Assembly: GCF_030296015.1 (NCBI RefSeq)
Contig: NZ_AP027368.1
Span: 3,100,001 to 3,164,000 of the forward strand
DNA from: Ferrimonas sp. YFM
GTDB lineage: Bacteria > Pseudomonadota > Gammaproteobacteria > Enterobacterales > Shewanellaceae
Reading direction: 5' to 3'
Length of the DNA: 64,000 nucleotides
Shown: positions 1-64,000 of the stretch, piece by piece
Layout of the letters: each line of letters begins with the position of its first letter
How positions within the stretch are numbered: position 1 is the stretch's first letter
The notes under the pieces: generated by a model
What the model was told of the DNA's origin: nothing
Seen by the model: only the letters and a program-made list of their open reading frames with translations
The model's database searches: none
Position numbers and translations under genes: made by a program

Positions 1-885
1 CAGATTCCCAATCTTCCGCGACATCTCCATCTTTTCGAACCCCAACTCTATATCACTTTGTGAACCTATCAAAAATAGAGCTTGATGATAAGGTACCACT
101 CCCAGTGGATCTATTGGTGCAGTCATGATGCTCTCTTTCACAAACTCGAAATCTAAATTTGAAAGTTTTCCCTGCAAGAATAAAGTAGTGATAAGCAGCT
201 TGCTATTAATGTCACCAACCTTCGCCAACTCTAATAACTTAACTTCACTCTCTTTAGAAAGAAGGCCACTTACAGATTGCTCATGATGGATCTTTTGATA
301 GGTGGCGGCAATATGCCCCTTAGTATGTGCTTTATCCAAAAGAGAATTAAAAATTGAAACACTCATATCAACTTCTTCCTGCTTTCGGAGCTCTAAACCT
401 AAGAGGTATTCGGCGTCCGCAATTCCTTTTGACACTAACACCTCAAGATGTTCTTTATAGTTTTCATCTCTATCTAGAAAGCCTACATAAGCGTATTCTA
501 GTAAAATAGCATCTCCCAAATGAAGATTATCTTTCAATAATTTCTTTATCCATACTCTAGAGGTTGGTGCATACGCTACCAAAACATGGAGGTAAGCAAG
601 GTTTCGTGATTGAATATCAGTTAGCCGAAAATCATAATTAGTCAGTTCACAGCACAACCTGACATCTATAACATTTAACACAAATTCTGACAAACCTTCT
701 TCATCTAGTGGTTTAGACAAGAAGTCTATAAATGTAACTTTTCCTTCCTTAAGTCTGTTTAGCTCAAGAAGCCTTTCATCACCAATGAAATAATCACTAA
801 ATTCATAAGGCAACGCAATGGCTTTCACAAAAGCCAATTGAAACACAACTAAAAACAATCCAATTTTAAGTTTTAATTTCTTCAT
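1..885 (-). CDS. partial exported Sel1/TPR-like helical repeat protein
   Basis: This leftward open frame starts with ATG at 885 and runs without a stop for 295 codons to the window edge, so its C-terminus is missing. The N-terminus is a good Sec signal peptide: MKK, a hydrophobic run to about residue 22, then an AIA-type cleavage site. The rest is rich in Leu, Glu and Lys, with helix pairs such as DAEYLLGLELRKQEE and GDINSKLLITTLFLQGKLS, which resemble degenerate Sel1/TPR repeats. Base composition is AT-rich, unlike the GC-rich genes from 7.6 kb on, so it belongs to the accessory region. Its function is not recognised; an exported or periplasmic protein-interaction role is an inference from the fold only. 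Confidence 0.7.
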   Translation of the reverse strand, partial: MKKLKLKIGLFLVVFQLAFVKAIALPYEFSDYFIGDERLLELNRLKEGKVTFIDFLSKPLDEEGLSEFVLNVIDVRLCCELTNYDFRLTDIQSRNLAYLHVLVAYAPTSRVWIKKLLKDNLHLGDAILLEYAYVGFLDRDENYKEHLEVLVSKGIADAEYLLGLELRKQEEVDMSVSIFNSLLDKAHTKGHIAATYQKIHHEQSVSGLLSKESEVKLLELAKVGDINSKLLITTLFLQGKLSNLDFEFVKESIMTAPIDPLGVVPYHQALFLIGSQSDIELGFEKMEMSRKIGNL

Positions 886-953
886 ACTACATGACCAAAG
901 AAAAGGATTCCGCACTCGCCATGAATCATCACATGACACAGCGCCCCATAGGT

Positions 954-963
954 GGACACCCAT
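954..963 (-). repeat. REP-like motif, inverted copy upstream of RAYT
   Basis: GGACACCCAT here is the reverse complement of the ATGGGTGTCC motif repeated downstream of the transposase. It lies 62 bp before the transposase start. The transposase is thus bracketed by oppositely oriented copies, as is usual for REP-associated transposases. Confidence 0.6.
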
Positions 964-1024
964 CCTAACAACTGATGCCACACCAGCGTCTATCCTTAGT
1001 TTTCATTCTCATGGAGCGAGAACG

Positions 1025-2002
1025 ATGCCTAAGGCCAGGAAACAACAAATCAGCTTGGACGATACCCGCTACTATCACTGCGTCAGCCGCTGTGTTCGGC
1101 GTGCCTTCCTCTGTGGCCATGACCCCTACACCGGAAAAAGCTATGAACACCGTAGAGACTGGGTGCAGGAAAGACTGCTGTCGCTGACAAAGGTTTATGC
1201 CATCGAAGTCATCGCCTTTGCCGTCATGAGCAATCACACTCACACGGTGTTTTACGTCAATATTGAAAAGGCCAACAGCTGGAGTGATTTAGAGGTCATC
1301 GAGCGCTGGCACCTGCTATTCACTGGCAACGCCATGACTCGTCGCTATTTGATAGAGGAAGAACGTGATGAGATGGAGAGTTGGGAGCAGCACCAGGTGG
1401 AGCAACTGGTGACGCTATACCGCCAGCGATTGACTGACATCAGCTGGTTTATGCGGACTCTGAACGAATTCATCGCCCGTAAAGCCAACAAGGAAGACAA
1501 CTGCAGCGGTCGATTCTGGGAGGGCAGATTCAAGTCACAAGCGCTGTTGGATGAGCAGGCCCTGCTCTCCTGTATGACTTATGTCGACCTCAATCCCATC
1601 AGAGCCAATATGGCTGACACCCCAGAGCAGTCAGACCATACCTCTATCCAACTGCGCATACGGGCAGCATTAGCCGGCAAACAGCCATATAGACTCAAAG
1701 CGTTTGATGTTGAAGATATCGAGAACTGTACCCTGCCCTGCCACCTCAATGATTATCTTGAGTTGGTGGAGTTCACAGGCAGAGCCATTCGACAAGACAA
1801 AGCAGGACATATGGCCAAAGGCACTGCCGACTTGCTCACCAGGTTGAACATAGAACTCGACAACTGGATGGAGCTCACCCAAGGGTTCGAATACCAGTTC
1901 CACCACCTAGCAGGTCGAGAACACAGCATGCGCAACTGCCGCCAAGCTGATCAACTAAAGCGAATACGGGGCTCAACCAACGCCAAACGATTACTCGCCT
2001 AA
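1025..2002 (+). CDS. REP-associated tyrosine transposase (RAYT, Y1_Tnp/IS200-like)
   Basis: This 325-aa protein has the hallmarks of the large RAYT branch of the Y1 transposase family, which processes REP elements by single-strand cleavage. The HUH metal motif is seen as SNHTHTV with His71 and His73. The family block GRFWEGRFKSQALLDE (about 162-177) and the following TYVDLNPIRA (185-194) are both clear. In small RAYTs the nucleophilic Tyr sits in the helix before GRF; here that stretch reads LNEFIARKANKED with no Tyr, so either Tyr185 serves or the enzyme is altered. The gene is intact, with a weak gagaacg ribosome site. It is flanked by an inverted motif at 954 and an array of direct motifs from 2188. 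The function of the C-terminal 120 residues is unknown. Confidence 0.85.
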   Translation: MPKARKQQISLDDTRYYHCVSRCVRRAFLCGHDPYTGKSYEHRRDWVQERLLSLTKVYAIEVIAFAVMSNHTHTVFYVNIEKANSWSDLEVIERWHLLFTGNAMTRRYLIEEERDEMESWEQHQVEQLVTLYRQRLTDISWFMRTLNEFIARKANKEDNCSGRFWEGRFKSQALLDEQALLSCMTYVDLNPIRANMADTPEQSDHTSIQLRIRAALAGKQPYRLKAFDVEDIENCTLPCHLNDYLELVEFTGRAIRQDKAGHMAKGTADLLTRLNIELDNWMELTQGFEYQFHHLAGREHSMRNCRQADQLKRIRGSTNAKRLLA

Positions 2003-2200
2003 ACGTTAGCTATAAGCCCACATTCATGTCGACCACTGAGCGCTCGACGGCCTTACAATGCCTGTCGCACAGAAAACATAGCAAAGCCACATTTCCAGAC
2101 GACTTCACTACCAGACACCTCGCAAACCAAACCTAAAAACCTCGAACTTCAATCGGTCAATTCAAAGTGATTTTCCACTTTGCTTAACATGGGTGTCTTT

Positions 2201-2571
2201 GTATCCCTGCCTCCCGGATTGTAGACGGACCGCCCGCGCCCCTACTCAAAAAAAGGCCATACACACTGAATCAAAAATGCTCCTTGCTCATTGAAGCAGG
2301 AGCATTTTGGGCTTCATATAGCAGGCCCCCTCTTAGCATGGGTGTCCATGTAAGCATCATTAGCATGGGTGTCCATGTAAGTACTTGTATCCCTGCCTCC
2401 CGGATTGTAGACGGACCGCCCGCGCCCCTACTCAAAAAAAGGCCATACACACTGAATCAAAAATGCTCCTTGCTCATTGAAGCAGGAGCATTTTGGGCTT
2501 CAGATAGCAGGCCCCCTCTTAGCATGGGTGTCCATGTAAGCATCATTAGCATGGGTGTCCATGTAAGTAAG
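2201..2571. repeat. 186-bp tandem duplication
   Basis: The block starting GTATCCCTGCCTCCCGG at 2201 is repeated from 2387 at an offset of exactly 186 bp. It is nearly identical (one difference seen: catatagc versus cagatagc). Each unit carries a hairpin and two CATGGGTGTCCATG motifs. An apparent reading frame across it (2284-2682) only reflects the repeat and is not a gene. Confidence 0.85.
2274..2308. repeat. hairpin in the duplicated unit (second copy 2460-2494)
   Basis: AAAATGCTCC and GGAGCATTTT form the outer stem and TGCT/AGCA extends it with one bulged base. It looks like a bidirectional terminator with A and T flanks. It would end transcription from the RAYT on the + strand. Confidence 0.5.
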
Positions 2572-2699
2572 TACTTACCGAAGCAAAATGAACGCCCCAA
2601 TAGCATGGGTGTCTTTGTCTTTCCTCAGTATCTATTGCCAGGCCCTTTCGCTATCAGGAATGCAGCAAACCGCACCTGTTAACCACTAAATAGCTGATC

Positions 2700-3734
2700 C
2701 TAATTGTGCTCCACTTTCAACAGTCCATGGTCTCCACCGGGATAAGGTGATGCATTGTCCATGAAGTACCGGACTCGTTTCAGCAACTGCCACATGGCTT
2801 TGCACTGATGATTGCGGGTGACTGTCTCATGGAGCGCATGCCAGAGCTTTTCGATCTTGTTGACCCATGGTGAGTAAACCGGCTGAAACAGCAAAATGAA
2901 CTTCGGGTTTCTGGCCAACCAGCGCAGTGTTTTCTTGCTCTTGTGGATGATGTAATTGTCCACGATAAGCGTGATGGTTTTGGCCCTTCGATATTGGCGT
3001 TTTAGCCGTTGCAGCATCGATAGGAACAGGTTTGAGTCTTTGCTGGTGCTGGCGACATAGGACACTCGACCTGTTTTCGCATGCAGTGCGCCAGCCAGAT
3101 AGTGTTTAGCATTTTGCCCTGGCGTTGCCACCTTCTTCTGCTTACCTCGTGGCATCCAGTCTGACCCCAACTTGGGGTTCAAATGGATGTCCACTTCGTC
3201 CTCGTAGAACACCGGATGATCTGTACAGCATCTTTCCAGCGCCTGCTTTATACGGGCCAACTTGGCGTCCCTATCGGGGTCTCTGATATGCAGTGTTGGC
3301 GCTACTCTGCGCCAGACAATGCCCATCCTGGGCAACCAACGACGAATGGTAGACGCATGCACGTTTAAGCCCATAATCCGGTTAATCTCAATAGCCATCA
3401 GCTCTGTGCTCCAACGTGACCGCTGGTAACCGATATCTTGGGGAGAGATTTGAATCAACGCCTCTAAAACAACCTTGATTTGCTGGTATGGCTGTGTGGC
3501 AACCCGGCCCCGGTTCATCGACTCAAGGCCCTCAAGACCACACTGGGTATACCACTGAATCCAACGGTTGATAGAGGAACGACCAGCCGCCATCATCCGC
3601 GAGACTTCGGTGACGTTGTAGCCGTTAGCCAGGAGCAGGATGGCATTGAGCCTGCGACAGTGATCTCTGTCGTTGGTTTTATGCATTTTTTGGATGATAC
3701 GGCGTCGCTCTGCGCGGTCTGGAAGTGTTAGCAT
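2700..3734 (-). CDS. IS630-family transposase
   Basis: The 344-aa protein is a full-length Tc1/mariner-type DDE transposase. The first 110 residues form a two-part helix-turn-helix region (NVTEVSRMMAAGRSSINRWIQWY and a second winged helix ending TIRRWLPRMGI). The catalytic triad is visible as Asp in YEDEVDIHL, Asp in LIVDNYIIHKSK and Glu in PWVNKIEKLWHALH. The stop lies 9 bp inside the left inverted repeat. There is no clear ribosome site before the ATG at 3734, and a large hairpin ends 6 bases upstream of it. The frame is uninterrupted, so the element may still be active. Confidence 0.93.
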   Translation of the reverse strand: MLTLPDRAERRRIIQKMHKTNDRDHCRRLNAILLLANGYNVTEVSRMMAAGRSSINRWIQWYTQCGLEGLESMNRGRVATQPYQQIKVVLEALIQISPQDIGYQRSRWSTELMAIEINRIMGLNVHASTIRRWLPRMGIVWRRVAPTLHIRDPDRDAKLARIKQALERCCTDHPVFYEDEVDIHLNPKLGSDWMPRGKQKKVATPGQNAKHYLAGALHAKTGRVSYVASTSKDSNLFLSMLQRLKRQYRRAKTITLIVDNYIIHKSKKTLRWLARNPKFILLFQPVYSPWVNKIEKLWHALHETVTRNHQCKAMWQLLKRVRYFMDNASPYPGGDHGLLKVEHN

Positions 3735-3740
3735 TGCGGG

Positions 3741-3804
3741 ACTCGGTTCGTTTTGGTGGCTGTTTGGTTTGGCGATTGATCAGATCGCCAAAACGCAACC
3801 GAGT
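3741..3804 (-). promoter_or_regulatory. overlapping alternative hairpins in the IS630 transposase leader
   Basis: ACTCGGTTcGTTTTGG (3741-3756) pairs with CCAAAACGcAACCGAGT (3788-3804). A second hairpin, TTTGGCGAT (3768-3776) with ATCGCCAAA (3784-3792), shares bases with the right arm of the first, so the two exclude one another. The outer stem ends six bases before the transposase ATG and could hide its ribosome site. Control of transposase translation is an inference. Confidence 0.5.
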
Positions 3805-3872
3805 TCCCTTCCTACTCTACATCCCAGTGATCTACATTTCGGAACAGTTATTTAGATTCAGCTAGGCCAACC

Positions 3873-3906
3873 GAAGCAAAATGAACGCCCCGGTAGCATG
3901 GGTGTC
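3873..3906 (+). repeat. second copy of a 34-bp block flanking IS630
   Basis: GAAGCAAAATGAACGCCCC followed by two variable bases and TAGCATGGGTGTC occurs here and at 2580-2613, on the two sides of the IS. The variable pair is AA at the left copy and GG here. The IS therefore sits inside the REP-like array. Confidence 0.7.
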
Positions 3907-3945
3907 TTGTATCTATTGTTGTATCTACCTTTTGTATCTACCTGT

Positions 3946-4764
3946 CTATGTAACTTCCGACCTTTCGTTTATCTTTTTTTTCATATGTTTTATCTGATTG
4001 AATGCATCTCCAGTCATATAAATGGTGATATTATTCTCTTCTATCTCTGTTAGGGGACGCCAGAACCTTCTGTCATTGGATACCAACTCTAAAACGATTT
4101 CATTGTCTACAGTAAAAGCAACTCGTTCAACTATTTTCGCAGGTTCTTCTTCACATTCATTCTCTCCATACCAACGAATAGACGTCATAATGCTATGATA
4201 GACATTGTATATGAAAGACTTGCACATCATTAATATAAGTACAAAAAAGGCCTGCAATAAAGAAAGAGTAAGGCATAGATAAAGCTTGTAAGCAGATTCT
4301 CCGAAGATAACAATTGTTGATGTCTTTTCAGGTATCTCCGTTTTAAGAAACAATGAATACAAGTAAGTAATCATAACAATCGATATTATATCAACAACAA
4401 CCTTGATGAAAACACAATGACTGCTCTTTAAATGGCTAATTTCATAATTTTCATCTTGAAACTTTGACATTGAATATTGAAATTCTTTATCTGACAAAGT
4501 GGAGTATATAGAATAACCTGCGAGAATGAAGCCCACAATGGAAACAGACCATCCAATTATATTGCCTGAAACTTCTTGGATTTCACTGGATATATACGAA
4601 ACGCTGCCATTTGAATTTAGGTTAAACCATACCATCAACATGAAAGAACAAGCAAATGCGACTTTTGTATCCGTGCTCGTCTTTATCACCCTTAAAAGTT
4701 TATAAAGCTTCCAAAAGTTACTCTCAGATGTCAATTCATACAGTTCATCATTTTGACTGTTCAT
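3946..4764 (-). CDS. four-TM membrane protein of the island cassette
   Basis: I do not recognise the family. The 272-aa protein has about four hydrophobic segments (near 35-49, 68-88, 117-140 and 160-188). A polar C-terminal domain of about 80 residues follows (EEEPAKIVERVAFTVDNEIVLELVSNDRRFWRPLTEI). It starts 8 bp after the stop of the upstream gene, with AGGGATAGTC before the ATG, so the two are co-transcribed. AT-rich codon use marks it as acquired. The pairing of a soluble protein with a four-TM partner resembles RexA/RexB, where RexB is a four-TM depolarising protein; Kiwa also has a four-TM subunit. These are analogies of layout, not sequence matches. The C-terminal cytosolic domain is larger than in RexB. 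Confidence 0.75.
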   Translation of the reverse strand: MNSQNDELYELTSESNFWKLYKLLRVIKTSTDTKVAFACSFMLMVWFNLNSNGSVSYISSEIQEVSGNIIGWSVSIVGFILAGYSIYSTLSDKEFQYSMSKFQDENYEISHLKSSHCVFIKVVVDIISIVMITYLYSLFLKTEIPEKTSTIVIFGESAYKLYLCLTLSLLQAFFVLILMMCKSFIYNVYHSIMTSIRWYGENECEEEPAKIVERVAFTVDNEIVLELVSNDRRFWRPLTEIEENNITIYMTGDAFNQIKHMKKKINERSEVT

Positions 4765-4772
4765 GACTATCC

Positions 4773-5792
4773 CTAATTTATCATTTCTCTTATATAATTA
4801 AGTTTATCTCTGACACTTTTTAAATTTGCAATCCTTGGCGCCCTAACAACGCCTCCTTTAATTAATTCCAAGAAAGACTCGTAAGTTTGCTTTACAAGCA
4901 CTCTTGGAGAGTCATTTATTTCACTAATTGCTCTTGTCAGTTTAAATTCCTCATGCGTACCGGTCAGCTTGTCATTATTTATATCTCTCCCTGACATTCT
5001 GATCAATATATTACCATCATTAACGGCCTCTTTAGAAAGGTCTGCAACTTCATCATGAGGTAAAGTCTTCTTGCTTTTTGAAAACTCAACTTTAGATTTT
5101 GGGTGCCCAAATTTTTTATTTTCTTTTCTCCATGACTTAAAGAAATCATTACAGTCATATTCACTGTTTGGCATCACCAACTTCAAAGTTAATTTGTCTA
5201 TAGATTTCATCCCCTTGATGAATTCATCAATATCAGCATCAGACGACAATGGAATAACCTCTATATCTGGCCTTGGATAAGACGCCTCTAAATCGCGTTT
5301 TTTAGTCACCTTATAATTACCACCCCTTTCTAGTCTCAGGCTCCTCTGGCGATGAAATTCATCATCTATATAACTCTTTATTTCATCATTTATGAACCTT
5401 TCAATAGTCGCTTTAAAGTTATCCATTGTGGGTGCATCTTTTTGTTCCTTTATGAAAAATATGCGATGCTCTTTCAAGGACAACATAAATATTGATGACG
5501 GCGAATTCTGGATGCTAAGACTATCATCAATCAACTCACTACCTTTAAGAACCTGCTCTCTTTCTAAGATTGTGTCTTTGACTATTCTGCCATATATAAA
5601 TGGTAACTTTTCACCATTTATATCAACCTCAATCAGCTGAACTCCATTAAATAACCACCTAGAATCACCATGATTTCTAACATGATTATTCATGAACGCC
5701 GGGTGAACAAACTGTAAATATCTATCTAGCAACTTTAGCTCGCCAAAGTGACAAACAAAGTTCCAGAACTCAACGTTATAATTTTTTTTCAT
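4773..5792 (-). CDS. unrecognised soluble protein of the island cassette, RexA-like in layout
   Basis: The 339-aa protein has no signal peptide or membrane segment. It is rich in charged residues and in beta-type stretches. One block, SPSSIFMLSLKEHRIFFIKEQ then DAPTMDNFKATIERFI (about 97-134), resembles the central block of lambda RexA by eye. A later KLTLKLVMPNSEYDCNDFF (200-218) parallels the RexA stretch before its C-terminal domain. This is a weak similarity from memory and needs profile comparison. The DUF4747 and KwaB-type families are other candidates. It is the middle gene of three leftward genes: 146 bp after the ATPase and 8 bp before the membrane protein. A sensor role is an inference from the Rex analogy. 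Confidence 0.75.
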   Translation of the reverse strand: MKKNYNVEFWNFVCHFGELKLLDRYLQFVHPAFMNNHVRNHGDSRWLFNGVQLIEVDINGEKLPFIYGRIVKDTILEREQVLKGSELIDDSLSIQNSPSSIFMLSLKEHRIFFIKEQKDAPTMDNFKATIERFINDEIKSYIDDEFHRQRSLRLERGGNYKVTKKRDLEASYPRPDIEVIPLSSDADIDEFIKGMKSIDKLTLKLVMPNSEYDCNDFFKSWRKENKKFGHPKSKVEFSKSKKTLPHDEVADLSKEAVNDGNILIRMSGRDINNDKLTGTHEEFKLTRAISEINDSPRVLVKQTYESFLELIKGGVVRAPRIANLKSVRDKLNYIREMIN

Positions 5793-5938
5793 TTTACTAT
5801 CTGCAACAAGTTAGTTATTTAGAAACAAATCCCATCAAGAGCTTCACCTTGTAAAGGATAAAAGCACTTCTTCATGGCAATACAAACACGATAAAAAACC
5901 TTAATTAAACTAATAGGGTGGGATATGGATAGTTCACC

Positions 5939-7255
5939 TTAACATTCTATACAATCAACTGGATTAACTATGTCATCTGACGCATCATCCAAATTGGCAT
6001 ATTTCAAATAAAAGTAAAATGTAGAATCAATTACTTTCAGCATTCTAGTGTTAGAGTCATATGCCAAAACAGGAGGGTTAATTCCCTTTGAACTCTGGAG
6101 CTCACCTAATTTTTTCAAAGCAGAAGTTAACTGAGCTCCCTTTAAATCGCCTGATCGATGATGTATCACCCGAATTTTTTGCATCAAAGTATCTTTGCTG
6201 ACCCCGCCATTAATACCTTCAAAACCTAAACCAAGTAATGCAATGACAATATAATAAGGCATAAAAAATGGTAAAGGTGTTTCGCTTTGTATCTTTGAAC
6301 CTGTTCCCGCGGCAATAGCCTCCAAGTTTCTTAGATGACGACCAGAATAATACTCCGTTTTATCAGATATAGCTAACTCAACACAATGTAAATCATCAAT
6401 TACGGTTAATCCATGCTGCTTTTCAGTTACTCCTGAAAAACGAACAGTTCCTTTTAATAGCTCTTGGTAAACACCCACACTATTAAATGATGAATCAATA
6501 CATTTTTGGACGACACGTTCGGAAATAGAAACGTTAAGCTCCGGCTCACCTTTTTTTGCAATTGCAACAAAATCATCTTTCGACCATGGCTCTACAGGAA
6601 CTTCAACTATTCTGTCCTGTAAATCTCCATTAAATTGTGACATACGATTGGCTTCTTTCCAAACACCTAGTATGACAATTTTTACTTTTAGATCTTGAAA
6701 CGCCCTCAAATCATAAGCGAATTGTCGTTGCATATTCTCATTCAAATAATGAAAATTTTCTAGAATAACTACCTTTTTACAGCCAGCCCTGTGAATTAAA
6801 GAGGCGACATCGTTAGGCAAAGCAAGATTGAACTCAATTTCTTCATATTCATCGGTCCTACTTCTCTGCGATTTTTCAGAAATATCCGATGAAACCCCGG
6901 CCTTACCAAACATCGCAATGGTTGCTTGAATCTGTGCTTTTATACCAGTCCTTGTTTCTCTTCCCGTCCCCTCTGTAAATGAAGTTCTTACAGATACTCC
7001 AGCCTCTCTAAGCATTGACTTATATATGTCTTCCATCGTAAACTTTGGAGATAAGCTCACAACTATATTTTCTTCATACTTTACATATTTAGAAACTAAA
7101 GCTGTCTTTCCTTGTTTAGATGCACCATAGACTACAACTTGCTTATCGGTTCTAAGTGCATCAAGCAACTTAGCATCTACATGCTCTCTTTCAATATAAG
7201 ATTTTATGTGTTTACCACTAACACCAAAAACATCTTCCAAATGGGTCAACTCCAA
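5939..7255 (-). CDS. P-loop ATPase (AAA/STAND-like) of the island cassette
   Basis: The 438-aa protein has a Walker A motif at 44-51 (GASKQGKT) and a Walker B-like KKVVILENFHY at 160-170. A sensor-1-like VKIVILGVWKEANRM follows at 191-205. The later half is helical, in the manner of AAA_22/STAND ATPases. No ATG lies before the P-loop, so it starts at TTG. The frame opens with TTG at 7255, but TTG at 7249 has GGGAG six bases upstream and is the better choice. It is the first gene of the leftward cassette. ATPases of this kind occur both in defence systems and as chaperone-like loaders; the substrate is unknown. AT-rich composition matches its two partners. Confidence 0.8.
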   Translation of the reverse strand: MELTHLEDVFGVSGKHIKSYIEREHVDAKLLDALRTDKQVVVYGASKQGKTALVSKYVKYEENIVVSLSPKFTMEDIYKSMLREAGVSVRTSFTEGTGRETRTGIKAQIQATIAMFGKAGVSSDISEKSQRSRTDEYEEIEFNLALPNDVASLIHRAGCKKVVILENFHYLNENMQRQFAYDLRAFQDLKVKIVILGVWKEANRMSQFNGDLQDRIVEVPVEPWSKDDFVAIAKKGEPELNVSISERVVQKCIDSSFNSVGVYQELLKGTVRFSGVTEKQHGLTVIDDLHCVELAISDKTEYYSGRHLRNLEAIAAGTGSKIQSETPLPFFMPYYIVIALLGLGFEGINGGVSKDTLMQKIRVIHHRSGDLKGAQLTSALKKLGELQSSKGINPPVLAYDSNTRMLKVIDSTFYFYLKYANLDDASDDIVNPVDCIEC

Positions 7256-7346
7256 CTCCCTTTATTAATCTTTTACGCCTAAAAATTCAAATTTATAAGA
7301 GGGCTCCACTTGAGAAGAAAAATATATTGCCCTCTTTCAGTAACCT

Positions 7347-7558
7347 AACTCTCTAGAGTGATATAGCACCCACTAACCCACAACTCATTGATTCAAAACC
7401 GTAACCATATTCACCCTCTCAAAGCGCCGACACAGCTCCGCCCATGCCTTCCCGGGTAACCAGCCTCGAACCCACATTGAATCGATTTGTAGATGTCCCA
7501 AACTACCTCTCTAAGCATCAGAAAAGTATGGCCAATCTCTCACAATCACTAGAGAGTT
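7347..7558. repeat. non-coding border of the island with an imperfect inverted repeat
   Basis: The 407 bp between the ATPase and the GH13 gene contain no credible gene. AACTCTCTAGAGTGAT at 7347-7362 is matched by ATCACTAGAGAGTT at 7545-7558 on the other strand, with a 2-base insertion in the left copy. The pair could be the ends of a small miniature element of about 212 bp, or chance. Base composition shifts from AT-rich to GC-rich across it. Confidence 0.35.
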
Positions 7559-7641
7559 TTGCCATAGATGACTGTTCTACTGTGAAAAATCCGAAATGAG
7601 GTCGCAATGGACCCAAGAAGGGCTGTGACTCTGAGGGGACA

Positions 7642-7661
7642 AGAGGCGCCGAAGCGCCCCT
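7642..7661 (-). terminator. hairpin just after the GH13 gene
   Basis: Read leftward, AGGGGCGC-TTCG-GCGCCTCT forms an 8-bp stem with a stable TTCG loop, directly after the stop codon. No strong T-run follows, so termination may be weak or the stem may protect the 3' end. Confidence 0.45.
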
Positions 7662-7662
7662 G

Positions 7663-9423
7663 TTATCGCGCTTTGTTGGTCAGCCACACCACCTGATAGG
7701 GCGCCAGCTCTATCTCGCCGTGCAGATCGGTGTATTCCTCATCGCTGAGCAGATCCCACCAGGTGTCGGTGCCGATGAGGTTGAGGCTGGAGAGGCGCAG
7801 AGGCTGGGGCTGGTTGGTGACATTGGCCACGGCGAACACACTCTGATCTCTGAGCTTGCTCTGACGCCAGAGGCCGAAGAGTTCGTCGCGCAGGTGCAGC
7901 ACAAACTGGGTGGCACTGGGGTGGAAAGCCGCCTGCTGCTGGCGCATGCGCACCAATTGAGTCAGGCGAACAAACACCTGATGGTGGTGACTGTTCGCGT
8001 CCTCCAGCAGAGGCTCCAGTTCGTCCACGTCCCAGCAGTGGCGATTGATGCTGCGGTTGTTGCCGGTGTTGCGCACCTTGGCGTGGTCATTTTTGGTGGC
8101 CAGCAGGCTGTGGATGTAGATGGCGGGCAGCCCTTCCAGGGCCAGCATGATGGCGTGGATGCACAGGAATCGCTCCTGCTGATACTCATCGCTGCCCTCT
8201 AGGGTGCCCTTCATGGCATCGAACAGGGAGATGTTGATCTCATAGGGGCGCAGGCCCTGATTGCCGAGGCTGCGCCAGGAGATGCGCGCCCCGAACGACT
8301 CCATGGTGGTGGCGATGTCGGCAATCTGCTTGTCATCCAGCAGGCCCTCCACCGGCCTGAGGCCAATCCCGTCGTGGGAGGCGATGAAGTTGAGGTAGGT
8401 GGTGCCCAACTGGGCCGGCGGCATGCTCATCTGCCACAGCTTAAGGGCATTGCAGTCGCCGGTGAGCATGGTGTGCAGCAGCAGCGGCGGCAGGGAGAAG
8501 TTGTAGATGGCATGGGCTTCGTTGCCGTTGCCGAAGTAGGCCAGGTTCTCCCGGTTGGGGATGTTGGTCTCGGTGACCAGCAAGATCTTGGGGTCGTAGA
8601 AGTTCACCAGGGTGCGCAGCAGACGGATAATCTCATGGGTCTGAGGCAGGTTAAGGCAGTTGGTGCCCAGCTCCTTCCACAGGAAGGCCACCGCATCCAG
8701 GCGGAAGATGGTCACCCCCTGACTGAGGTAGAGGGCGATGATCTTCACCATCTCCACCAGCACTTGGGGGTTGGCGAAGTTGAGATCCACCTGATCGTGG
8801 CTGAAGGTGCACCACACATGGCGCTCGCCCTCGGCGGTGGTCACCGGCCTCAGCAGATCGCTGGTGCGGGGGCGCACCACCTGGTGGTAGTCGCCATTGG
8901 GGTCGGCGCTGATGAAGTAGTCCTTGCCCGGCGCCTCTCCCGCCTTGAACTGCTCGAACCAGCGGCTGCGACTGGAGCAGTGGTTGATCACCAGATCCGC
9001 CATCAACCGGCTGTCTGCGGCAATCTCCTGAATGTCCTGCCACTCACCCAGGTTGGGGTTGACCCTGGCGTAGTCGATGACGGAGAAGCCATCGTCGGAG
9101 CTGTAAGGGAAAAACGGCAGTATGTGCACCCCGGTGGCCAGCTTGGCCAAGTAGCGGTCCAGGAAGCGCTTGAGGGTGTGCAGCGGCACCTCCCCCTCGC
9201 GCTTAAGGCTGTCGCCATAGGTGATGACGATAAGGTCGGTCTCATCCCAGGGCTCTGCCCTGGCTTCCACCCCATCCACCCTGCCCTCGACGCCCAGGGC
9301 CTGCATCAGCTGCAACGCCAGGGCGCCGTGGTCGGTGTCCGGGTAGATGAGTTGCAGATGGTCCACCAACTGCTGATGCAAACTATCCAGGCTGCTGTGG
9401 GCCAGCAAATCGTCGCTCGACAT
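7663..9423 (-). CDS. GH13_18 phosphorylase (glucosylglycerate/sucrose phosphorylase family)
   Basis: The 586-aa protein is a GH13 subfamily 18 enzyme, which cleaves alpha-glucosides with phosphate to give glucose 1-phosphate. The TIM-barrel motifs are present: ADLVINHCSSRSRWF, the nucleophile Asp243 in FRLDAVAF and the acid/base Glu285 in LLVTETNIPNREN. A beta-domain ends the protein. Members include sucrose phosphorylase and the glucosylglycerate phosphorylase YcjM. The two upstream genes make and dephosphorylate a glucosyl-phosphoglycerate, so glucosylglycerate is the likeliest substrate. The start lies 1 bp after the stop of the GT81 gene, implying translational coupling. No signal peptide is seen, so it is cytoplasmic. 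Confidence 0.85.
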   Translation of the reverse strand: MSSDDLLAHSSLDSLHQQLVDHLQLIYPDTDHGALALQLMQALGVEGRVDGVEARAEPWDETDLIVITYGDSLKREGEVPLHTLKRFLDRYLAKLATGVHILPFFPYSSDDGFSVIDYARVNPNLGEWQDIQEIAADSRLMADLVINHCSSRSRWFEQFKAGEAPGKDYFISADPNGDYHQVVRPRTSDLLRPVTTAEGERHVWCTFSHDQVDLNFANPQVLVEMVKIIALYLSQGVTIFRLDAVAFLWKELGTNCLNLPQTHEIIRLLRTLVNFYDPKILLVTETNIPNRENLAYFGNGNEAHAIYNFSLPPLLLHTMLTGDCNALKLWQMSMPPAQLGTTYLNFIASHDGIGLRPVEGLLDDKQIADIATTMESFGARISWRSLGNQGLRPYEINISLFDAMKGTLEGSDEYQQERFLCIHAIMLALEGLPAIYIHSLLATKNDHAKVRNTGNNRSINRHCWDVDELEPLLEDANSHHHQVFVRLTQLVRMRQQQAAFHPSATQFVLHLRDELFGLWRQSKLRDQSVFAVANVTNQPQPLRLSSLNLIGTDTWWDLLSDEEYTDLHGEIELAPYQVVWLTNKAR

Positions 9424-9424
9424 A

Positions 9425-10624
9425 TCAGGACCTCATAAACTCCCGGTGATCCTCCTCCACCGCTTCCACCAACTGCTCGAAGATGTCGGGGATGGCGCTG
9501 CGCACCCGGCTCCAGCTGGGAATAAAGGGTTTTTCCATGGGGTTGTCCAAGAAGTGTAGCCCGGCCTTGAGCACGTTCTCGGCAAACAGCTCCACCGACT
9601 CCTCCTCGCTGTGCACATCGAACTTGAGGCCGTTGATGGCGGCGTCGTTGCGGTAGGTCTCGATAAAATCCAGGGCGATGCGGTAATAGGTGGCCTTGAT
9701 AGAGCGGAAAGTCTCGGTGGAAAATACCACCCCGTTGGTGGCCAGCTTGCGGAATATCGCCTTGCTGATGTCGATGGACATCTTGGACAGGCCGCCGCTG
9801 TCGTCGTGTTTGGATAGGTCCTGATGCTTGTGATCGTAGCAGTCGGCGATGTCCACCTGACACAGGCGGTTGGTGGCGTAGTTGCGCTTCATCTCCGACA
9901 ACACGCCAATCTCCAGCCCCCAGTCGCTGGGGATGCGGATGTCGTTGATCACGTCGATGCGGAAGGAGAACTCCCCGGCCAGGGGGTATCGGAAAGAGTC
10001 GAGAAACTCCAGGTAATCCAGGTGCCCCAGAATCTTCTTGAGGGAGCGCAGCAGCGGAGTGACCAGCAAGCGGGTCACCCGACCGTTCATCTTGCCCTCA
10101 GCCACCCGGGCGTAGAACCCCTTGCAGAACTCGTAGTTGAAGGTGGGGTTGGCCACCGGATAGATCAGCCTGGCCAGCATGCTGCGGTCGTAGGTGAGGA
10201 TGTCGCAGTCGTGCAGGGCCACGGATTCGGTTTTGCCCCGGGCCAGCACATAGCCCAGGCAGTACCAGACGTTGCGCCCCTTGCCCATCTCGGTAGGCGC
10301 CAGCCCTTCGGCCTTGAGCTTCTCATCGATGGCCCGCAATCTGGGGCCGTCGTTCCACAGCACCCTGTGGCTCTGGGGCAGGCGGTTAAAGAACTCCAGG
10401 GCGTGCTGATACTGGTCGCGGTCGGCCCGGTCCAGGCCAATGACGATCTCCTCCAGATAGGGCACCTGGGTCAGCTCCTGGACGATGTTATCCAGGGCCG
10501 GCCCCTGTAGCTCGCTGGGGCGGGATTTGCTGAACTGGGTCAGTTCGGTCTCCAGGTCATTGATGTCGCGGTCGGTCAGATTGTGCAGGGTGGTGATGAT
10601 GCCGTTCTGATAAAAATCGCCCAT
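9425..10624 (-). CDS. gpgS: glucosyl-3-phosphoglycerate synthase (GT81)
   Basis: The 399-aa protein resembles the retaining GT81 glycosyltransferases that join NDP-glucose and 3-phosphoglycerate. It has the DXD-type metal motif ALHDCDILTYD (DCD at 139-141), the PYLEEIVIGLDRADRDQY segment typical of the GpgS/MpgS nucleotide-binding half, and SDWGLEIGVLSEM around 245-260. I start it at ATG 10624 because AAGGGAGAG lies just upstream; a longer frame from 10675 lacks a ribosome site. It is the middle gene of a three-gene operon for the compatible solute glucosylglycerate, which accumulates under salt stress or nitrogen limitation. Use of glucosylglycerate rather than mannosylglycerate is inferred from the GH13_18 neighbour. 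Confidence 0.8.
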   Translation of the reverse strand: MGDFYQNGIITTLHNLTDRDINDLETELTQFSKSRPSELQGPALDNIVQELTQVPYLEEIVIGLDRADRDQYQHALEFFNRLPQSHRVLWNDGPRLRAIDEKLKAEGLAPTEMGKGRNVWYCLGYVLARGKTESVALHDCDILTYDRSMLARLIYPVANPTFNYEFCKGFYARVAEGKMNGRVTRLLVTPLLRSLKKILGHLDYLEFLDSFRYPLAGEFSFRIDVINDIRIPSDWGLEIGVLSEMKRNYATNRLCQVDIADCYDHKHQDLSKHDDSGGLSKMSIDISKAIFRKLATNGVVFSTETFRSIKATYYRIALDFIETYRNDAAINGLKFDVHSEEESVELFAENVLKAGLHFLDNPMEKPFIPSWSRVRSAIPDIFEQLVEAVEEDHREFMRS

Positions 10625-10729
10625 GGTTCTCTCCCTTAGCCTTTCCCAATCAATGCTCTGGTCCGCTGGACACATTGCCTCTATCCCTCACTTAGCAAGT
10701 GTGATGCCAGCGCCTTTCGGGGCCGAGGC

Positions 10730-11590
10730 TCAGGGGAGCCGGTACTGGTCCAGCAGCAGGTTAATGGTGTCGTTCCACCCCTCTGGGCCACAGCGTTCGG
10801 TCACCTGGGTAACCGCCCGGGTGGCGTCGCTGAGGCTAGGGGGCGGATTGACCGGCGAGCGCACCAGCACCGGGAGATCCGCCAGCTCCAGCATGGCCAC
10901 ATCGTTGTCGCCATCCCCCAGGGCGATCACCTTGGGCAATTCGCCCCCTTCCATGGCCCAGTGGTGGGCGTAGGCTTGTCGCAGCGGTGCCAGACAACAG
11001 CCCTTGTCGCTGTGCCCAACTACGTGAAGGAAACGCCCACCCATCAGCAGTTTGAGCCCATAGCCCTCCACCGCCCGCCTGAGGGTCTTCAGATCGGCAT
11101 TACTGCCCTGCCACAACAGGGGTTCGGAAAACTGCCTGTCCAGGGCCTGTGCGGCGCTGTCGCCATCCAGGCCGGTGAGGTCCATCAGGGTGGGGACATC
11201 CCAGTCGGCGAAGCCTTCCAGTTTGAGCCCGGTATCCCGGCGAATTTGCGCCAGGGCGGAGAGAATTTGCGCCCGATTTGCACCAAAAGCTTGCATGCGA
11301 TAACCGGGCGCTGCACCAGAGTGGTGCTCGTCCATGGCCTGATGCAGGTCCACGTCCGGGGGCCAGAACAATGCGGCGCCGTTCTCCACCACATAAGGAG
11401 CGTGATTGTTCAATTGCGCCCGCAATGGCGCCAGCTCGGCGGCAGTCTTGCTGGTGTTGAGGATGACGGGAATGCCCAGGCTCTCCAGCCGCTCCAGGGC
11501 GGGCGCGGCAGCCTGAAAGCTGTAGTTGTGGTGATCCAGCAGGGTCCCGTCGAGATCGGTGATCACCAGCAGTTTGGGTGATTGGGCCAT
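10730..11590 (-). CDS. glucosyl/mannosyl-3-phosphoglycerate phosphatase (HAD)
   Basis: The 286-aa HAD-superfamily protein belongs to the MPGP/YedP group with a type IIB cap. Motif I is DLDGTLLD at about 12-19, motif II is NTSKTAAEL (threonine/serine), and the late motif is ALGDGDNDVAML. The MPGP family removes phosphate from mannosyl- or glucosyl-3-phosphoglycerate. As first gene of the operon with gpgS and the phosphorylase it would release free glucosylglycerate. It ends 105 bp before the gpgS start, with no obvious terminator between. The sugar specificity cannot be read from the sequence. Confidence 0.8.
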   Translation of the reverse strand: MAQSPKLLVITDLDGTLLDHHNYSFQAAAPALERLESLGIPVILNTSKTAAELAPLRAQLNNHAPYVVENGAALFWPPDVDLHQAMDEHHSGAAPGYRMQAFGANRAQILSALAQIRRDTGLKLEGFADWDVPTLMDLTGLDGDSAAQALDRQFSEPLLWQGSNADLKTLRRAVEGYGLKLLMGGRFLHVVGHSDKGCCLAPLRQAYAHHWAMEGGELPKVIALGDGDNDVAMLELADLPVLVRSPVNPPPSLSDATRAVTQVTERCGPEGWNDTINLLLDQYRLP

Positions 11591-11700
11591 CCGTGTGCTC
11601 CTTAGCTCAGCAGAGGATGAGTATAGCTAAGCAAGGATTGGCCCAACGTGGGATTGTGGAAAAAGTGATCGTGGGGTTGGGAACGAGGAGCGGGCTTAAA

Positions 11701-12105
11701 GACTCTGGATAGCGGCGTGCGCCACAGTGACGCTCAGGTAAAACCAAAGTCACTGGATACCGGCGTGCGCCGGCATGACTGTGCTAAGGGAAGCCATAGG
11801 GGATTGAACCGGCTCCTTAGGAGTCGGCAAGGACAGGTAAAGACGAGGACGGTCAAGGTCAAAAGCGAAGACGCTGGATACCGGCGCCCTCCGGCATGAC
11901 TGTACTAAGGGAGGCCATAGGGAATTGAGCCGGCTGCTTGCGAGCCTGCAGCTGCGAGTAAAGGCTAGGACGGTCAAGACCGAAGCCGAAGACAGTGGGT
12001 ACCGGCGTTCGCCGGCATGGCTGTGCTAAGGGAAGCCATAGCGTATTGAGCCGGTTGCTTGCGAGTCTGCAGCGGCGTATAAGGCCGACAGCTAAAACGC
12101 TGGGT
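11701..12105. repeat. 121-bp tandem repeats with GC-rich hairpin
   Basis: The 553 bp between the phosphatase and jetD genes carry three diverged units starting near 11751, 11872 and 11993, with a period of 121 bp. A shortened unit lies at 11701 and a degenerate start near 12099. Each begins CTGGATACCGGCG..CGCCGGCATGAC; the stem CCGGCG/CGCCGG is perfect in units 1 and 3 and damaged in unit 2. Each then has GCTAAGGGAAGCCATA and a variable tail. It resembles dispersed intergenic repeats in other gammaproteobacteria. No convincing protein is encoded. Confidence 0.75.
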
Positions 12106-12143
12106 TGCTCCCTTCGCCCCAATGACAGAAAGGGCGGCTGGAG

Positions 12144-13061
12144 TTAGCTCAGGTCCACCAACTCCAGGGGGACTTGGTGACCCAACAGATGTTCCTGGGT
12201 GCGTGTCTGTTTGTGCCAGTCCATTACCATCAATGCGCTCAATAATGGCCCTGGCAGCCCAGATGTAAACAGGCGACGAGCTTGGGCCTCCTGAGCAAAC
12301 CAGCGTAGCTCGGGTCCCTCAATGCCCTGCCAGTCAGGGGACAGAAGGGTCTGCCACTGCTCTGGGGCTGGCAGCAACAATTGCTCGGCACCACTGGACA
12401 GGCCGATGTCCAACCCGGCTGGATCGAAATCACCGAAATAGACTAAAGGCAACCTGCCCTTAAAGGCCCGAAAGCACTGATAGGCGGCGTTGGTCTGCTT
12501 GTCGGCGGACGCGTCTCCCCGATAGAGAAACAGCGCATTGTGCAAACATTCAGGCAGCTTCAGGCGAGTCAGCTCCGTCATCAGCGCCAGGTTCTCTACC
12601 AGCACCAGATGGGTGTGACCCAAACGGTCGCCCATCTGGAGAAGTGAGCGCCAATTGACCTGCTGACCGGCCTGTTCAAAGGGCGGCAGCGGCGTGGCCG
12701 CGCCATCGATATGCCAATGGGACAGAGGGCGACACAACACCAACTCCTCGCCCACGGCCCTGGCACCACTCTTCTCGTCATTGCGGCTCAATGCAAAATT
12801 ATTGCGACTGTCCGCCTCGGTGATGAAGTCGCCCTGGCAGGGATCACCAAAGCCATCTCGCATCAGCTCGTCGCGCAAGGCACTCAAATGGTCCCGGCTG
12901 ATATAGAGTTTCGCCCGGGCGCGGCCATCGCCCTGCAGCTCACCAAAACCGTAGTCTCGATGCAATCGACTCGCCAAGACGCCAAAGGCCACTCTTCTCT
13001 CCTGCCACGGACGCAGGAACCATTTAGATAGAGTGATTCTCTCCTTAACGCTGAAAGTCAC
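12144..13061 (-). CDS. jetD: JetD/MksG-like nuclease of a Wadjet-type system
   Basis: The 305-aa protein has the layout of JetD/MksG, the topoisomerase VI A-like nuclease subunit that cuts small circular DNA. The C-terminal Toprim domain shows the conserved Glu in LVLVENLALM (Glu156) and the DxD in VYFGDFDPAGLDIG (Asp211, Asp213). The N-terminal half would be the winged-helix part. It starts with GTG at 13061, one base after the stop of jetA, with AAGGTGG six bases upstream inside jetA; no in-frame ATG fits. It is the last gene of a four-gene operon. The identity rests on the Toprim motifs together with the operon; alone it would be a Toprim hypothetical. Confidence 0.8.
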   Translation of the reverse strand: MTFSVKERITLSKWFLRPWQERRVAFGVLASRLHRDYGFGELQGDGRARAKLYISRDHLSALRDELMRDGFGDPCQGDFITEADSRNNFALSRNDEKSGARAVGEELVLCRPLSHWHIDGAATPLPPFEQAGQQVNWRSLLQMGDRLGHTHLVLVENLALMTELTRLKLPECLHNALFLYRGDASADKQTNAAYQCFRAFKGRLPLVYFGDFDPAGLDIGLSSGAEQLLLPAPEQWQTLLSPDWQGIEGPELRWFAQEAQARRLFTSGLPGPLLSALMVMDWHKQTRTQEHLLGHQVPLELVDLS

Positions 13062-13062
13062 G

Positions 13063-14307
13063 TCAAGCCACCTTGATGGTCACGTCGCTGTAGGTGAAGT
13101 TGTTGTTGGTGCCGGGCACCAGCTGCTCCTCCATCTCCAGGGCGATGATGCTCTGCTGCTGGGGCGCCAGCTTGCAGTAGTAGCCGAACACCAGCTCAAT
13201 CCACAGCTGAGGATCAATTTCATGGCTGTCCTTGAGCCAGGCGGGCTGCTGGGTCTGCCAGTGCTCCAGGGCGGAGAGGCCGTGGTCGGCGAGCACCGCC
13301 TGCTCGAAGAAGTGCTCCACCTCGTCCAGTACCCAGTCGCTGAGGTAGGCGAGAATCTCCAGCTCTTCGCTCTCGACGCTGACGCCGTCCCTGTCGCCCA
13401 CCATGGGGGTGGAGGGGGCCTGGCGGCGCAGGTGCTGGACAATCTCCACCAGGTCCTGCTCGATGGCGCTGCTGCGCACATCCACCAAGCCGCCGGTGAT
13501 CATGGCCGGCGCCAGTTTCAGCTCCTGGGGCAGTTCGGGGGCGAAGGGCAAGTCGTCGCGCACCTCGTATTCCGGGTGCTTGCGCAGGAAGCGGGCCATG
13601 CCACGCAGCTGGTTGGCCTGTTTCACCTGCCGGCGCAGGCGGAACAGGCTCTGGCGCATCTTCTCGATGACGTGGGCCAGGCGGCCCAGCACATTGCGGA
13701 ACCAGTGAACGAAGCCGGTGATCTTGCGGGCAAACTCGGTGGGGGCACCGTCGAAGATCCACTGATAGCAGGTCTCCGGGTCAATCTGCTGCAGCTCGTT
13801 CAGCAGCTTCTGGGCATAGTCCAGCGCCTTCTGGTTCTCCCGCACCTTGGCGGTGAGGGTGGCCACAAAACCAAACTGACTGGAGATGGCGTAGTGCATG
13901 TTGTCCAGGCTGGTGTTGAGGCTGTCCTTGGCGTCGAACAGCAGGTCATCCAGCTGGTCCAGGTAGTGGTCGGCGTCGTCCATCTGACCACTGATGAGGG
14001 AGTCGCGATAGTCGATGATCACATCGTCCATGGCGTCGATCACCTTGCCCATGTCGGTAAGCTGGCGATAGCCGCTCTGCTGGCGCATCAGCTTGTTGAG
14101 CAATCGCTTCACGTCGGCGGTGAGGCGGTAGCTGCCGGGCTCGTCGTCGGGGCGCAGCAGCTTGGCCTTCTGCAGGTTCTTCAGCTGGCCCTCGTTGTCG
14201 CCGTCGCCACTGACGGCGCCGTAGACATAGGCCTCCGCCAGCAGCTCGTCCGCCTGCCCCATCTGTCGCAGCAGCGCCGCGACCTGATTGCTGTCGTAGA
14301 GGCTCAT
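13063..14307 (-). CDS. jetA: JetA/MksF-like kleisin of a Wadjet-type system
   Basis: The 414-aa, mostly helical, acidic protein matches the kleisin (MksF/JetA-type) subunit in size and position. It has an N-terminal winged-helix-like part (LKNLQKAKLLRPDD..GSYRLTADVKRLL, about 42-69), long helices in the middle (HYLDQLDDLLFDAKDSL and KITGFVHWFRNVLGRLAHVIEKM) and a C-terminal beta-rich end. In the complex it bridges the JetC heads and binds JetB. The start overlaps the jetB stop by one base (TAATG), so translation is coupled. Homologues are sometimes labelled phosphoenolpyruvate carboxylase; no such catalytic motifs are present. The assignment relies strongly on gene context. Confidence 0.75.
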   Translation of the reverse strand: MSLYDSNQVAALLRQMGQADELLAEAYVYGAVSGDGDNEGQLKNLQKAKLLRPDDEPGSYRLTADVKRLLNKLMRQQSGYRQLTDMGKVIDAMDDVIIDYRDSLISGQMDDADHYLDQLDDLLFDAKDSLNTSLDNMHYAISSQFGFVATLTAKVRENQKALDYAQKLLNELQQIDPETCYQWIFDGAPTEFARKITGFVHWFRNVLGRLAHVIEKMRQSLFRLRRQVKQANQLRGMARFLRKHPEYEVRDDLPFAPELPQELKLAPAMITGGLVDVRSSAIEQDLVEIVQHLRRQAPSTPMVGDRDGVSVESEELEILAYLSDWVLDEVEHFFEQAVLADHGLSALEHWQTQQPAWLKDSHEIDPQLWIELVFGYYCKLAPQQQSIIALEMEEQLVPGTNNNFTYSDVTIKVA

Positions 14308-14936
14308 TACAGCAGCAGCTCCTCTTGGGGATCCTGCTCCTGCACCTCAGGCAGCTCCAACTTCTCGCTGTCGTTGAGGAACTCAATCAGCAGGTAGATG
14401 AGGTCGAAGCGGGCGGTGGCGTACCAGGTGTTGCTGCCCGGGGCGTGACGCACCAGATAGCCCATCTCCTCCAGCTTGGACAGCACGGTGCCCAGCTGAT
14501 CACGGATCTCCACCCTGTTGGTCTTAAACGGAGGCATGGTGGTGAGGCGGCGCAGCTGCTCAGCCAGGGTCTGATCGTGTTCGAACGCCTCCAGCAGGGA
14601 GGTGAACTTGAGGCTGTCCTTGGCGTGCAGCGGCGCGTCGTTGCCGGTGGCCCGCAGCAGCATGTCCAGCCACTCCACCATGGGGCGGAAGTAGCTGCGC
14701 ATGGAGCTGAACAGCTGGGTGATGCCCTTGCGGTTGCTGTCGTCCACCTTGTCGTAGCTGCAGTAGAAGGCGGCGGCGGTCTCAAAATGGGTCAGGCTGC
14801 GGTCCAGCTGGCTCAGGAACTCGTGCACCCGCTCGGCGTTGGCCGGGGCCTGCAGGTATTCAAACTCATCCGGGTAGGCGGTCTGACAGATCACCGCACC
14901 GGCCAGCAGCTTCTCGACGGTCTGTTTGAAGATCAT
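14307..14936 (-). CDS. jetB: JetB/MksE-like subunit of a Wadjet-type system
   Basis: The 209-aa protein fits the MksE/JetB (KITE-type, tandem winged-helix) subunit that binds the kleisin. Its N-terminus FKQTVEKLLAGAVICQTAYPDEF and the later FKTNRVEIRDQLGTVLSKLEEMGYLVRHAPGSNTWY have the winged-helix look expected, with a wing at the GSNTWY turn. The start codon overlaps the jetC stop (ATGA), and the end overlaps the jetA start. This tight packing supports one complex of fixed stoichiometry. The sequence family is not certain from motifs alone. Confidence 0.75.
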   Translation of the reverse strand: MIFKQTVEKLLAGAVICQTAYPDEFEYLQAPANAERVHEFLSQLDRSLTHFETAAAFYCSYDKVDDSNRKGITQLFSSMRSYFRPMVEWLDMLLRATGNDAPLHAKDSLKFTSLLEAFEHDQTLAEQLRRLTTMPPFKTNRVEIRDQLGTVLSKLEEMGYLVRHAPGSNTWYATARFDLIYLLIEFLNDSEKLELPEVQEQDPQEELLL

Positions 14937-17900
14937 TGGGCGGCCTCCTCGGTAGCGGCTTGGGTGCGTCCGGCCCGGGTGGCCAGCAGTTGTTCCAGCT
15001 TGGACAGCGGCACGTGGGCGCTGTAGATCTTGCTGTCCTTGAGCTTGTAGTGGGTCTTGTACAGGGCCAATACCTGACGGTCGGTGGAGGGCGACGCCGA
15101 CAGCATCTGGATGTGGTTGTCGTCGAACATCCCCAGCAGCAGCTCGATGTTCTCCGCCGCCAGTTCACCCAGCTCATCCACCGGCAGGATCACCCGGCTG
15201 GGCACCTCGCCGTCGCCCCGCAGCATCCCCAGCAAGCCGGCGAACAGAGAGAGCATCGCCAGGTAGGAGAGACCGGTGGAGCTGACCTTCTTCAGCTGAC
15301 GGGCGTTGCGGGCCCGCTTTACCTGGCCCTTCTCGGTGATGACAAACTCCAGGTCGAACAGGTCGTTGTGCTCCAGCTCCAGCCCTTCGGCAGGCAGCAC
15401 CCGGGCCAGCTCACGCATGGCGCGGATCAGCTCTTCGGGGATCTCGGAGGAGCCTTCACGCAGCTGATCGCGGGACTGCTCGAAGCAGTCGGAGAAGCTG
15501 CGCAGGGGCTGCCAGTACTCCAGCTGCTCCAGCTTGGTGACGGTGCCGACGCTGATGTCTGCCAGCGCCTCAAACTTGGCCAGGGCGGTGACCCGCTCGG
15601 ACAGCTGACGGCCCACGGACTTGATGCGGCGGTCGAAGTTCTCCAGGTGGCGGTAGAACTCATTGATCATGTTGGCATTAACAATCACCAACTGACCGGT
15701 GGACTTGGCCAGCTGGGCGGCACTCTGCAGCAAGTCGCCGATGGGGGTGCGGTACTTAAGGACGGTCTCGCAACCCTCGAATCTGTCGTTGTCCGCCACC
15801 AGTTGGGTCCAGGTGTCGAACAGGCTGCTCTTGCCGTGCTTGGTGCGCAGTACGTTGGAGAAGTGACTGATCTCCTTGGTGAGCTTGCGCTCCAGATGGC
15901 TGAAGCCCTCGTGGTTCTGCTCGATGAAACCGGGCAGCATCTCCGCCTGGTAGTTCTGCAGCTGGTCGTTGCGCACCGGCTCCAGCCCCAGGGGCTCGCA
16001 GACGGCGTTGACCCGCACCAGCCGGGCCAGCAGATCGTCGCTGCGCTCCTGCTGCTCCTTGTTGCGCTTGAGCACCGCCTTGTGTTCACTCAGCTGCTGG
16101 TCATGCTGATTGCGAGCATGCTCCAGCCTGGCCTTGGACTCGGACAGACGCTGCTGCAGCTCCAGCAGCTCGGCGGCCAAAGGCTCGCGCTGATTGTACT
16201 GGCTGGCGAGGAAGTGCTGGTACTCGCGGGCCTTCTGCTCGAACTCGGCGCAGCGGTCCAGGGCGGCCAGCAGCTCTTTGCGCTCCGCCATCCGCTTGTC
16301 CACCTCGCCATCCGGGTCGATCTTGTCCAGGGCCTGTTTCTGCTGCTTCTTGTAGTCGCGGCGACGCTCGCGCACGCTCTCCTGCAGCGACTCCAGCTGC
16401 TCGGTGAGGGTCTCCAGTTGGCTGTCGCGGTCGGTCTCCAGGATCAGGCGGCGCTCCAGGGCGGCATTGTGCAGCTCGTGCAGCTCCTCTTCCCCCTGCT
16501 CCTCCAGATGCTCCAGCTTGTGGTCTAGCTGCTCCAGCTGTTTGGAGAGTTGCTTATGCTCCTCATCCAGTCGGGTGGTGAGCTGCTTCACCGCCTCCTG
16601 GGCGTGCTGCTGCTGACGCTCCTGCTGCTGCTTGAGCTGGTCAATTTCGGCGGCGGCGCGGCGCTCCTGCTGCTGCAGCTGACCCAGTTGGGCCTGATGC
16701 TGCTCCAGCTGACGACCCAGCTGCTTCAGCAGTTCGTTGATCTGGTCAATCTGGCCCTGCTGTTCACGGCACTGCTGCTCCAGGGTCTCCAGACGCTGTT
16801 GCTGCTCCGCTTCGCTGCGGGCCAGGGGGTTGTTGTGTTGCAGCGGCGCCAGATCCAGGCCAACACCGTAGAGGTTGTCACTGCCCTCCCCTTTCCACTG
16901 GGGCGCCAGATCGGTACGGGCCAGCAGCTCGGGCGCGAGCAGGCAGCCGATGTTCTGTTTCCAGTCGCTGGCTTCACCGCGCTCCTCCAGAAAGGCCTGA
17001 AGTGAGCCTTCGGCCGGGTGCAGCTGCTGCTCCAGGGCCTGATACTGGGCCTTGAGCTCATCCAGGCGGCGCTGCTCATTGGTGAGGCGGTGCAGGTGCT
17101 GATCCCGCTGACGCTCCAATTGGGCGCCGTGCTGACGCTCGTCGGAGATAAGGCGCAGCAGCTCGTTGTGGCGCCCCTGGGCTTCTCCCAGAGACTGGGC
17201 GGTGGCCTGCAGTCCCTGGCTGAGCTCGGCTGGCAGCTGAGGGTTGGCGCGGTTTTCGGTGTTGATGCGCAGGTTGTGGCGCAGCTGCAGCTGCTGGTCC
17301 TTGATCTCCAGGCCCTGCTGATTGAGACGCTGCTCCATCTGGCGGCGGTTGGCCTGGTACTGCTGCTCCACCTCCGCCAGTTTGTCGGCGGCCTGCTGAC
17401 GGATGGTGGCCATCTGCTGCTGCTTGTCGCCCTCGCCGCGGGCCAGCTCCAGATCCAACTTTCCGAGCAGCTCTTCGAACTTACGGGCCACCTTGGCGGT
17501 GTCCCCTTCGAAGCTCTCGATGATGCCGTTGACCTCTTTCAGGCGCTGACTGAAGGTGGCCTTCTCGTCGGCGCGCAGCTGATAGGAGGCGGCGTCATCG
17601 TCGTCGTATCTCTGTTTGTCGTCGTCCAGGCGCTCTATGGTCACCTGACGGGCGTGCACCAGATCGCTGTCGGCGGTGATGCTCTGCTTGAGCTCACCCT
17701 CCAGGGCGTCGAACGCCTTCTCCAGCTCCTTGATGTCGGCGCGGTGGCTGGCCTTCTCCGAGGAGAGTGCCGCCAGTTTGTCTTCCAGCTCGGTGCGCTG
17801 CTCGTCGCACAGGGCCAGCAGGTGGCGCAGCTGACCGAGGAACTCCTCCAGCTCGTTGAACTGACCCTGCCAGCGCTGAATCTTCTCGGCCACACCGTGC

Positions 17901-18646
17901 ACTTCGCGGCTGGCCTGGATGTCACTGAGCCAACGGCCAATCTCATCCTTGTTCAGCTGCATCTGCTCCCGGGTCTCGCCGACCCGGCTGCGGGCCAGAT
18001 AGTCGGCGGCGATGGCCACCAGCATCTTCTTTACCGCCTCGAAGTCCAGGTTCTTCTCGATGGTGCCGTTGACCACCTTGTCGATGTGGGGCATGGGCAC
18101 CAGGCCGAAGCTGAACCGGCTCTGCAGCTGACGCACTTCGCTGGAGGCGCGGCCGCCGCGCAGGTTCTGAATCACCTGGCGGTACTTGTCCACCCCCAGG
18201 TAGTTGGAGCAGAAGGTGCCGTGGGCACGCTTGTAGTTGCGCTCCACCTCACCCACCTTGAACGGCTTATGGTCACTTCCGATGAAGTATTCCTGGCGGT
18301 AGGGGGCGTCGATCAGCTTGTAGTGGACGCTACGACCGTCGGAGGAGGCGATCATGCAGCACAGCTGGGGCTCGGCCAGGCCTGGGCGCTGGTACTCGTA
18401 CACCAGCTTGCTGGACTCCCGGGGCAGGTAGTAGTTGGCGAAGTTCTTCGCCTGATCCACCTTGGAGACGATGTCGCCGGGGCGCATGCCGTAGAACAGC
18501 GGCAGCAGCCTCATCAATGAGGTTTTGCCGGCGCCGTTGGTTCCCTCGAGCTGGGTGTGGCCGTCGAAATCGATCTCATTGACCTTTCCCTTCCAGAAAC
18601 TGTCGATGATGATGATGCGACGCAGTCGAAACGCCTCTTGACTCAT
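14933..18646 (-). CDS. jetC: JetC/MksB SMC-like ATPase of a Wadjet-type system
   Basis: The 1237-aa protein has an SMC/Rad50/MukB layout. An N-terminal Walker A lies at 35-42 (GTNGAGKT). Very long coiled coils rich in Gln, Leu and Glu run from about 240 to 460 and 500 to 880, with a hinge-like break between. The C-terminal head has the signature-like SSTGLSYLAMLSLFAGL and Walker B RVILPVDELGEL. Such ATPases extrude DNA loops and let the JetD nuclease recognise small circular DNA. It is the first gene of the operon; AAGG lies eight bases before the ATG. Codon use and GC content match the host core, unlike the AT-rich cassette at 4-7 kb, suggesting long residence. Confidence 0.88.
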   Translation of the reverse strand: MSQEAFRLRRIIIIDSFWKGKVNEIDFDGHTQLEGTNGAGKTSLMRLLPLFYGMRPGDIVSKVDQAKNFANYYLPRESSKLVYEYQRPGLAEPQLCCMIASSDGRSVHYKLIDAPYRQEYFIGSDHKPFKVGEVERNYKRAHGTFCSNYLGVDKYRQVIQNLRGGRASSEVRQLQSRFSFGLVPMPHIDKVVNGTIEKNLDFEAVKKMLVAIAADYLARSRVGETREQMQLNKDEIGRWLSDIQASREVHGVAEKIQRWQGQFNELEEFLGQLRHLLALCDEQRTELEDKLAALSSEKASHRADIKELEKAFDALEGELKQSITADSDLVHARQVTIERLDDDKQRYDDDDAASYQLRADEKATFSQRLKEVNGIIESFEGDTAKVARKFEELLGKLDLELARGEGDKQQQMATIRQQAADKLAEVEQQYQANRRQMEQRLNQQGLEIKDQQLQLRHNLRINTENRANPQLPAELSQGLQATAQSLGEAQGRHNELLRLISDERQHGAQLERQRDQHLHRLTNEQRRLDELKAQYQALEQQLHPAEGSLQAFLEERGEASDWKQNIGCLLAPELLARTDLAPQWKGEGSDNLYGVGLDLAPLQHNNPLARSEAEQQQRLETLEQQCREQQGQIDQINELLKQLGRQLEQHQAQLGQLQQQERRAAAEIDQLKQQQERQQQHAQEAVKQLTTRLDEEHKQLSKQLEQLDHKLEHLEEQGEEELHELHNAALERRLILETDRDSQLETLTEQLESLQESVRERRRDYKKQQKQALDKIDPDGEVDKRMAERKELLAALDRCAEFEQKAREYQHFLASQYNQREPLAAELLELQQRLSESKARLEHARNQHDQQLSEHKAVLKRNKEQQERSDDLLARLVRVNAVCEPLGLEPVRNDQLQNYQAEMLPGFIEQNHEGFSHLERKLTKEISHFSNVLRTKHGKSSLFDTWTQLVADNDRFEGCETVLKYRTPIGDLLQSAAQLAKSTGQLVIVNANMINEFYRHLENFDRRIKSVGRQLSERVTALAKFEALADISVGTVTKLEQLEYWQPLRSFSDCFEQSRDQLREGSSEIPEELIRAMRELARVLPAEGLELEHNDLFDLEFVITEKGQVKRARNARQLKKVSSTGLSYLAMLSLFAGLLGMLRGDGEVPSRVILPVDELGELAAENIELLLGMFDDNHIQMLSASPSTDRQVLALYKTHYKLKDSKIYSAHVPLSKLEQLLATRAGRTQAATEEAAQ

Positions 18647-18902
18647 AGGGATACCTTATCTCCGGGAGCGTGAAATTATTCGAAAAGGAAACGGCTTAGA
18701 GTACCTCAGCCATGGGCCAGCGACAATACACAACCCCCGCCAGCACTGGGTTTGAAGGCGCAACTGACTCTGTTTTGATCAGTTTGCGCTGAAGTCGGGC
18801 TTTTAGCGGCTTTGGAATCCACTGAGCCAGAGCCAAAAGCTGTGCCAATCCACAGTGGTCCACCACTGGCCGTCGACCTGGCTCAAGGCCGAATGGGCGC
18901 TG

Positions 18903-19814
18903 TCAGCCGCCGGTTTCCGCCAAGCCCAGATCCCAAACGGGCGGCGAGCCATAGTAACCGTCGATGAAGTCGATGAAGCTGCGCACCTTGCTGGCCAGTA
19001 GCTGACGGTGGGCGTACACCGCGTAGAGCCCCATGGGGGCGGGAGTATGTTCCGGCATCAGGGTCACCAGTCTGCCGTCGGCGATGGCCGGCCCGGCGAT
19101 GAACGTGGGCTGCAGGGCGATGCCCGCCCCCTGAATCGCCGCTTCCACCAGCACATCACCATTGTTGCAGCTGATGCCGTGCTGCTGCACCAGGGACCCG
19201 GCCCCTCTGCCCAACAGCTGGCTGTCATCGCTGTAGCTGTACTTGAGATACTGATGGTCCGCCAGCGCCTCGGGGCTGTCTGGGGTGCCGTGAGCCGCCA
19301 GATAGCCGGGAGAGGCCACCCAGGCCAGATTGATGGGCGCAATCTTCCTGGCGATCAGCGAGGAGTCCTGCAGCTGGCCGATGCGCAGGGCGATGTCGAA
19401 CCCCTCCTCGACAATATCTACCCGGCGGTCATTGAGGTGCAGGTCGATCTGCACCTGGGGATAGGCTTTGCGAAAGTCACCCAGCAGCCCGGCCATATGG
19501 CGGCTGGCAAAGGAGACCGGGGCACTGATGCGCAGCTGGCCCCTGGGACTGTGCTGCAGATCGCCGAGCTGGCTCTCCATCTCATCAATCTCCGCCAGCA
19601 CCTGCTGTGCCCGCTGGTAATAGACCCGGCCCGCCTCGGTCAGGCTGACCCGGCGGGTGGTGCGGTTGAGCAGCCGGCTGCCCAGCCGCTGCTCCAGCTG
19701 GGACACGTATTTGCTCACCAGTTGCGGCGAGTGCCCCAGCCGCTCCGCCGCCCGGGTAAAGGCCCCCTCGTTCACCACCGATACGAAGGTGCGCATCGCC
19801 TCCAGTCTGTCCAT
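18903..19814 (-). CDS. LysR-family transcriptional regulator
   Basis: The 303-aa protein has the N-terminal LysR winged helix (MDRLEAMRTFVSVVNEGAFTRAAERLGHSPQLVSKYVSQLEQRLGSRLLNRTTRRVSLTEAG). A periplasmic-binding-like effector domain follows, containing GQLRISAPVSFASRHM. The ATG at 19814 with AGGGGTGG upstream fits the family start; a frame extended to 19886 adds 24 unlikely residues. It is divergent from the doxX-GS-HQR-dioxygenase genes, with about 160 bp between, the standard layout for a LysR regulator controlling its neighbour. The effector may be a quinone or an aromatic electrophile, judged from those targets. The 256 bp between it and jetC contain no gene. Confidence 0.9.
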   Translation of the reverse strand: MDRLEAMRTFVSVVNEGAFTRAAERLGHSPQLVSKYVSQLEQRLGSRLLNRTTRRVSLTEAGRVYYQRAQQVLAEIDEMESQLGDLQHSPRGQLRISAPVSFASRHMAGLLGDFRKAYPQVQIDLHLNDRRVDIVEEGFDIALRIGQLQDSSLIARKIAPINLAWVASPGYLAAHGTPDSPEALADHQYLKYSYSDDSQLLGRGAGSLVQQHGISCNNGDVLVEAAIQGAGIALQPTFIAGPAIADGRLVTLMPEHTPAPMGLYAVYAHRQLLASKVRSFIDFIDGYYGSPPVWDLGLAETGG

Positions 19815-19976
19815 CTGCCACCCCTTGCTTGATTCGGCCCACCAATTATCACCGTCATATTGATAATAATGCAACAACAACGCCATATATCATCACAATG
19901 GCGAGAGTTAAAGTGTTCCCAACGGTCGGGGCACACAGTCAGCCCCGTCACCCAGACCCAAACTGAGGAACAGATT

Positions 19977-20426
19977 ATGAACAGCCACTTTGTGAAATCC
20001 CTTTTCGACTCCACCGCCGGCAACGCCGCCCTGATCCTGCGTGTTCCCACTGGCCTCATCCTGGCCGCCCACGGCGCTCAGAAGCTGTTTGGCTGGTTTG
20101 GCGGCTATGGCCTGGAGGGCACCGGCCAGTGGATGGCCAGCATCGGCCTGGCTCCAGGATACCTGATGGCGCTGATGGCCGGCAGTGCCGAGTTCTTCGG
20201 CGGCCTGGCCCTGGCGCTGGGGCTGCTGACCCGTCCCGCTGCCCTGGTGTCCGCCTTCACCATGCTAGTGGCCATGTTCAGCGTCCACATCGGCAACGGC
20301 CTGTTTATGAGCAACAACGGTTACGAGTATGCCCTGACACTGGCGGTGGTCAGCCTGGCACTGACCCTTCAAGGCGGCGGCCGGTTCGCCCTGGACAACC
20401 TGATTGCCCAGAAACTCAATCGCTGA
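19977..20426 (+). CDS. DoxX-family membrane protein
   Basis: The 149-aa protein has four predicted TM helices and the DoxX signature. This includes LRVPTGLILAAHGAQKLFGWFGGYGLEGTGQWM early and AEFFGGLALALGLLTRPAALVSAFTMLVAMFSVH in the middle. The start at 19977 has GAGG eight bases upstream; the frame is open further up but without a ribosome site. DoxX proteins are linked to quinone or thiosulfate redox chemistry and to oxidative stress. It leads a rightward set with a glutathionyl-hydroquinone reductase and a LigB-type dioxygenase, probably under the divergent LysR regulator. Confidence 0.88.
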   Translation: MNSHFVKSLFDSTAGNAALILRVPTGLILAAHGAQKLFGWFGGYGLEGTGQWMASIGLAPGYLMALMAGSAEFFGGLALALGLLTRPAALVSAFTMLVAMFSVHIGNGLFMSNNGYEYALTLAVVSLALTLQGGGRFALDNLIAQKLNR

Positions 20427-20478
20427 AACCGATGACGACGGCGGGCCCGGCCCGCCTCACCCCCTTAAGGAGAGCACC

Positions 20479-21426
20479 ATGTTGATTGACGGACGTTGGA
20501 CAGAAGATTGGCAGCCGGTACAGAGCAAGGACGATGAGGGGCGTTTTATTCGCCAGACCTCCTCCTTCCGCCACTGGATAACCCCGGATGGCGCCCCCGG
20601 CCCCACAGGCAACGGAGGCTTCAAGGCCGAAGCCGGCCGTTATCACCTGTATGTGGCCTACATCTGCCCCTGGGCTTCCCGGGTGCTGATGACCCTGAAG
20701 CTGAAGGGGCTGGATAAGCTGATCAGCGTCAGCGTGGTCGACCCCAGGCTGAGCAACCAAGGCTGGCAGTTTGGCGGCTACCCAGGTGCCACCGAGGACG
20801 CTCTCCATGGCGCCCGCTACCTGCATCAGCTCTACACCCGGGCCGATAGCCAATTCACCGGCCGGGCCACGGTGCCGGTGTTGTGGGACAAGCGCACAGA
20901 CACCCTGGTAAACAACGAGTCGGCAGACATCATCCGCATGCTCGGCAGTGCCTTCGATCACCTGACCGGCAACACCTTGAATCTCTACCCCCAGGCCCTG
21001 GCCGACGAGATAGACAGCCTGAGCAACCAGCTCTACACCGAGCTCAACAACGGCGTCTACCAGGCGGGATTTGCCTCCAGCCAACCGGCCTATGAGGAGG
21101 CATACCACAAGGTGTTTGCCATGTTCGACCAACTGGAAGCACGACTGGAGGATGGCCGGCCCTACCTGTTTGGCGACCGGCTCACCGAGTCTGACCTGCG
21201 CCTGTTTGTCACCCTGGTGCGCTTCGATGCCGCCTATTACGGCCTGTTCAAGTGCAACCGCAACCCCCTGAGTGCCATGCCCAGACTGCGAGACTACATG
21301 CTGCGAATCCTGGCACTGGAGGGGGTGGCCGACACCGTCAATCTGGACCACATCAAATCCGGTTACTACTCGGTCAAAGCCCTGAACCCCAACGGCATCG
21401 TGCCCCTGGGCCCACACTCATTGTAA
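20479..21426 (+). CDS. glutathionyl-hydroquinone reductase (Xi-class GST, YqjG-type)
   Basis: The 315-aa protein belongs to the ECM4/YqjG group. It reduces glutathionyl-hydroquinones to hydroquinones with release of glutathione disulfide. The catalytic Cys is seen in YICPWASR (about residue 63), followed by TLKLKGLDKLISVSVVDP. The typical NNESADIIRML segment at about 150 and a C-terminal alpha-helical GST domain with FGDRLTESDLRLFVTLVRFD are also present. The start at 20479 has AAGGAGAGC upstream. It follows doxX by 52 bp, so one operon for handling quinone electrophiles is likely. Confidence 0.9.
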   Translation: MLIDGRWTEDWQPVQSKDDEGRFIRQTSSFRHWITPDGAPGPTGNGGFKAEAGRYHLYVAYICPWASRVLMTLKLKGLDKLISVSVVDPRLSNQGWQFGGYPGATEDALHGARYLHQLYTRADSQFTGRATVPVLWDKRTDTLVNNESADIIRMLGSAFDHLTGNTLNLYPQALADEIDSLSNQLYTELNNGVYQAGFASSQPAYEEAYHKVFAMFDQLEARLEDGRPYLFGDRLTESDLRLFVTLVRFDAAYYGLFKCNRNPLSAMPRLRDYMLRILALEGVADTVNLDHIKSGYYSVKALNPNGIVPLGPHSL

Positions 21427-21440
21427 CCATGGAGCATCTC

Positions 21441-22238
21441 ATGACCCGGCACTACAGCAGTTTCTATCTCTCCCACGGCGGCGGACCCATGCCGCTGCTG
21501 GGAGACCCCGGCCACCAGCAGATGGTGGACAGGCTGAAGGCGGTGGCGCAGACCATGGCCACGCCCTCGGCCATAGTTCTGGTCAGTGCCCACTGGGAGG
21601 CGGACAGGCCCAGCATCACCTCGGCGGCCTCACCCAGCCTCATCTACGACTACTACGGCTTCGAGGAGCGGGCCTACCAGATTCAGTATCCGGCCCCCGG
21701 GGCGCCCGAACTGGCCCTGGAGATCCACCAAAAGCTGCACCAGGCCGGGCTGTCACCACAACTGGATGAGCAGCGGGGTTTCGACCATGGCATGTTTGTG
21801 CCGCTGAGCATCCTGTTTCCCGAGGCCCCCCTCCCGGTGGTGCAGCTGTCCCTCAACAGTAATCTGGATGTAGCCCAGCACATCGAGATGGGCCGCGCCC
21901 TGAAGGGGTTGGGGGATGGCAAGGTGCTGGTGATCGGCTCCGGCTTCTCCTTTCACAACATGCGCGCCTTCTTCGCCCCGGATCAGGGCCAGGCCAACCA
22001 GGCCAATGCCGCCTTCGAGCGCTGGCTGATTGAGACCTGCACCAGTCCAAGGCTCAGTGAAGCCCAGCGACGAGAGCGGCTGATCCGCTGGGAGCAAGCC
22101 CCCGGGGCTCGCTTTTGCCACCCCAGGGAGGAGCACCTGCTGCCGCTGATGTTGTGTTACGGCGTCAATGAGTCTGCGGCCAGCGAGCACCATGAGCTGA
22201 AGATCCTCGGCAAGCGCGCCAGTTTCTACCTGTGGTAA
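21441..22238 (+). CDS. LigB-type extradiol dioxygenase (4,5-DOPA dioxygenase family, YgiD-like)
   Basis: The 265-aa protein resembles the class III extradiol dioxygenases of the DODA/YgiD type, which open catechol rings using Fe or Zn. Expected metal and catalytic histidines are visible: LSHGGGPM near the N-terminus, VSAHWEADRP at about 50, RGFDHGMFVPL at about 115-125 and GSGFSFHNM at about 170. The ATG at 21441 has GGAG seven bases upstream and is preferred over 21429. It starts 14 bp after the GS-HQR stop, so it is co-transcribed. The physiological catechol is unknown. Confidence 0.87.
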   Translation: MTRHYSSFYLSHGGGPMPLLGDPGHQQMVDRLKAVAQTMATPSAIVLVSAHWEADRPSITSAASPSLIYDYYGFEERAYQIQYPAPGAPELALEIHQKLHQAGLSPQLDEQRGFDHGMFVPLSILFPEAPLPVVQLSLNSNLDVAQHIEMGRALKGLGDGKVLVIGSGFSFHNMRAFFAPDQGQANQANAAFERWLIETCTSPRLSEAQRRERLIRWEQAPGARFCHPREEHLLPLMLCYGVNESAASEHHELKILGKRASFYLW

Positions 22239-22257
22239 GCGTCACCGTTGAGGCCGG

Positions 22258-22854
22258 TCAGAGAGGCTCGGGCACCGGGAAGCCCATCCCTTCGCAGATC
22301 CGCTCCAGGTTGGCTCTGGAGGTGAGCACCTCCGCCAGACGCAGGGCAACGGCCACCGCACTGGCCGGGTTTTGTGAGGTGATCAGCCGACTGTCTTCCA
22401 CCAGGGGCTGATCGCACAACTGCGCCCCCATCTGCTTAAGCTGAGTCCGGCGCTTGTCACTGAACTGGTAGGTGGTGGCCCGGCGCCCCTCAAGCACTCC
22501 GGCCTTGGCCATGGGCAGGGCACCGACACAGACCGACGCCACCCAACGGTCGCTGTGGTGGAAGCGCCGAATCAACTGCAGCAGCCGCTCATCATAGGCA
22601 TCCTCGTAGAACCCCGAACGGCTCATGCCGCCGGGAATGGCCAGGGCATCGAAGCTGTCCGGGTCTATCTCATCCAGCAGATACTGAGGCTCTATGGTGA
22701 AGTTCCAGGCACAGCGCACCTTAGGTCTCAGCCCCACGGTCACCAGCTCAACCGGTTCCAGCCCATAGGTGGTAGTCCAGCCGAACACATCGGTAAAGGC
22801 CGCCGCCTCCAGTTCCTCCAGCCCCTGACAGAGGAACAGCATCACTCTTTTCAT
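22258..22854 (-). CDS. DJ-1/PfpI-family protein
   Basis: The 198-aa protein has the class I glutamine amidotransferase-like fold of the DJ-1/PfpI superfamily. The nucleophile elbow Cys is in VASVCVGALPMAKAG at about 108. The acidic residue preceding the fold is in CQGLEELEAAAFTDV, and the PGGMSRSGFYEDAYDERLLQLI loop is present. Members act as chaperones, deglycases or isonitrile hydratases; the precise activity cannot be told. It is convergent with the dioxygenase gene and closes the redox-stress cluster. Confidence 0.85.
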   Translation of the reverse strand: MKRVMLFLCQGLEELEAAAFTDVFGWTTTYGLEPVELVTVGLRPKVRCAWNFTIEPQYLLDEIDPDSFDALAIPGGMSRSGFYEDAYDERLLQLIRRFHHSDRWVASVCVGALPMAKAGVLEGRRATTYQFSDKRRTQLKQMGAQLCDQPLVEDSRLITSQNPASAVAVALRLAEVLTSRANLERICEGMGFPVPEPL

Positions 22855-23412
22855 CTTTGTTTCTCAGATTCAGTTCATTGCGTCAGTCTACTCATAGGTA
22901 AAAAGAAAAAACGGGAGTGAATGCACAAAAGAGACGGCGAATAAAATAGATGCCCAGCCTTCACACTGCATCTGACACTTATTGAGCACACATATAAAAA
23001 CACCAAAGTAAGATTGGGGCTTAAATAGTATTCCCGCAAATCAAAAATTGCTTTTCCCATATCACTGCAATCTCTCCCCCGCCACAGGCGGATCGGATTT
23101 AAGTGCAATATAATCAATCACTTAATAAAAGCAATGGTCTTTGCCGGGTTTTAGAAAAAGCATTTCCCGCCCGGGTAAATTCAGCCTGAAATTCACAATT
23201 ATAAAAATTCAAAATCTTGACGTGATGAGGCTCACACCATATTTAATTTCACCGGACATATACTAAATTCAACGAATGAATTAGACCCATTCATTCTACG
23301 TCCCTTAGAGAATTTTCTAAGAAACCAAACTATTTGTGCCTCTATATTAAATCGGCGCAACTGATCTCACATGCGAGTATTTCTCCTTAAGAAATACCAT
23401 CAGGAGCGAACC
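22855..23412 (+). promoter_or_regulatory. AT-rich promoter region of ttrBA
   Basis: These 558 bp hold no credible gene (an 80-codon leftward frame at 22875-23117 has no ribosome site). The stretch is much more AT-rich than its surroundings and contains a near-consensus CRP box at 23221-23236. It probably carries the promoter of the ttrBA genes and a leader of unknown length. Confidence 0.6.
23221..23236 (+). promoter_or_regulatory. CRP-like binding site upstream of ttrB
   Basis: CGTGA-TGAGGC-TCACA matches the TGTGA-N6-TCACA consensus at nine of ten positions. It lies about 177 bp before the ttrB start. In Shewanella-type bacteria CRP is a main activator of anaerobic respiratory genes, which suits the downstream genes. 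Confidence 0.65.
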
Positions 23413-24129
23413 ATGTTAGATAGAAGATCGATACTGAAACTGATGGCAGGGGGAGCCCTGAGCGTCGGCTCCCTCTCCTTTATCTCCGCCGCCGACGCGG
23501 TGGCCGCCATCCGCGCCAAAGGTGGCAAGCATCTGGCCATGGTCGTCGACCTGCGTCGCTGCAATGGCTGTAAGGCCTGTGTGGTCTCCTGCGGTAACGA
23601 AAACGGCAGCCTGCCCAAGGAAAACCGAACCTCGGTCTACCAGGCCAGCTCAGAGGTTCAGGGCAAACCCTACGCCTTCAACCTGCCGCTGCTGTGCAAC
23701 AACTGCGACAAGCCCAGCTGCGTCGAGATCTGCCCCACCGGTGCCACCTTCAAACGAAAGGAGGACGGCATCGTGGTGGTGGATTCCACCGAATGCATCG
23801 GCTGCGAGATGTGCATCGAGGCCTGTCCCTACGAGGGGGTCCGCTTCGTCAACTCCAACACTGGCACGGTGGATAAGTGCAACTTCTGTGTGCAGCGCAC
23901 CTCCCGGGGCCTGCTGCCCGCCTGTGTCACCACCTGCACCGGTGGCGCCCGCATCTTCGGTGACATCAACGACAAGAGCAGCGAGATCGCCAAGATGCTG
24001 GAGCAGGAGAAGCCGCTGGTGCTCCAGGCGGCCAACAACACCCACCCCAATGTGTTCTACATCGGCCTGACCGAAGCGGAGAGCAACGCCCAATTCAGCC
24101 TGAAATTCCCCCAAGAGTGGCAGAGGTAA
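23413..24129 (+). CDS. ttrB: TtrB-like [4Fe-4S] electron-transfer subunit
   Basis: The 238-aa protein is the iron-sulfur partner of a molybdopterin reductase. It begins with a twin-arginine-type leader (DRRSILKLMAGGAL). It contains four ferredoxin cysteine groups: CNGCKACVVSC, CNNCDKPSCVEIC, CIGCEMCIEAC, and CNFC with a later CVTTC. This is the DmsB/NrfC/TtrB pattern of four [4Fe-4S] clusters. The start at 23413 has AGGAG upstream; an upstream ATG at 23371 would bury the Tat motif. It lies 6 bp before the large subunit. By context it passes electrons to the TtrA-like subunit in the periplasm. No membrane anchor gene follows. Confidence 0.82.
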   Translation: MLDRRSILKLMAGGALSVGSLSFISAADAVAAIRAKGGKHLAMVVDLRRCNGCKACVVSCGNENGSLPKENRTSVYQASSEVQGKPYAFNLPLLCNNCDKPSCVEICPTGATFKRKEDGIVVVDSTECIGCEMCIEACPYEGVRFVNSNTGTVDKCNFCVQRTSRGLLPACVTTCTGGARIFGDINDKSSEIAKMLEQEKPLVLQAANNTHPNVFYIGLTEAESNAQFSLKFPQEWQR

Positions 24130-24135
24130 CCCATT

Positions 24136-27100
24136 ATGGATCGTAGACAATTCCTCAAGGCCGGCTCAGTCGCGGCCCTCTCCGCCTCCGGCGCCGCCAA
24201 GGCAGCCCAGGCCGAGACTCCCACCAGCGACAAGGCGCTGGAAAAATTTGCCCCCACCTCCCTGAAACCTGAGTTCCAGGTGGACGGCAACAACATCAAG
24301 CCCGCTCCGGGCCAGCGCTTCGCCTTCTCCAAGTGCTATGGCTGTTTCAACGTCTGTGGCGCCCGGGTCAGCATCGACGAAGCCACGGATCAGGTGGTGC
24401 GCGCCTGGGGCAACCCCTACATGCTCACCAGCAACACCGAGCCCTTCAGCATGTCGGTGCCGCCTAAGGAGGCGATGTTCCGCCTGGCGGCCGCCAGCCA
24501 GTACAACCAGGACAACGCCGCCACCCTCTGTGGCCGGGGCAACGCGGTGCTGGACGCCTTCAGCAACAAACACAGAATCACCCAGTGCCTGAAGCGGGTG
24601 GGCAAGCGTGGCGAGAACAAGTGGCAGACCATCTCCTATGAGCAGATGATCAAAGAGGTCACCGAAGGGGGCAACCTGTTTGGCGAAGGCCATGTGGACG
24701 GCCTCAAGGCGATCCACGCCAACCCCAACTTCGCCAACCCCCTCTACCCGGACTTTGGCCCGGTGAAGAACCAACTGCTGGTCTCCACCTCCACCGAACA
24801 GGCGAACCGCTGGGACTTCATGCACCGCTTCTCCCACAGCGCCTGGGGCACCCCCAACGTGGGCAACAAGGACTCCTACTGCGGCCACCAGCAGGTAGCG
24901 GGCTGGGCCCTGGGCTGCTTCGACGCCGTGGATGAAATTGCCCTGCCCACCACGGACTTCGAACACTGCAAATTCGCCATCTTCATCGGCACCAACCCCG
25001 GCCTGTCCGGCAACAGCCTCAACTCCGGCTCCCGCCGACTGGCCAAGGCCCGCGCCGAACGGGGCAACTTCAAGTACGTGGTGGTCGACCCCCTGCTGCG
25101 CTCTTTGACCTCAGAGACCGACGCTGACAACAGTGAGTGGGTGCCAATCCGCTCCGGCGGCGACACCGCCCTGCTGTTCGGCATGCTGCAGTACATCATC
25201 AACCACAAGCGCTACCGCAAACACTACCTGGCGGCCCCCAGCCAGGCGGCGGCAGACAAACAGGGTGAGGTGAACTACACCAACGCCACCTATCTGGTGG
25301 TGAAGCAGCCGGGCCACCCGCTGCACAACCGCTTCCTCACCGCCGAGGCGATGGGCCTGGGCAGCGACGAGGTGAAGATGGTGCGCCGGGAGGGCGATGG
25401 CCAACTGGTGACCAGCGACAGCGACCAGCAGGCCAGCCTCTACTATCAGGGCGAGGCCAAGCTGGCCGACGGCAGCAAGGTCAACGTGGAAACCGCCTTT
25501 GCCCTGCTGAAGAAACGGGTCAATGAGCACAGCCTGGAGGAGTACGCCAAGCACAGTGGTGTGCCCGTGGCCAAAATTCAGGAGCTGGCCAAGGAGTTCA
25601 CCTCCCACGGCCGCCAGGTGGCCATCGAGACCAACACCGGCTGTAACGCCACCGACGGCGGACAGTGCACCTTCGCCCAGGCGATGCTGGCCACCATGGT
25701 GGGTGCCCACAACGCCAAGGGCGGCCTGAACCACATGACCGGCGTCGGCTTCGGCATGATGTACGAGATCTTCGACGGCCCGCTGTACAAGCTCAACGAC
25801 TTCCACCACGTGGAGCCCGAGGGCTTCAACGCCGAGCGCTCCGGTGACTACGAGCAGAGTGAAGAGTACAAGGCCAAGCTGGCCCGGGGGGAAAACCCCT
25901 ACCCGGCCAACCAGCCCTGGAACAACACCTTCGTTCAGGACAACAGCGGCGAGATGCTGGTGGCCCACGCCAACGCCAACCCCTTCCAGTTCAAGGCATG
26001 GTTCATCTGGTCCACCAACCCCATCTACAACTGCTCCGGCCTGGAGGACCAGGTGGTGGACTCCATCAAAGACCCCAAGCAGTTGGGACTGATCGTTGGC
26101 ATCGACCCCTACATCAACGAAACCAACGTCTACGCCGACTACCTGGTGCCGGACCTGCTGCAGTATGAGCAGTGGATGTACTCCCGCATGTGGGGCAGTG
26201 AGTACGTCGGTGACGTGGCCGCCGTGCCTGTGATTGAGCCCAAGACCGTCAAGGACGCCAAGGGCAATCCGGTGTGCATGGAGCAGTTCATCATCGACGT
26301 CAGCAAGACCCTGGAGCTGCCCGGGTTCGGCGACAACGCCTTCTCCGACGCCAAGGGTCGCCGCTACGGCCTGCATGTGCCCCAGGACATGTACGTACCC
26401 CTGTTTGCCAACGCCGCCCACTCCGGCGAGGTACTGCCCGCCCCCACCCAGGAGGATATCCAGTTCACCAGCGTCGACCGTATTCAGGGTGAGTTCGCCA
26501 AGCGCCTCAAGCCCGAAGAGCTGGGCCCTACCCTGTATATGCTGACCCGGGGCGGTCGTTACGAGCAGCTGGACCAGCGCTACGATGGCGAGTTCCTCAA
26601 CCCGGCCATCCGCATGGATGTGCAGTTCCAGATCTACAACGAGGCCCTGGCCCAGATAAAGGACTCCTACTCCGGCGAATACCTGGATGGCCAGCCCACC
26701 TTCGATGTGGACCGCTTCTGGGACGGCTCCGCGGTACGGGATCACTGGAGCGAGGAGCAATACCCCTTCAGCTTCTCCACCTTCAAGCCGCAGCTGCGTA
26801 ACGCCTACTCGGCTCAGCTGCCCAGGCTGACCGCCCTGGGTGAGGCCAACTTCATCCAGATGAACGCCAAGGATGCCGACAAGTACGGCCTGAAATCCGG
26901 TGATCGGGCACAGGTTCTCTCGCCCAAGGGCACCACCTTAGAGGGTGTGGTCCAGGCGGACGACACCGTGGCCAGGGGCACCATCTCCGTGGGCATCGGC
27001 TTCGGCCACAGCCAGTTCGGCGCCCAGAGCATCAGCATCGATGGCACGGAGATCGCCGGTGAGCCGGAGCGTGGCGGCGGCATCAACCCCAACCCCTTCA

Positions 27101-27201
27101 ACGTGGTGGACCCCACTCGTAAGGGCGCCAGCCTCTACCGGGATCGCACCTTCGGCTCCACCTGCCGTCATGGTGTCCCTGTGGGCATTCGCAAAGTGTA
27201 A
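24136..27201 (+). CDS. ttrA: TtrA-like molybdopterin reductase (tetrathionate reductase catalytic subunit)
   Basis: The 1021-aa protein is a DMSO-reductase-family enzyme of TtrA length. It has a Tat leader (DRRQFLKAGS), N-terminal [4Fe-4S] cysteines Cys67, Cys70, Cys74 and Cys132, and a likely Mo-ligand Cys249 in NKDSYCGHQQ. Blocks such as KRVGKRGENKWQTISYEQ, GGNLFGEGHVDGLKAIHA and EFTSHGRQVAIETN closely recall Salmonella TtrA. It would reduce tetrathionate to thiosulfate in the periplasm, though relatives act on other sulfur or arsenic oxyanions. It follows ttrB by 6 bp. TtrC and the TtrRS two-component system are absent, so electrons may come through another quinol oxidase such as a NapC/CymA-type cytochrome. 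A strong terminator follows. Confidence 0.8.
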   Translation: MDRRQFLKAGSVAALSASGAAKAAQAETPTSDKALEKFAPTSLKPEFQVDGNNIKPAPGQRFAFSKCYGCFNVCGARVSIDEATDQVVRAWGNPYMLTSNTEPFSMSVPPKEAMFRLAAASQYNQDNAATLCGRGNAVLDAFSNKHRITQCLKRVGKRGENKWQTISYEQMIKEVTEGGNLFGEGHVDGLKAIHANPNFANPLYPDFGPVKNQLLVSTSTEQANRWDFMHRFSHSAWGTPNVGNKDSYCGHQQVAGWALGCFDAVDEIALPTTDFEHCKFAIFIGTNPGLSGNSLNSGSRRLAKARAERGNFKYVVVDPLLRSLTSETDADNSEWVPIRSGGDTALLFGMLQYIINHKRYRKHYLAAPSQAAADKQGEVNYTNATYLVVKQPGHPLHNRFLTAEAMGLGSDEVKMVRREGDGQLVTSDSDQQASLYYQGEAKLADGSKVNVETAFALLKKRVNEHSLEEYAKHSGVPVAKIQELAKEFTSHGRQVAIETNTGCNATDGGQCTFAQAMLATMVGAHNAKGGLNHMTGVGFGMMYEIFDGPLYKLNDFHHVEPEGFNAERSGDYEQSEEYKAKLARGENPYPANQPWNNTFVQDNSGEMLVAHANANPFQFKAWFIWSTNPIYNCSGLEDQVVDSIKDPKQLGLIVGIDPYINETNVYADYLVPDLLQYEQWMYSRMWGSEYVGDVAAVPVIEPKTVKDAKGNPVCMEQFIIDVSKTLELPGFGDNAFSDAKGRRYGLHVPQDMYVPLFANAAHSGEVLPAPTQEDIQFTSVDRIQGEFAKRLKPEELGPTLYMLTRGGRYEQLDQRYDGEFLNPAIRMDVQFQIYNEALAQIKDSYSGEYLDGQPTFDVDRFWDGSAVRDHWSEEQYPFSFSTFKPQLRNAYSAQLPRLTALGEANFIQMNAKDADKYGLKSGDRAQVLSPKGTTLEGVVQADDTVARGTISVGIGFGHSQFGAQSISIDGTEIAGEPERGGGINPNPFNVVDPTRKGASLYRDRTFGSTCRHGVPVGIRKV

Positions 27202-27256
27202 AGCAAGGTCTAAAGAGAACGGGCTTGAACAGGGAGGTTCAATTCTCTTAACGCAA

Positions 27257-27284
27257 AATCCGGAGCCTGGCTCCGGATTTTTTT
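27257..27284 (+). terminator. Rho-independent terminator after ttrA
   Basis: AAATCCGGAG-cctg-g-CTCCGGATTT forms a ten-base stem followed by a T-run. It ends the ttrBA operon 56 bp after the stop. Confidence 0.9.
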
Positions 27285-27300
27285 GTCTGGGGTACGGCCT

Positions 27301-28200
27301 CTAGTGGGGCCGGCGAAACTGCCCCGGCGTCATGCCGGTCACCCGTTTGAACACCCGGGCGAAATACTGAGGGTACTCAAACCCCAGACGGTGGGAGATG
27401 GTGGCGATGTTGCTGTCGTCGCCGAGCAGCATCCCCTTGGCCCGCTCCACAATGCCCTGGTGGATAAGCTCCTGGGCACTGGCGCCGGTTTCCTTCCTGA
27501 GCTGGTCACTCAGGTAGCCCGGGGACATGGAGAGCCTGTCCGCCAAGGCCGCCACACTGGGCAGACCGCTTTGCTGCGCTTCGCCGGAGTCCAGATAATG
27601 GTCCAGCGCCTGCTGAAATCTGACTGCCGTTCCCTGGGTGTGAGGGCGGCGGGTCAGGTACTGACGATGAAAGAAGCGACTGGTGTACTTGAGCAGCAGA
27701 TCCACACTGGCCACCAGAATCTCATGGCTGTGGTCATCCACATTGCGCCTGAGCTCGAGGTCAATCTCCCCCACCAGGGATGCCAGGGAAGCGCGCTCAC
27801 GCTCATCCAGATGCAGCGCCTCGTGGGTCTCATAGCCGAAGTAGCCATACCTGCGTATCTGCTCCGCCAGGGGAGAACCGGACAGCAGTTGGGGATGGAA
27901 GAAAAGGGCCCACCCCTTCAGGTCACCACGCTGGTACTCCTGATCCCCCGCCAGCACCTGCCCAGGCTCATAGGCCACCAGCACACCATTGGAGAAATCA
28001 TAGGTGCGACGGCCGTAGCGGATCCCTTCGCAGCTGTTCTCCTTCACCACCAGGGCATAGAGTCCCAGTTGCACCGACTGCATCATGTCGCTGGCCTCCA
28101 CCCTGACCTGAGACAGGTCAATGACACTGATCAGAGGGTGACTGACCGGCGGCAGGGCAAACAGCTGATGCAGCTGCTCGACAGACTCCAGTGTGTACAT
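27301..28200 (-). CDS. AraC-family transcriptional regulator
   Basis: The 299-aa protein has an AraC N-terminal sensing domain. Its C-terminus is a double helix-turn-helix: LADRLSMSPGYLSDQLRKETGASAQELIHQ, then DSNIATISHRLGFEYPQYFARVFKRVTGMTPGQFRR. The second helix pair is the classic AraC signature. It is convergent with ttrA and read in the same direction as the SDR gene 35 bp upstream, so it may regulate or be co-transcribed with that gene. The ligand is unknown; the domain resembles those of regulators beside aldehyde or xenobiotic reductases. Confidence 0.92.
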   Translation of the reverse strand: MYTLESVEQLHQLFALPPVSHPLISVIDLSQVRVEASDMMQSVQLGLYALVVKENSCEGIRYGRRTYDFSNGVLVAYEPGQVLAGDQEYQRGDLKGWALFFHPQLLSGSPLAEQIRRYGYFGYETHEALHLDERERASLASLVGEIDLELRRNVDDHSHEILVASVDLLLKYTSRFFHRQYLTRRPHTQGTAVRFQQALDHYLDSGEAQQSGLPSVAALADRLSMSPGYLSDQLRKETGASAQELIHQGIVERAKGMLLGDDSNIATISHRLGFEYPQYFARVFKRVTGMTPGQFRRPH

Positions 28201-28235
28201 CGCTTCTCCCTACCCGTGGTTTTTCCGTTAGCTCA

Positions 28236-29150
28236 TCATCCGTGGTTCAGAAAGGCAATGCCGGTCTGCAACTCGGTGAGGGTCCACAGCTTGCTGCGCT
28301 GCTGCTGATCCGCCGCCGGCTTGGGCAGACGGTTGGGCTTGGGGTAGCCCCGGAAATTGGCAAAATTGGCCGGGCCAAAGTAATCGCCCCCTTTAACCCC
28401 CAGGTCGGTGGCCGATCGCAGTGTGGGCAGGATCCCCATGTCGATGCGCTGAGCAAACAAGGTGTTGGAGACGATCCCCAGCAGGCCCATGTGACGCTGC
28501 AGATCCGTGGCGGTGTAACCAGGGTGGGCACCGACGGAGATCACCTTGCTGCCGGCGGCACGCAGGCGCTCGTTCAGCTCGGAGAAGAAGATGGCGTTGG
28601 CCAGTTTGCTCTGGGCATAGGCGGCGACATAGTCGTACTTCTGCTCGAAATGAATGTCGTCGTAGTAGATGTCGGCCGGTCCCATCTTGGCGGCCAAACT
28701 GCTGACGGTGACGATTCGGCCTGCGGGTGCCGCTTCCAGCAGAGGCAACAACTCATGGGTCAGGGCAAAGTGCCCCAGATGATTGGTGGCCCAGTGCATC
28801 TCATGTCCCTGAGCCGACTCCTGCCGTTTGGGCAGGAACATCACTCCGGCGTTGTTGATCAGCAGATCCAAAGGTTGCTGTCGCTGGCGCAGCTCCTTGC
28901 CCAGGGCGGCCACCGACTCCAGATCCGCCAAGTCCAGGGGCAATATGCTGACCTTTGCCTGAGGCACCTGTTTGAGAATCAGCTGGCGGGCCTGCTCGCC
29001 CTTGGAAGTACTGCGCACCGCCATCAGAATTTCGGCCCCCTTTTTGGCCAACTCCGTCGCGGTACCCAGACCCAATCCGGCGTTGGCTCCGGTGATCAGC
29101 GCCACCTTGCCACTCTGGTCAGGGATCTGTCGTGTGGTCCATCTGGTCAT
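28236..29150 (-). CDS. short-chain dehydrogenase/reductase
   Basis: The 304-aa protein is an SDR of the retinol-dehydrogenase/WW-oxidoreductase-like group. The cofactor motif GANAGLGLG lies at about 20-28, NNAGVM at about 96, the catalytic Ser in TVSSLAAKMG at about 145 and the YxxxK in YAQSKLAN at about 174. The C-terminus is extended relative to a classic 250-residue SDR. GGAAGGAG precedes the ATG. It is followed by the AraC gene on the same strand. Substrate is unknown; probably a small aldehyde or ketone in the cytoplasm. Confidence 0.9.
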   Translation of the reverse strand: MTRWTTRQIPDQSGKVALITGANAGLGLGTATELAKKGAEILMAVRSTSKGEQARQLILKQVPQAKVSILPLDLADLESVAALGKELRQRQQPLDLLINNAGVMFLPKRQESAQGHEMHWATNHLGHFALTHELLPLLEAAPAGRIVTVSSLAAKMGPADIYYDDIHFEQKYDYVAAYAQSKLANAIFFSELNERLRAAGSKVISVGAHPGYTATDLQRHMGLLGIVSNTLFAQRIDMGILPTLRSATDLGVKGGDYFGPANFANFRGYPKPNRLPKPAADQQQRSKLWTLTELQTGIAFLNHG

Positions 29151-29328
29151 CGTGCTTCTCCTTCCGATTACTCAACTGGATTCCAGCTTAGGGGCCGGCA
29201 AAGGGATACCGGTAATACAAACCCCGGTAACTTGTATACGAAACCCGTCGGCAAATGAGGTGGGCCACTGACTGTGGATCCGCCGGTGAAGATACCGCAA
29301 TTGATGAGCGCCCTATCGAGGCTGACCG

Positions 29329-29601
29329 TCAGGGGCCCAACACCCTGTTGAGCTGCGCCTCTTTACCCAGAGCGCCCGCCAGCCCATGGAGCATCTTCAG
29401 CCCCAGCCACACCATGGCGCCAATGAGTACCCCCTGGACAATAAAGAGAATGGGGCTGAGCAAGACGATCATCAGGGCGATGGGCAGGCTGAAGCCCACG
29501 GTCACAAAGGGAAACAGGGGGATCAGCGCCAGGGAGATTAGGTAACAGGAGGCCAGCCAGCCCAGGGTTATCTGTTTGATGGTGATGTAGTTTGGCGTCA
29601 T
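29329..29601 (-). CDS. small membrane protein, unrecognised
   Basis: The 90-aa protein has two strong hydrophobic segments (about 10-35 and 38-72) separated by a short Pro-rich turn, and a short polar tail. GAGGGAAG precedes the ATG. It stands alone between the SDR gene and the spermidine-synthase-like gene and has no recognised domain. Codon use fits the host. It is probably a real inner-membrane protein of unknown function. Confidence 0.65.
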   Translation of the reverse strand: MTPNYITIKQITLGWLASCYLISLALIPLFPFVTVGFSLPIALMIVLLSPILFIVQGVLIGAMVWLGLKMLHGLAGALGKEAQLNRVLGP

Positions 29602-29690
29602 CGTGCTTCCCTCAGAATCAGACCTGACACCAGAGTAGCACCCTCACCAGGGGCAAAAAAGGGCACCTGTCGGTGCCCTCCACCCCCAGA

Positions 29691-30434
29691 TCAGTCCCAG
29701 GGTTCCAGCCGGCCCAGGCTGTCGGTGAGGGGATAGCCCAGTTTAGGAGAGAGCTGCTGGGCCTTTTCCCGCAGCTGGGCCAGAGATTGAGTCAATGGCG
29801 TGCGTCCCGCCAGAATCACCAGGTTGCCGTCGGCGGTGGGGCAGCTGTGACAGACCGGGAAGTGGCGGGCCAGGGCGCGGTTGAGGCCCTCGTGGTGACG
29901 GTGCTCCTCCCAGCAGTTGAGCACCAGCATGCCATCCTCCTTCAGCAGGACGGCGGCATCATCGATAAAGCGCTCATTGAGCTGAACGTCGTCGACGGCG
30001 TCGGCGCCATAGAGATCGGTAAACAGCAGATCCACCCGCTTGTGGTTGCCCTCGGCCAGGAAGGCGGCGCCCTCCTGATGCACCAGCTCAATGCGCTTGC
30101 TGCGAGGCAGGCGGAAGTGGCTCAGGGCAATCTCGGTAACCAGGGGACGCAACTCCACCCCGGTGATCTTGATTCCCTTGACCGCAGTGGCCAGGGCAGA
30201 GATAAGGCAGCCACCGCCCACCCCGAGCACCAGGGCACGCTTGGGCTGACAGAACAGCAGGGAGAGCATCATTGCCCGGGTGTAGTCGTGCTGCAGCACC
30301 CAGGGCTGTTTGGTGAGGATACGGCTCTGCTCATCGGCCGGGCCGAAACTGAGGATGCGATGTGGCCCCTGTTCAATGACCCGAACCTGGCCCCACTCAT
30401 CCCTACCATCAAACAGAACTGTTTCGCCGCTCAT
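29691..30434 (-). CDS. spermidine-synthase-like SAM-domain protein
   Basis: The 247-aa protein has the Rossmann methyltransferase core of the spermidine synthase family. Motif I is RALVLGVGGGCLISAL at about 66, an acidic loop is KITGVELRPLV, and the later VDLLFTDLYGADAVDDVQLNERF matches the polyamine synthase region. It lacks the N-terminal beta-domain of true SpeE enzymes, and the catalytic Asp region reads LFTDLYGA. Proteins of this size are common in gammaproteobacteria and their substrate is not established. It is a single gene with short flanking gaps. Confidence 0.8.
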   Translation of the reverse strand: MSGETVLFDGRDEWGQVRVIEQGPHRILSFGPADEQSRILTKQPWVLQHDYTRAMMLSLLFCQPKRALVLGVGGGCLISALATAVKGIKITGVELRPLVTEIALSHFRLPRSKRIELVHQEGAAFLAEGNHKRVDLLFTDLYGADAVDDVQLNERFIDDAAVLLKEDGMLVLNCWEEHRHHEGLNRALARHFPVCHSCPTADGNLVILAGRTPLTQSLAQLREKAQQLSPKLGYPLTDSLGRLEPWD

Positions 30435-30497
30435 ACCGCCCCCATAGATTGAAGGCAGGCATTATGGGGGAGGCGGGGCGGCGACTCAAGGAGGAGA

Positions 30498-30935
30498 TTA
30501 CAGCTCGCCGGTGACCGCCAGCTTGGCCTGGATAAATTCACTGTGACGCAGATAGAGCAGGTCACTGACCTTACGGATCATCGCCTCTTCATGGGGGTCG
30601 AGTTCGTCATCCTCGTAGGCCACCCGCCACAACCCCTCAATCAGCTTGATCTTCTGCTTGAGGTGCAGGTTCTTCTTCACCACGTTAGTGAAGTTGTGGA
30701 TGGAGTTGGCCTGCTCGGTCTGGATCAGCGCCTCCTCGATAAGATCCCGGGCTTCCCGGTCGGACAGCTGATGCAGCCCCTTGACCAGGTGCCACACCGC
30801 CTCCTTCTCCTCGTGACTGATCTGGGAGTCGGCCCTGGCCACCTCCAGCAGCAAAGCGGTGCTGGCCAGCTCAACGTTCAGCTCCTCAGCCGCGGAGCCC
30901 TGGTCAGAAAACAGAGATTTAAGACGACTTATCAT
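30498..30935 (-). CDS. TerB-like domain protein
   Basis: The 145-aa protein is an all-helical TerB-family domain (tellurite resistance/COG4103 type). The repeated acidic helix pattern is ARADSQISHEEKEAVWHLVKGL in the first half and AYEDDELDPHEEAMIRKVSDLLYL in the second. The ATG at 30935 has AGGAG nine bases upstream; the frame is open to 30977 without support. TerB-like proteins are thought to sit at the inner face of the membrane and bind metal. No ter operon partners are nearby, so a stand-alone housekeeping or stress role is likely. Confidence 0.82.
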   Translation of the reverse strand: MISRLKSLFSDQGSAAEELNVELASTALLLEVARADSQISHEEKEAVWHLVKGLHQLSDREARDLIEEALIQTEQANSIHNFTNVVKKNLHLKQKIKLIEGLWRVAYEDDELDPHEEAMIRKVSDLLYLRHSEFIQAKLAVTGEL

Positions 30936-31010
30936 GGGCAGATACTCCTGTGTTAATGCAGTTTTGGACCCCGGCACATTGAAACTGGTTCCTCTGGCCG
31001 GCCTGAACGC

Positions 31011-31334
31011 TCACTCCGTCACCGGCCAGTGCACCGCCAGCCACAGCGTCGGCTGCTGGGGATCGGTCCAGCTGACCCGGTGTTTGCAGCCCGAAGGCAG
31101 CCAGGCATGATCCCCCGCCTCCAGGGATTGCTCACGGCCGTCGGCGTACATCAGTCGGGCCCGACCCTTGAGCAGCACCACCCACTCATTTTGGGCTTGA
31201 TCGTACCACTCTCCCTCTGGGGTCACCTGTCCCAGGGAGGTAATTCTTTCAATTTTCACCCCTTTATTCTCGATGATGGTCTGAAACACCTCATCTGTTA
31301 ATTTTTCTGGAATGTCAGCCAGCAGGTTATTCAC
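31011..31334 (-). CDS. single-domain cupin protein
   Basis: The 107-aa protein is a small beta-barrel cupin. The first motif is seen in WYDQAQNEWVVLLKGRARLMY and the second in AGDHAWLPSGCKHRVSW, with His at the second metal-binding position. The start is GTG at 31334 with a weak AGGGATGG upstream. Small cupins of this kind bind a metal or a small ligand; no substrate is evident. It sits between terB-like and sstT genes and faces away from sstT. Confidence 0.85.
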   Translation of the reverse strand: MNNLLADIPEKLTDEVFQTIIENKGVKIERITSLGQVTPEGEWYDQAQNEWVVLLKGRARLMYADGREQSLEAGDHAWLPSGCKHRVSWTDPQQPTLWLAVHWPVTE

Positions 31335-31491
31335 AATTCACCATCCCTTTACCCTGAGTTTACATTTCGCTGTCTTACCCCTATCCCCCTTACAGATAAG
31401 GGGTTTTGGCCAAGAGATCGGACCAAAGCATAAGTTTGAAGCATTAAATCATAAGAATGAGTTGTTTAAGTTAATTCATATGAAAATAGTG

Positions 31492-31505
31492 TCGATTAAG
31501 ATCAA
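31492..31505 (+). promoter_or_regulatory. FNR/EtrA-like box upstream of sstT
   Basis: TCGAT-TAAG-ATCAA matches the FNR consensus TTGAT-N4-ATCAA at nine of ten positions and lies 102 bp before the sstT start. It suggests oxygen-linked control of serine uptake; this is untested. Confidence 0.45.
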
Positions 31506-31607
31506 TCAAATATCGATTCCGGGTGGACATGTCGCAAGGAAAATTGCCAAAATTCCCCGTTCTGGCGGCCTGTCCGCCCAATATAAAAATAATGCGTTAG
31601 GCAAATC

Positions 31608-32828
31608 ATGAGTAATCAGCAATCTCTAATTAAGAAAATCGCAAGCGGCAGCCTGGTCCTGCAGATCCTGGTGGGCATCCTCGCCGGTGTCGGTCTGGCC
31701 GTGGTCGCGCCAGACAGCGCCAAGTCCGTAAGCTTCCTCGGTGGCCTGTTTGTGTCCGCCCTGAAAGCCGTCGCTCCTATTCTGGTGTTCATCCTGGTCG
31801 CCTCCTCCATCGCCAATCAGAAGCGTGGAGAGCACACCAATATGAAACCCATCATCATGCTCTACCTGTTTGGCACCTTCGCCGCCTCTCTGACGGCGGT
31901 GGTGCTGAGCTTCATGTTCCCCACCACCCTGGCCCTGGTGACCAACAACGCCACCGTTGCCCCGCCGGAAGGGATCACTGAAGTTCTGAACACCCTGCTG
32001 TTCAAAGTGGTCGACAACCCGGTGAACGCCCTGATGACAGGCAACTTCATCGGCATCCTGGCCTGGGGTATCGCCCTGGGTCTGGCATTGCATAAAGCCA
32101 CCGACGCCACCAAGCAGGTGTTCCACGATGTGTCCGAGGGGATCACCAGCATCGTAAAAGTGGTGATTCGCTTTGCCCCCATCGGCATCTTCGGCCTGGT
32201 GGCCAACACCATCGCCACCACAGGTTTCGACGCCCTGGCCGGCTACTCCCATCTGCTGGCGGTGCTGCTCGGTGCCATGGCCTTTATCGCCCTGGTGGTC
32301 AACCCCTCCATCGTCTACGTGAAGACCCGACAGAACCCCTTCCCGCTGGTGTTCCAGTGTCTGCGTGAAAGTGGCGTCACCGCCTTCTTTACCCGCAGCT
32401 CTGCCGCCAACGTGCCGGTGAACATGGACCTGTGTAAGCGCCTGGACTTGCATGAGGACACTTACTCTGTGTCCATCCCTCTGGGAGCCACCATCAACAT
32501 GGCCGGTGCCGCCATCACCATCACGGTGCTGACCCTGGCCGCGGTGCACACCATGGGCGTGCAGGTGGACCTGCCCACCGCCCTGCTGCTCTCCATCGTC
32601 GCCGCGGTGTCCGCCTGTGGCGCCTCCGGCGTGGCCGGCGGCTCCCTGCTGCTGATCCCTCTGGCCTGCAGCCTGTTCGGCATCTCCAATGATGTGGCGA
32701 TGCAGGTGGTGGCCGTTGGCTTCATCATCGGCGTGATTCAGGACTCCGCAGAGACCGCCCTGAACAGCTCCACCGACGTGATCTTCACCGCCGCCGCCTG
32801 CCGCGAAGCAGAGCGTAAGGCCGGTTAA
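31608..32828 (+). CDS. sstT: serine/threonine:sodium symporter SstT
   Basis: The 406-aa protein is a DAACS-family sodium:dicarboxylate-like symporter of SstT length. Family features include [18 protein letters not shown], the serine-rich [19 protein letters not shown] loop, the re-entrant [20 protein letters not shown] motif and the late [22 protein letters not shown]. It imports serine and threonine with sodium ions across the inner membrane. It is a single-gene unit with its own terminator. An FNR-like box about 100 bp upstream hints at anaerobic control. Confidence 0.95.
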
Positions 32829-32845
32829 TCTGTCCGGTTGATGAT

Positions 32846-32872
32846 AAGGGGACTCAGGTGAGTCCCCTTTTT
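32846..32872 (+). terminator. Rho-independent terminator after sstT
   Basis: AAGGGGACT-caggtg-AGTCCCCTT forms the stem and is followed by TTT, 18 bp after the stop codon. Confidence 0.88.
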
Positions 32873-32990
32873 AATGTCCCGAGCCTGGGCTGACAGCCCG
32901 GGTTAGGGAGTGCTAACTTTGGTGTACACCTGCCGTGTCACCACCTCCACCAGGGGGTATGACCCGCAACTGTCACCTGATGGAGTAGCT

Positions 32991-34148
32991 ATGGCCAGGG
33001 ACTGTGGCCCCTTCACCCTCAAATGGCTCGATGCCATCGACAAGATCGATGCCCACAGCTGGGATGCCCTGTTTCCCGACGACCAGCCCTTCCTGCGTCA
33101 TGGCTTTCTGGCGGCGCTGGAGGTCAGCGGCTGTGTGGGCAAAAGCAGCGGCTGGAAACCCCTGCATCTGCTGGTCGAAGAGGAAGGCCACCTGGTGGCC
33201 GCCCTGCCCGGCTACATCAAACTGCACTCCTTCGGTGAGTATGTGTTTGACTGGAGCTGGGCCCGGGCCTATGAAGCCCATGGGCTGGATTACTACCCCA
33301 AGTGGATAAACGCCGTGCCCTTCACTCCGGTGACCGGCCCCAGGCTGGGCGTGGCGGATGATGTGGACCAGGAGTGGCTGCTGATGACGCTGTCAGACAG
33401 CCTCAAGGAGCAGGGGCAGGCGCTGGGGCTCTCCGGCATGCAGTGGCTGTTTCCCGAAAAGGCGCTGTCCGACAAGCTGGTACGCCAGGGCTGGCGGCAG
33501 CGCAAAGACATCCAGTTCCGCTGGCACAATCGGGACTATGGCAGCTTCGACGCGTTTGTTTCCGGGCTGACGGCGCGCAAACGCAAGAACATCCTCAAGG
33601 AGCGAAAGCGTTGCGAGGATCTGGTGATAGAGCGCTTCGAGGGGGACGAGATCACCGACGACCATTGGCGGCAGTTTCTCGAATGCTACCAACACACCTA
33701 TGCCAAACGCTCAGGCCACTTCGGTTACCTCAACCTGACCTTCTTTCGGCAGTTGCACCGGCGCCTGCCGAACTGTTCGGTGCTGGTGATGGCCAGGGAG
33801 GCTGAGCAGAGTCGGTGGTTCGCCGCTGCGCTGTTTCTCAAGGGGGAGGATGCCCTCTATGGCCGCTACTGGGGCAGCCTCAAGGAGCACAGGGGGCTGC
33901 ACTTCGAGCTGTGCTACTACCAGGGGATCGACTACTGCATCGATAACGGCCTGGCCCAGCTCGACGCCGGCGCCCAGGGTGAGCACAAACTGACCCGGGG
34001 CTTTGAGCCCAACTGGACCTACTCCAACCACCTGCTCTACCACCCGCTGTTCGATCAGGCGGTGGCCGATGCGGTGCTTCAGGAGCACCAGCAACTGCGA
34101 AGGTTGATGAAGCTGTATCGCAGCGCCCTGCCCTACAAGGCCTTATGA
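32991..34148 (+). CDS. GNAT-fold acyltransferase-like protein (DUF482/FemAB-like)
   Basis: The 385-aa protein belongs to the family annotated as peptidogalycan-biosynthesis or DUF482 proteins with a double GNAT fold. Recognisable blocks are DDQPFLRHGFLAALEVSGCVGKSSGW at the N-terminus, LPGYIKLHSFGEYVFDWSWARAYE, GLTARKRKNILKERKR in the middle and LHFELCYYQGIDYCIDNGLAQLDAGAQGEHKLTRGF near the C-terminus. The chosen ATG follows TGGAGTAGCT; the frame is open to 32910. The substrate is not known. Its last 16 bp overlap the end of the convergent methyltransferase gene. Confidence 0.85.
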   Translation: MARDCGPFTLKWLDAIDKIDAHSWDALFPDDQPFLRHGFLAALEVSGCVGKSSGWKPLHLLVEEEGHLVAALPGYIKLHSFGEYVFDWSWARAYEAHGLDYYPKWINAVPFTPVTGPRLGVADDVDQEWLLMTLSDSLKEQGQALGLSGMQWLFPEKALSDKLVRQGWRQRKDIQFRWHNRDYGSFDAFVSGLTARKRKNILKERKRCEDLVIERFEGDEITDDHWRQFLECYQHTYAKRSGHFGYLNLTFFRQLHRRLPNCSVLVMAREAEQSRWFAAALFLKGEDALYGRYWGSLKEHRGLHFELCYYQGIDYCIDNGLAQLDAGAQGEHKLTRGFEPNWTYSNHLLYHPLFDQAVADAVLQEHQQLRRLMKLYRSALPYKAL

Positions 34149-34726
34149 AACTCCAGCAGCAGGTTGTTGGCAGGCATGGTATGGATGGTCGCCAGTGACA
34201 GTCCCTGACTCTCTCCCTGAGCCTGCATCGCTTCCAGATCGCGGATACCACTCATGGGATCCCTCTGTATCAGCCATTGATCGAACTGGGCATTGCTGTC
34301 ACTGGTGTAGCGGCCATTGCGATTAAAGGGACCATAGACACAGAAACGGCCTCCCGGCTGCAACACCTGCCCCACCCCATGCCACATCTGCACCACCTGA
34401 TCCCAGGCCATGATGTGACAGGTATTGGCGGTAAACACCCCGTCGAAGCTCTGCGCCGGCCACTGACCGGTGACATCCAGCTCCAGAGGCTGCCCCAGAT
34501 TCGGCCTGGGGTAGTGGGCCAGGCGCATCTTCAGCGCAGTGAGGTACTCTCCCTGGTCCGAGGGCTGCCACTGCAAATGGTCAAGGTGCTCGCTAAAAAA
34601 CACCGCGTGCTGACCGGTGCCGCTGCCTATCTCCAGCACATGACTGGCCGGGGCCAGAGCCTGTTTCAGCACCGCCAGAATCGGGGCCTTGTTGTTTTCA
34701 CAGGATTGGGAAAAGGGCAGCTCCAT
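34133..34726 (-). CDS. DUF938 SAM-dependent methyltransferase
   Basis: The 197-aa protein is a class I methyltransferase of the DUF938 family. It opens with PFSQSCENNKAPILAVLKQAL, then motif I VLEIGSGTGQHAVFFSEHL, an acidic motif and FDGVFTANTCHIMAWDQVVQMWHGVGQVLQPGGRFCVYGPF. I choose ATG 34726 with GGAG five bases upstream; ATG 34747 is possible, and the frame is open to 34801. The substrate is unknown. It converges on and slightly overlaps the preceding gene. Confidence 0.85.
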   Translation of the reverse strand: MELPFSQSCENNKAPILAVLKQALAPASHVLEIGSGTGQHAVFFSEHLDHLQWQPSDQGEYLTALKMRLAHYPRPNLGQPLELDVTGQWPAQSFDGVFTANTCHIMAWDQVVQMWHGVGQVLQPGGRFCVYGPFNRNGRYTSDSNAQFDQWLIQRDPMSGIRDLEAMQAQGESQGLSLATIHTMPANNLLLEFHKAL

Positions 34727-34819
34727 GAACACTCCATTTGCCGACATCGCAGTTCTGCTGAATTTGCGATCTTGGTCACACTCAATTAAGGTCTTCAGCA
34801 TACCACCCTAAGGAAAAAA

Positions 34820-35218
34820 ATGATGAAGTCCTCTCTCGTTATTGCCGGATTGATCCTGGCGGGCCTGATCGGCGCCGGTGCGGTCATGGTCAATCAAACC
34901 CAGGCCAACGCGCCCGCGCTGTCGGCCAATGAGCAGCAGCAGTGGGATGGCCTGGTGCAGTGCGCCGCCTACTACCAGATCGCCTCCAATGCCATTGCCG
35001 GCATGAACGCGCCACAGATGCAGGCGGTGGGGCAGAGACTGCAACAATCGGCCCTGACAGCCGAGCAGCGGGCCGCCGCCCTGGGAGGAGAACAGCCCGC
35101 CAAGGCCGCCATCGCCCAGGCCAAAGAGGCCCAACTGGCCAGCCTGCCGGACCCCAGCGCCCTCGGCCCCCTGATGGGCAAGTACAAGACCCGCTGCCAA
35201 AGCCTGATGCAGGGGTGA
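34820..35218 (+). CDS. small exported protein, unrecognised
   Basis: The 132-aa protein has an N-terminal hydrophobic segment (SSLVIAGLILAGLIGAGAVMV) that is either a signal anchor or a signal peptide. An Ala/Gln-rich helical domain follows, with two cysteines (about 53 and 126) that could form a disulfide. AAGGAAAAAA precedes the start; a second ATG three bases on is equally good. It is divergent from the methyltransferase gene. Function is unknown. Confidence 0.7.
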   Translation: MMKSSLVIAGLILAGLIGAGAVMVNQTQANAPALSANEQQQWDGLVQCAAYYQIASNAIAGMNAPQMQAVGQRLQQSALTAEQRAAALGGEQPAKAAIAQAKEAQLASLPDPSALGPLMGKYKTRCQSLMQG

Positions 35219-35307
35219 AATAATCGGTGAGCTTCCCCGGTCTAGTGGGGCGCGACGCTTAAAAGTCGAACGCCCCTGCCAAGACCACAGATAAGAAGGA
35301 ACTCACC

Positions 35308-35916
35308 ATGAAACTTTGGGGACTCTTAGCCGCCCTGTTGCTCAGCTTGCCACTGCACGCCGCCATCGCCCCGGCGCCCACTCAGGTCACACCTCTGCTC
35401 AATGGCATGACCATTCCTGACGCCTCCCTGGCTGGCCTGGATGGCCGCACCCAATCTCTGAACACCTGGCTGGAAGGCAAGCCTTCCCTGCTGGTGTTCT
35501 ATCGAGGCGGTTGGTGCCCCTACTGCAACGCCCAACTCTCCGGCCTGAAGAAGGTGGAAGCCCAACTGTCGAAGATGGGGGTGCAGATTGTGGCGATCTC
35601 CCCGGATCCTGCCGAGCAGTTGCAGGACGGACCGGGTGACACCGGCTACCTGCTGCTGTCAGACCGCAACCTTGAGGCCAGTGAGTCCTTCGGACTGGCC
35701 TACACCCTGACCCCTGAGCTCTCCGCGGCCTACCAGGGCAAGATGGGCCGCCGTCTGGTCACCGAGCAGGGTTCGGACCTGGTGGTGCTGCCGATTCCGG
35801 CGGTCTATCTGGTGGACGGTGACGGACTGGTGCACTTCTCCTACCTCAACCCCAACTACAAAGTCAGGGTGGCTCCGGAGCTGATCCTGACCGCCGCCGA
35901 ACTGATGCTCAACTGA
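35308..35916 (+). CDS. exported peroxiredoxin-like protein
   Basis: The 202-aa protein has a Sec signal peptide (about 1-19, ending HAAIA) and an AhpC/TSA-type thioredoxin fold. The redox motif is YRGGWCPYCNAQLSGL with Cys at about 70 and 73. This Cys-Pro-Tyr-Cys pattern is typical of the peroxiredoxin-like/redoxin group. Later YLLLSDRNLEASESFGLAYTL and PAVYLVDGDGLVHFSY fit the fold. It is probably a periplasmic thiol peroxidase or reductase. AGAAGGAACTCACC supplies the ribosome site. Confidence 0.88.
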   Translation: MKLWGLLAALLLSLPLHAAIAPAPTQVTPLLNGMTIPDASLAGLDGRTQSLNTWLEGKPSLLVFYRGGWCPYCNAQLSGLKKVEAQLSKMGVQIVAISPDPAEQLQDGPGDTGYLLLSDRNLEASESFGLAYTLTPELSAAYQGKMGRRLVTEQGSDLVVLPIPAVYLVDGDGLVHFSYLNPNYKVRVAPELILTAAELMLN

Positions 35917-35924
35917 CGTCTGCA

Positions 35925-35950
35925 GGCCCCGGTTTGGTGCCGGGGCCGTT
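35925..35950 (+). terminator. terminator-like hairpin after the peroxiredoxin gene
   Basis: GGCCCCGG-tttggtg-CCGGGGCC is a perfect eight-base stem 9 bp after the stop codon, followed only by GTTT, so the T-tract is weak. Confidence 0.6.
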
Positions 35951-36033
35951 TCACCTGCGAGAGTTTCCCGTCTGCGGGGCTTCCCCAACCTGGTCGGATC
36001 TGATAGCTTGAATTCCCGAGAGTCTTACGGAGC

Positions 36034-36393
36034 ATGAAGCCGTTGATCCCTTCTCTTTTTAAAGTGGTTACCCAGGCCCAGTGGCAACAAGCCCAGGAAA
36101 GCGGCCTGATTCCCCTCTGTGGCGCCGACCAGGCCCATGGTCATATCCACCTGAATTACTATCAGTCGCTGGAGCAGGTCACCAGCCACTACTTCGGTGC
36201 CAACGATGAGCCCCTGGCACTGCGACTGGACGGCGATCGCCTCGCCGAGTACGTCAAAGAGTTTGACGCCACCGACGACAAGCCCTGGCCCCAGCCCTGT
36301 GCCAAGCTGCCCCAACTGAGCCTGGAGATGGTCACCGAGCTGCTGCACTTCGACTATCAGCAGGAAACCGGTAACTTTACCCTGCAGGAGTAG
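36034..36393 (+). CDS. DUF952 domain protein
   Basis: The 119-aa protein fits the DUF952 family. It begins with a lysine-valine strand and W-x-x-A-x-x-x-G motif (LFKVVTQAQWQQAQESGLIPLCGAD), followed by HGHIHLNYYQSLEQV, the conserved HxHL signature. The family looks like a beta-barrel related to glutathione-dependent or ART-like folds, but no reaction is established. It is a single small gene whose end overlaps the end of the convergent thioesterase gene by 17 bp. Confidence 0.8.
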   Translation: MKPLIPSLFKVVTQAQWQQAQESGLIPLCGADQAHGHIHLNYYQSLEQVTSHYFGANDEPLALRLDGDRLAEYVKEFDATDDKPWPQPCAKLPQLSLEMVTELLHFDYQQETGNFTLQE

Positions 36394-36757
36394 CCAGACG
36401 CGTTCCTAAGCCGTGAGGGGCCGGTTTGCCCCTCTCATCCAGACAAACAAATACCATGGCGTCTATGGTGACGATTGCGGCTTTAGTGAGCTTATTGCGC
36501 ACCTCACACCGAATGGTGATGGAGGTTCTGCCGTGACCTGCGAGCTCCAGGCCAAACTCAATCACGTCTCCCTGAAGCGCCGGACGGCGAAAATCGATGG
36601 CAGAGATGCACTTGGTCACCAATCTGGTGCTCTCCATCTGACAGGCGGCGAAGATCGCCGCTTCCTCATCAATCCAGCTGAGCAGGCGACCACCGAACAG
36701 CATCTCGGCCGGATTCAGATCTTCGGGTTTAACGACGCGTCGCGAATAGAACTTCAT
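36377..36757 (-). CDS. YciA-type acyl-CoA thioesterase (hotdog fold)
   Basis: The 126-aa protein has the hotdog signature of the acyl-CoA thioesterase family: NPAEMLFGGRLLSWIDEEAAIFAACQ at about 17-42, with the catalytic Asp in the helix, then ISAIDFRRPALQGDVIEFGLEL. It would hydrolyse acyl-CoA to free acid and CoA in the cytoplasm. The ATG at 36757 has GGGAGGAG upstream; the frame is open to 36778. Length fits a single-hotdog enzyme acting as a multimer. Confidence 0.87.
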   Translation of the reverse strand: MKFYSRRVVKPEDLNPAEMLFGGRLLSWIDEEAAIFAACQMESTRLVTKCISAIDFRRPALQGDVIEFGLELAGHGRTSITIRCEVRNKLTKAAIVTIDAMVFVCLDERGKPAPHGLGTRLATPAG

Positions 36758-36922
36758 GGGGCACTCCTCCCTCTTCACCCAAACCTGATCTCGAAGCCAG
36801 TTCCGTGCCAGGGTCAGAGCTGCTAATAATCAGCATCTTAGCCAAGGTGTCCCTGAGAGGTTGCGCCCTGGTGGTGCACCCTGCCCTTGTAGGAAGCACT
36901 CCCCTGGGGTATAGATCCCCCC

Positions 36923-37717
36923 ATGACCGACAACCACTCTCCAGGTGCCCTGCACCGCCAGCACTTCCGTCGCGGCCCGGATTACCGCTGTGGCGACGAC
37001 GTTTCCTTCGCCGAGATCCGTGATCAGTTCGGTCTGGCCGGAGTCCGGGTGGGACGCTGGGTCAACCGGGGTGAACAGCAACTGGCGGCCAACCTGGTGT
37101 TCGACGCCATGGCCGACCTGGCCTACATCCTCAATGTGCCGCCCGAGGTAATAGGGCTCAGGGGCAAGCTGCACCTGGCCTTTGGCACCGGAGGCAGCCC
37201 CCACAGCCAGGCCCACTACGAACCGGCAGCCCGCACCCTGGCCCTGGCGAAAAACGCCGGAGCCGGCGCCCTGGCGCACGAGTACTGGCACGCCTTCGAT
37301 CATCACATCGCCGCCAAGGCCTTTACCACACCCGCCAGGGCCACCGCCTTTGCCAGCAACCTGTGGCTGTTACAGCAGCCTATGCAGCCCCACCCACTGA
37401 ACCAGAGGCTGTCAGAGCTGTTTAATGCGGTATTTGCCCCGGATAAGCAGGCCCATGGCGAGTTTGTGGAGAACGCCCTGGCCCTGGACGAGCAACTGGG
37501 ACGGCGCTACTTCTCCCTCCCTACAGAACTGATGGCCAGGGCGTTTGAGGCCTGCATCCAGGATCACCAGATTAAGAATCACTATCTGGTCAGCGGCACC
37601 AAACAGGGCAAGCTGGCTCAGGCCGGCGCCTACCCCACAGCCGACCATTTACACTTGATTAACACCATGGTGCACCGCTACTTCCAGCCCCTGGGCCAGG
37701 CCCTCTCCAGCCAGTGA
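36923..37717 (+). CDS. CLCA_X-type protein with zincin-like HEYWH motif
   Basis: The 264-aa protein resembles the family annotated CLCA_X or LPD1-like in Shewanella and relatives. The domain begins IRDQFGLAGVRVGRWVNRGEQQLAANLVFDAMADLAYIL and continues through LHLAFGTGG. A zinc-protease-like motif is seen as GALAHEYWHAFDHH (His119, Glu120, His123). No signal peptide is visible, so it is probably cytoplasmic. The family has no established biochemistry; a metalloprotease role is inferred from the HExxH motif alone. It is a single-gene unit. Confidence 0.75.
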   Translation: MTDNHSPGALHRQHFRRGPDYRCGDDVSFAEIRDQFGLAGVRVGRWVNRGEQQLAANLVFDAMADLAYILNVPPEVIGLRGKLHLAFGTGGSPHSQAHYEPAARTLALAKNAGAGALAHEYWHAFDHHIAAKAFTTPARATAFASNLWLLQQPMQPHPLNQRLSELFNAVFAPDKQAHGEFVENALALDEQLGRRYFSLPTELMARAFEACIQDHQIKNHYLVSGTKQGKLAQAGAYPTADHLHLINTMVHRYFQPLGQALSSQ

Positions 37718-37888
37718 TCCGGATCACGCCCCAACTTATTTCGATGTGCCACCGATCCCAGTTCGGGTCGGTTCTTGATCCTGCGAGCAATTGTGAAAAA
37801 TTGTTAATCTATACTGCGAATGGGTCGATTGACCCCCACAAGCTTACCCAGTAGTGTGGAGTTTCGAACCTGATTTGGTGATAAAACA

Positions 37889-38542
37889 ATGAACCATCTG
37901 CGTATCGACATCGTCTCGGACGTCACTTGCCCCTGGTGCATCATCGGCTACAAGGCGCTGGAAAAGGCGCTGACCGAACTCCATGGAGAACTGGACGCCG
38001 AGATCCATTGGCAGCCCTTCGAGATCAACCCCCATCTGGGCCCGGAAGGCCAGCCAAGGACCGAGAATCTCAAGAACAAGTATGGCTACACCGACGCCCA
38101 GGTCGGACAGAACCAACTGGTGCTGGACAAGCGAGCCAACCGCCTGGGTTTTGAGATGCGTCTGGACCGTCAACCCACCACCTACAACACCTTCGACGCC
38201 CACCGTCTGCTGCACTGGGCCGAGCTCAAGGGCAAGCAATCCGCCCTGCAGCAGCACCTGTTTCATCTCTACTTCACCAATGGGGGCAACCCCAGCGACC
38301 ACCATGCCCTGGTTCAGTGCGCCGAGGCCGCAGGCCTGGATGCCGCTGGCGCCAAAGAAGTGCTGGAGAGCGACCAGTACGGTGACGAGGTGCGTAAGGA
38401 CCAGATGAAGTATGTACGCCTGGGAATCACCTCGGTGCCCGCCTTTATCATCAATGATGAGTACATCATCAGTGGCGGCCAGCCGGTGGAGACCTTCGTC
38501 AACGACCTGCGGGAGATTGCCGGACACCTGAGCGCCGCCTGA
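37889..38542 (+). CDS. DsbA-family oxidoreductase (FrnE-like)
   Basis: The 217-aa protein has the DsbA/2-hydroxychromene-2-carboxylate isomerase-like thioredoxin fold with a helical insert. The active-site CPWC motif occurs in SDVTCPWCIIGYKALEKAL (about 14-17) and the cis-proline loop in GITSVPAFIINDEYIISGGQP. No signal peptide is present, so it is a cytoplasmic FrnE-type oxidoreductase linked to oxidative-stress protection or polyketide tailoring. It is a single gene, ending before a bidirectional terminator shared with the nap operon. Confidence 0.9.
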   Translation: MNHLRIDIVSDVTCPWCIIGYKALEKALTELHGELDAEIHWQPFEINPHLGPEGQPRTENLKNKYGYTDAQVGQNQLVLDKRANRLGFEMRLDRQPTTYNTFDAHRLLHWAELKGKQSALQQHLFHLYFTNGGNPSDHHALVQCAEAAGLDAAGAKEVLESDQYGDEVRKDQMKYVRLGITSVPAFIINDEYIISGGQPVETFVNDLREIAGHLSAA

Positions 38543-38566
38543 AGGCGATAAAGTGCAGACAAAAAC

Positions 38567-38593
38567 AAGGGGGAATCCAATGGATTCCCCCTT
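38567..38593. terminator. bidirectional terminator between frnE-like gene and napC
   Basis: AAGGGGGAATCC-aat-GGATTCCCCCTT is a perfect 12-base stem. Read leftward it is followed by GTTTTTG, well suited to end the nap operon; rightward it follows the DsbA-family gene. Confidence 0.88.
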
Positions 38594-38639
38594 AGTCTAT
38601 CTGGCCCGACTGACTGGGTTCCGGGCCAAATTCTCTGCC

Positions 38640-39251
38640 CTAGTGCGCGGCCAGGGTCTCTGAGATGGCGTCGTTGCCTTCGTAGTTTTCAGGCAACTTG
38701 TGGGCGATGCCCTTGTGGCAGTCGATGCAGGTCTTGCCCTGCTCGCTGGCGGAGGCGTGCATGCGACCCGCCACTCCCTTCTGCTCGGTAAAGTCCATAA
38801 ACTCGAAGTTATGGCAGTTGCGGCACTCCTGAGAGTCGGTTTTGCGCATCCGCGCCCACTCCCGCTCCGCCATAACCAAACGGTGATCACTGAACTTCTT
38901 CGGCGTGTCTACGATGCCGATTGCCTTACCCCACAACTCCTTGGACGCCTGGATCTTGCGCACCATTTTGTGGGTCCAGTCCTTGGGCACGTGACAGTCG
39001 GGACAGGTGGCGCGTACGCCGCTGCGGTTGTTGTAATGGATGGTGGTGACGTACTCCTCGTAGACGTTCGCCTCCATCTCATGACAGCCGATGCAGAACT
39101 CTTCGCGGTTGGTCATCTCCATGCCGGTGTTGAACGCACCCCAGAACATGATGCCGCCCACAAAGCCCACCAGCAGCAGGCTGCCCAGCGCCTTACCACT
39201 GGGGCGGCAGAGCCAACCCCAGATGCGTCCGATAAAGCCAGGTAGTTTCAT
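38640..39251 (-). CDS. napC: NapC/NirT tetrahaem cytochrome c
   Basis: The 203-aa protein has one N-terminal TM anchor (GSLLLVGFVGGIMFWGAF) and four CXXCH haem sites (CIGCH, CPDCH, CRNCH, CIDCH). This is the NapC pattern: it oxidises menaquinol or ubiquinol and passes electrons to periplasmic NapB. GATAAGGAG precedes the start, and it is the last gene of the nap operon, 3 bp after napB. Because NapC-type proteins can serve several reductases, it could also support the anchor-less TtrBA. Confidence 0.95.
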   Translation of the reverse strand: MKLPGFIGRIWGWLCRPSGKALGSLLLVGFVGGIMFWGAFNTGMEMTNREEFCIGCHEMEANVYEEYVTTIHYNNRSGVRATCPDCHVPKDWTHKMVRKIQASKELWGKAIGIVDTPKKFSDHRLVMAEREWARMRKTDSQECRNCHNFEFMDFTEQKGVAGRMHASASEQGKTCIDCHKGIAHKLPENYEGNDAISETLAAH

Positions 39252-39254
39252 GGC

Positions 39255-39701
39255 TTACTCCTTATCTTTGGCAAACTGGCCCAGGCCTTCGAAGGTGTTG
39301 GCCACCGGAGGCTTGGCATCCGCCTGGGTCACATGGCACTGCAGACACAGGTAGCGACGAGGTGCCACGTGAGGCAGTACGATGCCGTCACGATCGGTAA
39401 AGTGGGTTGGGCTGACCCGGGGCGCGCCTGTGGTCAGGTAGTTGTCCACGTCGTGGCACTGCAGGCAGCGGTTGGTGGACTGGGTGATCTGATATCCCTG
39501 AACCTTGTGAGGCACCAGGGGGGGCTGGTTCACGTAGTTCAGCGCCTGGCGATCGATCTCCTTAAGGACCTTCTTCAGTCCAGGCGCCTTGTTGGTCTCC
39601 TCCAGAGGCACGTCTGAGCGCATGCCAAACTGGTGTTCTTCGGCGGCGAAGGCCGCCAGGGGAAGCAGAAGTGCGCCACACAGGGCAATTCGAAGTTTCA
39701 T
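39255..39701 (-). CDS. napB: NapB dihaem cytochrome c subunit
   Basis: The 148-aa protein is exported by a Sec signal (MKLRIALCGALLLPLAAFA) and contains two CXXCH sites, in NRCLQCHDVDNYLT and RYLCLQCHVTQAD. It is the electron-transfer partner of NapA in the periplasm. The ATG at 39701 follows GGAGAACACC; the frame extends to 39725 with no support. It is 50 bp after napA. Confidence 0.95.
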   Translation of the reverse strand: MKLRIALCGALLLPLAAFAAEEHQFGMRSDVPLEETNKAPGLKKVLKEIDRQALNYVNQPPLVPHKVQGYQITQSTNRCLQCHDVDNYLTTGAPRVSPTHFTDRDGIVLPHVAPRRYLCLQCHVTQADAKPPVANTFEGLGQFAKDKE

Positions 39702-39751
39702 GGTGTTCTCCAATTCTTTTGGCAAGGGGCCCCGCAGGGCCCATCTCTCAA

Positions 39752-42244
39752 TCAGGCCTTACGCACCTTGACGGCGCACTTCTTGTAGTCGGTCTCCTTC
39801 GACAGCGGGTCGGTGGCATCCAGGGTCAGCTTGTTGACCAGGGTGCTGGCGTCGAAGAAGGGCATGAAGACCAGACCACGAGGCGGCTTGTTGCGGCCAC
39901 GGGTTTCCACCATGGTCTCCACTTCGCCGCGGCGAGAGCTCACCATCACCTTGTCACCACGGCGCAGGCCGCGCTCCTTGGCGTCCAGCGGGTGCATGAA
40001 GACCACGGCATCGGGGAACGCCTTGTACAGCTCTGGCACCCGCTGGGTCATGGTGCCGGTGTGCCAGTGCTCCAGTACCCGACCGGTGGAGAGCCACAGG
40101 TCGAATTCGCCGTCCGGAGACTCCGCCGCCGGCTCGAAGGGCAGTGCGAAGATCACCGCCTTGCCATCAGGCTTGCCATAGAATTGGAAGTCGCTGCCCG
40201 CCTTCACATAGGGATCGGCTCCCTCTTTGAAGCGCCACTTGGTCTCCTGACCGTTGACCACGGGCCAGCGCAGGCCGCGCACCTGGTGATAGGTATCGAA
40301 GTCCGCCAGGTCGTGGGCCTTGCCGCGACCGAAGGTGGCGTACTCCTCGAACAGCCCCTTCTGGATGTAGAAGCCGGCGGCGCGGGCATCGTCATTCAGA
40401 CGCTCGGCGGGCACCTCATCCAGGCCGTACTGATTCACCTGGCCGTTGGCATAGAGAACATCGAACAGGGTCTTGCCACGGTATTCGGGTTTCTGGGCCA
40501 GCAGCTCTTCGGGCCACACCTCTTCCACCTTGAAGCGCTTGGAGAACTCCACCAGTTGCCACAGATCAGACTTGGCCTGGCCTGGCGCCTTCACCTGCTG
40601 GTACCAGAACTGGGTGCGGCGCTCGGCGTTGCCGTAGGCGCCCTCCTTCTCGACCCACATGGCGGTGGGCAGGATCAGGTCGGCGGCCATGGCGGTCACC
40701 GTTGGGTAGGGGTCGGACACCACCACGAAGTTGGCGGGGTCACGGTAGCCGGGCAGGCGTTCCTCGTTGATGTTGGGGCCGGCCTGCATGTTGTTGTTGC
40801 ACATCACCCAGTAGGCGTTGAGCTTGCGGTCCTTGAGCATGCGATCCTGCAGCACGGCGTGATAACCGGGCTTGGGCGGGATGGTGCCCTCAGGCAGCTT
40901 CCAGATCTTCTCTGAGTAGGCGCGGTGTTTGGGGTTCTTCACCACCATGTCTGCGGGCAGACGGTGGGCGAAGGTGCCCACTTCCCGGGCGGTGCCACAG
41001 GCGGAGGGCTGACCGGTCAGGGAGAAGGGACCGTTGCCGGGCTGGGAGATCTTACCGGTGAGCAGGTGGATGTTGTACACCAGGTTGTTGGCCCACACGC
41101 CGCGGGTGTGCTGGTTGAAGCCCATGGTCCAGTAGGACACCACCTTGCGGTTGGGGTCGGCGTACAGCTCTGCCAGGGCGATCAGCTTGTCCGCTTCCAC
41201 ACCGGAGAGCTTGGCAACAGTCTCGACGTCGTAGTCGGCAACAAACTTCTTGAACTGCTCGAAATCGATGGCTTCGGAGCCGCCCTTGCCGGGGTTCTTC
41301 GCCGCCTGCTCCAGGGGATGCTCGGGACGCAGGCCGTAGCCGATGTCGGTGATCCCCTTACGGAAATTGGTGTGCTTGTTGACGAAGTCGTGGTTCACCT
41401 TGTCGTTCTGAATGATGTAGTTGGCGATGAAATTGAGGATCGCCAGGTCAGTCTGAGGGGTGAACACCATGGGGTTGTCCGCCAGCTCGAAGCTGCGGTG
41501 CTCATAAGTAGAAAGTACCGCCACCTTCACGTGCTCGGCGGAGAGCTTGCGGGCACTCAAGCGAGACCAGAGGATGGGGTGCATCTCGGCCATGTTGGAG
41601 CCCCAGAGGACGAAGGCATCAGCCTGCTCCAGGTCGTCGTAACAGCCCATGGGCTCATCGATGCCGAAGGTACGCATGAAGCCACCCACGGCGGAAGCCA
41701 TACAGTGACGGGCATTAGGATCGATGTTGTTGGAACGGAAACCGGCTTTATACAGCTTGGCGGCGGCGTAGCCTTCCCATACGGTCCACTGACCGGAGCC
41801 GAACATGCCCACAGAGGTGGGCCCCTTCTCTTTCAGGGCCGCTTTGAACTTGTCGGCCATCACGTCGAAGGCCTCATCCCAGGAGACCGGAGTAAACTCA
41901 CCATTTTTGTCGTACTTGCCGTTGCTCTTACGCAGCATGGGCTGAGTCAGACGGTCCTTTCCGTACATGATCTTGGGCAGGAAGTAGCCCTTGATGCAGG
42001 TCAGGCCACGGTTAACCGGCGCCTGAGGGTCACCCTGAACCGCCACCACCTTACCCTGGTTGGTGCCGACCAGAACGGAGCAGCCGGTGCCACAGAAACG
42101 GCAAGGCGCTTTATCCCAAACAATGGTGTCGTCGTTGCGGGTGGCGATGATCCCCTTGGCAGCAGCGGGGACGGCCAGGTTAGCCGCAGCAGCGCCGGCC
42201 GCGATGGCTTGCGCTTTTACAAAGTCTCGACGTGATAGTTTCAT
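39752..42244 (-). CDS. napA: periplasmic nitrate reductase catalytic subunit NapA
   Basis: The 830-aa protein carries a Tat leader ([26 protein letters not shown]). A [4Fe-4S] motif CRFCGTGC follows, then the bis-MGD Mo domain, with the Mo-ligand Cys expected in ARHCMASAV. Length matches NapA of Shewanella and E. coli. It reduces nitrate to nitrite in the periplasm. I choose the second of two adjacent ATGs (42244), where AAGGA sits at better spacing and the protein begins MKLSRR as in E. coli. Confidence 0.97.
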
Positions 42245-42269
42245 CATCTATTCCTTGAACCTTTTACGG

Positions 42270-42512
42270 TCAGTCGTTAGAAATTTTTTGGTGATAGATC
42301 AGGGAGGTTGCGCCTACACCCTGCAACCCTTTGATCTGGTCAATGCACTCCACCTGGGAGTTTTGATGTGTGTGTGTCAGCAGGACCACCATCTTGCCGG
42401 AGGGGTCGTTGACCTCGACGCTGACTCCGGGCAGCTCATTGAGGCTGGTTTCCACCGCGAACCGTTTCTCCGGTTGGGTGTTCACCACCAATGAACAGAT
42501 GTGTTCAGTCAT
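42270..42512 (-). CDS. napD: NapD chaperone for NapA
   Basis: The 80-aa cytoplasmic protein has the NapD ferredoxin-like fold pattern (MTEHICSLVVNT, then ETSLNELPGVSVEVND..GKMVVLLTHT). It binds the NapA Tat peptide during cofactor loading. The ATG at 42512 overlaps the napF stop region by 8 bp. Length is typical (80-90 aa). Confidence 0.92.
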   Translation of the reverse strand: MTEHICSLVVNTQPEKRFAVETSLNELPGVSVEVNDPSGKMVVLLTHTHQNSQVECIDQIKGLQGVGATSLIYHQKISND

Positions 42513-42990
42513 GGGCAGACTCCTTGGGTATCTGCAAAGAGAGGGATTGACTGGGACAACGAGGTAGACAGGCGCCACAACCATTACAAGCCGTTGAGAG
42601 AACCGGATGAGAGATACCAATTGTCGGCTTGAAGCTGATGGCGGCCATATCGCAGGCGTCGGCACAACTGCGACACTCTATGCCCTGCAAGGTTAGGCAG
42701 GTGTCGTCCAGTGCCACGCGGTAGGGCCAGGGGGAGTGCTCCGAATCCCGAAAAAGGGCTTCCCCACATGCCTTGGCGCACTGTCCACAAAAACTGCACT
42801 CCGCCTTGTTAAAGTCCAGCTCGGGGAAGCCCCCTGCACCGATGACGATAACGCCGGTTTCACAGGAGGAGAGGCATTGGTGACAGCGCGTGCAACCATC
42901 AACAAACTCTTCCTCTGAAACCAGGTGTGGCATCCGCAGTACCTGGGCCTTGCGGCCGGTGGCGCTGCGCCACAGCGGAGAACGTGCCAT
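42505..42990 (-). CDS. napF: NapF ferredoxin-type protein
   Basis: The 161-aa cytoplasmic protein has four ferredoxin cysteine groups: CTRCHQCLSSC, CSFCGQCAKAC, CRSCADAC and CNGCGACLPRC. This is the NapF pattern, three [4Fe-4S] clusters plus an extra partial motif, acting with NapD in NapA maturation. It is the first gene of the napFDABC operon, and a perfect FNR box lies about 119 bp upstream. No napE, napG or napH is present. Confidence 0.93.
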   Translation of the reverse strand: MARSPLWRSATGRKAQVLRMPHLVSEEEFVDGCTRCHQCLSSCETGVIVIGAGGFPELDFNKAECSFCGQCAKACGEALFRDSEHSPWPYRVALDDTCLTLQGIECRSCADACDMAAISFKPTIGISHPVLSTACNGCGACLPRCPSQSLSLQIPKESAHD

Positions 42991-43361
42991 CTTGTTGTCC
43001 CAGTCAAATAAATCAGGCTTCTGCCTGAGAAATCTTCAAACTCGGACGCAATGTAACCGCCGGGTTCAAGTGGGGGATATACCCAATAGGAAATAGATGG
43101 AGTTTCGATTGATCCTCATCAATAAATTCGTTTGTTTTGGTTGCTTTTCAACCTCACAAAATGGTCACATTTGAAGACTTCCGCACACATCTCTTTGTGT
43201 CACGCCAACTTATTTCACATTTTTCCGCCATTTCCGCAGCCCAAACAACGAAGAGCGTTCCCGTTCCAGCCACCACCGAGGTGGTCGTTTGCCAGTGAAA
43301 ATTCAATGACCAACACCTACAATGCCGGTAGTAGTCGACAGACAGAGAACAGGAGAGAAGG
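42991..43361 (-). promoter_or_regulatory. nap promoter region
   Basis: This 371-bp non-coding interval separates napF from the divergent DUF1904 gene. It holds the FNR box at 43109-43122. A TATA-like GTATAT on the minus strand at 43077-43082 lies about 36 bp from the box centre, roughly the class II arrangement. No credible gene was seen in it. Confidence 0.6.
43109..43122 (-). promoter_or_regulatory. perfect FNR/EtrA box upstream of napF
   Basis: TTGAT-CCTC-ATCAA is an exact match to the FNR consensus TTGAT-N4-ATCAA. It implies anaerobic induction of the nap operon. Confidence 0.85.
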
Positions 43362-43709
43362 ATGCCCCATATCAGAATCAGTGGAATGGAGCGTCAGCAG
43401 GTGATGCACATGAGTGAGACCCTGGTGGACCAGTTGGCCGAAGCGGTGGGTTGTCCACGGGATCATTTCACCATTGAGCTGTTGCCTGCTGAGTTCATCT
43501 TTGACGACAAGATGGATGCAAATCGCTACCCATTCGTCGACGTTCAGTGGTTTGAGCGGGGTCAGCAGATCCAGGACAAAGTGGCTGGAATCATCACCGC
43601 TGCGGTACGAAACCAGTTAAGAGAGGAGGAGAAGGAGCTGGATATCTGTATCCGCTTTTTCCCGCTCGATCCCTTCAAATACTACGAAAATGGCCGCCAT
43701 TTCGGCTGA
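43362..43709 (+). CDS. DUF1904 (tautomerase-like) protein
   Basis: The 115-aa protein matches the DUF1904 family, a tautomerase-like beta-alpha-beta fold. It begins MPHIRISGM with the N-terminal proline exposed after Met removal. It contains VGCPRDHFTIELLPAEFIFD, VDVQWFERGQQIQDKVAGIITAAV and a C-terminal DICIRFFPLDPFKYYENG. Pro2 is the catalytic base in tautomerases, but no activity is established for this family. GAGAGAAGG precedes the start. Confidence 0.85.
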   Translation: MPHIRISGMERQQVMHMSETLVDQLAEAVGCPRDHFTIELLPAEFIFDDKMDANRYPFVDVQWFERGQQIQDKVAGIITAAVRNQLREEEKELDICIRFFPLDPFKYYENGRHFG

Positions 43710-43733
43710 TTTAGCCAAGCCTGAAATTTGGGC

Positions 43734-43763
43734 TTCACATTCCCAGACGACCGGTCATATAAT
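43734..43763 (+). promoter_or_regulatory. promoter and operator of the tetR gene
   Basis: A -35-like TTCACA (43734-43739) and a perfect -10 TATAAT (43758-43763) are 18 bp apart. The operator-like AGACGACCGGTC (43745-43756) fills the spacer. Binding there would block RNA polymerase, giving autorepression by the TetR protein. Confidence 0.7.
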
Positions 43764-43769
43764 ATCCCC

Positions 43770-44363
43770 ATGGCAAGACCAAGACGAAGCGATCACAATC
43801 GGCAACCCCTGCTGGAAGCGGGCATCAGCCTGCTCAGTGAACAGGGCTACCACGGCACCGGCCTGAAGCAGATCCTGGATCGGGTGAAGATCCCCAAGGG
43901 CTCCTTCTACCACTATTTCGACAGCAAAGAGCAGTTTGCCGCCGAGGTGATCAGCCACTACATCGACCAGTACCTGCAGCAACTCAAGCAGGCAACGGAT
44001 CTGCCGGAGCGGGCTCCGATGGATCGCCTGTTGGCGGCCATAGACCTGAGTCTGGCCCGACTGGAGCAGGAGGGGCTGACCAAGGGCTGCATGCTCGGCA
44101 ATCTGACCGCAGAGATAGGCGGCCAGAGCGAGCTGTGCACCCAGGTGATGCTCCAGGGCTGGACCCTGTGGCAGGGCTGGCTGACTCAGCAGTTCGAAGA
44201 AGCCCAGCAACGCAAAGAGGTTCGACAGGACTTGACCGCCGAACAGATGGCCAGGCTGTTCTGGGATCGATGGCAGGGGGGCCTGCTGCACGTCAAGCTC
44301 AAAGGCAGTACTGAAGAACTGCGCAATGATATGGAGTTGATGCTCAAGGTCATCTTGCGCTAA
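43770..44363 (+). CDS. TetR-family repressor (NemR/AcuR-like)
   Basis: The 197-aa protein has the TetR helix-turn-helix (LLEAGISLLSEQGYHGTGLKQILDRVKIPKGSFYHYFDSKEQFAAEVI). It is followed by a helical ligand domain containing KGCMLGNLTAEIGGQSEL, a Cys-containing stretch typical of the AcuR/NemR branch. Cys in this position can sense electrophiles. The ATG at 43770 lies 7 bp after the -10. A shared operator upstream of this gene and the next indicates it represses itself and the old yellow enzyme gene, as NemR does with nemA. Confidence 0.88.
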   Translation: MARPRRSDHNRQPLLEAGISLLSEQGYHGTGLKQILDRVKIPKGSFYHYFDSKEQFAAEVISHYIDQYLQQLKQATDLPERAPMDRLLAAIDLSLARLEQEGLTKGCMLGNLTAEIGGQSELCTQVMLQGWTLWQGWLTQQFEEAQQRKEVRQDLTAEQMARLFWDRWQGGLLHVKLKGSTEELRNDMELMLKVILR

Positions 44364-44379
44364 CCCCAACAAATACCCG

Positions 44380-44403
44380 GCGCAGCACAGGCTGCGCTTT
44401 TTT
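44380..44403 (+). terminator. Rho-independent terminator after tetR
   Basis: GCGCAGC-acag-GCTGCGC with six Ts lies 16 bp after the tetR stop. It separates tetR transcription from the next gene, which has its own operator. Confidence 0.9.
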
Positions 44404-44415
44404 AGAGATCATTTG

Positions 44416-44430
44416 TAGACGACCGGTCTA
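44416..44430 (+). promoter_or_regulatory. operator TAGACGACCGGTCTA before the OYE gene
   Basis: This 15-bp near-palindrome shares AGACGACCGGTC with the operator in the tetR promoter and resembles the NemR-type TAGACC/GGTCTA box. It ends 13 bp before the OYE start codon. Confidence 0.75.
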
Positions 44431-44443
44431 ATAGGAGAAATGG

Positions 44444-45667
<1,224 letters not shown>

Positions 45668-45688
45668 AAGGGCGCAGCACAAACAGAA

Positions 45689-45717
45689 ACGGGGTCCCAC
45701 AGGACCCCGTTTTTTTC
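45689..45717. terminator. terminator between OYE and nrfJ-like genes
   Basis: ACGGGGTCC-caca-GGACCCCGT is followed by a T-run on the + strand. Read leftward it has a GTTTCTGTTTG tail, so it may serve both convergent genes. Confidence 0.9.
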
Positions 45718-45730
45718 AGCCGGTCTGGCC

Positions 45731-46033
45731 TTACTTCACCACAATCTTGCCGGCGAAGATGATGGGAGAGAAGGTGCGCTTCAGGCTCTTGCTTTCGAAG
45801 CTTGGCAGGTTCATCTGCTCGTCAAACTCCACCTTGTCACCCTTTTGCACCTTGGTCTCTGGCGCGGCGGCCCACACCAGCTTGCCCTCTTCCTTGATCT
45901 GCACATAGGTGTAACCGCCGGCGTTCATGGTCTCCACCACTTCGCCAGTGTGCAGTTGGCCCGCGTGCGCTGCCGCAGCCATACCCAGAGCCAGAATCGC
46001 AGTGCTGGCTGCCTTAACCAAAGTCTTAAACAT
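45731..46033 (-). CDS. small periplasmic NrfJ-like protein
   Basis: The 100-aa protein has a signal peptide (FKTLVKAASTAILALGMAAAAHA) and an OB-like beta-barrel domain. The domain reads GQLHTGEVVETMNAGGYTYVQIKEEGKLVWAAAP, then VQKGDKVEF. This pattern is found in NrfJ-related proteins of Shewanella. I start at ATG 46033 because AAGGGA is then five bases away; ATG 46039 sits too close. No nrf genes are nearby, so it is not tied to nitrite reductase here. Function is unknown. Confidence 0.75.
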   Translation of the reverse strand: MFKTLVKAASTAILALGMAAAAHAGQLHTGEVVETMNAGGYTYVQIKEEGKLVWAAAPETKVQKGDKVEFDEQMNLPSFESKSLKRTFSPIIFAGKIVVK

Positions 46034-46266
46034 GTTCATCCCTTGTATGGATTTCAGTGAGCTATTGGTGCAATTAAAGCAGTGATGAGCGCTTGGGACC
46101 AGCTTTTGCGGCAACTCTGCTAGATAGCGCGCAAACCCCAAAAAAAGTTGCAGAGAAAAGGAACTTTTTACTCTGCCGGACCAAACCGTTCCAGCAGTGG
46201 ATTCTCTTTACATTCGACTGAATTTATTTAATATTTTCCAGCTAATCCTAAAACAAGGACGTCACC

Positions 46267-47331
46267 ATGAACCGTTCCCTACTCATCGGAGCCCTGGCAC
46301 TGAGCCTGAGCCTGCCCCTGCAAGCCGCGTCCGAGACCTCGGCATTTGACCAGGCTTACCACGCTTACCAGCAGGCGATTGCCGCCAAGGACACACAGGC
46401 CGCCCTGGTCCATGCCCGGGAAGCCTATCGGCTGGGTGCCGACCTCTATGATGTCGACTCGGTCGACTACGCCAACCTGGGTATCAACCTGGCCAAGCAA
46501 CTGCCCCCCGACGAGCAAGACGAAGCGGCCTCCCTGCTTAAACAGGCTTTAAAGAGCTACAAAAAAGCCTATGGCAGTCAGAGTGAAAAGCTGCTGGAGA
46601 TCTATGCTCGGCTGGTCGAAAAGGATTTCGACCATCGTAAGAGCCACCTCAGCGCTCTGCTCGCCCTCGGTGAAGAGATCTATACGGAAGATTCCCTGGC
46701 CTACGCCAATCTGATGCTGGAAGCATCACGCATCTGCATGCGCGACAGCCAACTGGCCAGAAAGGGCCGCAACCTGGCCAGTGACGCCCTGGAGATCATC
46801 CAAGAGAAGGCCCCCAAGGAAACCCTGGAGCGGGTCGAGGCGGAGTACCTCAACGGCCTGTGGGCCGACGGGTTCCGCAAAAAAGAGGCGGCCATTGAGC
46901 ATTTCAGCACCGTCATCGAACTGCTGGATGTGCTGGAGTACAGCCACCCCTATGCCCTGGCCGCCCACTCCCGCCTGGTCCCCCTGCTGGAGCAGAGCGG
47001 TCGCAGCGACGATGCCACCGCTCACTGTCTGGCCATCGCCCAGATGAAACCCTGGGACAACAACCAGGAGCAGAAACCACTTTTTCGTCAGGAGCCAAGA
47101 TGGACACCGGCCGCCCTCAAGCGCGGTAAGAAGGGCTCTGTCGTGCTGGACATCACCATAGACAAACAGGGCTTTGTGACCGACATGGAGGTGCTCGACA
47201 GCCAGGGCCACAAGGACTTTATCAAAGAGACCAAGAAAGCGGTGAAGAAGTGGCGCTACGCCCCCAAGTTCCAGGATGGCCAGCCGGTAGCGGCCACCAC
47301 CAAGGTGAGAATGGATTTCTTTGTGCGCTAA
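46267..47331 (+). CDS. exported TPR protein with TonB C-terminal domain
   Basis: The 354-aa protein starts with a signal peptide (SLLIGALALSLSLPLQAASE), so it is secreted rather than anchored by a TonB-type N-terminal helix. Residues about 25-270 are helical repeats of the TPR type (QAYHAYQQAIAAKDTQAALVHAREAYRLGA). Residues 278-354 form a TonB C-terminal domain (ARWTPAALKRGKKGSVVLDITIDKQG, then KKAVKKWRYAPKFQDGQPV). Lacking a membrane anchor, it cannot transduce proton-motive force like TonB; a periplasmic scaffold role is more likely. A terminator follows. Confidence 0.85.
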   Translation: MNRSLLIGALALSLSLPLQAASETSAFDQAYHAYQQAIAAKDTQAALVHAREAYRLGADLYDVDSVDYANLGINLAKQLPPDEQDEAASLLKQALKSYKKAYGSQSEKLLEIYARLVEKDFDHRKSHLSALLALGEEIYTEDSLAYANLMLEASRICMRDSQLARKGRNLASDALEIIQEKAPKETLERVEAEYLNGLWADGFRKKEAAIEHFSTVIELLDVLEYSHPYALAAHSRLVPLLEQSGRSDDATAHCLAIAQMKPWDNNQEQKPLFRQEPRWTPAALKRGKKGSVVLDITIDKQGFVTDMEVLDSQGHKDFIKETKKAVKKWRYAPKFQDGQPVAATTKVRMDFFVR

Positions 47332-47353
47332 GGTTTCCCCTATTTCCCGTAAC

Positions 47354-47379
47354 AAAGCTTGCCCAGGCAAGCTTTTTTT
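47354..47379 (+). terminator. Rho-independent terminator after the TonB-domain gene
   Basis: AAAGCTTGCC-ca-GGCAAGCTTT plus a T-run lies 22 bp after the stop. Confidence 0.9.
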
Positions 47380-47516
47380 CTGCCATCTCCCTAAAGGGTC
47401 TGGCGACCGGTTTGCTCCTGCCCCTCCGCCAGCCCGCGCCATTGACAGCTTAGGCACAACAAAATAGGGTAAAGCCCGAACACGGCATTAGCCAATTGGC
47501 GCAACAAGGAGACGTT

Positions 47517-48398
47517 ATGCCAGGAAAATGGATTTTGGGCCTCGCTCTGCTGTTCAGCAGCCATGTCCACTCGCAAAAGCTCAACGAAATGAGCGTGACT
47601 GAGGCGTTAGAGCACTGCACCAGTCAGTGGCAAAAGCGCCAGCGCCTCGAGGGGTGCGACTCTCACGGCTACAAAGATGTGTTTCGTGTCCATGACGTCG
47701 AGGGCAACGACCATGCCCGCTTCCAGTTCTACACCCGCACTCTTGAGCTCAATGGCAAGCCGGTGATTCGCCAGGGCATCAAGCTGGTGGTGAATTGCAA
47801 TCAGTGCCAGCGCACATCCCCTGAGCAGATCGCCGCCCTCATAGGCACGCTGCCGGAAGCTGTGCTGACCGCCCACCTGAATACTCGGGTTCACACTCAA
47901 CTCTGGTCTGTCGACGGGCGGGTCGCCGACCCACAAGCAACCCAGTCCAATCTGTCCGGTGTAGTAAAAGAGACCTATGGGCTGACCCGGCCCAAAGACG
48001 CGGCATTGGCACTGGTGTCCCAGCGGATCCAGGAGGAGTACAAAGTCTTGGAGATGCACGATGCCCAGGGAAGGCTGCAGGCCCTGTACCGGCTGAGCCC
48101 ACTGGATGGCCACTCTTTGATTCTGGATCTCACCGATAAGCGCATCTCTGCGCCCACCGGCTTGCAGTTTGCTGCTGATGCAACCGAGATGGACAAACTG
48201 GCCGGCCTGTTTGTCTCCCCTTCCTACTACGCCACGCCGGTCAGCCAGGCCCAGGGACGGGAGTGTTCCATGAACTTTCGCCGCTGCCCCAAGACCGCGA
48301 CCTGGCAGAGCCTGGTCGCCTGTGCCGATGAGGCATCACTGGAGCAAGCGCAGGCGCACCTAAAGGCGTTTAGCGCCGGTCCGGGCACCTGTCAGTAG
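47517..48398 (+). CDS. exported protein, unrecognised
   Basis: The 293-aa protein has a signal peptide (GKWILGLALLFSSHVHS) and several cysteines, including a CNQC pair and a C-terminal CSMNFRRCPKTATW, that may form disulfides. AAGGAG lies just before the ATG at 47517. No domain is recognised. Codon use matches the host, and the gene stands alone between the TonB-domain gene and the carbonic anhydrase. Confidence 0.75.
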   Translation: MPGKWILGLALLFSSHVHSQKLNEMSVTEALEHCTSQWQKRQRLEGCDSHGYKDVFRVHDVEGNDHARFQFYTRTLELNGKPVIRQGIKLVVNCNQCQRTSPEQIAALIGTLPEAVLTAHLNTRVHTQLWSVDGRVADPQATQSNLSGVVKETYGLTRPKDAALALVSQRIQEEYKVLEMHDAQGRLQALYRLSPLDGHSLILDLTDKRISAPTGLQFAADATEMDKLAGLFVSPSYYATPVSQAQGRECSMNFRRCPKTATWQSLVACADEASLEQAQAHLKAFSAGPGTCQ

Positions 48399-48438
48399 CC
48401 CGGTCCCCAGGACGGCGTATCCGGCCCTGAGCCGGCCG

Positions 48439-49020
48439 CTACGCCGCCCTGCCCGCCTCTGTCGCCTCAGGCACCTCTAGTAGCTCACCGCTGGCACAGT
48501 CGTAGATGTAGCCATAGATAGGGATGGTGGCCGGCACCATGGGGCTTTGCCGGATTCGGCTGACATCCTCCACCACACTGGTGGCGTTGTCTTTGAAGGT
48601 CAGCCAGTTGATGTACTTACCCTCTACTGTACCGCCCCCGGCCTTGCTGTCCTGCCAGCCGCCTTTGGTGAATGAGGCGGTGTTCAGGCTGCCGGACAGC
48701 AGTTCTCCCATCACCTCGCTGGTGAAGGTCTCCATGCCGCAGTCGGTATGGTGGATGACAAACCACTCCCGAGTGCCCAGCAGCTTGTAGGAGATCACCA
48801 GAGAGCGGATGGCGTCGTCGCTGGCGCGGCCGCCGGCATTACGGATGACGTGGGCGTCCCCCTCCGCCAGTCCGGCAAACTTGGCCGGGTCCAGCCGGGC
48901 ATCCATGCAGGTCAAGATGGCAAACTGTCTCGCTGGAGGCATAGCTAAGTCACTTTTTTCTCCAAATTCCGATACATAGTCGGCGTTGGCCGACAATACC
49001 TGTTCCACAGTCTTGCTCAT
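48439..49020 (-). CDS. beta-carbonic anhydrase
   Basis: The 193-aa protein has the beta-carbonic anhydrase zinc ligands: Cys38 and the Asp40/Arg42 dyad in [10 protein letters not shown], then His91 and Cys94 in [12 protein letters not shown]. It hydrates carbon dioxide to bicarbonate in the cytoplasm. The protein is near the small end of the family. The insert [17 protein letters not shown] between the core strands is unusual for Can/CynT and fits the smaller clade found in many marine bacteria. Confidence 0.9.
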
Positions 49021-49376
49021 GCTACCCCCTCGCCCCTAAGGCGCTGTAGAAGAGGTCTCACCCTTAAGTTTAGGCCCGACCTGGCTAGCCCTTTGAAATC
49101 CCTTGGAATGAGTTATAAGCGGATCTGCGGCTGCGGAGCGCGCACAAAAAAACGGGCCCCTTTCGGGGCCCGCCTCTGTACCGGTCAGTGAGTGAGCACC
49201 GACACGATTCAGATGATACCAATTTCACTAAATATCTGTTCACTACTGCTGGCTTAAATTGTCCCACTCTGCGTTGTAAGACTGGCTGTTAGGGCCACTA
49301 GCAGCGGCGTCTTACGCCTTGATTGGAACAATTTCTTCGTCGCATTAGATTGAACATCTACCTAATGAAACTGGCA
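49021..49376. other. non-coding interval between carbonic anhydrase and sucD
   Basis: These 356 bp hold the sucD terminator at 49145-49172 and nothing else I can support. A 60-codon leftward frame at 49085-49267 crosses the terminator and is spurious. Confidence 0.6.
49145..49172 (-). terminator. terminator downstream of sucD
   Basis: Read leftward, CGGGCCCC-gaaa-GGGGCCCG is followed by TTTTTTT. It lies about 205 bp after the sucD stop and ends the suc transcript. Confidence 0.88.
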
Positions 49377-50249
49377 TTACCAACCGGTGATTTCGCGCAG
49401 GGCGGAACCGATCTCGGCCAGGGAGCGCACGGTCTTCACACCGGCGTCTTCCAGGGCGGCAAACTTCTCGTCGGCGGTACCCTTACCACCGGCAATGATG
49501 GCGCCGGCGTGGCCCATACGCTTGCCCGGAGGTGCGGTCACACCGGCGATGTAGGAGACCACTGGCTTGGTGACGTTGGCCTTGATGAAGGCGGCCGCCT
49601 CCTCTTCCGCGGTACCACCAATCTCACCGATCATCACGATGGCTTCGGTGGCCGGATCCTTCTCGAACATCTCCAGCACGTCGATGAAGTTGGAGCCTGG
49701 GATTGGGTCACCGCCGATGCCCACACAGGTGGACTGGCCGAAGCCTTCGTCGGTGGTCTGCTTAACCGCTTCATAGGTCAGGGTGCCGGAGCGGGAGACG
49801 ATGCCCACCTTGCCAGGCTTGTGGATGTGACCGGGCATGATGCCGATCTTGCACTCGCCGGGGGTGATGACGCCGGGGCAGTTGGGGCCAATCATGCGCA
49901 CGCCTGCCTGGTCCAGCTTCACCTTCACTTCCAGCATGTCCAGAGTCGGGATGCCTTCGGTGATGGTGACGATCAGCTCGATACCGGCATCGATGGCTTC
50001 CAGGATGGCATCCTTACAGAAGGGCGCTGGCACATAGATGACGGTGGCGGTGGCGCCTGTGGCCTCTACCGCTTCGCGTACGGTGTTGAACACGGGCAGA
50101 CCCAGGTGGGTGGTGCCACCCTTGCCTGGAGACACGCCGCCCACCATCTGAGTACCGTAGGCAATGGCCTGCTCGGAGTGGAAGGTCCCCTGACCGCCGG
50201 TAAAGCCCTGGCAGATCACCTTGGTGTCTTTATTGATAAGAACGCTCAT
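49377..50249 (-). CDS. sucD: succinyl-CoA synthetase alpha subunit
   Basis: The 290-aa protein is SucD. It has the CoA-binding Rossmann start ([28 protein letters not shown]) and the phospho-histidine loop near [20 protein letters not shown]. With SucC it converts succinyl-CoA to succinate with ATP/GTP formation. The ATG overlaps the sucC stop by one base (TAATG), so the two subunits are translated together. Confidence 0.97.
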
Positions 50250-51415
50250 TACTGACCCTCCGCGGCTTTCACTACTTGCTGCGCGGCGTCGGTCAGACTG
50301 GTGGCAGCGATGATATTCAGACCAGACTCGGCCAGGCGCTGTTGGCCCAGCTCGGCGTTGTTGCCCTCCAGGCGAACAACCACAGGCACCTCTACGCCCA
50401 CCTCTTCCACGGCACCGATGATGCCGTCGGCAATCAGGTCACAACGTACGATACCGCCGAAGATGTTCACCAGTACCGCCTTCACGTTGGCGTCGGACAG
50501 GATGATCTTGAACGCTTCGGTAACGCGCTCCTTGGTGGCGCCGCCACCCACGTCCAGGAAGTTGGCAGGCTGGCCGCCGTGCAGGTTGACGATGTCCATG
50601 GTGCCCATGGCCAGACCGGCGCCGTTCACCATGCAGCCGATGCTGCCGTCCAGGGCCACGTAGTTCAGCTCCCACTGAGCCGCGTGAGCTTCACGGGCGT
50701 CTTCCTGGGAAGGATCGTGCAGCTCGCGGATGGAGGATTGACGGTACAGAGCATTGGAGTCAATGTTGATCTTGCCATCCAGGCAGTGCAGGTCGCCCTG
50801 GTCGGTGATCACCAGAGGGTTGATCTCCAGCAGAGCGAAATCCAGGTCCAGGAACATTTGGCCCAGGCCCATGAAGATCTTGGTGAACTGCTTGATCTGG
50901 TCACCCTTCAGGCCCAGTTTGAACGCCAGCTCACGGCCCTGGTAAGGCTGAGGGCCCACCAGGGGATCGATGGCGGCCTTGTGGATCAGCTCGGGGGTCT
51001 CTTCCGCCACCTTCTCAATCTCTACGCCACCCTCGGTGGAGGCCATAAAGACGATGCGCTGGGTGCCACGGTCAACCACGGCGCCCAGGTACAGTTCATT
51101 GGCGATGTCGGTGCAGGATTCCACCAGGATCTTGGCCACGGGCTGGCCGTTGGCGTCGGTCTGGTAGGTCACCAGATTCTTGCCCAGCCAGTTCTGAGCG
51201 AACTCGCGGATCTCATCCTTGCTGGACGCCAGCTTCACACCACCGGCCTTACCACGGCCACCGGCGTGCACCTGGCACTTAACGACCCACTTGTCACCGC
51301 CAATCTTATCGGCGGCTTCGGCAGCTTCCTGAGGGGTGTCACAGGCGTAGCCCTCAGACACGGGCAGGCCATACTCAGCGAACAGCTGCTTAGCTTGATA
51401 CTCATGCAGATTCAT
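50249..51415 (-). CDS. sucC: succinyl-CoA synthetase beta subunit
   Basis: The 388-aa protein is SucC. It begins [19 protein letters not shown], contains an ATP-grasp domain ([20 protein letters not shown]) and ends with the CoA-ligase domain ([31 protein letters not shown]). Length is standard. It is separated from sucB by 94 bp that contain a GC-rich hairpin. Confidence 0.97.
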
Positions 51416-51472
51416 ATGTTCTATCCATATAACGTCTTGTTATTCCAGTCGTATTCCGACCAGGCATGGGGT

Positions 51473-51498
51473 GACCGCACCAGTAATCCGGTGCGGTC
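51473..51498 (-). promoter_or_regulatory. hairpin between sucB and sucC
   Basis: GACCGCACC-(ggattact)-GGTGCGGTC, read leftward, is a nine-base stem with no T-run directly after it. It may modulate the amount of sucCD message or protect the sucB 3' end. Confidence 0.4.
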
Positions 51499-51509
51499 GC
51501 ATTTTGGTA

Positions 51510-52706
51510 TTAGATGTCCAACAGCAGGCGCGTCGGATCTTCCAGCAGCTCCTTGATGGTCACCAGGAAGCCCACGGACTCTTTGCCGTCGATGACGCGG
51601 TGGTCATAGGAGAGCGCCAGGTACATCATCGGCAGGATCTCAACCTGACCATTGACCGCCATGGGGCGATCCTTGATGGCGTGCATCCCCAGGATGGCGC
51701 TCTGAGGCGGGTTGATGATGGGGGTGGACATCAGCGAGCCGAACACACCACCGTTGGTGATGGTGAAGTTGCCACCGGAGAGCTCCTCGACGGTCAGCTT
51801 GCCGTCACGGCCCTTGATGGCCAGCTCCTTGATGCCCTTCTCGATCTCGGCCACGGACAGCTTGTCGGCGTCACGCAGAACCGGGGTCACCAGGCCGCGT
51901 GGGGTGGACACGGCGATGCTGATATCGAAGTAGTTGTGGTAGACCATGTCGTCGCCGTCCAGGGAGGCGTTCACCTGGGGGTAGCGCTTCAGGGCTTCCA
52001 CCACCGCCTTCACATAGAAGGACATGAAGCCCAGGCGGATGCCATGGCGCTTCTCGAAGATGTCCTGGTACTGCTTGCGCAACTCCATAATGGGCTTCAT
52101 GTTGACCTCGTTGAAGGTGGTCAGCATGGCGGTGGAGTTCTTGGCATCCAGCAGACGCTCGGCGATGCGCTTACGCAGCCGGGTCATGGGCACGCGCTTG
52201 TCGGTGCGGCCATTGAGCTCAACCGCAGGCGCAGACTCGGCAGCAGCCGGCGCGGCGGCGGGCTTGGATTTGAGGAAGGCTTCCACATCCTCTTTGGAGA
52301 TGCGGCCGCCAACGCCGGTGCCCTTGATCTGGGCGGCGTCCAGGTTGTGCTCGGCAATCAGGCGACGCACTGAGGGGCTGAGCGCATCATTGGCGTCGGC
52401 CTCTTCGGCTGCAGGGGCTTCCGCCTTGGCCTGGGCTTCCTCTTTGGTCACTTCGGCACCGGGGGCGGCGCCGGCCTTGAACATGGCGATCACCTGCTCC
52501 GCCAGGACGGTGTCACCCTCGGCGTGAATGATCTCGCTGATGGTGCCGTCTTCCGGCGCCACCACTTCCAGTACCACTTTGTCGGTTTCGATGTCCACCA
52601 GGTTCTGGTCGCGGCTGACGCTTTCACCGGGCTGGACGTGCCATGTGGCAATGGAGGCATCGGCGACTGACTCTGGCAGTACGGGGACTTTAATTTCGAT
52701 GCTCAT
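51510..52706 (-). CDS. sucB: 2-oxoglutarate dehydrogenase E2 (dihydrolipoyl succinyltransferase)
   Basis: The 398-aa protein has one N-terminal lipoyl domain with the lipoylated Lys in [18 protein letters not shown] (about 43). An Ala/Glu-rich linker follows, then an E3-binding domain ([28 protein letters not shown]) and the catalytic core ending [16 protein letters not shown] with its active-site His. It forms the core of the OGDH complex. It follows sucA by 20 bp. Confidence 0.97.
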
Positions 52707-52726
52707 CTGAACCTTTCCTTGTGCAA

Positions 52727-55540
52727 TTATTCTTCAATATTCAGGGCGGCATTCACCAGCGCCTGTTGTTGTTTGTTATGGACAGAGGGGTACCCCACCG
52801 CCGGTGCCGCGGAGGCCTGGCGGCCCGCGTAAGTCAGGTTTGCCCCGGAGGGGATCGCCTGCCAGAAATGGTGCTGACTGGAGTACCAGGCCCCCTGGTT
52901 CTGGGGTTCCTCCTGGCACCAGACGAAATCGGTCACGTGCTGATAAGCCTCGAGCACCCTGGCCATCTCTTCATGGGGGAAGGGATAGAGCTGCTCGACC
53001 CGAACCAGGGCCACGTCGGTAATCTCATTGCGACGGCGCTTCTCCAGCAGGTCGAAGTAGACCTTACCGGAGCAGAACACCACCCGGTTCACCGCCTTGG
53101 GATCCAGATCATCCAGTTCGCCGATGACGTTCTGGAAGGTGCCGTTGGCCAGCTCCTCCAGGTCGCTCACCGCCAGAGGATGGCGCAGCAGAGACTTGGG
53201 CGACATCACCACCAGGGGGCGGCGCATGGGGCGCACGCTCTGACGGCGCAGCATGTGGTACACCTGGGCCGGCGTCGAGGGCACGCACACCTGCATGTTG
53301 TGGTCGGCACACATCTGCAGGAAACGCTCCAGTCGGGCGGAGGAGTGCTCCGGTCCCTGGCCCTCATAGCCGTGTGGCAGCAGCATGGTCAGGCCACACA
53401 GGCGGCCCCACTTCTGCTCACCTGAGCTTAAGAACTGGTCAATCACCACCTGGGCACCGTTGGCGAAGTCGCCAAACTGGGCTTCCCACATGGTCAGGGT
53501 GGCCGGCTCGGCAGTGGCGTAGCCATATTCGAATGCCAGCACCGCCTCCTCGGAGAGCACCGAGTCGTAGATCTCAATGGTGCCCTGGTCATCGCGCAGG
53601 TGGCGCAGCGGCATGTAGGTGGTGGCATCCTCCTGGTTGTGCAGCACCGCATGGCGGTGGAAGAAGGTGCCCCGGCCTGAATCCTGACCGGTCAGGCGGA
53701 TTCGGGTGCCTTTGTCCAACAGGGTGGCGTAGGCCAGGGTCTCGGCCATACCCCAATCCAGGGGCTTCTCACCGGCCGCCATCAGCTGGCGATCCTTGTA
53801 GGTTTTGGCCACCCGGGATTGCAGCTTGTGGGACTCGGGCACATCACAAATGGCCTTGGCCAGTTCGGTCAGTTCCGGCATGGGCACCTGGGACTGGTAC
53901 TCAGAGTCCCAGTCGTGGCCCAGGAAGGGACTCCAGTCGACGGAGTGGGCTTCCATGGTGCGCCACTCGGGCACCACGCACTCACCCTGGTCCAGCAGTT
54001 CACGGTAGGCGTTGATCTGCTCGGTGACCTCTTCCGGGCTCATCACCTGGCTGTCGATGAGGCGATCGGCGTACACCTTGCGTGGCGTCGGGTGCTTCTT
54101 GATCTTCTGGTACATCAGAGGCTGGGTGGCATTGGGCTCATCCGCCTCGTTGTGACCGTGTCGACGGTAGCAGATGAGATCAATCACCACGTCGCGGCCA
54201 AACTCATAGCGGTAGTCCACCGCCAGTTGCGCCACGAAGGCCACCGCTTCAGGGTCGTCCGCATTCACGTGGAAGATGGGGGCCTGCACCATCTTGGCGA
54301 TGTCGGTGCAGTACTCGGTGGAGCGGGTGTCTTCCGGGTTGGAGGTGGTAAAGCCCACCTGGTTGTTGACCACTACCCGCACACTGCCGCCTACGCTGAA
54401 GCCGCGGGTCTTGGACATGTTGAAGGTTTCCTGCACCACACCCTGACCGGCGATGGCGGAGTCGCCATGGATGGTCACCGGCATCACCTTCTGGCCGTTC
54501 TCACAGCCGAGGCGGTCCATACGGGCGCGCACCGAGCCCATCACCACCGGATTCACGATCTCCAGGTGAGAGGGGTTGAAGGCCAGAGCCAGGTGAACGT
54601 TGCCGTTGGGAGTGGCGAAGTCGGAGGAGAAGCCCTGGTGGTACTTCACGTCACCACTGCCCAGGGTCTCGTCGTGCTTGCCGGCGAACTCGTCGAACAG
54701 ATCCTGGGGCTTCTTGCCCAGTACGTTCACCAGCACGTTGAGGCGGCCGCGGTGCGCCATGCCCACCACCACCTCTTTGGTGTCGTGGTGACCGGCGCGG
54801 TAGATGAGCTCGCGCATCATGGGGATCAGGGCATCACCGCCCTCCAGGGAGAAGCGTTTGGCGCCGGGGAACTTGGCCCCCAGGTATTTCTCCAGGCCTT
54901 CGGCGGCGTTGAGGCCAGCCAGGATCCGTTTCTTGTGTTCGCTGTCGAAGCTGGCTTTGCCGGAGGTGGGCTCCAGGCGCTGCTGAATCCATCGCTTCTC
55001 CTCGGTGGAGGTGATGTGCATGTACTCGGCACCGATGGACCCACAATAGGTGGCCTTCAGTGCGTCCAGCAACTTGGACAGCTTCATGGTGTCACCGCTG
55101 GCCGAGGCGTAGGAGCCGATGTTGAATTCGCGCTCCATGTCGGTGTCGGTGAGACCGTGGAATTCTGGGGTCAGTTCGGGGACAGGGTCACGCTTCCACA
55201 GACCCAGGGGATCCAGGTCGGCGGCCTGATGGCCACGGAAGCGGTATGCGTTGATGATCTGCAGGACCTTAACCTGCTTTGCGGTCAGTTCAGGGTCGAC
55301 GGCGGTCTTCACCGAACTGGTCTGCTCCATGGCTACCTGACGGAAGTAGTCCTGGATGCGACGGTGATTCGCCTCCTGGCCCGCTCCGTTGGTGGGCAAC
55401 CGGTCGAAGATGTCACGCCACTGTTGCGATACCTCTTCTGGTTCGTCCAGGTAGAGTTCGTACAGCTCTTCGATGTAACTTGCGTTGGCACCGGCTAGAT
55501 GGGAGCTGTCCAGCCAGTCCTGCAGTGAGCCTTGTTGCAT
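52727..55540 (-). CDS. sucA: 2-oxoglutarate dehydrogenase E1
   Basis: The 937-aa protein is the thiamine-diphosphate E1 of OGDH. It has the start [44 protein letters not shown], the TPP motif [17 protein letters not shown] and [15 protein letters not shown] near the C-terminus. I start at ATG 55540 with AAGGA eight bases upstream; the frame continues to 55561. It begins the suc genes and lies 192 bp after sdhB, with a hairpin between. Confidence 0.97.
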
Positions 55541-55656
55541 CTGTATTCCTTTATCAACCAAGCCTGGTTATACCTGTTGCCTTTCTAAGGCATTGTTATT
55601 GTTTTTACCACTGCCCTTTAGTCGTAATTTATCGATTCGGGGCGTTAGAGCACTAT

Positions 55657-55697
55657 ACAAAAAGGTCACGCTCTTCGCAGCCGAAGAGGTGACCTTG
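55657..55697 (-). terminator. terminator-like hairpin between sdhB and sucA
   Basis: Read leftward, AAGGTCACCTCTTCGG and its pair CGAAGAGcGTGACCTT form a long stem with one bulge, followed by TTTTTGT. It could partly terminate sdh transcripts, leaving sucAB under read-through or its own promoter. Confidence 0.65.
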
Positions 55698-55732
55698 ATA
55701 TTAAATACAACGATAAACAACGCGTTGCATCA

Positions 55733-56440
55733 TTACACCGCCCGTTGCAGCAACATTGACTTGATGTGACCGATCGCCTTGGTGGGGTTCAGACCCTTGG
55801 GGCAAACGTTCACGCAGTTCATGATGCCGTGGCAACGGAACACGCTGAAGGCGTCGTCCAGCTCTGCCAGGCGTTCGTCGGTGGCGGTGTCGCGGCTGTC
55901 CACCAGGAAGCGGTAGGCGTGCAACAGGCCACTGGGGCCGACAAACTTGTCCGGGTTCCACCAGAAGGAGGGGCAGGCGGTGGAGCAGCAGGCGCACAGG
56001 ATGCACTCATACAGTCCATCGAGCTTTTCACGCTCTTCCGGGGATTGCAGGTGCTCGCGGCCCGGGTTCTTATCGTCATTGATAAGGTAGGGCTTCACCT
56101 TCTCGTACTGCTTGTAGAACAGGCTGAGATCCACCACCAGGTCGCGGATCACCGGCATGCCGGGCAGCGGACGAATCACCAGCTTCTTGCCGTTGAAGGC
56201 AGAGATGGGGGTGATACAGGCCAGGCCGTTCTTACCGTTCATGTTGAGGCCGTCGGAGCCACACACGCCTTCACGGCAGGAGCGGCGGAAGGTCAGGCCG
56301 GGATCCTGCTCCTTGAGCATCATCAGCACGTCCAGCACCATCATGTCCTTGCCTTCCGGCAGGTCCAGGGTGTAATCCTGCATGCTGGGCTTGGCGTCAG
56401 TCTCCGGGTTATAGCGGTAGACAGAAACTTGCAAACTCAT
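55733..56440 (-). CDS. sdhB: succinate dehydrogenase iron-sulfur subunit
   Basis: The 235-aa protein has the [2Fe-2S] domain (CREGVCGSDGLNMNGKNGLAC) and the [4Fe-4S]/[3Fe-4S] domain (CILCACCSTACPSFWW, then CHGIMNCVNVCPKGLNPTKAIG). It passes electrons from SdhA flavin to quinone at the membrane. It follows sdhA by 13 bp and closes sdhCDAB. Confidence 0.97.
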   Translation of the reverse strand: MSLQVSVYRYNPETDAKPSMQDYTLDLPEGKDMMVLDVLMMLKEQDPGLTFRRSCREGVCGSDGLNMNGKNGLACITPISAFNGKKLVIRPLPGMPVIRDLVVDLSLFYKQYEKVKPYLINDDKNPGREHLQSPEEREKLDGLYECILCACCSTACPSFWWNPDKFVGPSGLLHAYRFLVDSRDTATDERLAELDDAFSVFRCHGIMNCVNVCPKGLNPTKAIGHIKSMLLQRAV

Positions 56441-56453
56441 TCCCTGTCCCTCC

Positions 56454-58208
56454 TTAGTAGGTACGCTTCTTGGGCGGGAAGGCTTCCCGCAGCTTGGGCG
56501 TCATGTTCACATCGCGCTTGGACATCTCACCTGTGATGGGGTCATACAGGGAGTGGCACAGCCAGTTGCCGTCATCCCGCTCGGTGAAATCTTCACGGGA
56601 GTGGGCGCCGCGGCTCTCGGTGCGGAAGTTGGCCGCCTCGGCAGTGGCCAGCGCGGTTTCCATCAGGTTGTCCAGTTCCAGGCACTCGATGCGGTTGGTG
56701 TTGAACGCCTTGGAGCGATCGTTGAGCTTGGCGTTCTCCAGACGGGCCTTGATGGTCTTGAGCTCCTTGAGGCCTTCCGCCATGGCGTCGCCCTGACGGA
56801 ATACGGAGAAGTTGAGCTGCATGCAGTTCTGCAGGTCCTTGCGGATCTGGTTGGGATCCTCGCCGCTCTGGTTGCTCTCCCAACGGTTGAGGCGCGCCAG
56901 GGAGGCATCGATGTCGGACTCGGACGCATCGCGTGCTTCGGTCTGAGCCGCCAGGGTTTCACCCAGGTGCTTACCGGCCGCGCGACCAAAGACCACCAGA
57001 TCCAGCAGGGAGTTGCCGCCCAGGCGGTTGGCACCATGTACCGATACGCAGGCGATCTCACCCACGGCAAACAGACCCTGAACCGGCTTGTCGCCCAGGC
57101 CGATCACCTGGCCGTTCACGTTGGTGGGTACCCCGCCCATCATGTAGTGACAGGTCGGAATCACCGGAATCGGCTCCTTCACAGGATCAACGTGAGCGAA
57201 GGTACGGGACAGTTCACAGATGCCCGGCAGACGGGACTCCAGTACCTCTTCACCCAGGTGGTCCAGCTTCAGCTTGGCGTGTGGACCCCAGGGGCCGTCA
57301 CAGCCTCGGCCTTCACGGATCTCGGTCATGATGGAACGGGCCACCACGTCACGTCCGGCCAGGTCCTTGGCGTTGGGGGCGTAACGCTCCATGAAGCGCT
57401 CACCATCTTTATTCAGCAGATAGCCGCCTTCACCACGACACCCTTCGGTCACCAGTACCCCGGCGCCGGCGATGCCGGTGGGGTGGAACTGCCACATCTC
57501 CATGTCCTGAACCGGAACACCGGCACGCAGGGCCATGCCGACACCGTCACCGGTGTTGATGTGGGCGTTGGTGGTGGAAGCGTAGATGCGACCGGCGCCG
57601 CCGGTGGCCAGCACGGTGGCCTTGGCCTTGAAGAACACAATCTCACCGGTTTCGATGTCGATGGCGGTGGCACCGACCACGGCACCGTCTTGGTTCTTCA
57701 CCAGATCCAGGGCGTACCACTCGGAGTAGACTTCGGTCTTGTTCTTGACGTTCTGCTGGTACAGACAGTGCAGCAGGGCGTGGCCGGTACGGTCCGCTGC
57801 GGCTGCGGTGCGGGCCGCCTGCTCACCACCGAAGTTCTTGGATTGGCCGCCGAAGGGGCGCTGGTACACCTTGCCATTGTCGAAACGGCTGAAAGGCAGG
57901 CCCATGTTCTCCATCTCGATGATGGCTTCAGGACCGGTCTTACACATGTACTCGATGGCGTCCTGGTCTCCGATGTAGTCGGAACCCTTGACGGTGTCGT
58001 ACATGTGCCATTCCCAGTTGTCTTCGTGGGCATTGCCCAGCGCCACCGTGATGCCACCCTGGGCGGACACGGTGTGGGAACGGGTCGGAAATACTTTGGA
58101 CAGCAGGGCACAGGATTTGCCCTCCTGAGAAATCTGCAGTGCTGCGCGCATGCCTGCGCCGCCGGCACCAATGACGATAGCGTCAAATTCGCGTACTGGA
58201 ATACTCAC
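56454..58208 (-). CDS. sdhA: succinate dehydrogenase flavoprotein subunit
   Basis: The 584-aa protein has the FAD dinucleotide motif ([14 protein letters not shown]), the flavinylated His in [17 protein letters not shown] and the catalytic [18 protein letters not shown] region. It oxidises succinate to fumarate. The start is GTG at 58208, directly abutting the sdhD stop (TAA-GTG), so it is translationally coupled. Confidence 0.97.
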
Positions 58209-58556
58209 TTACACACCCCACAGAATAACAACACCGGTGGCCAGGTAGGCCAGCAGGACAACGTTGATCGCAAACAGGATAAAAGCACGAAGCTTGGCGG
58301 GCTTGATGTAGTCGGTGGCCACCTGCCACATACCAATCCACCCGTGAATCAATACGCTGAACAGCGCCAAAAGGGTGAAAACTTTCATGCCCACAGAAGC
58401 GAACAGCCCCTGCCAGGTGTCAAACGTCAGTGAGGGGGAGGTCACCAGGTAACCCACCAGAAACAGAACGTAGGCCAACATCACCAGGGCGCTGGCTCGA
58501 ATCAGAACGAAATCCTGGACGCCGCTGCGTCCAAATGTCGCGGCATTCTTTACCAT
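58209..58556 (-). CDS. sdhD: succinate dehydrogenase membrane anchor SdhD
   Basis: The 115-aa protein has three TM helices and the haem/quinone region around VFTLLALFSVLIHGWIGMWQVATDYIKPAKLRAF. It anchors the enzyme with SdhC. It overlaps the end of sdhC by 7 bp and abuts sdhA. Confidence 0.93.
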   Translation of the reverse strand: MVKNAATFGRSGVQDFVLIRASALVMLAYVLFLVGYLVTSPSLTFDTWQGLFASVGMKVFTLLALFSVLIHGWIGMWQVATDYIKPAKLRAFILFAINVVLLAYLATGVVILWGV

Positions 58557-58924
58557 AACCAGACTCCTGCCAGAACGGATACCACCAGAGTAATGGCAAA
58601 GCTGACCTTGGCGGACGCGTTACCGGACTCCATCTCTTCAAAGTGTCCCAGGTCCTGGAACAGGTGACGAATGCCGCCGATGGCATGATACGCCAGTGCG
58701 GTGAGGATTCCCCATACGATGAATTTGACGAAAAACGTCTGGAAGTAGGATTGAACCTGGGCAAATCCTTGAGCACTGCTCAGGGACGTGGCCAGTAGCC
58801 ATAGCAGGATGGCGAGGGCGACGAAGGTGATGACACCACTGACGCGATGCAAAATCGACGCAATCGCCGTGGCGGGAAACTGGATCTGACTCAAATCCAG
58901 GTACACAGGTCTTTGCTTATTCAC
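58550..58924 (-). CDS. sdhC: succinate dehydrogenase cytochrome b556 subunit SdhC
   Basis: The 124-aa protein begins with NKQRPVYLDLSQIQFPATAIASILHRVSGVI, carrying the SdhC RISG-type quinone-site motif. It has three TM helices and the haem-ligand His in ALAYHAIGGIRHLFQD. The start is GTG at 58924 with only a weak ribosome site. It heads sdhCDAB. Confidence 0.94.
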   Translation of the reverse strand: MNKQRPVYLDLSQIQFPATAIASILHRVSGVITFVALAILLWLLATSLSSAQGFAQVQSYFQTFFVKFIVWGILTALAYHAIGGIRHLFQDLGHFEEMESGNASAKVSFAITLVVSVLAGVWLW

Positions 58925-59334
58925 AGCTGCTCACTCAGCTCCATTGAGCACTTTTTGTTATTTCCACCGAAATTGGGACGTCCGTCCCTACTCCTAGGTA
59001 GGCGTTTTAAACAGAAAATAGGCAATATTTTAGCCGAGTGATTGCTGGAAAATTCCGCATGACCTCACCGCTCTACTGCCTCTTTTCAGCGGCCCGGGCC
59101 CAGTATACATAGCGCTGTTTTTGATTACAAACATCACATTTTGCCAATTTCTGAGATTTGCCACACAGATCCATCCGAACCGGCAGTGAGCTGTGAATAG
59201 CGTCCAAAAGTGCATGAAAGTGAAGCAATTTCGATTAAACATCCGACCAGGCAATTGATTTTTGTGATTGCTGTCTCTTAAAATGGGACGGACGTTACGG
59301 ATAGATAACAAGAATGTAGTAAGGAGAACACGGT
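58925..59334. promoter_or_regulatory. divergent promoter region sdhC/gltA
   Basis: This 410-bp interval contains the promoters of both TCA operons. On the gltA side TTGATT (59255-59260) and TAAAAT (59279-59284) are 18 bp apart, a plausible sigma-70 promoter. No binding box for CRP, FNR or ArcA meets a fair threshold here. Small frames in the interval are spurious. Confidence 0.6.
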
Positions 59335-60624
59335 ATGGCTGAATCTAAAGCCACACTCCAGGTTCCAGGCCAGGAAGCGGTGGAACTGCCTATCAAACAG
59401 GGCACCGCAGGCCATGATGTAATCGACATCAGCTCGCTGGGCAAGCATGGGTACTTCACTTTCGACCCGGGCTTTATGGCAACCGCTTCCTGTGAGTCTG
59501 CGATCACGTACATCGATGGCGCCAAGGGCGTGCTGCTGCACCGCGGCTACCCCATAGACCAACTGGCCACCCGCTCCAGTTATATAGAAGTCTGCTATCT
59601 ATTGCTGTTCGGTGAGCTGCCCAGCAAGGCGCAGCTGGAGAAGTTCGAAAAAACAGTGACCTACCACACCATGGTCCACGAGCAGATCTCCACCTTCTTT
59701 AAAGGTTTCCGTCGCGATGCCCATCCCATGGCGATCCTCTGTGGTGTGGTTGGCGCTCTGTCCGCCTTCTACCACGACTCCCTGGATGTGAACGACCCCA
59801 AACACCGTGAGATCTGCGCCTACCGCCTGATCTCCAAGATGCCGACCCTGGCGGCCATGGCCTACAAGTTCAACCTTGGCCAGCCATTCGTGTATCCACG
59901 CAACGACCTCTCCTTCGCCGGTAACTTCCTGCACATGATGTTCTCTGTGCCCTGTGAAGATTACCAGGTGAACCCTGTGGTGGAACGCGCCATGGACCGC
60001 ATCTTCATTCTGCATGCGGACCACGAGCAGAACGCCTCCACCTCCACGGTGCGACTGGCCGGCTCCTCCGGTGCCAACCCCTTCGCCTGTGTGTCGGCCG
60101 GTGTGGCCTCCCTGTGGGGACCCGCCCACGGCGGCGCCAACGAAGCCTGCCTGGAGATGCTGGCGGAGATCGGTACCGTTGACCGTATCCCTGAGTTCAT
60201 CGCCCGTGCCAAGGACAAGGAGGACCCGTTCCGCCTGATGGGCTTCGGCCACCGGGTGTACAAGAACTTCGACCCCCGCGCTACCGTGATGCGCGAAACC
60301 TGTCACGAAGTGCTGAAAGAGCTGGACATCAATGATCCGCTGCTGGACGTGGCCATGGAGCTGGAGCGCATTGCGCTGGAAGACCCCTACTTCGTCGAGA
60401 AGAAGCTCTACCCCAACGTCGACTTCTACTCCGGCATCATCATGAAGGCCATCGGTATTCCGACCTCCATGTTCACCGTGATCTTCGCCCTGTCCCGTAC
60501 CGTGGGCTGGATTGCCCACTGGCAGGAGATGCTGAGCCAGCCAGGCCACAAGATTGGTCGTCCTCGCCAGCTCTACACAGGTGCCGAAAAGCGCGATTAC
60601 GCCGAGCTGTCTGACAGAGACTAA
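59335..60624 (+). CDS. gltA: citrate synthase
   Basis: The 429-aa protein is the NADH-sensitive hexameric type of citrate synthase, with an N-terminal beta-domain ([29 protein letters not shown]). Active-site residues are seen in [31 protein letters not shown] and [13 protein letters not shown]. It condenses oxaloacetate with acetyl-CoA. AAGGAG precedes the start, and a terminator follows. It is divergent from sdhC. Confidence 0.97.
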
Positions 60625-60637
60625 CCGCTAAAAACAG

Positions 60638-60668
60638 AAAAACCCGGAACCTGGTTCCGGGTTTTTTT
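60638..60668 (+). terminator. Rho-independent terminator after gltA
   Basis: AAAAACCCGGAAC-ctg-GTTCCGGGTTTTT forms a 13-base stem with a T-run, 13 bp after the stop. Confidence 0.92.
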
Positions 60669-60771
60669 ATGCCTGATGGGCAGTCAGCGACCTGTTTTTT
60701 GTCGGGTAACTCGATTGCCTCAATCGAAAAATACCCACAATATCTTTGCGCCAACTCCCCTTTTGGCAGCA

Positions 60772-61416
60772 TCAGAGCAGTTCAAGCAGCTCCATGGGGT
60801 GATGGATGATCCCCTTAGGCGAGGCGGAACGAAGAACATCAACAGAGCCCGCACCGTAAGAAACCCCCACGCCGATGGCACCGGCGCGGTTGGCCATCTC
60901 CAGATCGAACAGGGCATCCCCAACCATCACCGCCCTGCCCGGCTGGCAATTGAGCTCGCCGCACAACTGCAGGATCATGTCAGGGTGAGGCTTGGAGGCC
61001 GCCTCGCTGGGGGTACGGCTGGCGTCGAACAGAGGTCGCAGTCCAGACACATCCAGCACCCGCTCCAGGCCCTGGCGCCCCTTACCTGTGGCCACCGCCA
61101 ACTGATAGCCCTGCCCCTTGAGTTCATGCAGCAGCGCCTCGGCACCGTCAAACAGGGGCGTAGGCACATCGGAGCGCTCCAGGTACCAGCTGCGATAAGC
61201 CTGGATAAAGGGCTCCACCCGCTCAGGCGCCATATCCGGCACCAGGGTGTCGATGGCGGACTCGATGGAGAGGCCGATGATGGAGCGGACCGACTCGGCA
61301 CAGTTCACCGCCATGGACAGCTCACTGCAGGCGCGCTGCCAGCTGTCGACGATGCGGTCCACCGAATCCATCAGGGTGCCGTCCCAATCGAAGATCACCA
61401 GATCGCACTGGCTCAT
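60772..61416 (-). CDS. HAD-family hydrolase (phosphoglycolate phosphatase-like)
   Basis: The 214-aa protein is a HAD hydrolase of the Gph type: motif I DWDGTLMDSVDRIV, a helical cap, motif II VATGKGRQGLERVL and motif III/IV MVGDALFDLEMANRAGAIGVGVSYG. Its ATG overlaps the rluC stop (ATGA), so it is co-translated with rluC. A pairing of rluC with this gene is common in gammaproteobacteria. The substrate is unproven. Confidence 0.88.
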   Translation of the reverse strand: MSQCDLVIFDWDGTLMDSVDRIVDSWQRACSELSMAVNCAESVRSIIGLSIESAIDTLVPDMAPERVEPFIQAYRSWYLERSDVPTPLFDGAEALLHELKGQGYQLAVATGKGRQGLERVLDVSGLRPLFDASRTPSEAASKPHPDMILQLCGELNCQPGRAVMVGDALFDLEMANRAGAIGVGVSYGAGSVDVLRSASPKGIIHHPMELLELL

Positions 61417-62402
61417 GCGCCCCCCTCAGACTTCATCTGCTTGATCAGCTTCTGCAGCTTGGGCTCCAGAGGCGCTTCCAGCTCCATGGTGACCTCCTCC
61501 CCCGGATGGAGGAAGCGCAGCTTATGGGCATGGAGGAACAAACGGTTCAGCCCCTTGCCCTTCATGGTGCGGTCGAAGCCGTCGTCACCGTAGCGGTCGT
61601 CACAGGCGATGGGGTGGCCCTTGCACTGGGTGTGCACCCGAATCTGGTGGGTACGGCCGGTGATGGGGCTGGCCTCCACCAAGGTGGCGTCTGAGCCAAA
61701 GCGCTCCAGCACCCGGAAACGGGTCTCAGACGGCTTGCCTTCGCCGCTGACCCGCACCATGCGCTCACCGGAGTTGAGGGTGTTCTTCAGCAGCGGCTCA
61801 TTGACCACCCGGTCTCTGTCCTGCCATTTGCCCTTCACCAGCGCCAGGTACTGCTTCTTCATGGTCTTGCTGCGCAGCTGGTCCTGCATATGCTTGAGGG
61901 CGCTGCGGCGCTTGGCCAGCATCAGCAGGCCTGAGGTGGCCCGGTCCAGCCGATGCACCAGCTCCAGGTTCTTCTCCTTGGGCCGCAATGCCCGCAGGGC
62001 TTCGATGACGCCGAAGTTCACACCGCTGCCACCGTGCACCGCAATGCCGGAGGGTTTGTTGATCACCAGGATCAACTTGTCCTCATAGACGATGCACTCC
62101 TCCAGCTGAGCCACCTTGGTGAGCTTGGCCGAGGGCAGATTGTCCTGCTGAGACTTTTCAGATACTCGAATGGGGGCGATCCGCAGCTGGTCACCGGCCT
62201 GCAACTTGTACTCGGGCTTGATCCGTTTCTTGTTGACCCGGACCTCACCTTTGCGAAGCAGTCGATAAATAAGACTTTTAGGAACCCCTTTGAGGAAAGT
62301 GCGCAAAAAGTTATCAATCCGCTGGCCCTCGTAGTCGGGCTCCACGGTCACCCATTGCACCTTGGGTGAATTACTCTGTGATGAATCAGTCATGGGCGCC
62401 AT
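61413..62402 (-). CDS. rluC: 23S rRNA pseudouridine synthase RluC
   Basis: The 329-aa protein has an N-terminal S4 domain (GQRIDNFLRTFLKGVPKSLIYRLLRKGEVRVNKKRIKPEYKL) and the RluA-type catalytic motif LVHRLDRATSGLLMLAK with its Asp. It makes the RluC pseudouridines of 23S rRNA (955, 2504, 2580 in E. coli). ATG 62402 is the track start; ATG 62393 is an equal choice. It is divergent from rne, the standard layout. Confidence 0.95.
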   Translation of the reverse strand: MAPMTDSSQSNSPKVQWVTVEPDYEGQRIDNFLRTFLKGVPKSLIYRLLRKGEVRVNKKRIKPEYKLQAGDQLRIAPIRVSEKSQQDNLPSAKLTKVAQLEECIVYEDKLILVINKPSGIAVHGGSGVNFGVIEALRALRPKEKNLELVHRLDRATSGLLMLAKRRSALKHMQDQLRSKTMKKQYLALVKGKWQDRDRVVNEPLLKNTLNSGERMVRVSGEGKPSETRFRVLERFGSDATLVEASPITGRTHQIRVHTQCKGHPIACDDRYGDDGFDRTMKGKGLNRLFLHAHKLRFLHPGEEVTMELEAPLEPKLQKLIKQMKSEGGA

Positions 62403-62947
62403 TGTACACCTATTCGCACTCAGGCGGACAATATGGAGAATGTTGATTGCCGCAAGAGGCGTAAGTTGCTATATTCTTGCCGTTGCAGCTTGACTAAAAG
62501 TTGAATTTTTAGCGCGTCTGCACAGATTTGGTCCTGCTATCGGTTTTTATAGATAAGACCTTCGATGCCAGGTCCGGGACAGTGAGGAACTCTCTCCTGC
62601 CATAGGACCGGCACGAACCTCCAACCGAGCAGTTGACCCCCCTAAACAGGAATGCAAAATCGGAAACCGTTTCAGGTCCTCCGTCCGGTGACGTACCGGG
62701 ATAGAATTTCGGCCGCAACGCCCTATGGCGCTGCGGCAGCAGTTGTAAGCTGCACAGCAAAGTGAACCGGGGTTGAGACAGAGCATCTGCGGCGTGCCCG
62801 CAGCCAACCCCCCAAGTAACCTGATGTGTTGATGGGCAAAGCCCCGGTCAACCAGTCGTGAGACTGCCTAAAAATTGATTCTGGGGCGCCGGTGCAGCCG
62901 ACGCTCGACCTGAAAGCGGTGACCAATGGAAAATTGGACCACCCAAA
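62403..62947 (+). promoter_or_regulatory. rne promoter and structured 5' leader
   Basis: The 545 bp between rluC and rne have no gene. The part nearer rne can fold strongly, for example GGGGTTG..CAACCCC closing CTGCGG..CCGCAG at about 62771-62812. In enterobacteria a long rne leader with conserved hairpins lets RNase E control its own message; this leader is likely its counterpart. Small frames here are spurious. Confidence 0.65.
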
Positions 62948-64000
62948 ATGAAAAGAATGTTGATCAACGCAACTCAATCCGAAGAGTTGCGTGTTGCCCT
63001 GGTTGATGGGCAACGTTTGTACGACCTGGATATTGAAGCACCAGGCCATGAGCAGAAAAAAGCCAACATCTACAAGGGTAAAATCACCCGAGTAGAGCCC
63101 TCTCTGGAAGCCGCCTTCGTGGACTACGGCTCAGAGCGTCACGGCTTCCTTCCCCTGAAAGAGATCGCCCGCGAGTACTTCCCCGAAGGTTACTCCTTCC
63201 AAGGTCGCCCCAACATCAAAGAGGTGATCAAAGAGGGCCAGGAAGTGATCGTTCAGGTGGACAAAGAGGAGCGTGGCAGCAAGGGCGCGGCCCTGACCAC
63301 CTTCATCAGCCTGGCTGGCAGCTACCTGGTTCTGATGCCCAACAACCCTCGTGCCGGTGGCATCTCCCGCCGCATCGAAGGTGATGAGCGCACCGAGCTC
63401 AAGGATGCCCTGAGCCAGCTGACCGTGCCTCAGGGCATGGGCCTGATTGTTCGCACCGCCGGCGTCGGCAAAGCCGCCGAAGAGCTGGAGTGGGATCTCA
63501 AGGTTCTGCTGAACCACTGGGATAAGATCCAGGAGGTCTCCCAGTCCCGTGCCGCTCCTTTCCTGATTCACCAGGAAAGCAACGTGATTGTGCGCGCCAT
63601 CCGTGACTACCTGCGCCGTGACATCGGCGAAATCCTGGTGGATCACCCCCGCATCTACGACGAAGCGGTTCAGCACATCAACCTGGTGCGCCCCGACTAC
63701 GTCAGCCGCGTTAAGCAGTACAAGGCCGAAGTGCCGCTGTTTACCCACTACCAGATCGAAAGTCAGATTGAGTCCGCTTTCCAGCGTGAAGTGCGTCTGC
63801 CCTCCGGTGGTTCCATCGTTATCGATCCCACCGAGGCCCTGACCGCCATCGACATCAACTCCGCCCGGGCAACCAAGGGTGGCGATATCGAAGAGACCGC
63901 GCTGCAGACCAACCTGGAAGCCGCCGATGAGATCGCCCGTCAGCTGCGCCTGCGCGACCTGGGTGGCCTGGTGGTCATCGACTTTATCGACATGGGCCCA
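62948..64000 (+). CDS. rne: ribonuclease E (5' part; cut by the window edge)
   Basis: The visible 351 residues are the start of RNase E, the endoribonuclease that initiates mRNA decay and processes rRNA and tRNA. The protein opens [30 protein letters not shown]. The S1 RNA-binding domain follows ([33 protein letters not shown], about 38-70). The catalytic domain is entered, with [50 protein letters not shown] at the edge. Both active-site aspartates fall at or just beyond this stretch, so completeness cannot be judged. Confidence 0.97.

Follow-up and report, generated by a model that had tools for sequence, protein, structure and literature searches.

A two-gene unit for a predicted RexA-like protein and a four-helix membrane protein in Ferrimonas sp. 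YFM, probably a Rex-type phage-exclusion system

Gene organization and surroundings of the locus

The window analysed here is a stretch of 64,000 nucleotides from Ferrimonas sp. YFM. The ORF list gave three ORFs, all on the (-) strand, placed where a previous sequence-only reading had described three leftward genes:

3946..4764, (-) strand: four-TM inner-membrane protein gene (272 aa); proposed effector, RexB-like by position and topology
4773..5792, (-) strand: RexA-like soluble protein gene (339 aa); predicted RexA/RdgC fold; proposed infection sensor
5939..7255, (-) strand: PDC-S59-type P-loop ATPase gene (438 aa, TTG start); neighbour, judged to lie outside the pair

By these coordinates, 8 bp separate the 339-aa gene from the four-TM gene, as had been noted, and the gap between the ATPase gene and the pair is 146 bp. 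G+C content was 35.2% over 3946-7255 vs. 60.2% over 7663-64000, in agreement with the contrast in composition reported for the chromosome after 7.6 kb. The genes had also been said to adjoin an IS630 element and a REP/RAYT array. An IS630 transposase gene at 2700-3734 gave a clear NCBIfam match (E 5.2e-73), and TAGCATGGGTGTC had 8 matches in the whole window, all inside 955-3906 (0.07 expected); the RAYT at 1025-2002 reached only 41.7 bits in NCBIfam, below the cut-off of 80. Rfam and tRNA searches of the whole window gave no matches. Scans for promoters and terminators yielded fewer sites than shuffled sequence did, and therefore do not establish the limits of the operon. The window's copy of the pair is on a bacterial chromosome, outside any recognizable prophage, and adjoins a conserved carbohydrate operon.

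The two-gene unit and the neighbouring ATPase gene

The 339-aa and four-TM genes were found together in 35 of 35 loci (L numbers below designate loci), although these are not independent: L042-L044 and L047 are alike, as are L050-L052; L056 is like L057; and L041, L053 and L055 are contigs of L017, L015 and L016. With profiles built partly from those same loci, the two genes were adjacent and in the same order, the four-TM gene directly downstream of the 339-aa gene, in 34 of the 35; the exception was L013, in which both genes are decayed. The DNA searched around some loci was short (4 kb at L003, 4.5 kb at L011). The pairing was found with either gene as bait, and tblastn with the window's own two proteins detected both in the same loci as the profile search. 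In F. futtsuensis, the pair occupies the same chromosomal site as in the window. Pfam, NCBIfam and PADLOC yielded no family for either gene.

The sequence-only reading had treated all three genes as one cassette. The ATPase has the Walker A motif GASKQGKT at residues 44-51 (a manual count on the translated ORF), just as stated there. The PADLOC check assigned the ATPase to the single-gene candidate PDC-S59 (E 1.5e-73; residues 4-430 of the protein on positions 3-413 of a 428-position profile), a nearly full-length match that applies to the ATPase only and not to the pair. Its match to Pfam AAA_22 (1.3e-5) was below cut-off. PDC-S59 is a candidate family; a literature search found no paper with this name and no tested function. 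A three-gene system, with the PDC-S59 ATPase as sensor, the 339-aa protein as adaptor and the four-TM protein as effector, would fit the location of the three genes, all AT-rich, on one strand within 3.3 kb. However, in the DNA examined around the other loci, tblastn placed the PDC-S59 ATPase next to no other copy of the pair; the pair was absent within the 9-9.5 kb examined around the PDC-S59 gene in three other genomes; and in F. futtsuensis the gene preceding the pair at this site encodes a different, AAA_15/21-type ATPase. We consider this reading improbable. The predicted co-occurrence in other genomes thus failed for all three genes and held for the 339-aa and four-TM genes; with the 146-bp gap and the separate PADLOC candidate, the single cassette was abandoned. 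These computations showed that the two-gene order is conserved and that the ATPase is separate, and we read the unit as a two-gene operon at 3946-5792. Because an AAA-type ATPase precedes the pair in both Ferrimonas, the pair may nevertheless cooperate loosely with an ATPase that can be exchanged.

Predicted structures of the two proteins

When the model of the 339-aa protein was searched with Foldseek, a check suggested beforehand, the best match was lambda RexA (E 3.7e-6), the sole entry below 0.001. The structural (VIA) list for the same model was headed by RexA, RdgC, Iml3 and CENP-N. Adams et al. described a fold common to RexA, RdgC, Iml3 and Chl4, and the predicted structure places the soluble protein in the RexA/RdgC fold. 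TM-scores against RexA were low (0.29-0.34), with an rmsd of 15, indicating that the domain packing differs from that of RexA.

Sequence comparison gave no such link. In hhalign, the real score of the 339-aa family was reached by 7 of 40 shuffles against lambda-type RexA (a shuffled-column control that covers full-length profiles only) and by 9 of 40 against actinophage RexA; homology of sequence to RexA was not supported, since the scores did not beat shuffled columns. The Pfam RexA family (PF15969) matched neither the window protein nor other members of the family. It did match lambda RexA and L035; CarolAnn gp44 and Butters gp30 failed too. PB1 was below the Pfam cut-off on the 339-aa protein, and sequence searches of the PDB returned no match with an E value under 0.06. 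The RexA segment LRAKDEAGDIL and the pattern LxGxDxxGDxL of the 339-aa family look alike by eye, and the two were aligned in one C-terminal run; the score was unremarkable and the resemblance was not used. The 339-aa protein, previously called unrecognised, is so by sequence but not by predicted fold, which points to RexA and then RdgC.

For the second protein, the AlphaFold model (pLDDT 78.7) contained four long helices, in line with the four TM helices proposed earlier. A simple hydropathy scan gave three peaks in the window protein and four in the F. futtsuensis orthologue; across the 35-locus set the number of peaks in such a scan ranged from 2 to 7 and was most often 4. The cytosolic tail, also pointed out earlier, is real and comprises the last 70-80 residues, in 2 of 12 proteins compared (the window protein and that of F. 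futtsuensis). Against the lambda-type RexB profile, the four-TM family showed a weak signal over one helix (0 of 40 and 1 of 40 shuffles reached the real score in two runs); against the actinophage RexB profile there was no signal (6 of 40). PDB matches of the four-TM model were set aside as generic helical bundles. In BFVD, the model had no match below E 0.001; a 165-aa Sbash protein appeared as a weak match at rank 8 (E 0.38), with two rows slightly more probable. Sbash gp31 is 165 aa long.

Genomic contexts and proposed function

The 339-aa family is rare: it was found in 3 of 398 genomes of the phylum, and a first profile, run across the class, matched 1 of 369 genomes, the window's own. 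E. coli RdgC is a stand-alone recombination protein, whereas members of this family are paired with a membrane gene. In P2-like prophages, relatives stand after a CI repressor, in the lambda order cI-rexA-rexB. Both Klebsiella phage 4LV2017 and E. coli 20A24 have the arrangement cI, RexA-like gene, four-TM gene, integrase, and CI repressors precede the pair in L045 and L048. Position next to a repressor in temperate phages was thus observed for the relatives L019, L045, L048 and L108, but not for the window's copy. Among the phage records searched, 13 had a match to the 339-aa protein, every one from Klebsiella, with the context read in one; two plasmid records had a match, of which that of Salinivibrio was inspected. 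Relatives were present in 13 of 5426 E. coli genomes; in the one whose context was read, the genes are annotated as hypothetical proteins.

Restriction-modification, Gabija or defence-type ATPase genes were near 6 of 13 non-window genomic loci (L004, L007, L009, L011, L012 and L097), a count from neighbours picked by eye, with no background rate, and scanned at the loci other than L005, L010, L013 and L098. A neighbour in L006 encodes a reverse transcriptase, and the one scanned in L099 had no match among the PADLOC families. In L008, the only gene scanned was integrase-like, with a match below the Pfam cut-off.

Lambda RexA/RexB (PF15969; 8TWQ) resembles the pair in the predicted fold of the soluble protein, in having the soluble gene followed at once by the four-TM gene, in the order cI-rexA-rexB shared with prophage relatives, and in calculated pI (8.6 for RexA as well as for the window's soluble protein). 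The two systems differ in that their soluble proteins have no significant sequence similarity and that the Ferrimonas proteins are longer (339/272 aa vs. 279/144 aa). Five Rex-like systems have been described so far (PMC12894663). RexABpp of P. putida (PP_5643/PP_5644) has, by its published description, a RexA-like fold, a four-TM partner and the RexA gene first; both genes are required for defence, and this plan protects and damages membranes (PMC12894663). Its RexA link was found by HHpred (98%) in that study, whereas the profile test of the 339-aa protein here found no RexA. The actinophage Rex systems (Sbash gp30/31, CarolAnn gp44/43, Butters gp30/31, Toast gp42/41) also consist of a soluble and a membrane protein, and the CarolAnn and Toast genes follow a repressor; however, they gave no profile signal to either gene of the pair.

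The pair is probably a phage-exclusion system of the Rex type, and its sequence lineage is unnamed in the libraries searched. The plan of sensor plus membrane effector for abortive infection, proposed earlier for three genes, did not hold for these; it suits the pair, with its predicted RexA/RdgC fold, four-TM partner and defence or prophage-immunity context. From the Rex systems studied, we infer that the pair senses DNA, activates its membrane component, damages the membrane and excludes phages. The soluble RexA/RdgC-fold protein would detect infection, probably by binding DNA-protein intermediates or the DNA of the phage, the mechanism put forward for lambda RexA. The sensor would then switch on the four-helix inner-membrane protein, which would make the membrane leaky or depolarised; the damage would stop growth and abort the infection. 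We are also inclined to regard the pair as belonging to an undescribed Rex sequence family, as far from lambda Rex as the actinophage systems are, and carried in Proteobacteria and Verrucomicrobiota by chromosomal defence islands as well as by prophages, P2-like and other, some E. coli prophages among them.

The roles could be inverted, as in mycobacteriophage Butters, with the RexA-like protein as antiviral effector and the four-TM protein holding it inactive at the membrane. Butters gp30/gp31 has the same two-gene plan, and its behaviour is summarised in PMC12894663; nevertheless RexABpp, CarolAnn and Sbash, besides lambda, are described as acting via the membrane protein (PMC12894663), and we judge the inversion unlikely. 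Slightly less probable still is a non-defence role, in which the pair is left over from a prophage immunity region and the RexA-like protein tunes the repressor switch, a function suggested for lambda RexA. Relatives directly follow CI in P2-like phages and prophages, and Adams et al. discussed RexA as a participant in the CI-Cro switch. However, no CI gene adjoins the pair in the window or in most genomic loci examined, several loci adjoin restriction genes, and the four-TM gene is kept in all loci. KwaA and KwaB of Kiwa are a four-TM and a soluble protein of similar sizes, and L034 provides an example of such a pair; there, however, kwaB comes after the small membrane gene, opposite to the arrangement in the window. 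Pfam KwaB (PF16162) had 0 matches in the genome and was absent among the matches listed for members of the 339-aa family, which makes a Kiwa relative very improbable. Finally, the UniRef label of the Salinivibrio protein P0003 begins "CD-NTase associated protein 4-like DNA...", which would suggest a Cap4-like nuclease effector. When P0003 was run through hmmscan with E values up to 10, only PB1 (0.011) was listed, and no nuclease heads the structural matches of the 339-aa model; we give this label almost no weight.

Even published Rex systems are not linked to one another by the profile test applied here, which suggests that defence finders based on sequence overlook systems of this kind. If the pair does belong to an undescribed Rex family of this spread, Rex would be a general bacterial immune module that such finders miss. 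For ~70 years it has been asked how infection is sensed by lambda Rex; a further, widely spread lineage of the same plan offers independent material on which residues of the soluble protein are always kept and what the membrane protein requires, and the relatives in E. coli make the pair testable in a laboratory host. The Ferrimonas membrane effector would also have gained an extra cytosolic domain, which could act as a second control input.

The two-gene unit and its recurrence

The sequence-only reading had proposed a single cassette of three genes in an AT-rich block. The three open reading frames were found at the positions it gave, and the block has a G+C content of 35.2%, as compared with 60.2% in 7663-64000. 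The window's genome is a single contig of 4.66 Mb. On one side of the genes lie the neighbours named in that reading: a family search identified the IS630 transposase clearly, and supported the RAYT-like gene with a score below the family cut-off.

Features of the window
1025-2002, RAYT-like gene
2700-3734, IS630 transposase gene, between 39-bp repeats (2577-2615 and 3870-3908; 95% alike)
3946-4764, minus strand, four-TM protein gene
4773-5792, minus strand, 339-aa RexA-like protein gene
5939-7255, minus strand, 438-aa P-loop ATPase gene

Searches with the 339-aa protein gave 10 loci in genome_contigs, 3 in viral contigs, 13 phage records and 2 plasmid records; 2 more were found among 398 genomes of the phylum and 2 more among 97 relatives (one of them F. 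futtsuensis-like, G009). Named genomes with matches in genome_contigs included genera of Gammaproteobacteria, Betaproteobacteria and Verrucomicrobiota. The four-TM protein as bait gave 20 viral loci. In a joint test of 35 partly non-independent loci, both genes were present in all 35, and were adjacent, on one strand and in the same order in 34. The exception to adjacency, from a Nitrosomonas MAG (L013, 8001-9652), is a decayed pair with stops interrupting both genes. The family is rare: a first profile detected it in 1 of 369 class genomes, and a wider profile in 3 of 398 phylum genomes (own genome counted in each).

PADLOC assigned the window ATPase to PDC-S59 (E 1.5e-73), a type present in 4 of 321 class genomes, own genome included; a literature search, with most subscription journals outside it, revealed no paper on PDC-S59. 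A tblastn search with the ATPase gave no match at any other locus of the pair, and the pair was absent within 9-9.5 kb around each PDC-S59 gene in the three other PDC-S59 genomes. The proposed three-gene unit was not upheld: the pair recurs elsewhere, and the PDC-S59 ATPase was found beside none of its other copies. The unit is two genes, not three.

A proposed variable slot in Ferrimonas

The nearest named relatives are in F. futtsuensis (identity 81% for the 339-aa protein and 67% for the four-TM protein), where the pair occupies the same site, with an adjoining three-gene operon 96-99% identical and RAYT (89%) on the other side. The gene before its pair encodes a 497-aa AAA_15/AAA_21 ATPase whose top PADLOC match is ATPase-Toprim_I-B (E 2.1e-37), not PDC-S59. 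Both Ferrimonas with the pair have an AAA-type ATPase before it, which speaks in favour of a possible looser partnership of the pair with some ATPase of this type. In a third Ferrimonas (G012), an AT-rich DNA methylase (PF01555, E 1.6e-35) occupies the slot before RAYT and the same Oxidored_FMN gene.

Defence-type genes found between the amylase/HAD operon and RAYT
Window, 3946-7255: PDC-S59 and the pair
F. futtsuensis (L004), 6408-9838: AAA_15/AAA_21 ATPase and the pair
G012 (L081), 1660-2340: lone DNA methylase

These three are the only genomes with an AT-rich insert among 11 genus genomes in which the amylase-like gene is full-length. The other eight showed no 1-kb bin below 46% G+C in the 12 kb downstream; they are not strict empty sites, because their downstream genes differ too. 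Our reading is that defence genes are exchanged at this site, a small variable slot; the clustering of three AT-rich genes would then be accounted for.

The TAGCATGGGTGTC motif has 8 matches in the window (0.07 expected), every one inside 955-3906. A 186-bp unit in the repeat region by RAYT is tandemly duplicated (2188-2559; 97%). In F. futtsuensis, the ORFs listed from the pair to RAYT include none like that of the IS630 transposase. Beyond RAYT, a further AT-rich gene (343 aa, 38% G+C) occupies 1-981 and continues to the left (L090, 9969-11000); its product had no match in Pfam or PADLOC.

Neighbours of the pair in other genomes

In Klebsiella phage 4LV2017 (Peduoviridae, P2-like), the gene order is CI repressor, RexA-like protein, four-TM protein (ORF unannotated) and integrase. 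A P2-like prophage of E. coli 20A24 (L108, 6107-9849) has the same order, with the pair annotated as two 'hypothetical proteins'; matches (~72% DNA identity) were obtained in 13 of 5426 E. coli genomes, this strain among them. In two further loci (L045 and L048), Phage_CI_repr proteins hold the CI position before the pair. Outside prophages, the pair adjoins a type III restriction subunit (L009), type I subunits (L007, L012), a C5 DNA methylase (L011), or Gabija and two methylases (L097), these context neighbours having been chosen by eye, with no background rate behind them.

Relation to Rex systems

Pfam RexA did not match the 339-aa family. In sets of 40 column shuffles, 7 reached the real score of the 339-aa profile against 17 RexA sequences, 6 did so against six distant RexA and 9 against actinophage RexA. 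As yardsticks, lambda-type and actinophage RexA, which are published as a single kind, gave a score reached by 2 of 40 shuffles, and RexB sets compared with each other gave scores reached by 11 and 19 of 40. Given these yardsticks, the absent sequence link neither sets the pair apart from Rex systems nor makes it a member. The four-TM profile gave a weak signal over one helix with lambda-type RexB (0/40 shuffles twice, 1/40 in another run) and no signal with actinophage RexB (6/40). In view of these tests, we ascribe to the pair the plan and fold of a Rex system, and do not claim it as a member of the RexA/RexB sequence families.

A literature search, with most subscription journals outside it, listed no title and no first lines of an abstract in which this gene family is described. 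The report on P. putida RexABpp (PMC12894663) states that defence needs both genes, that RexA binds DNA, and that on RexA overexpression RexB stops growth and damages the membrane, which was visible in a subpopulation only. The Sbash (PMC6426596) and CarolAnn (PMC6426606) reports propose that a channel-like protein is activated; Butters, according to PMC7542560 and its summary in PMC12894663, works the other way round. Activation of the membrane protein by the RexA-like protein is the likeliest scheme for the pair; the 339-aa protein would activate the four-TM protein as described for RexABpp and proposed for Sbash and CarolAnn. Beyond fold, pairing and placement, we infer each step of this mechanism.

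The 339-aa protein weakly matches phrog_10040, a phage family of unknown function (E 5.6e-7), which also matches the control genome Haloferax volcanii. In viral contigs (L035-L039), distant RexA relatives (~310 aa) lie beside four-TM proteins with an SMLGFL-like helix, resembling the window's four-TM family. Among 12 relatives compared, only the four-TM proteins of the window and F. futtsuensis have a C-terminal tail. In the window protein it spans ~70-80 residues (gene end, 4150-3946) and is predicted, with moderate confidence, to form a strand-rich small piece and a helix.
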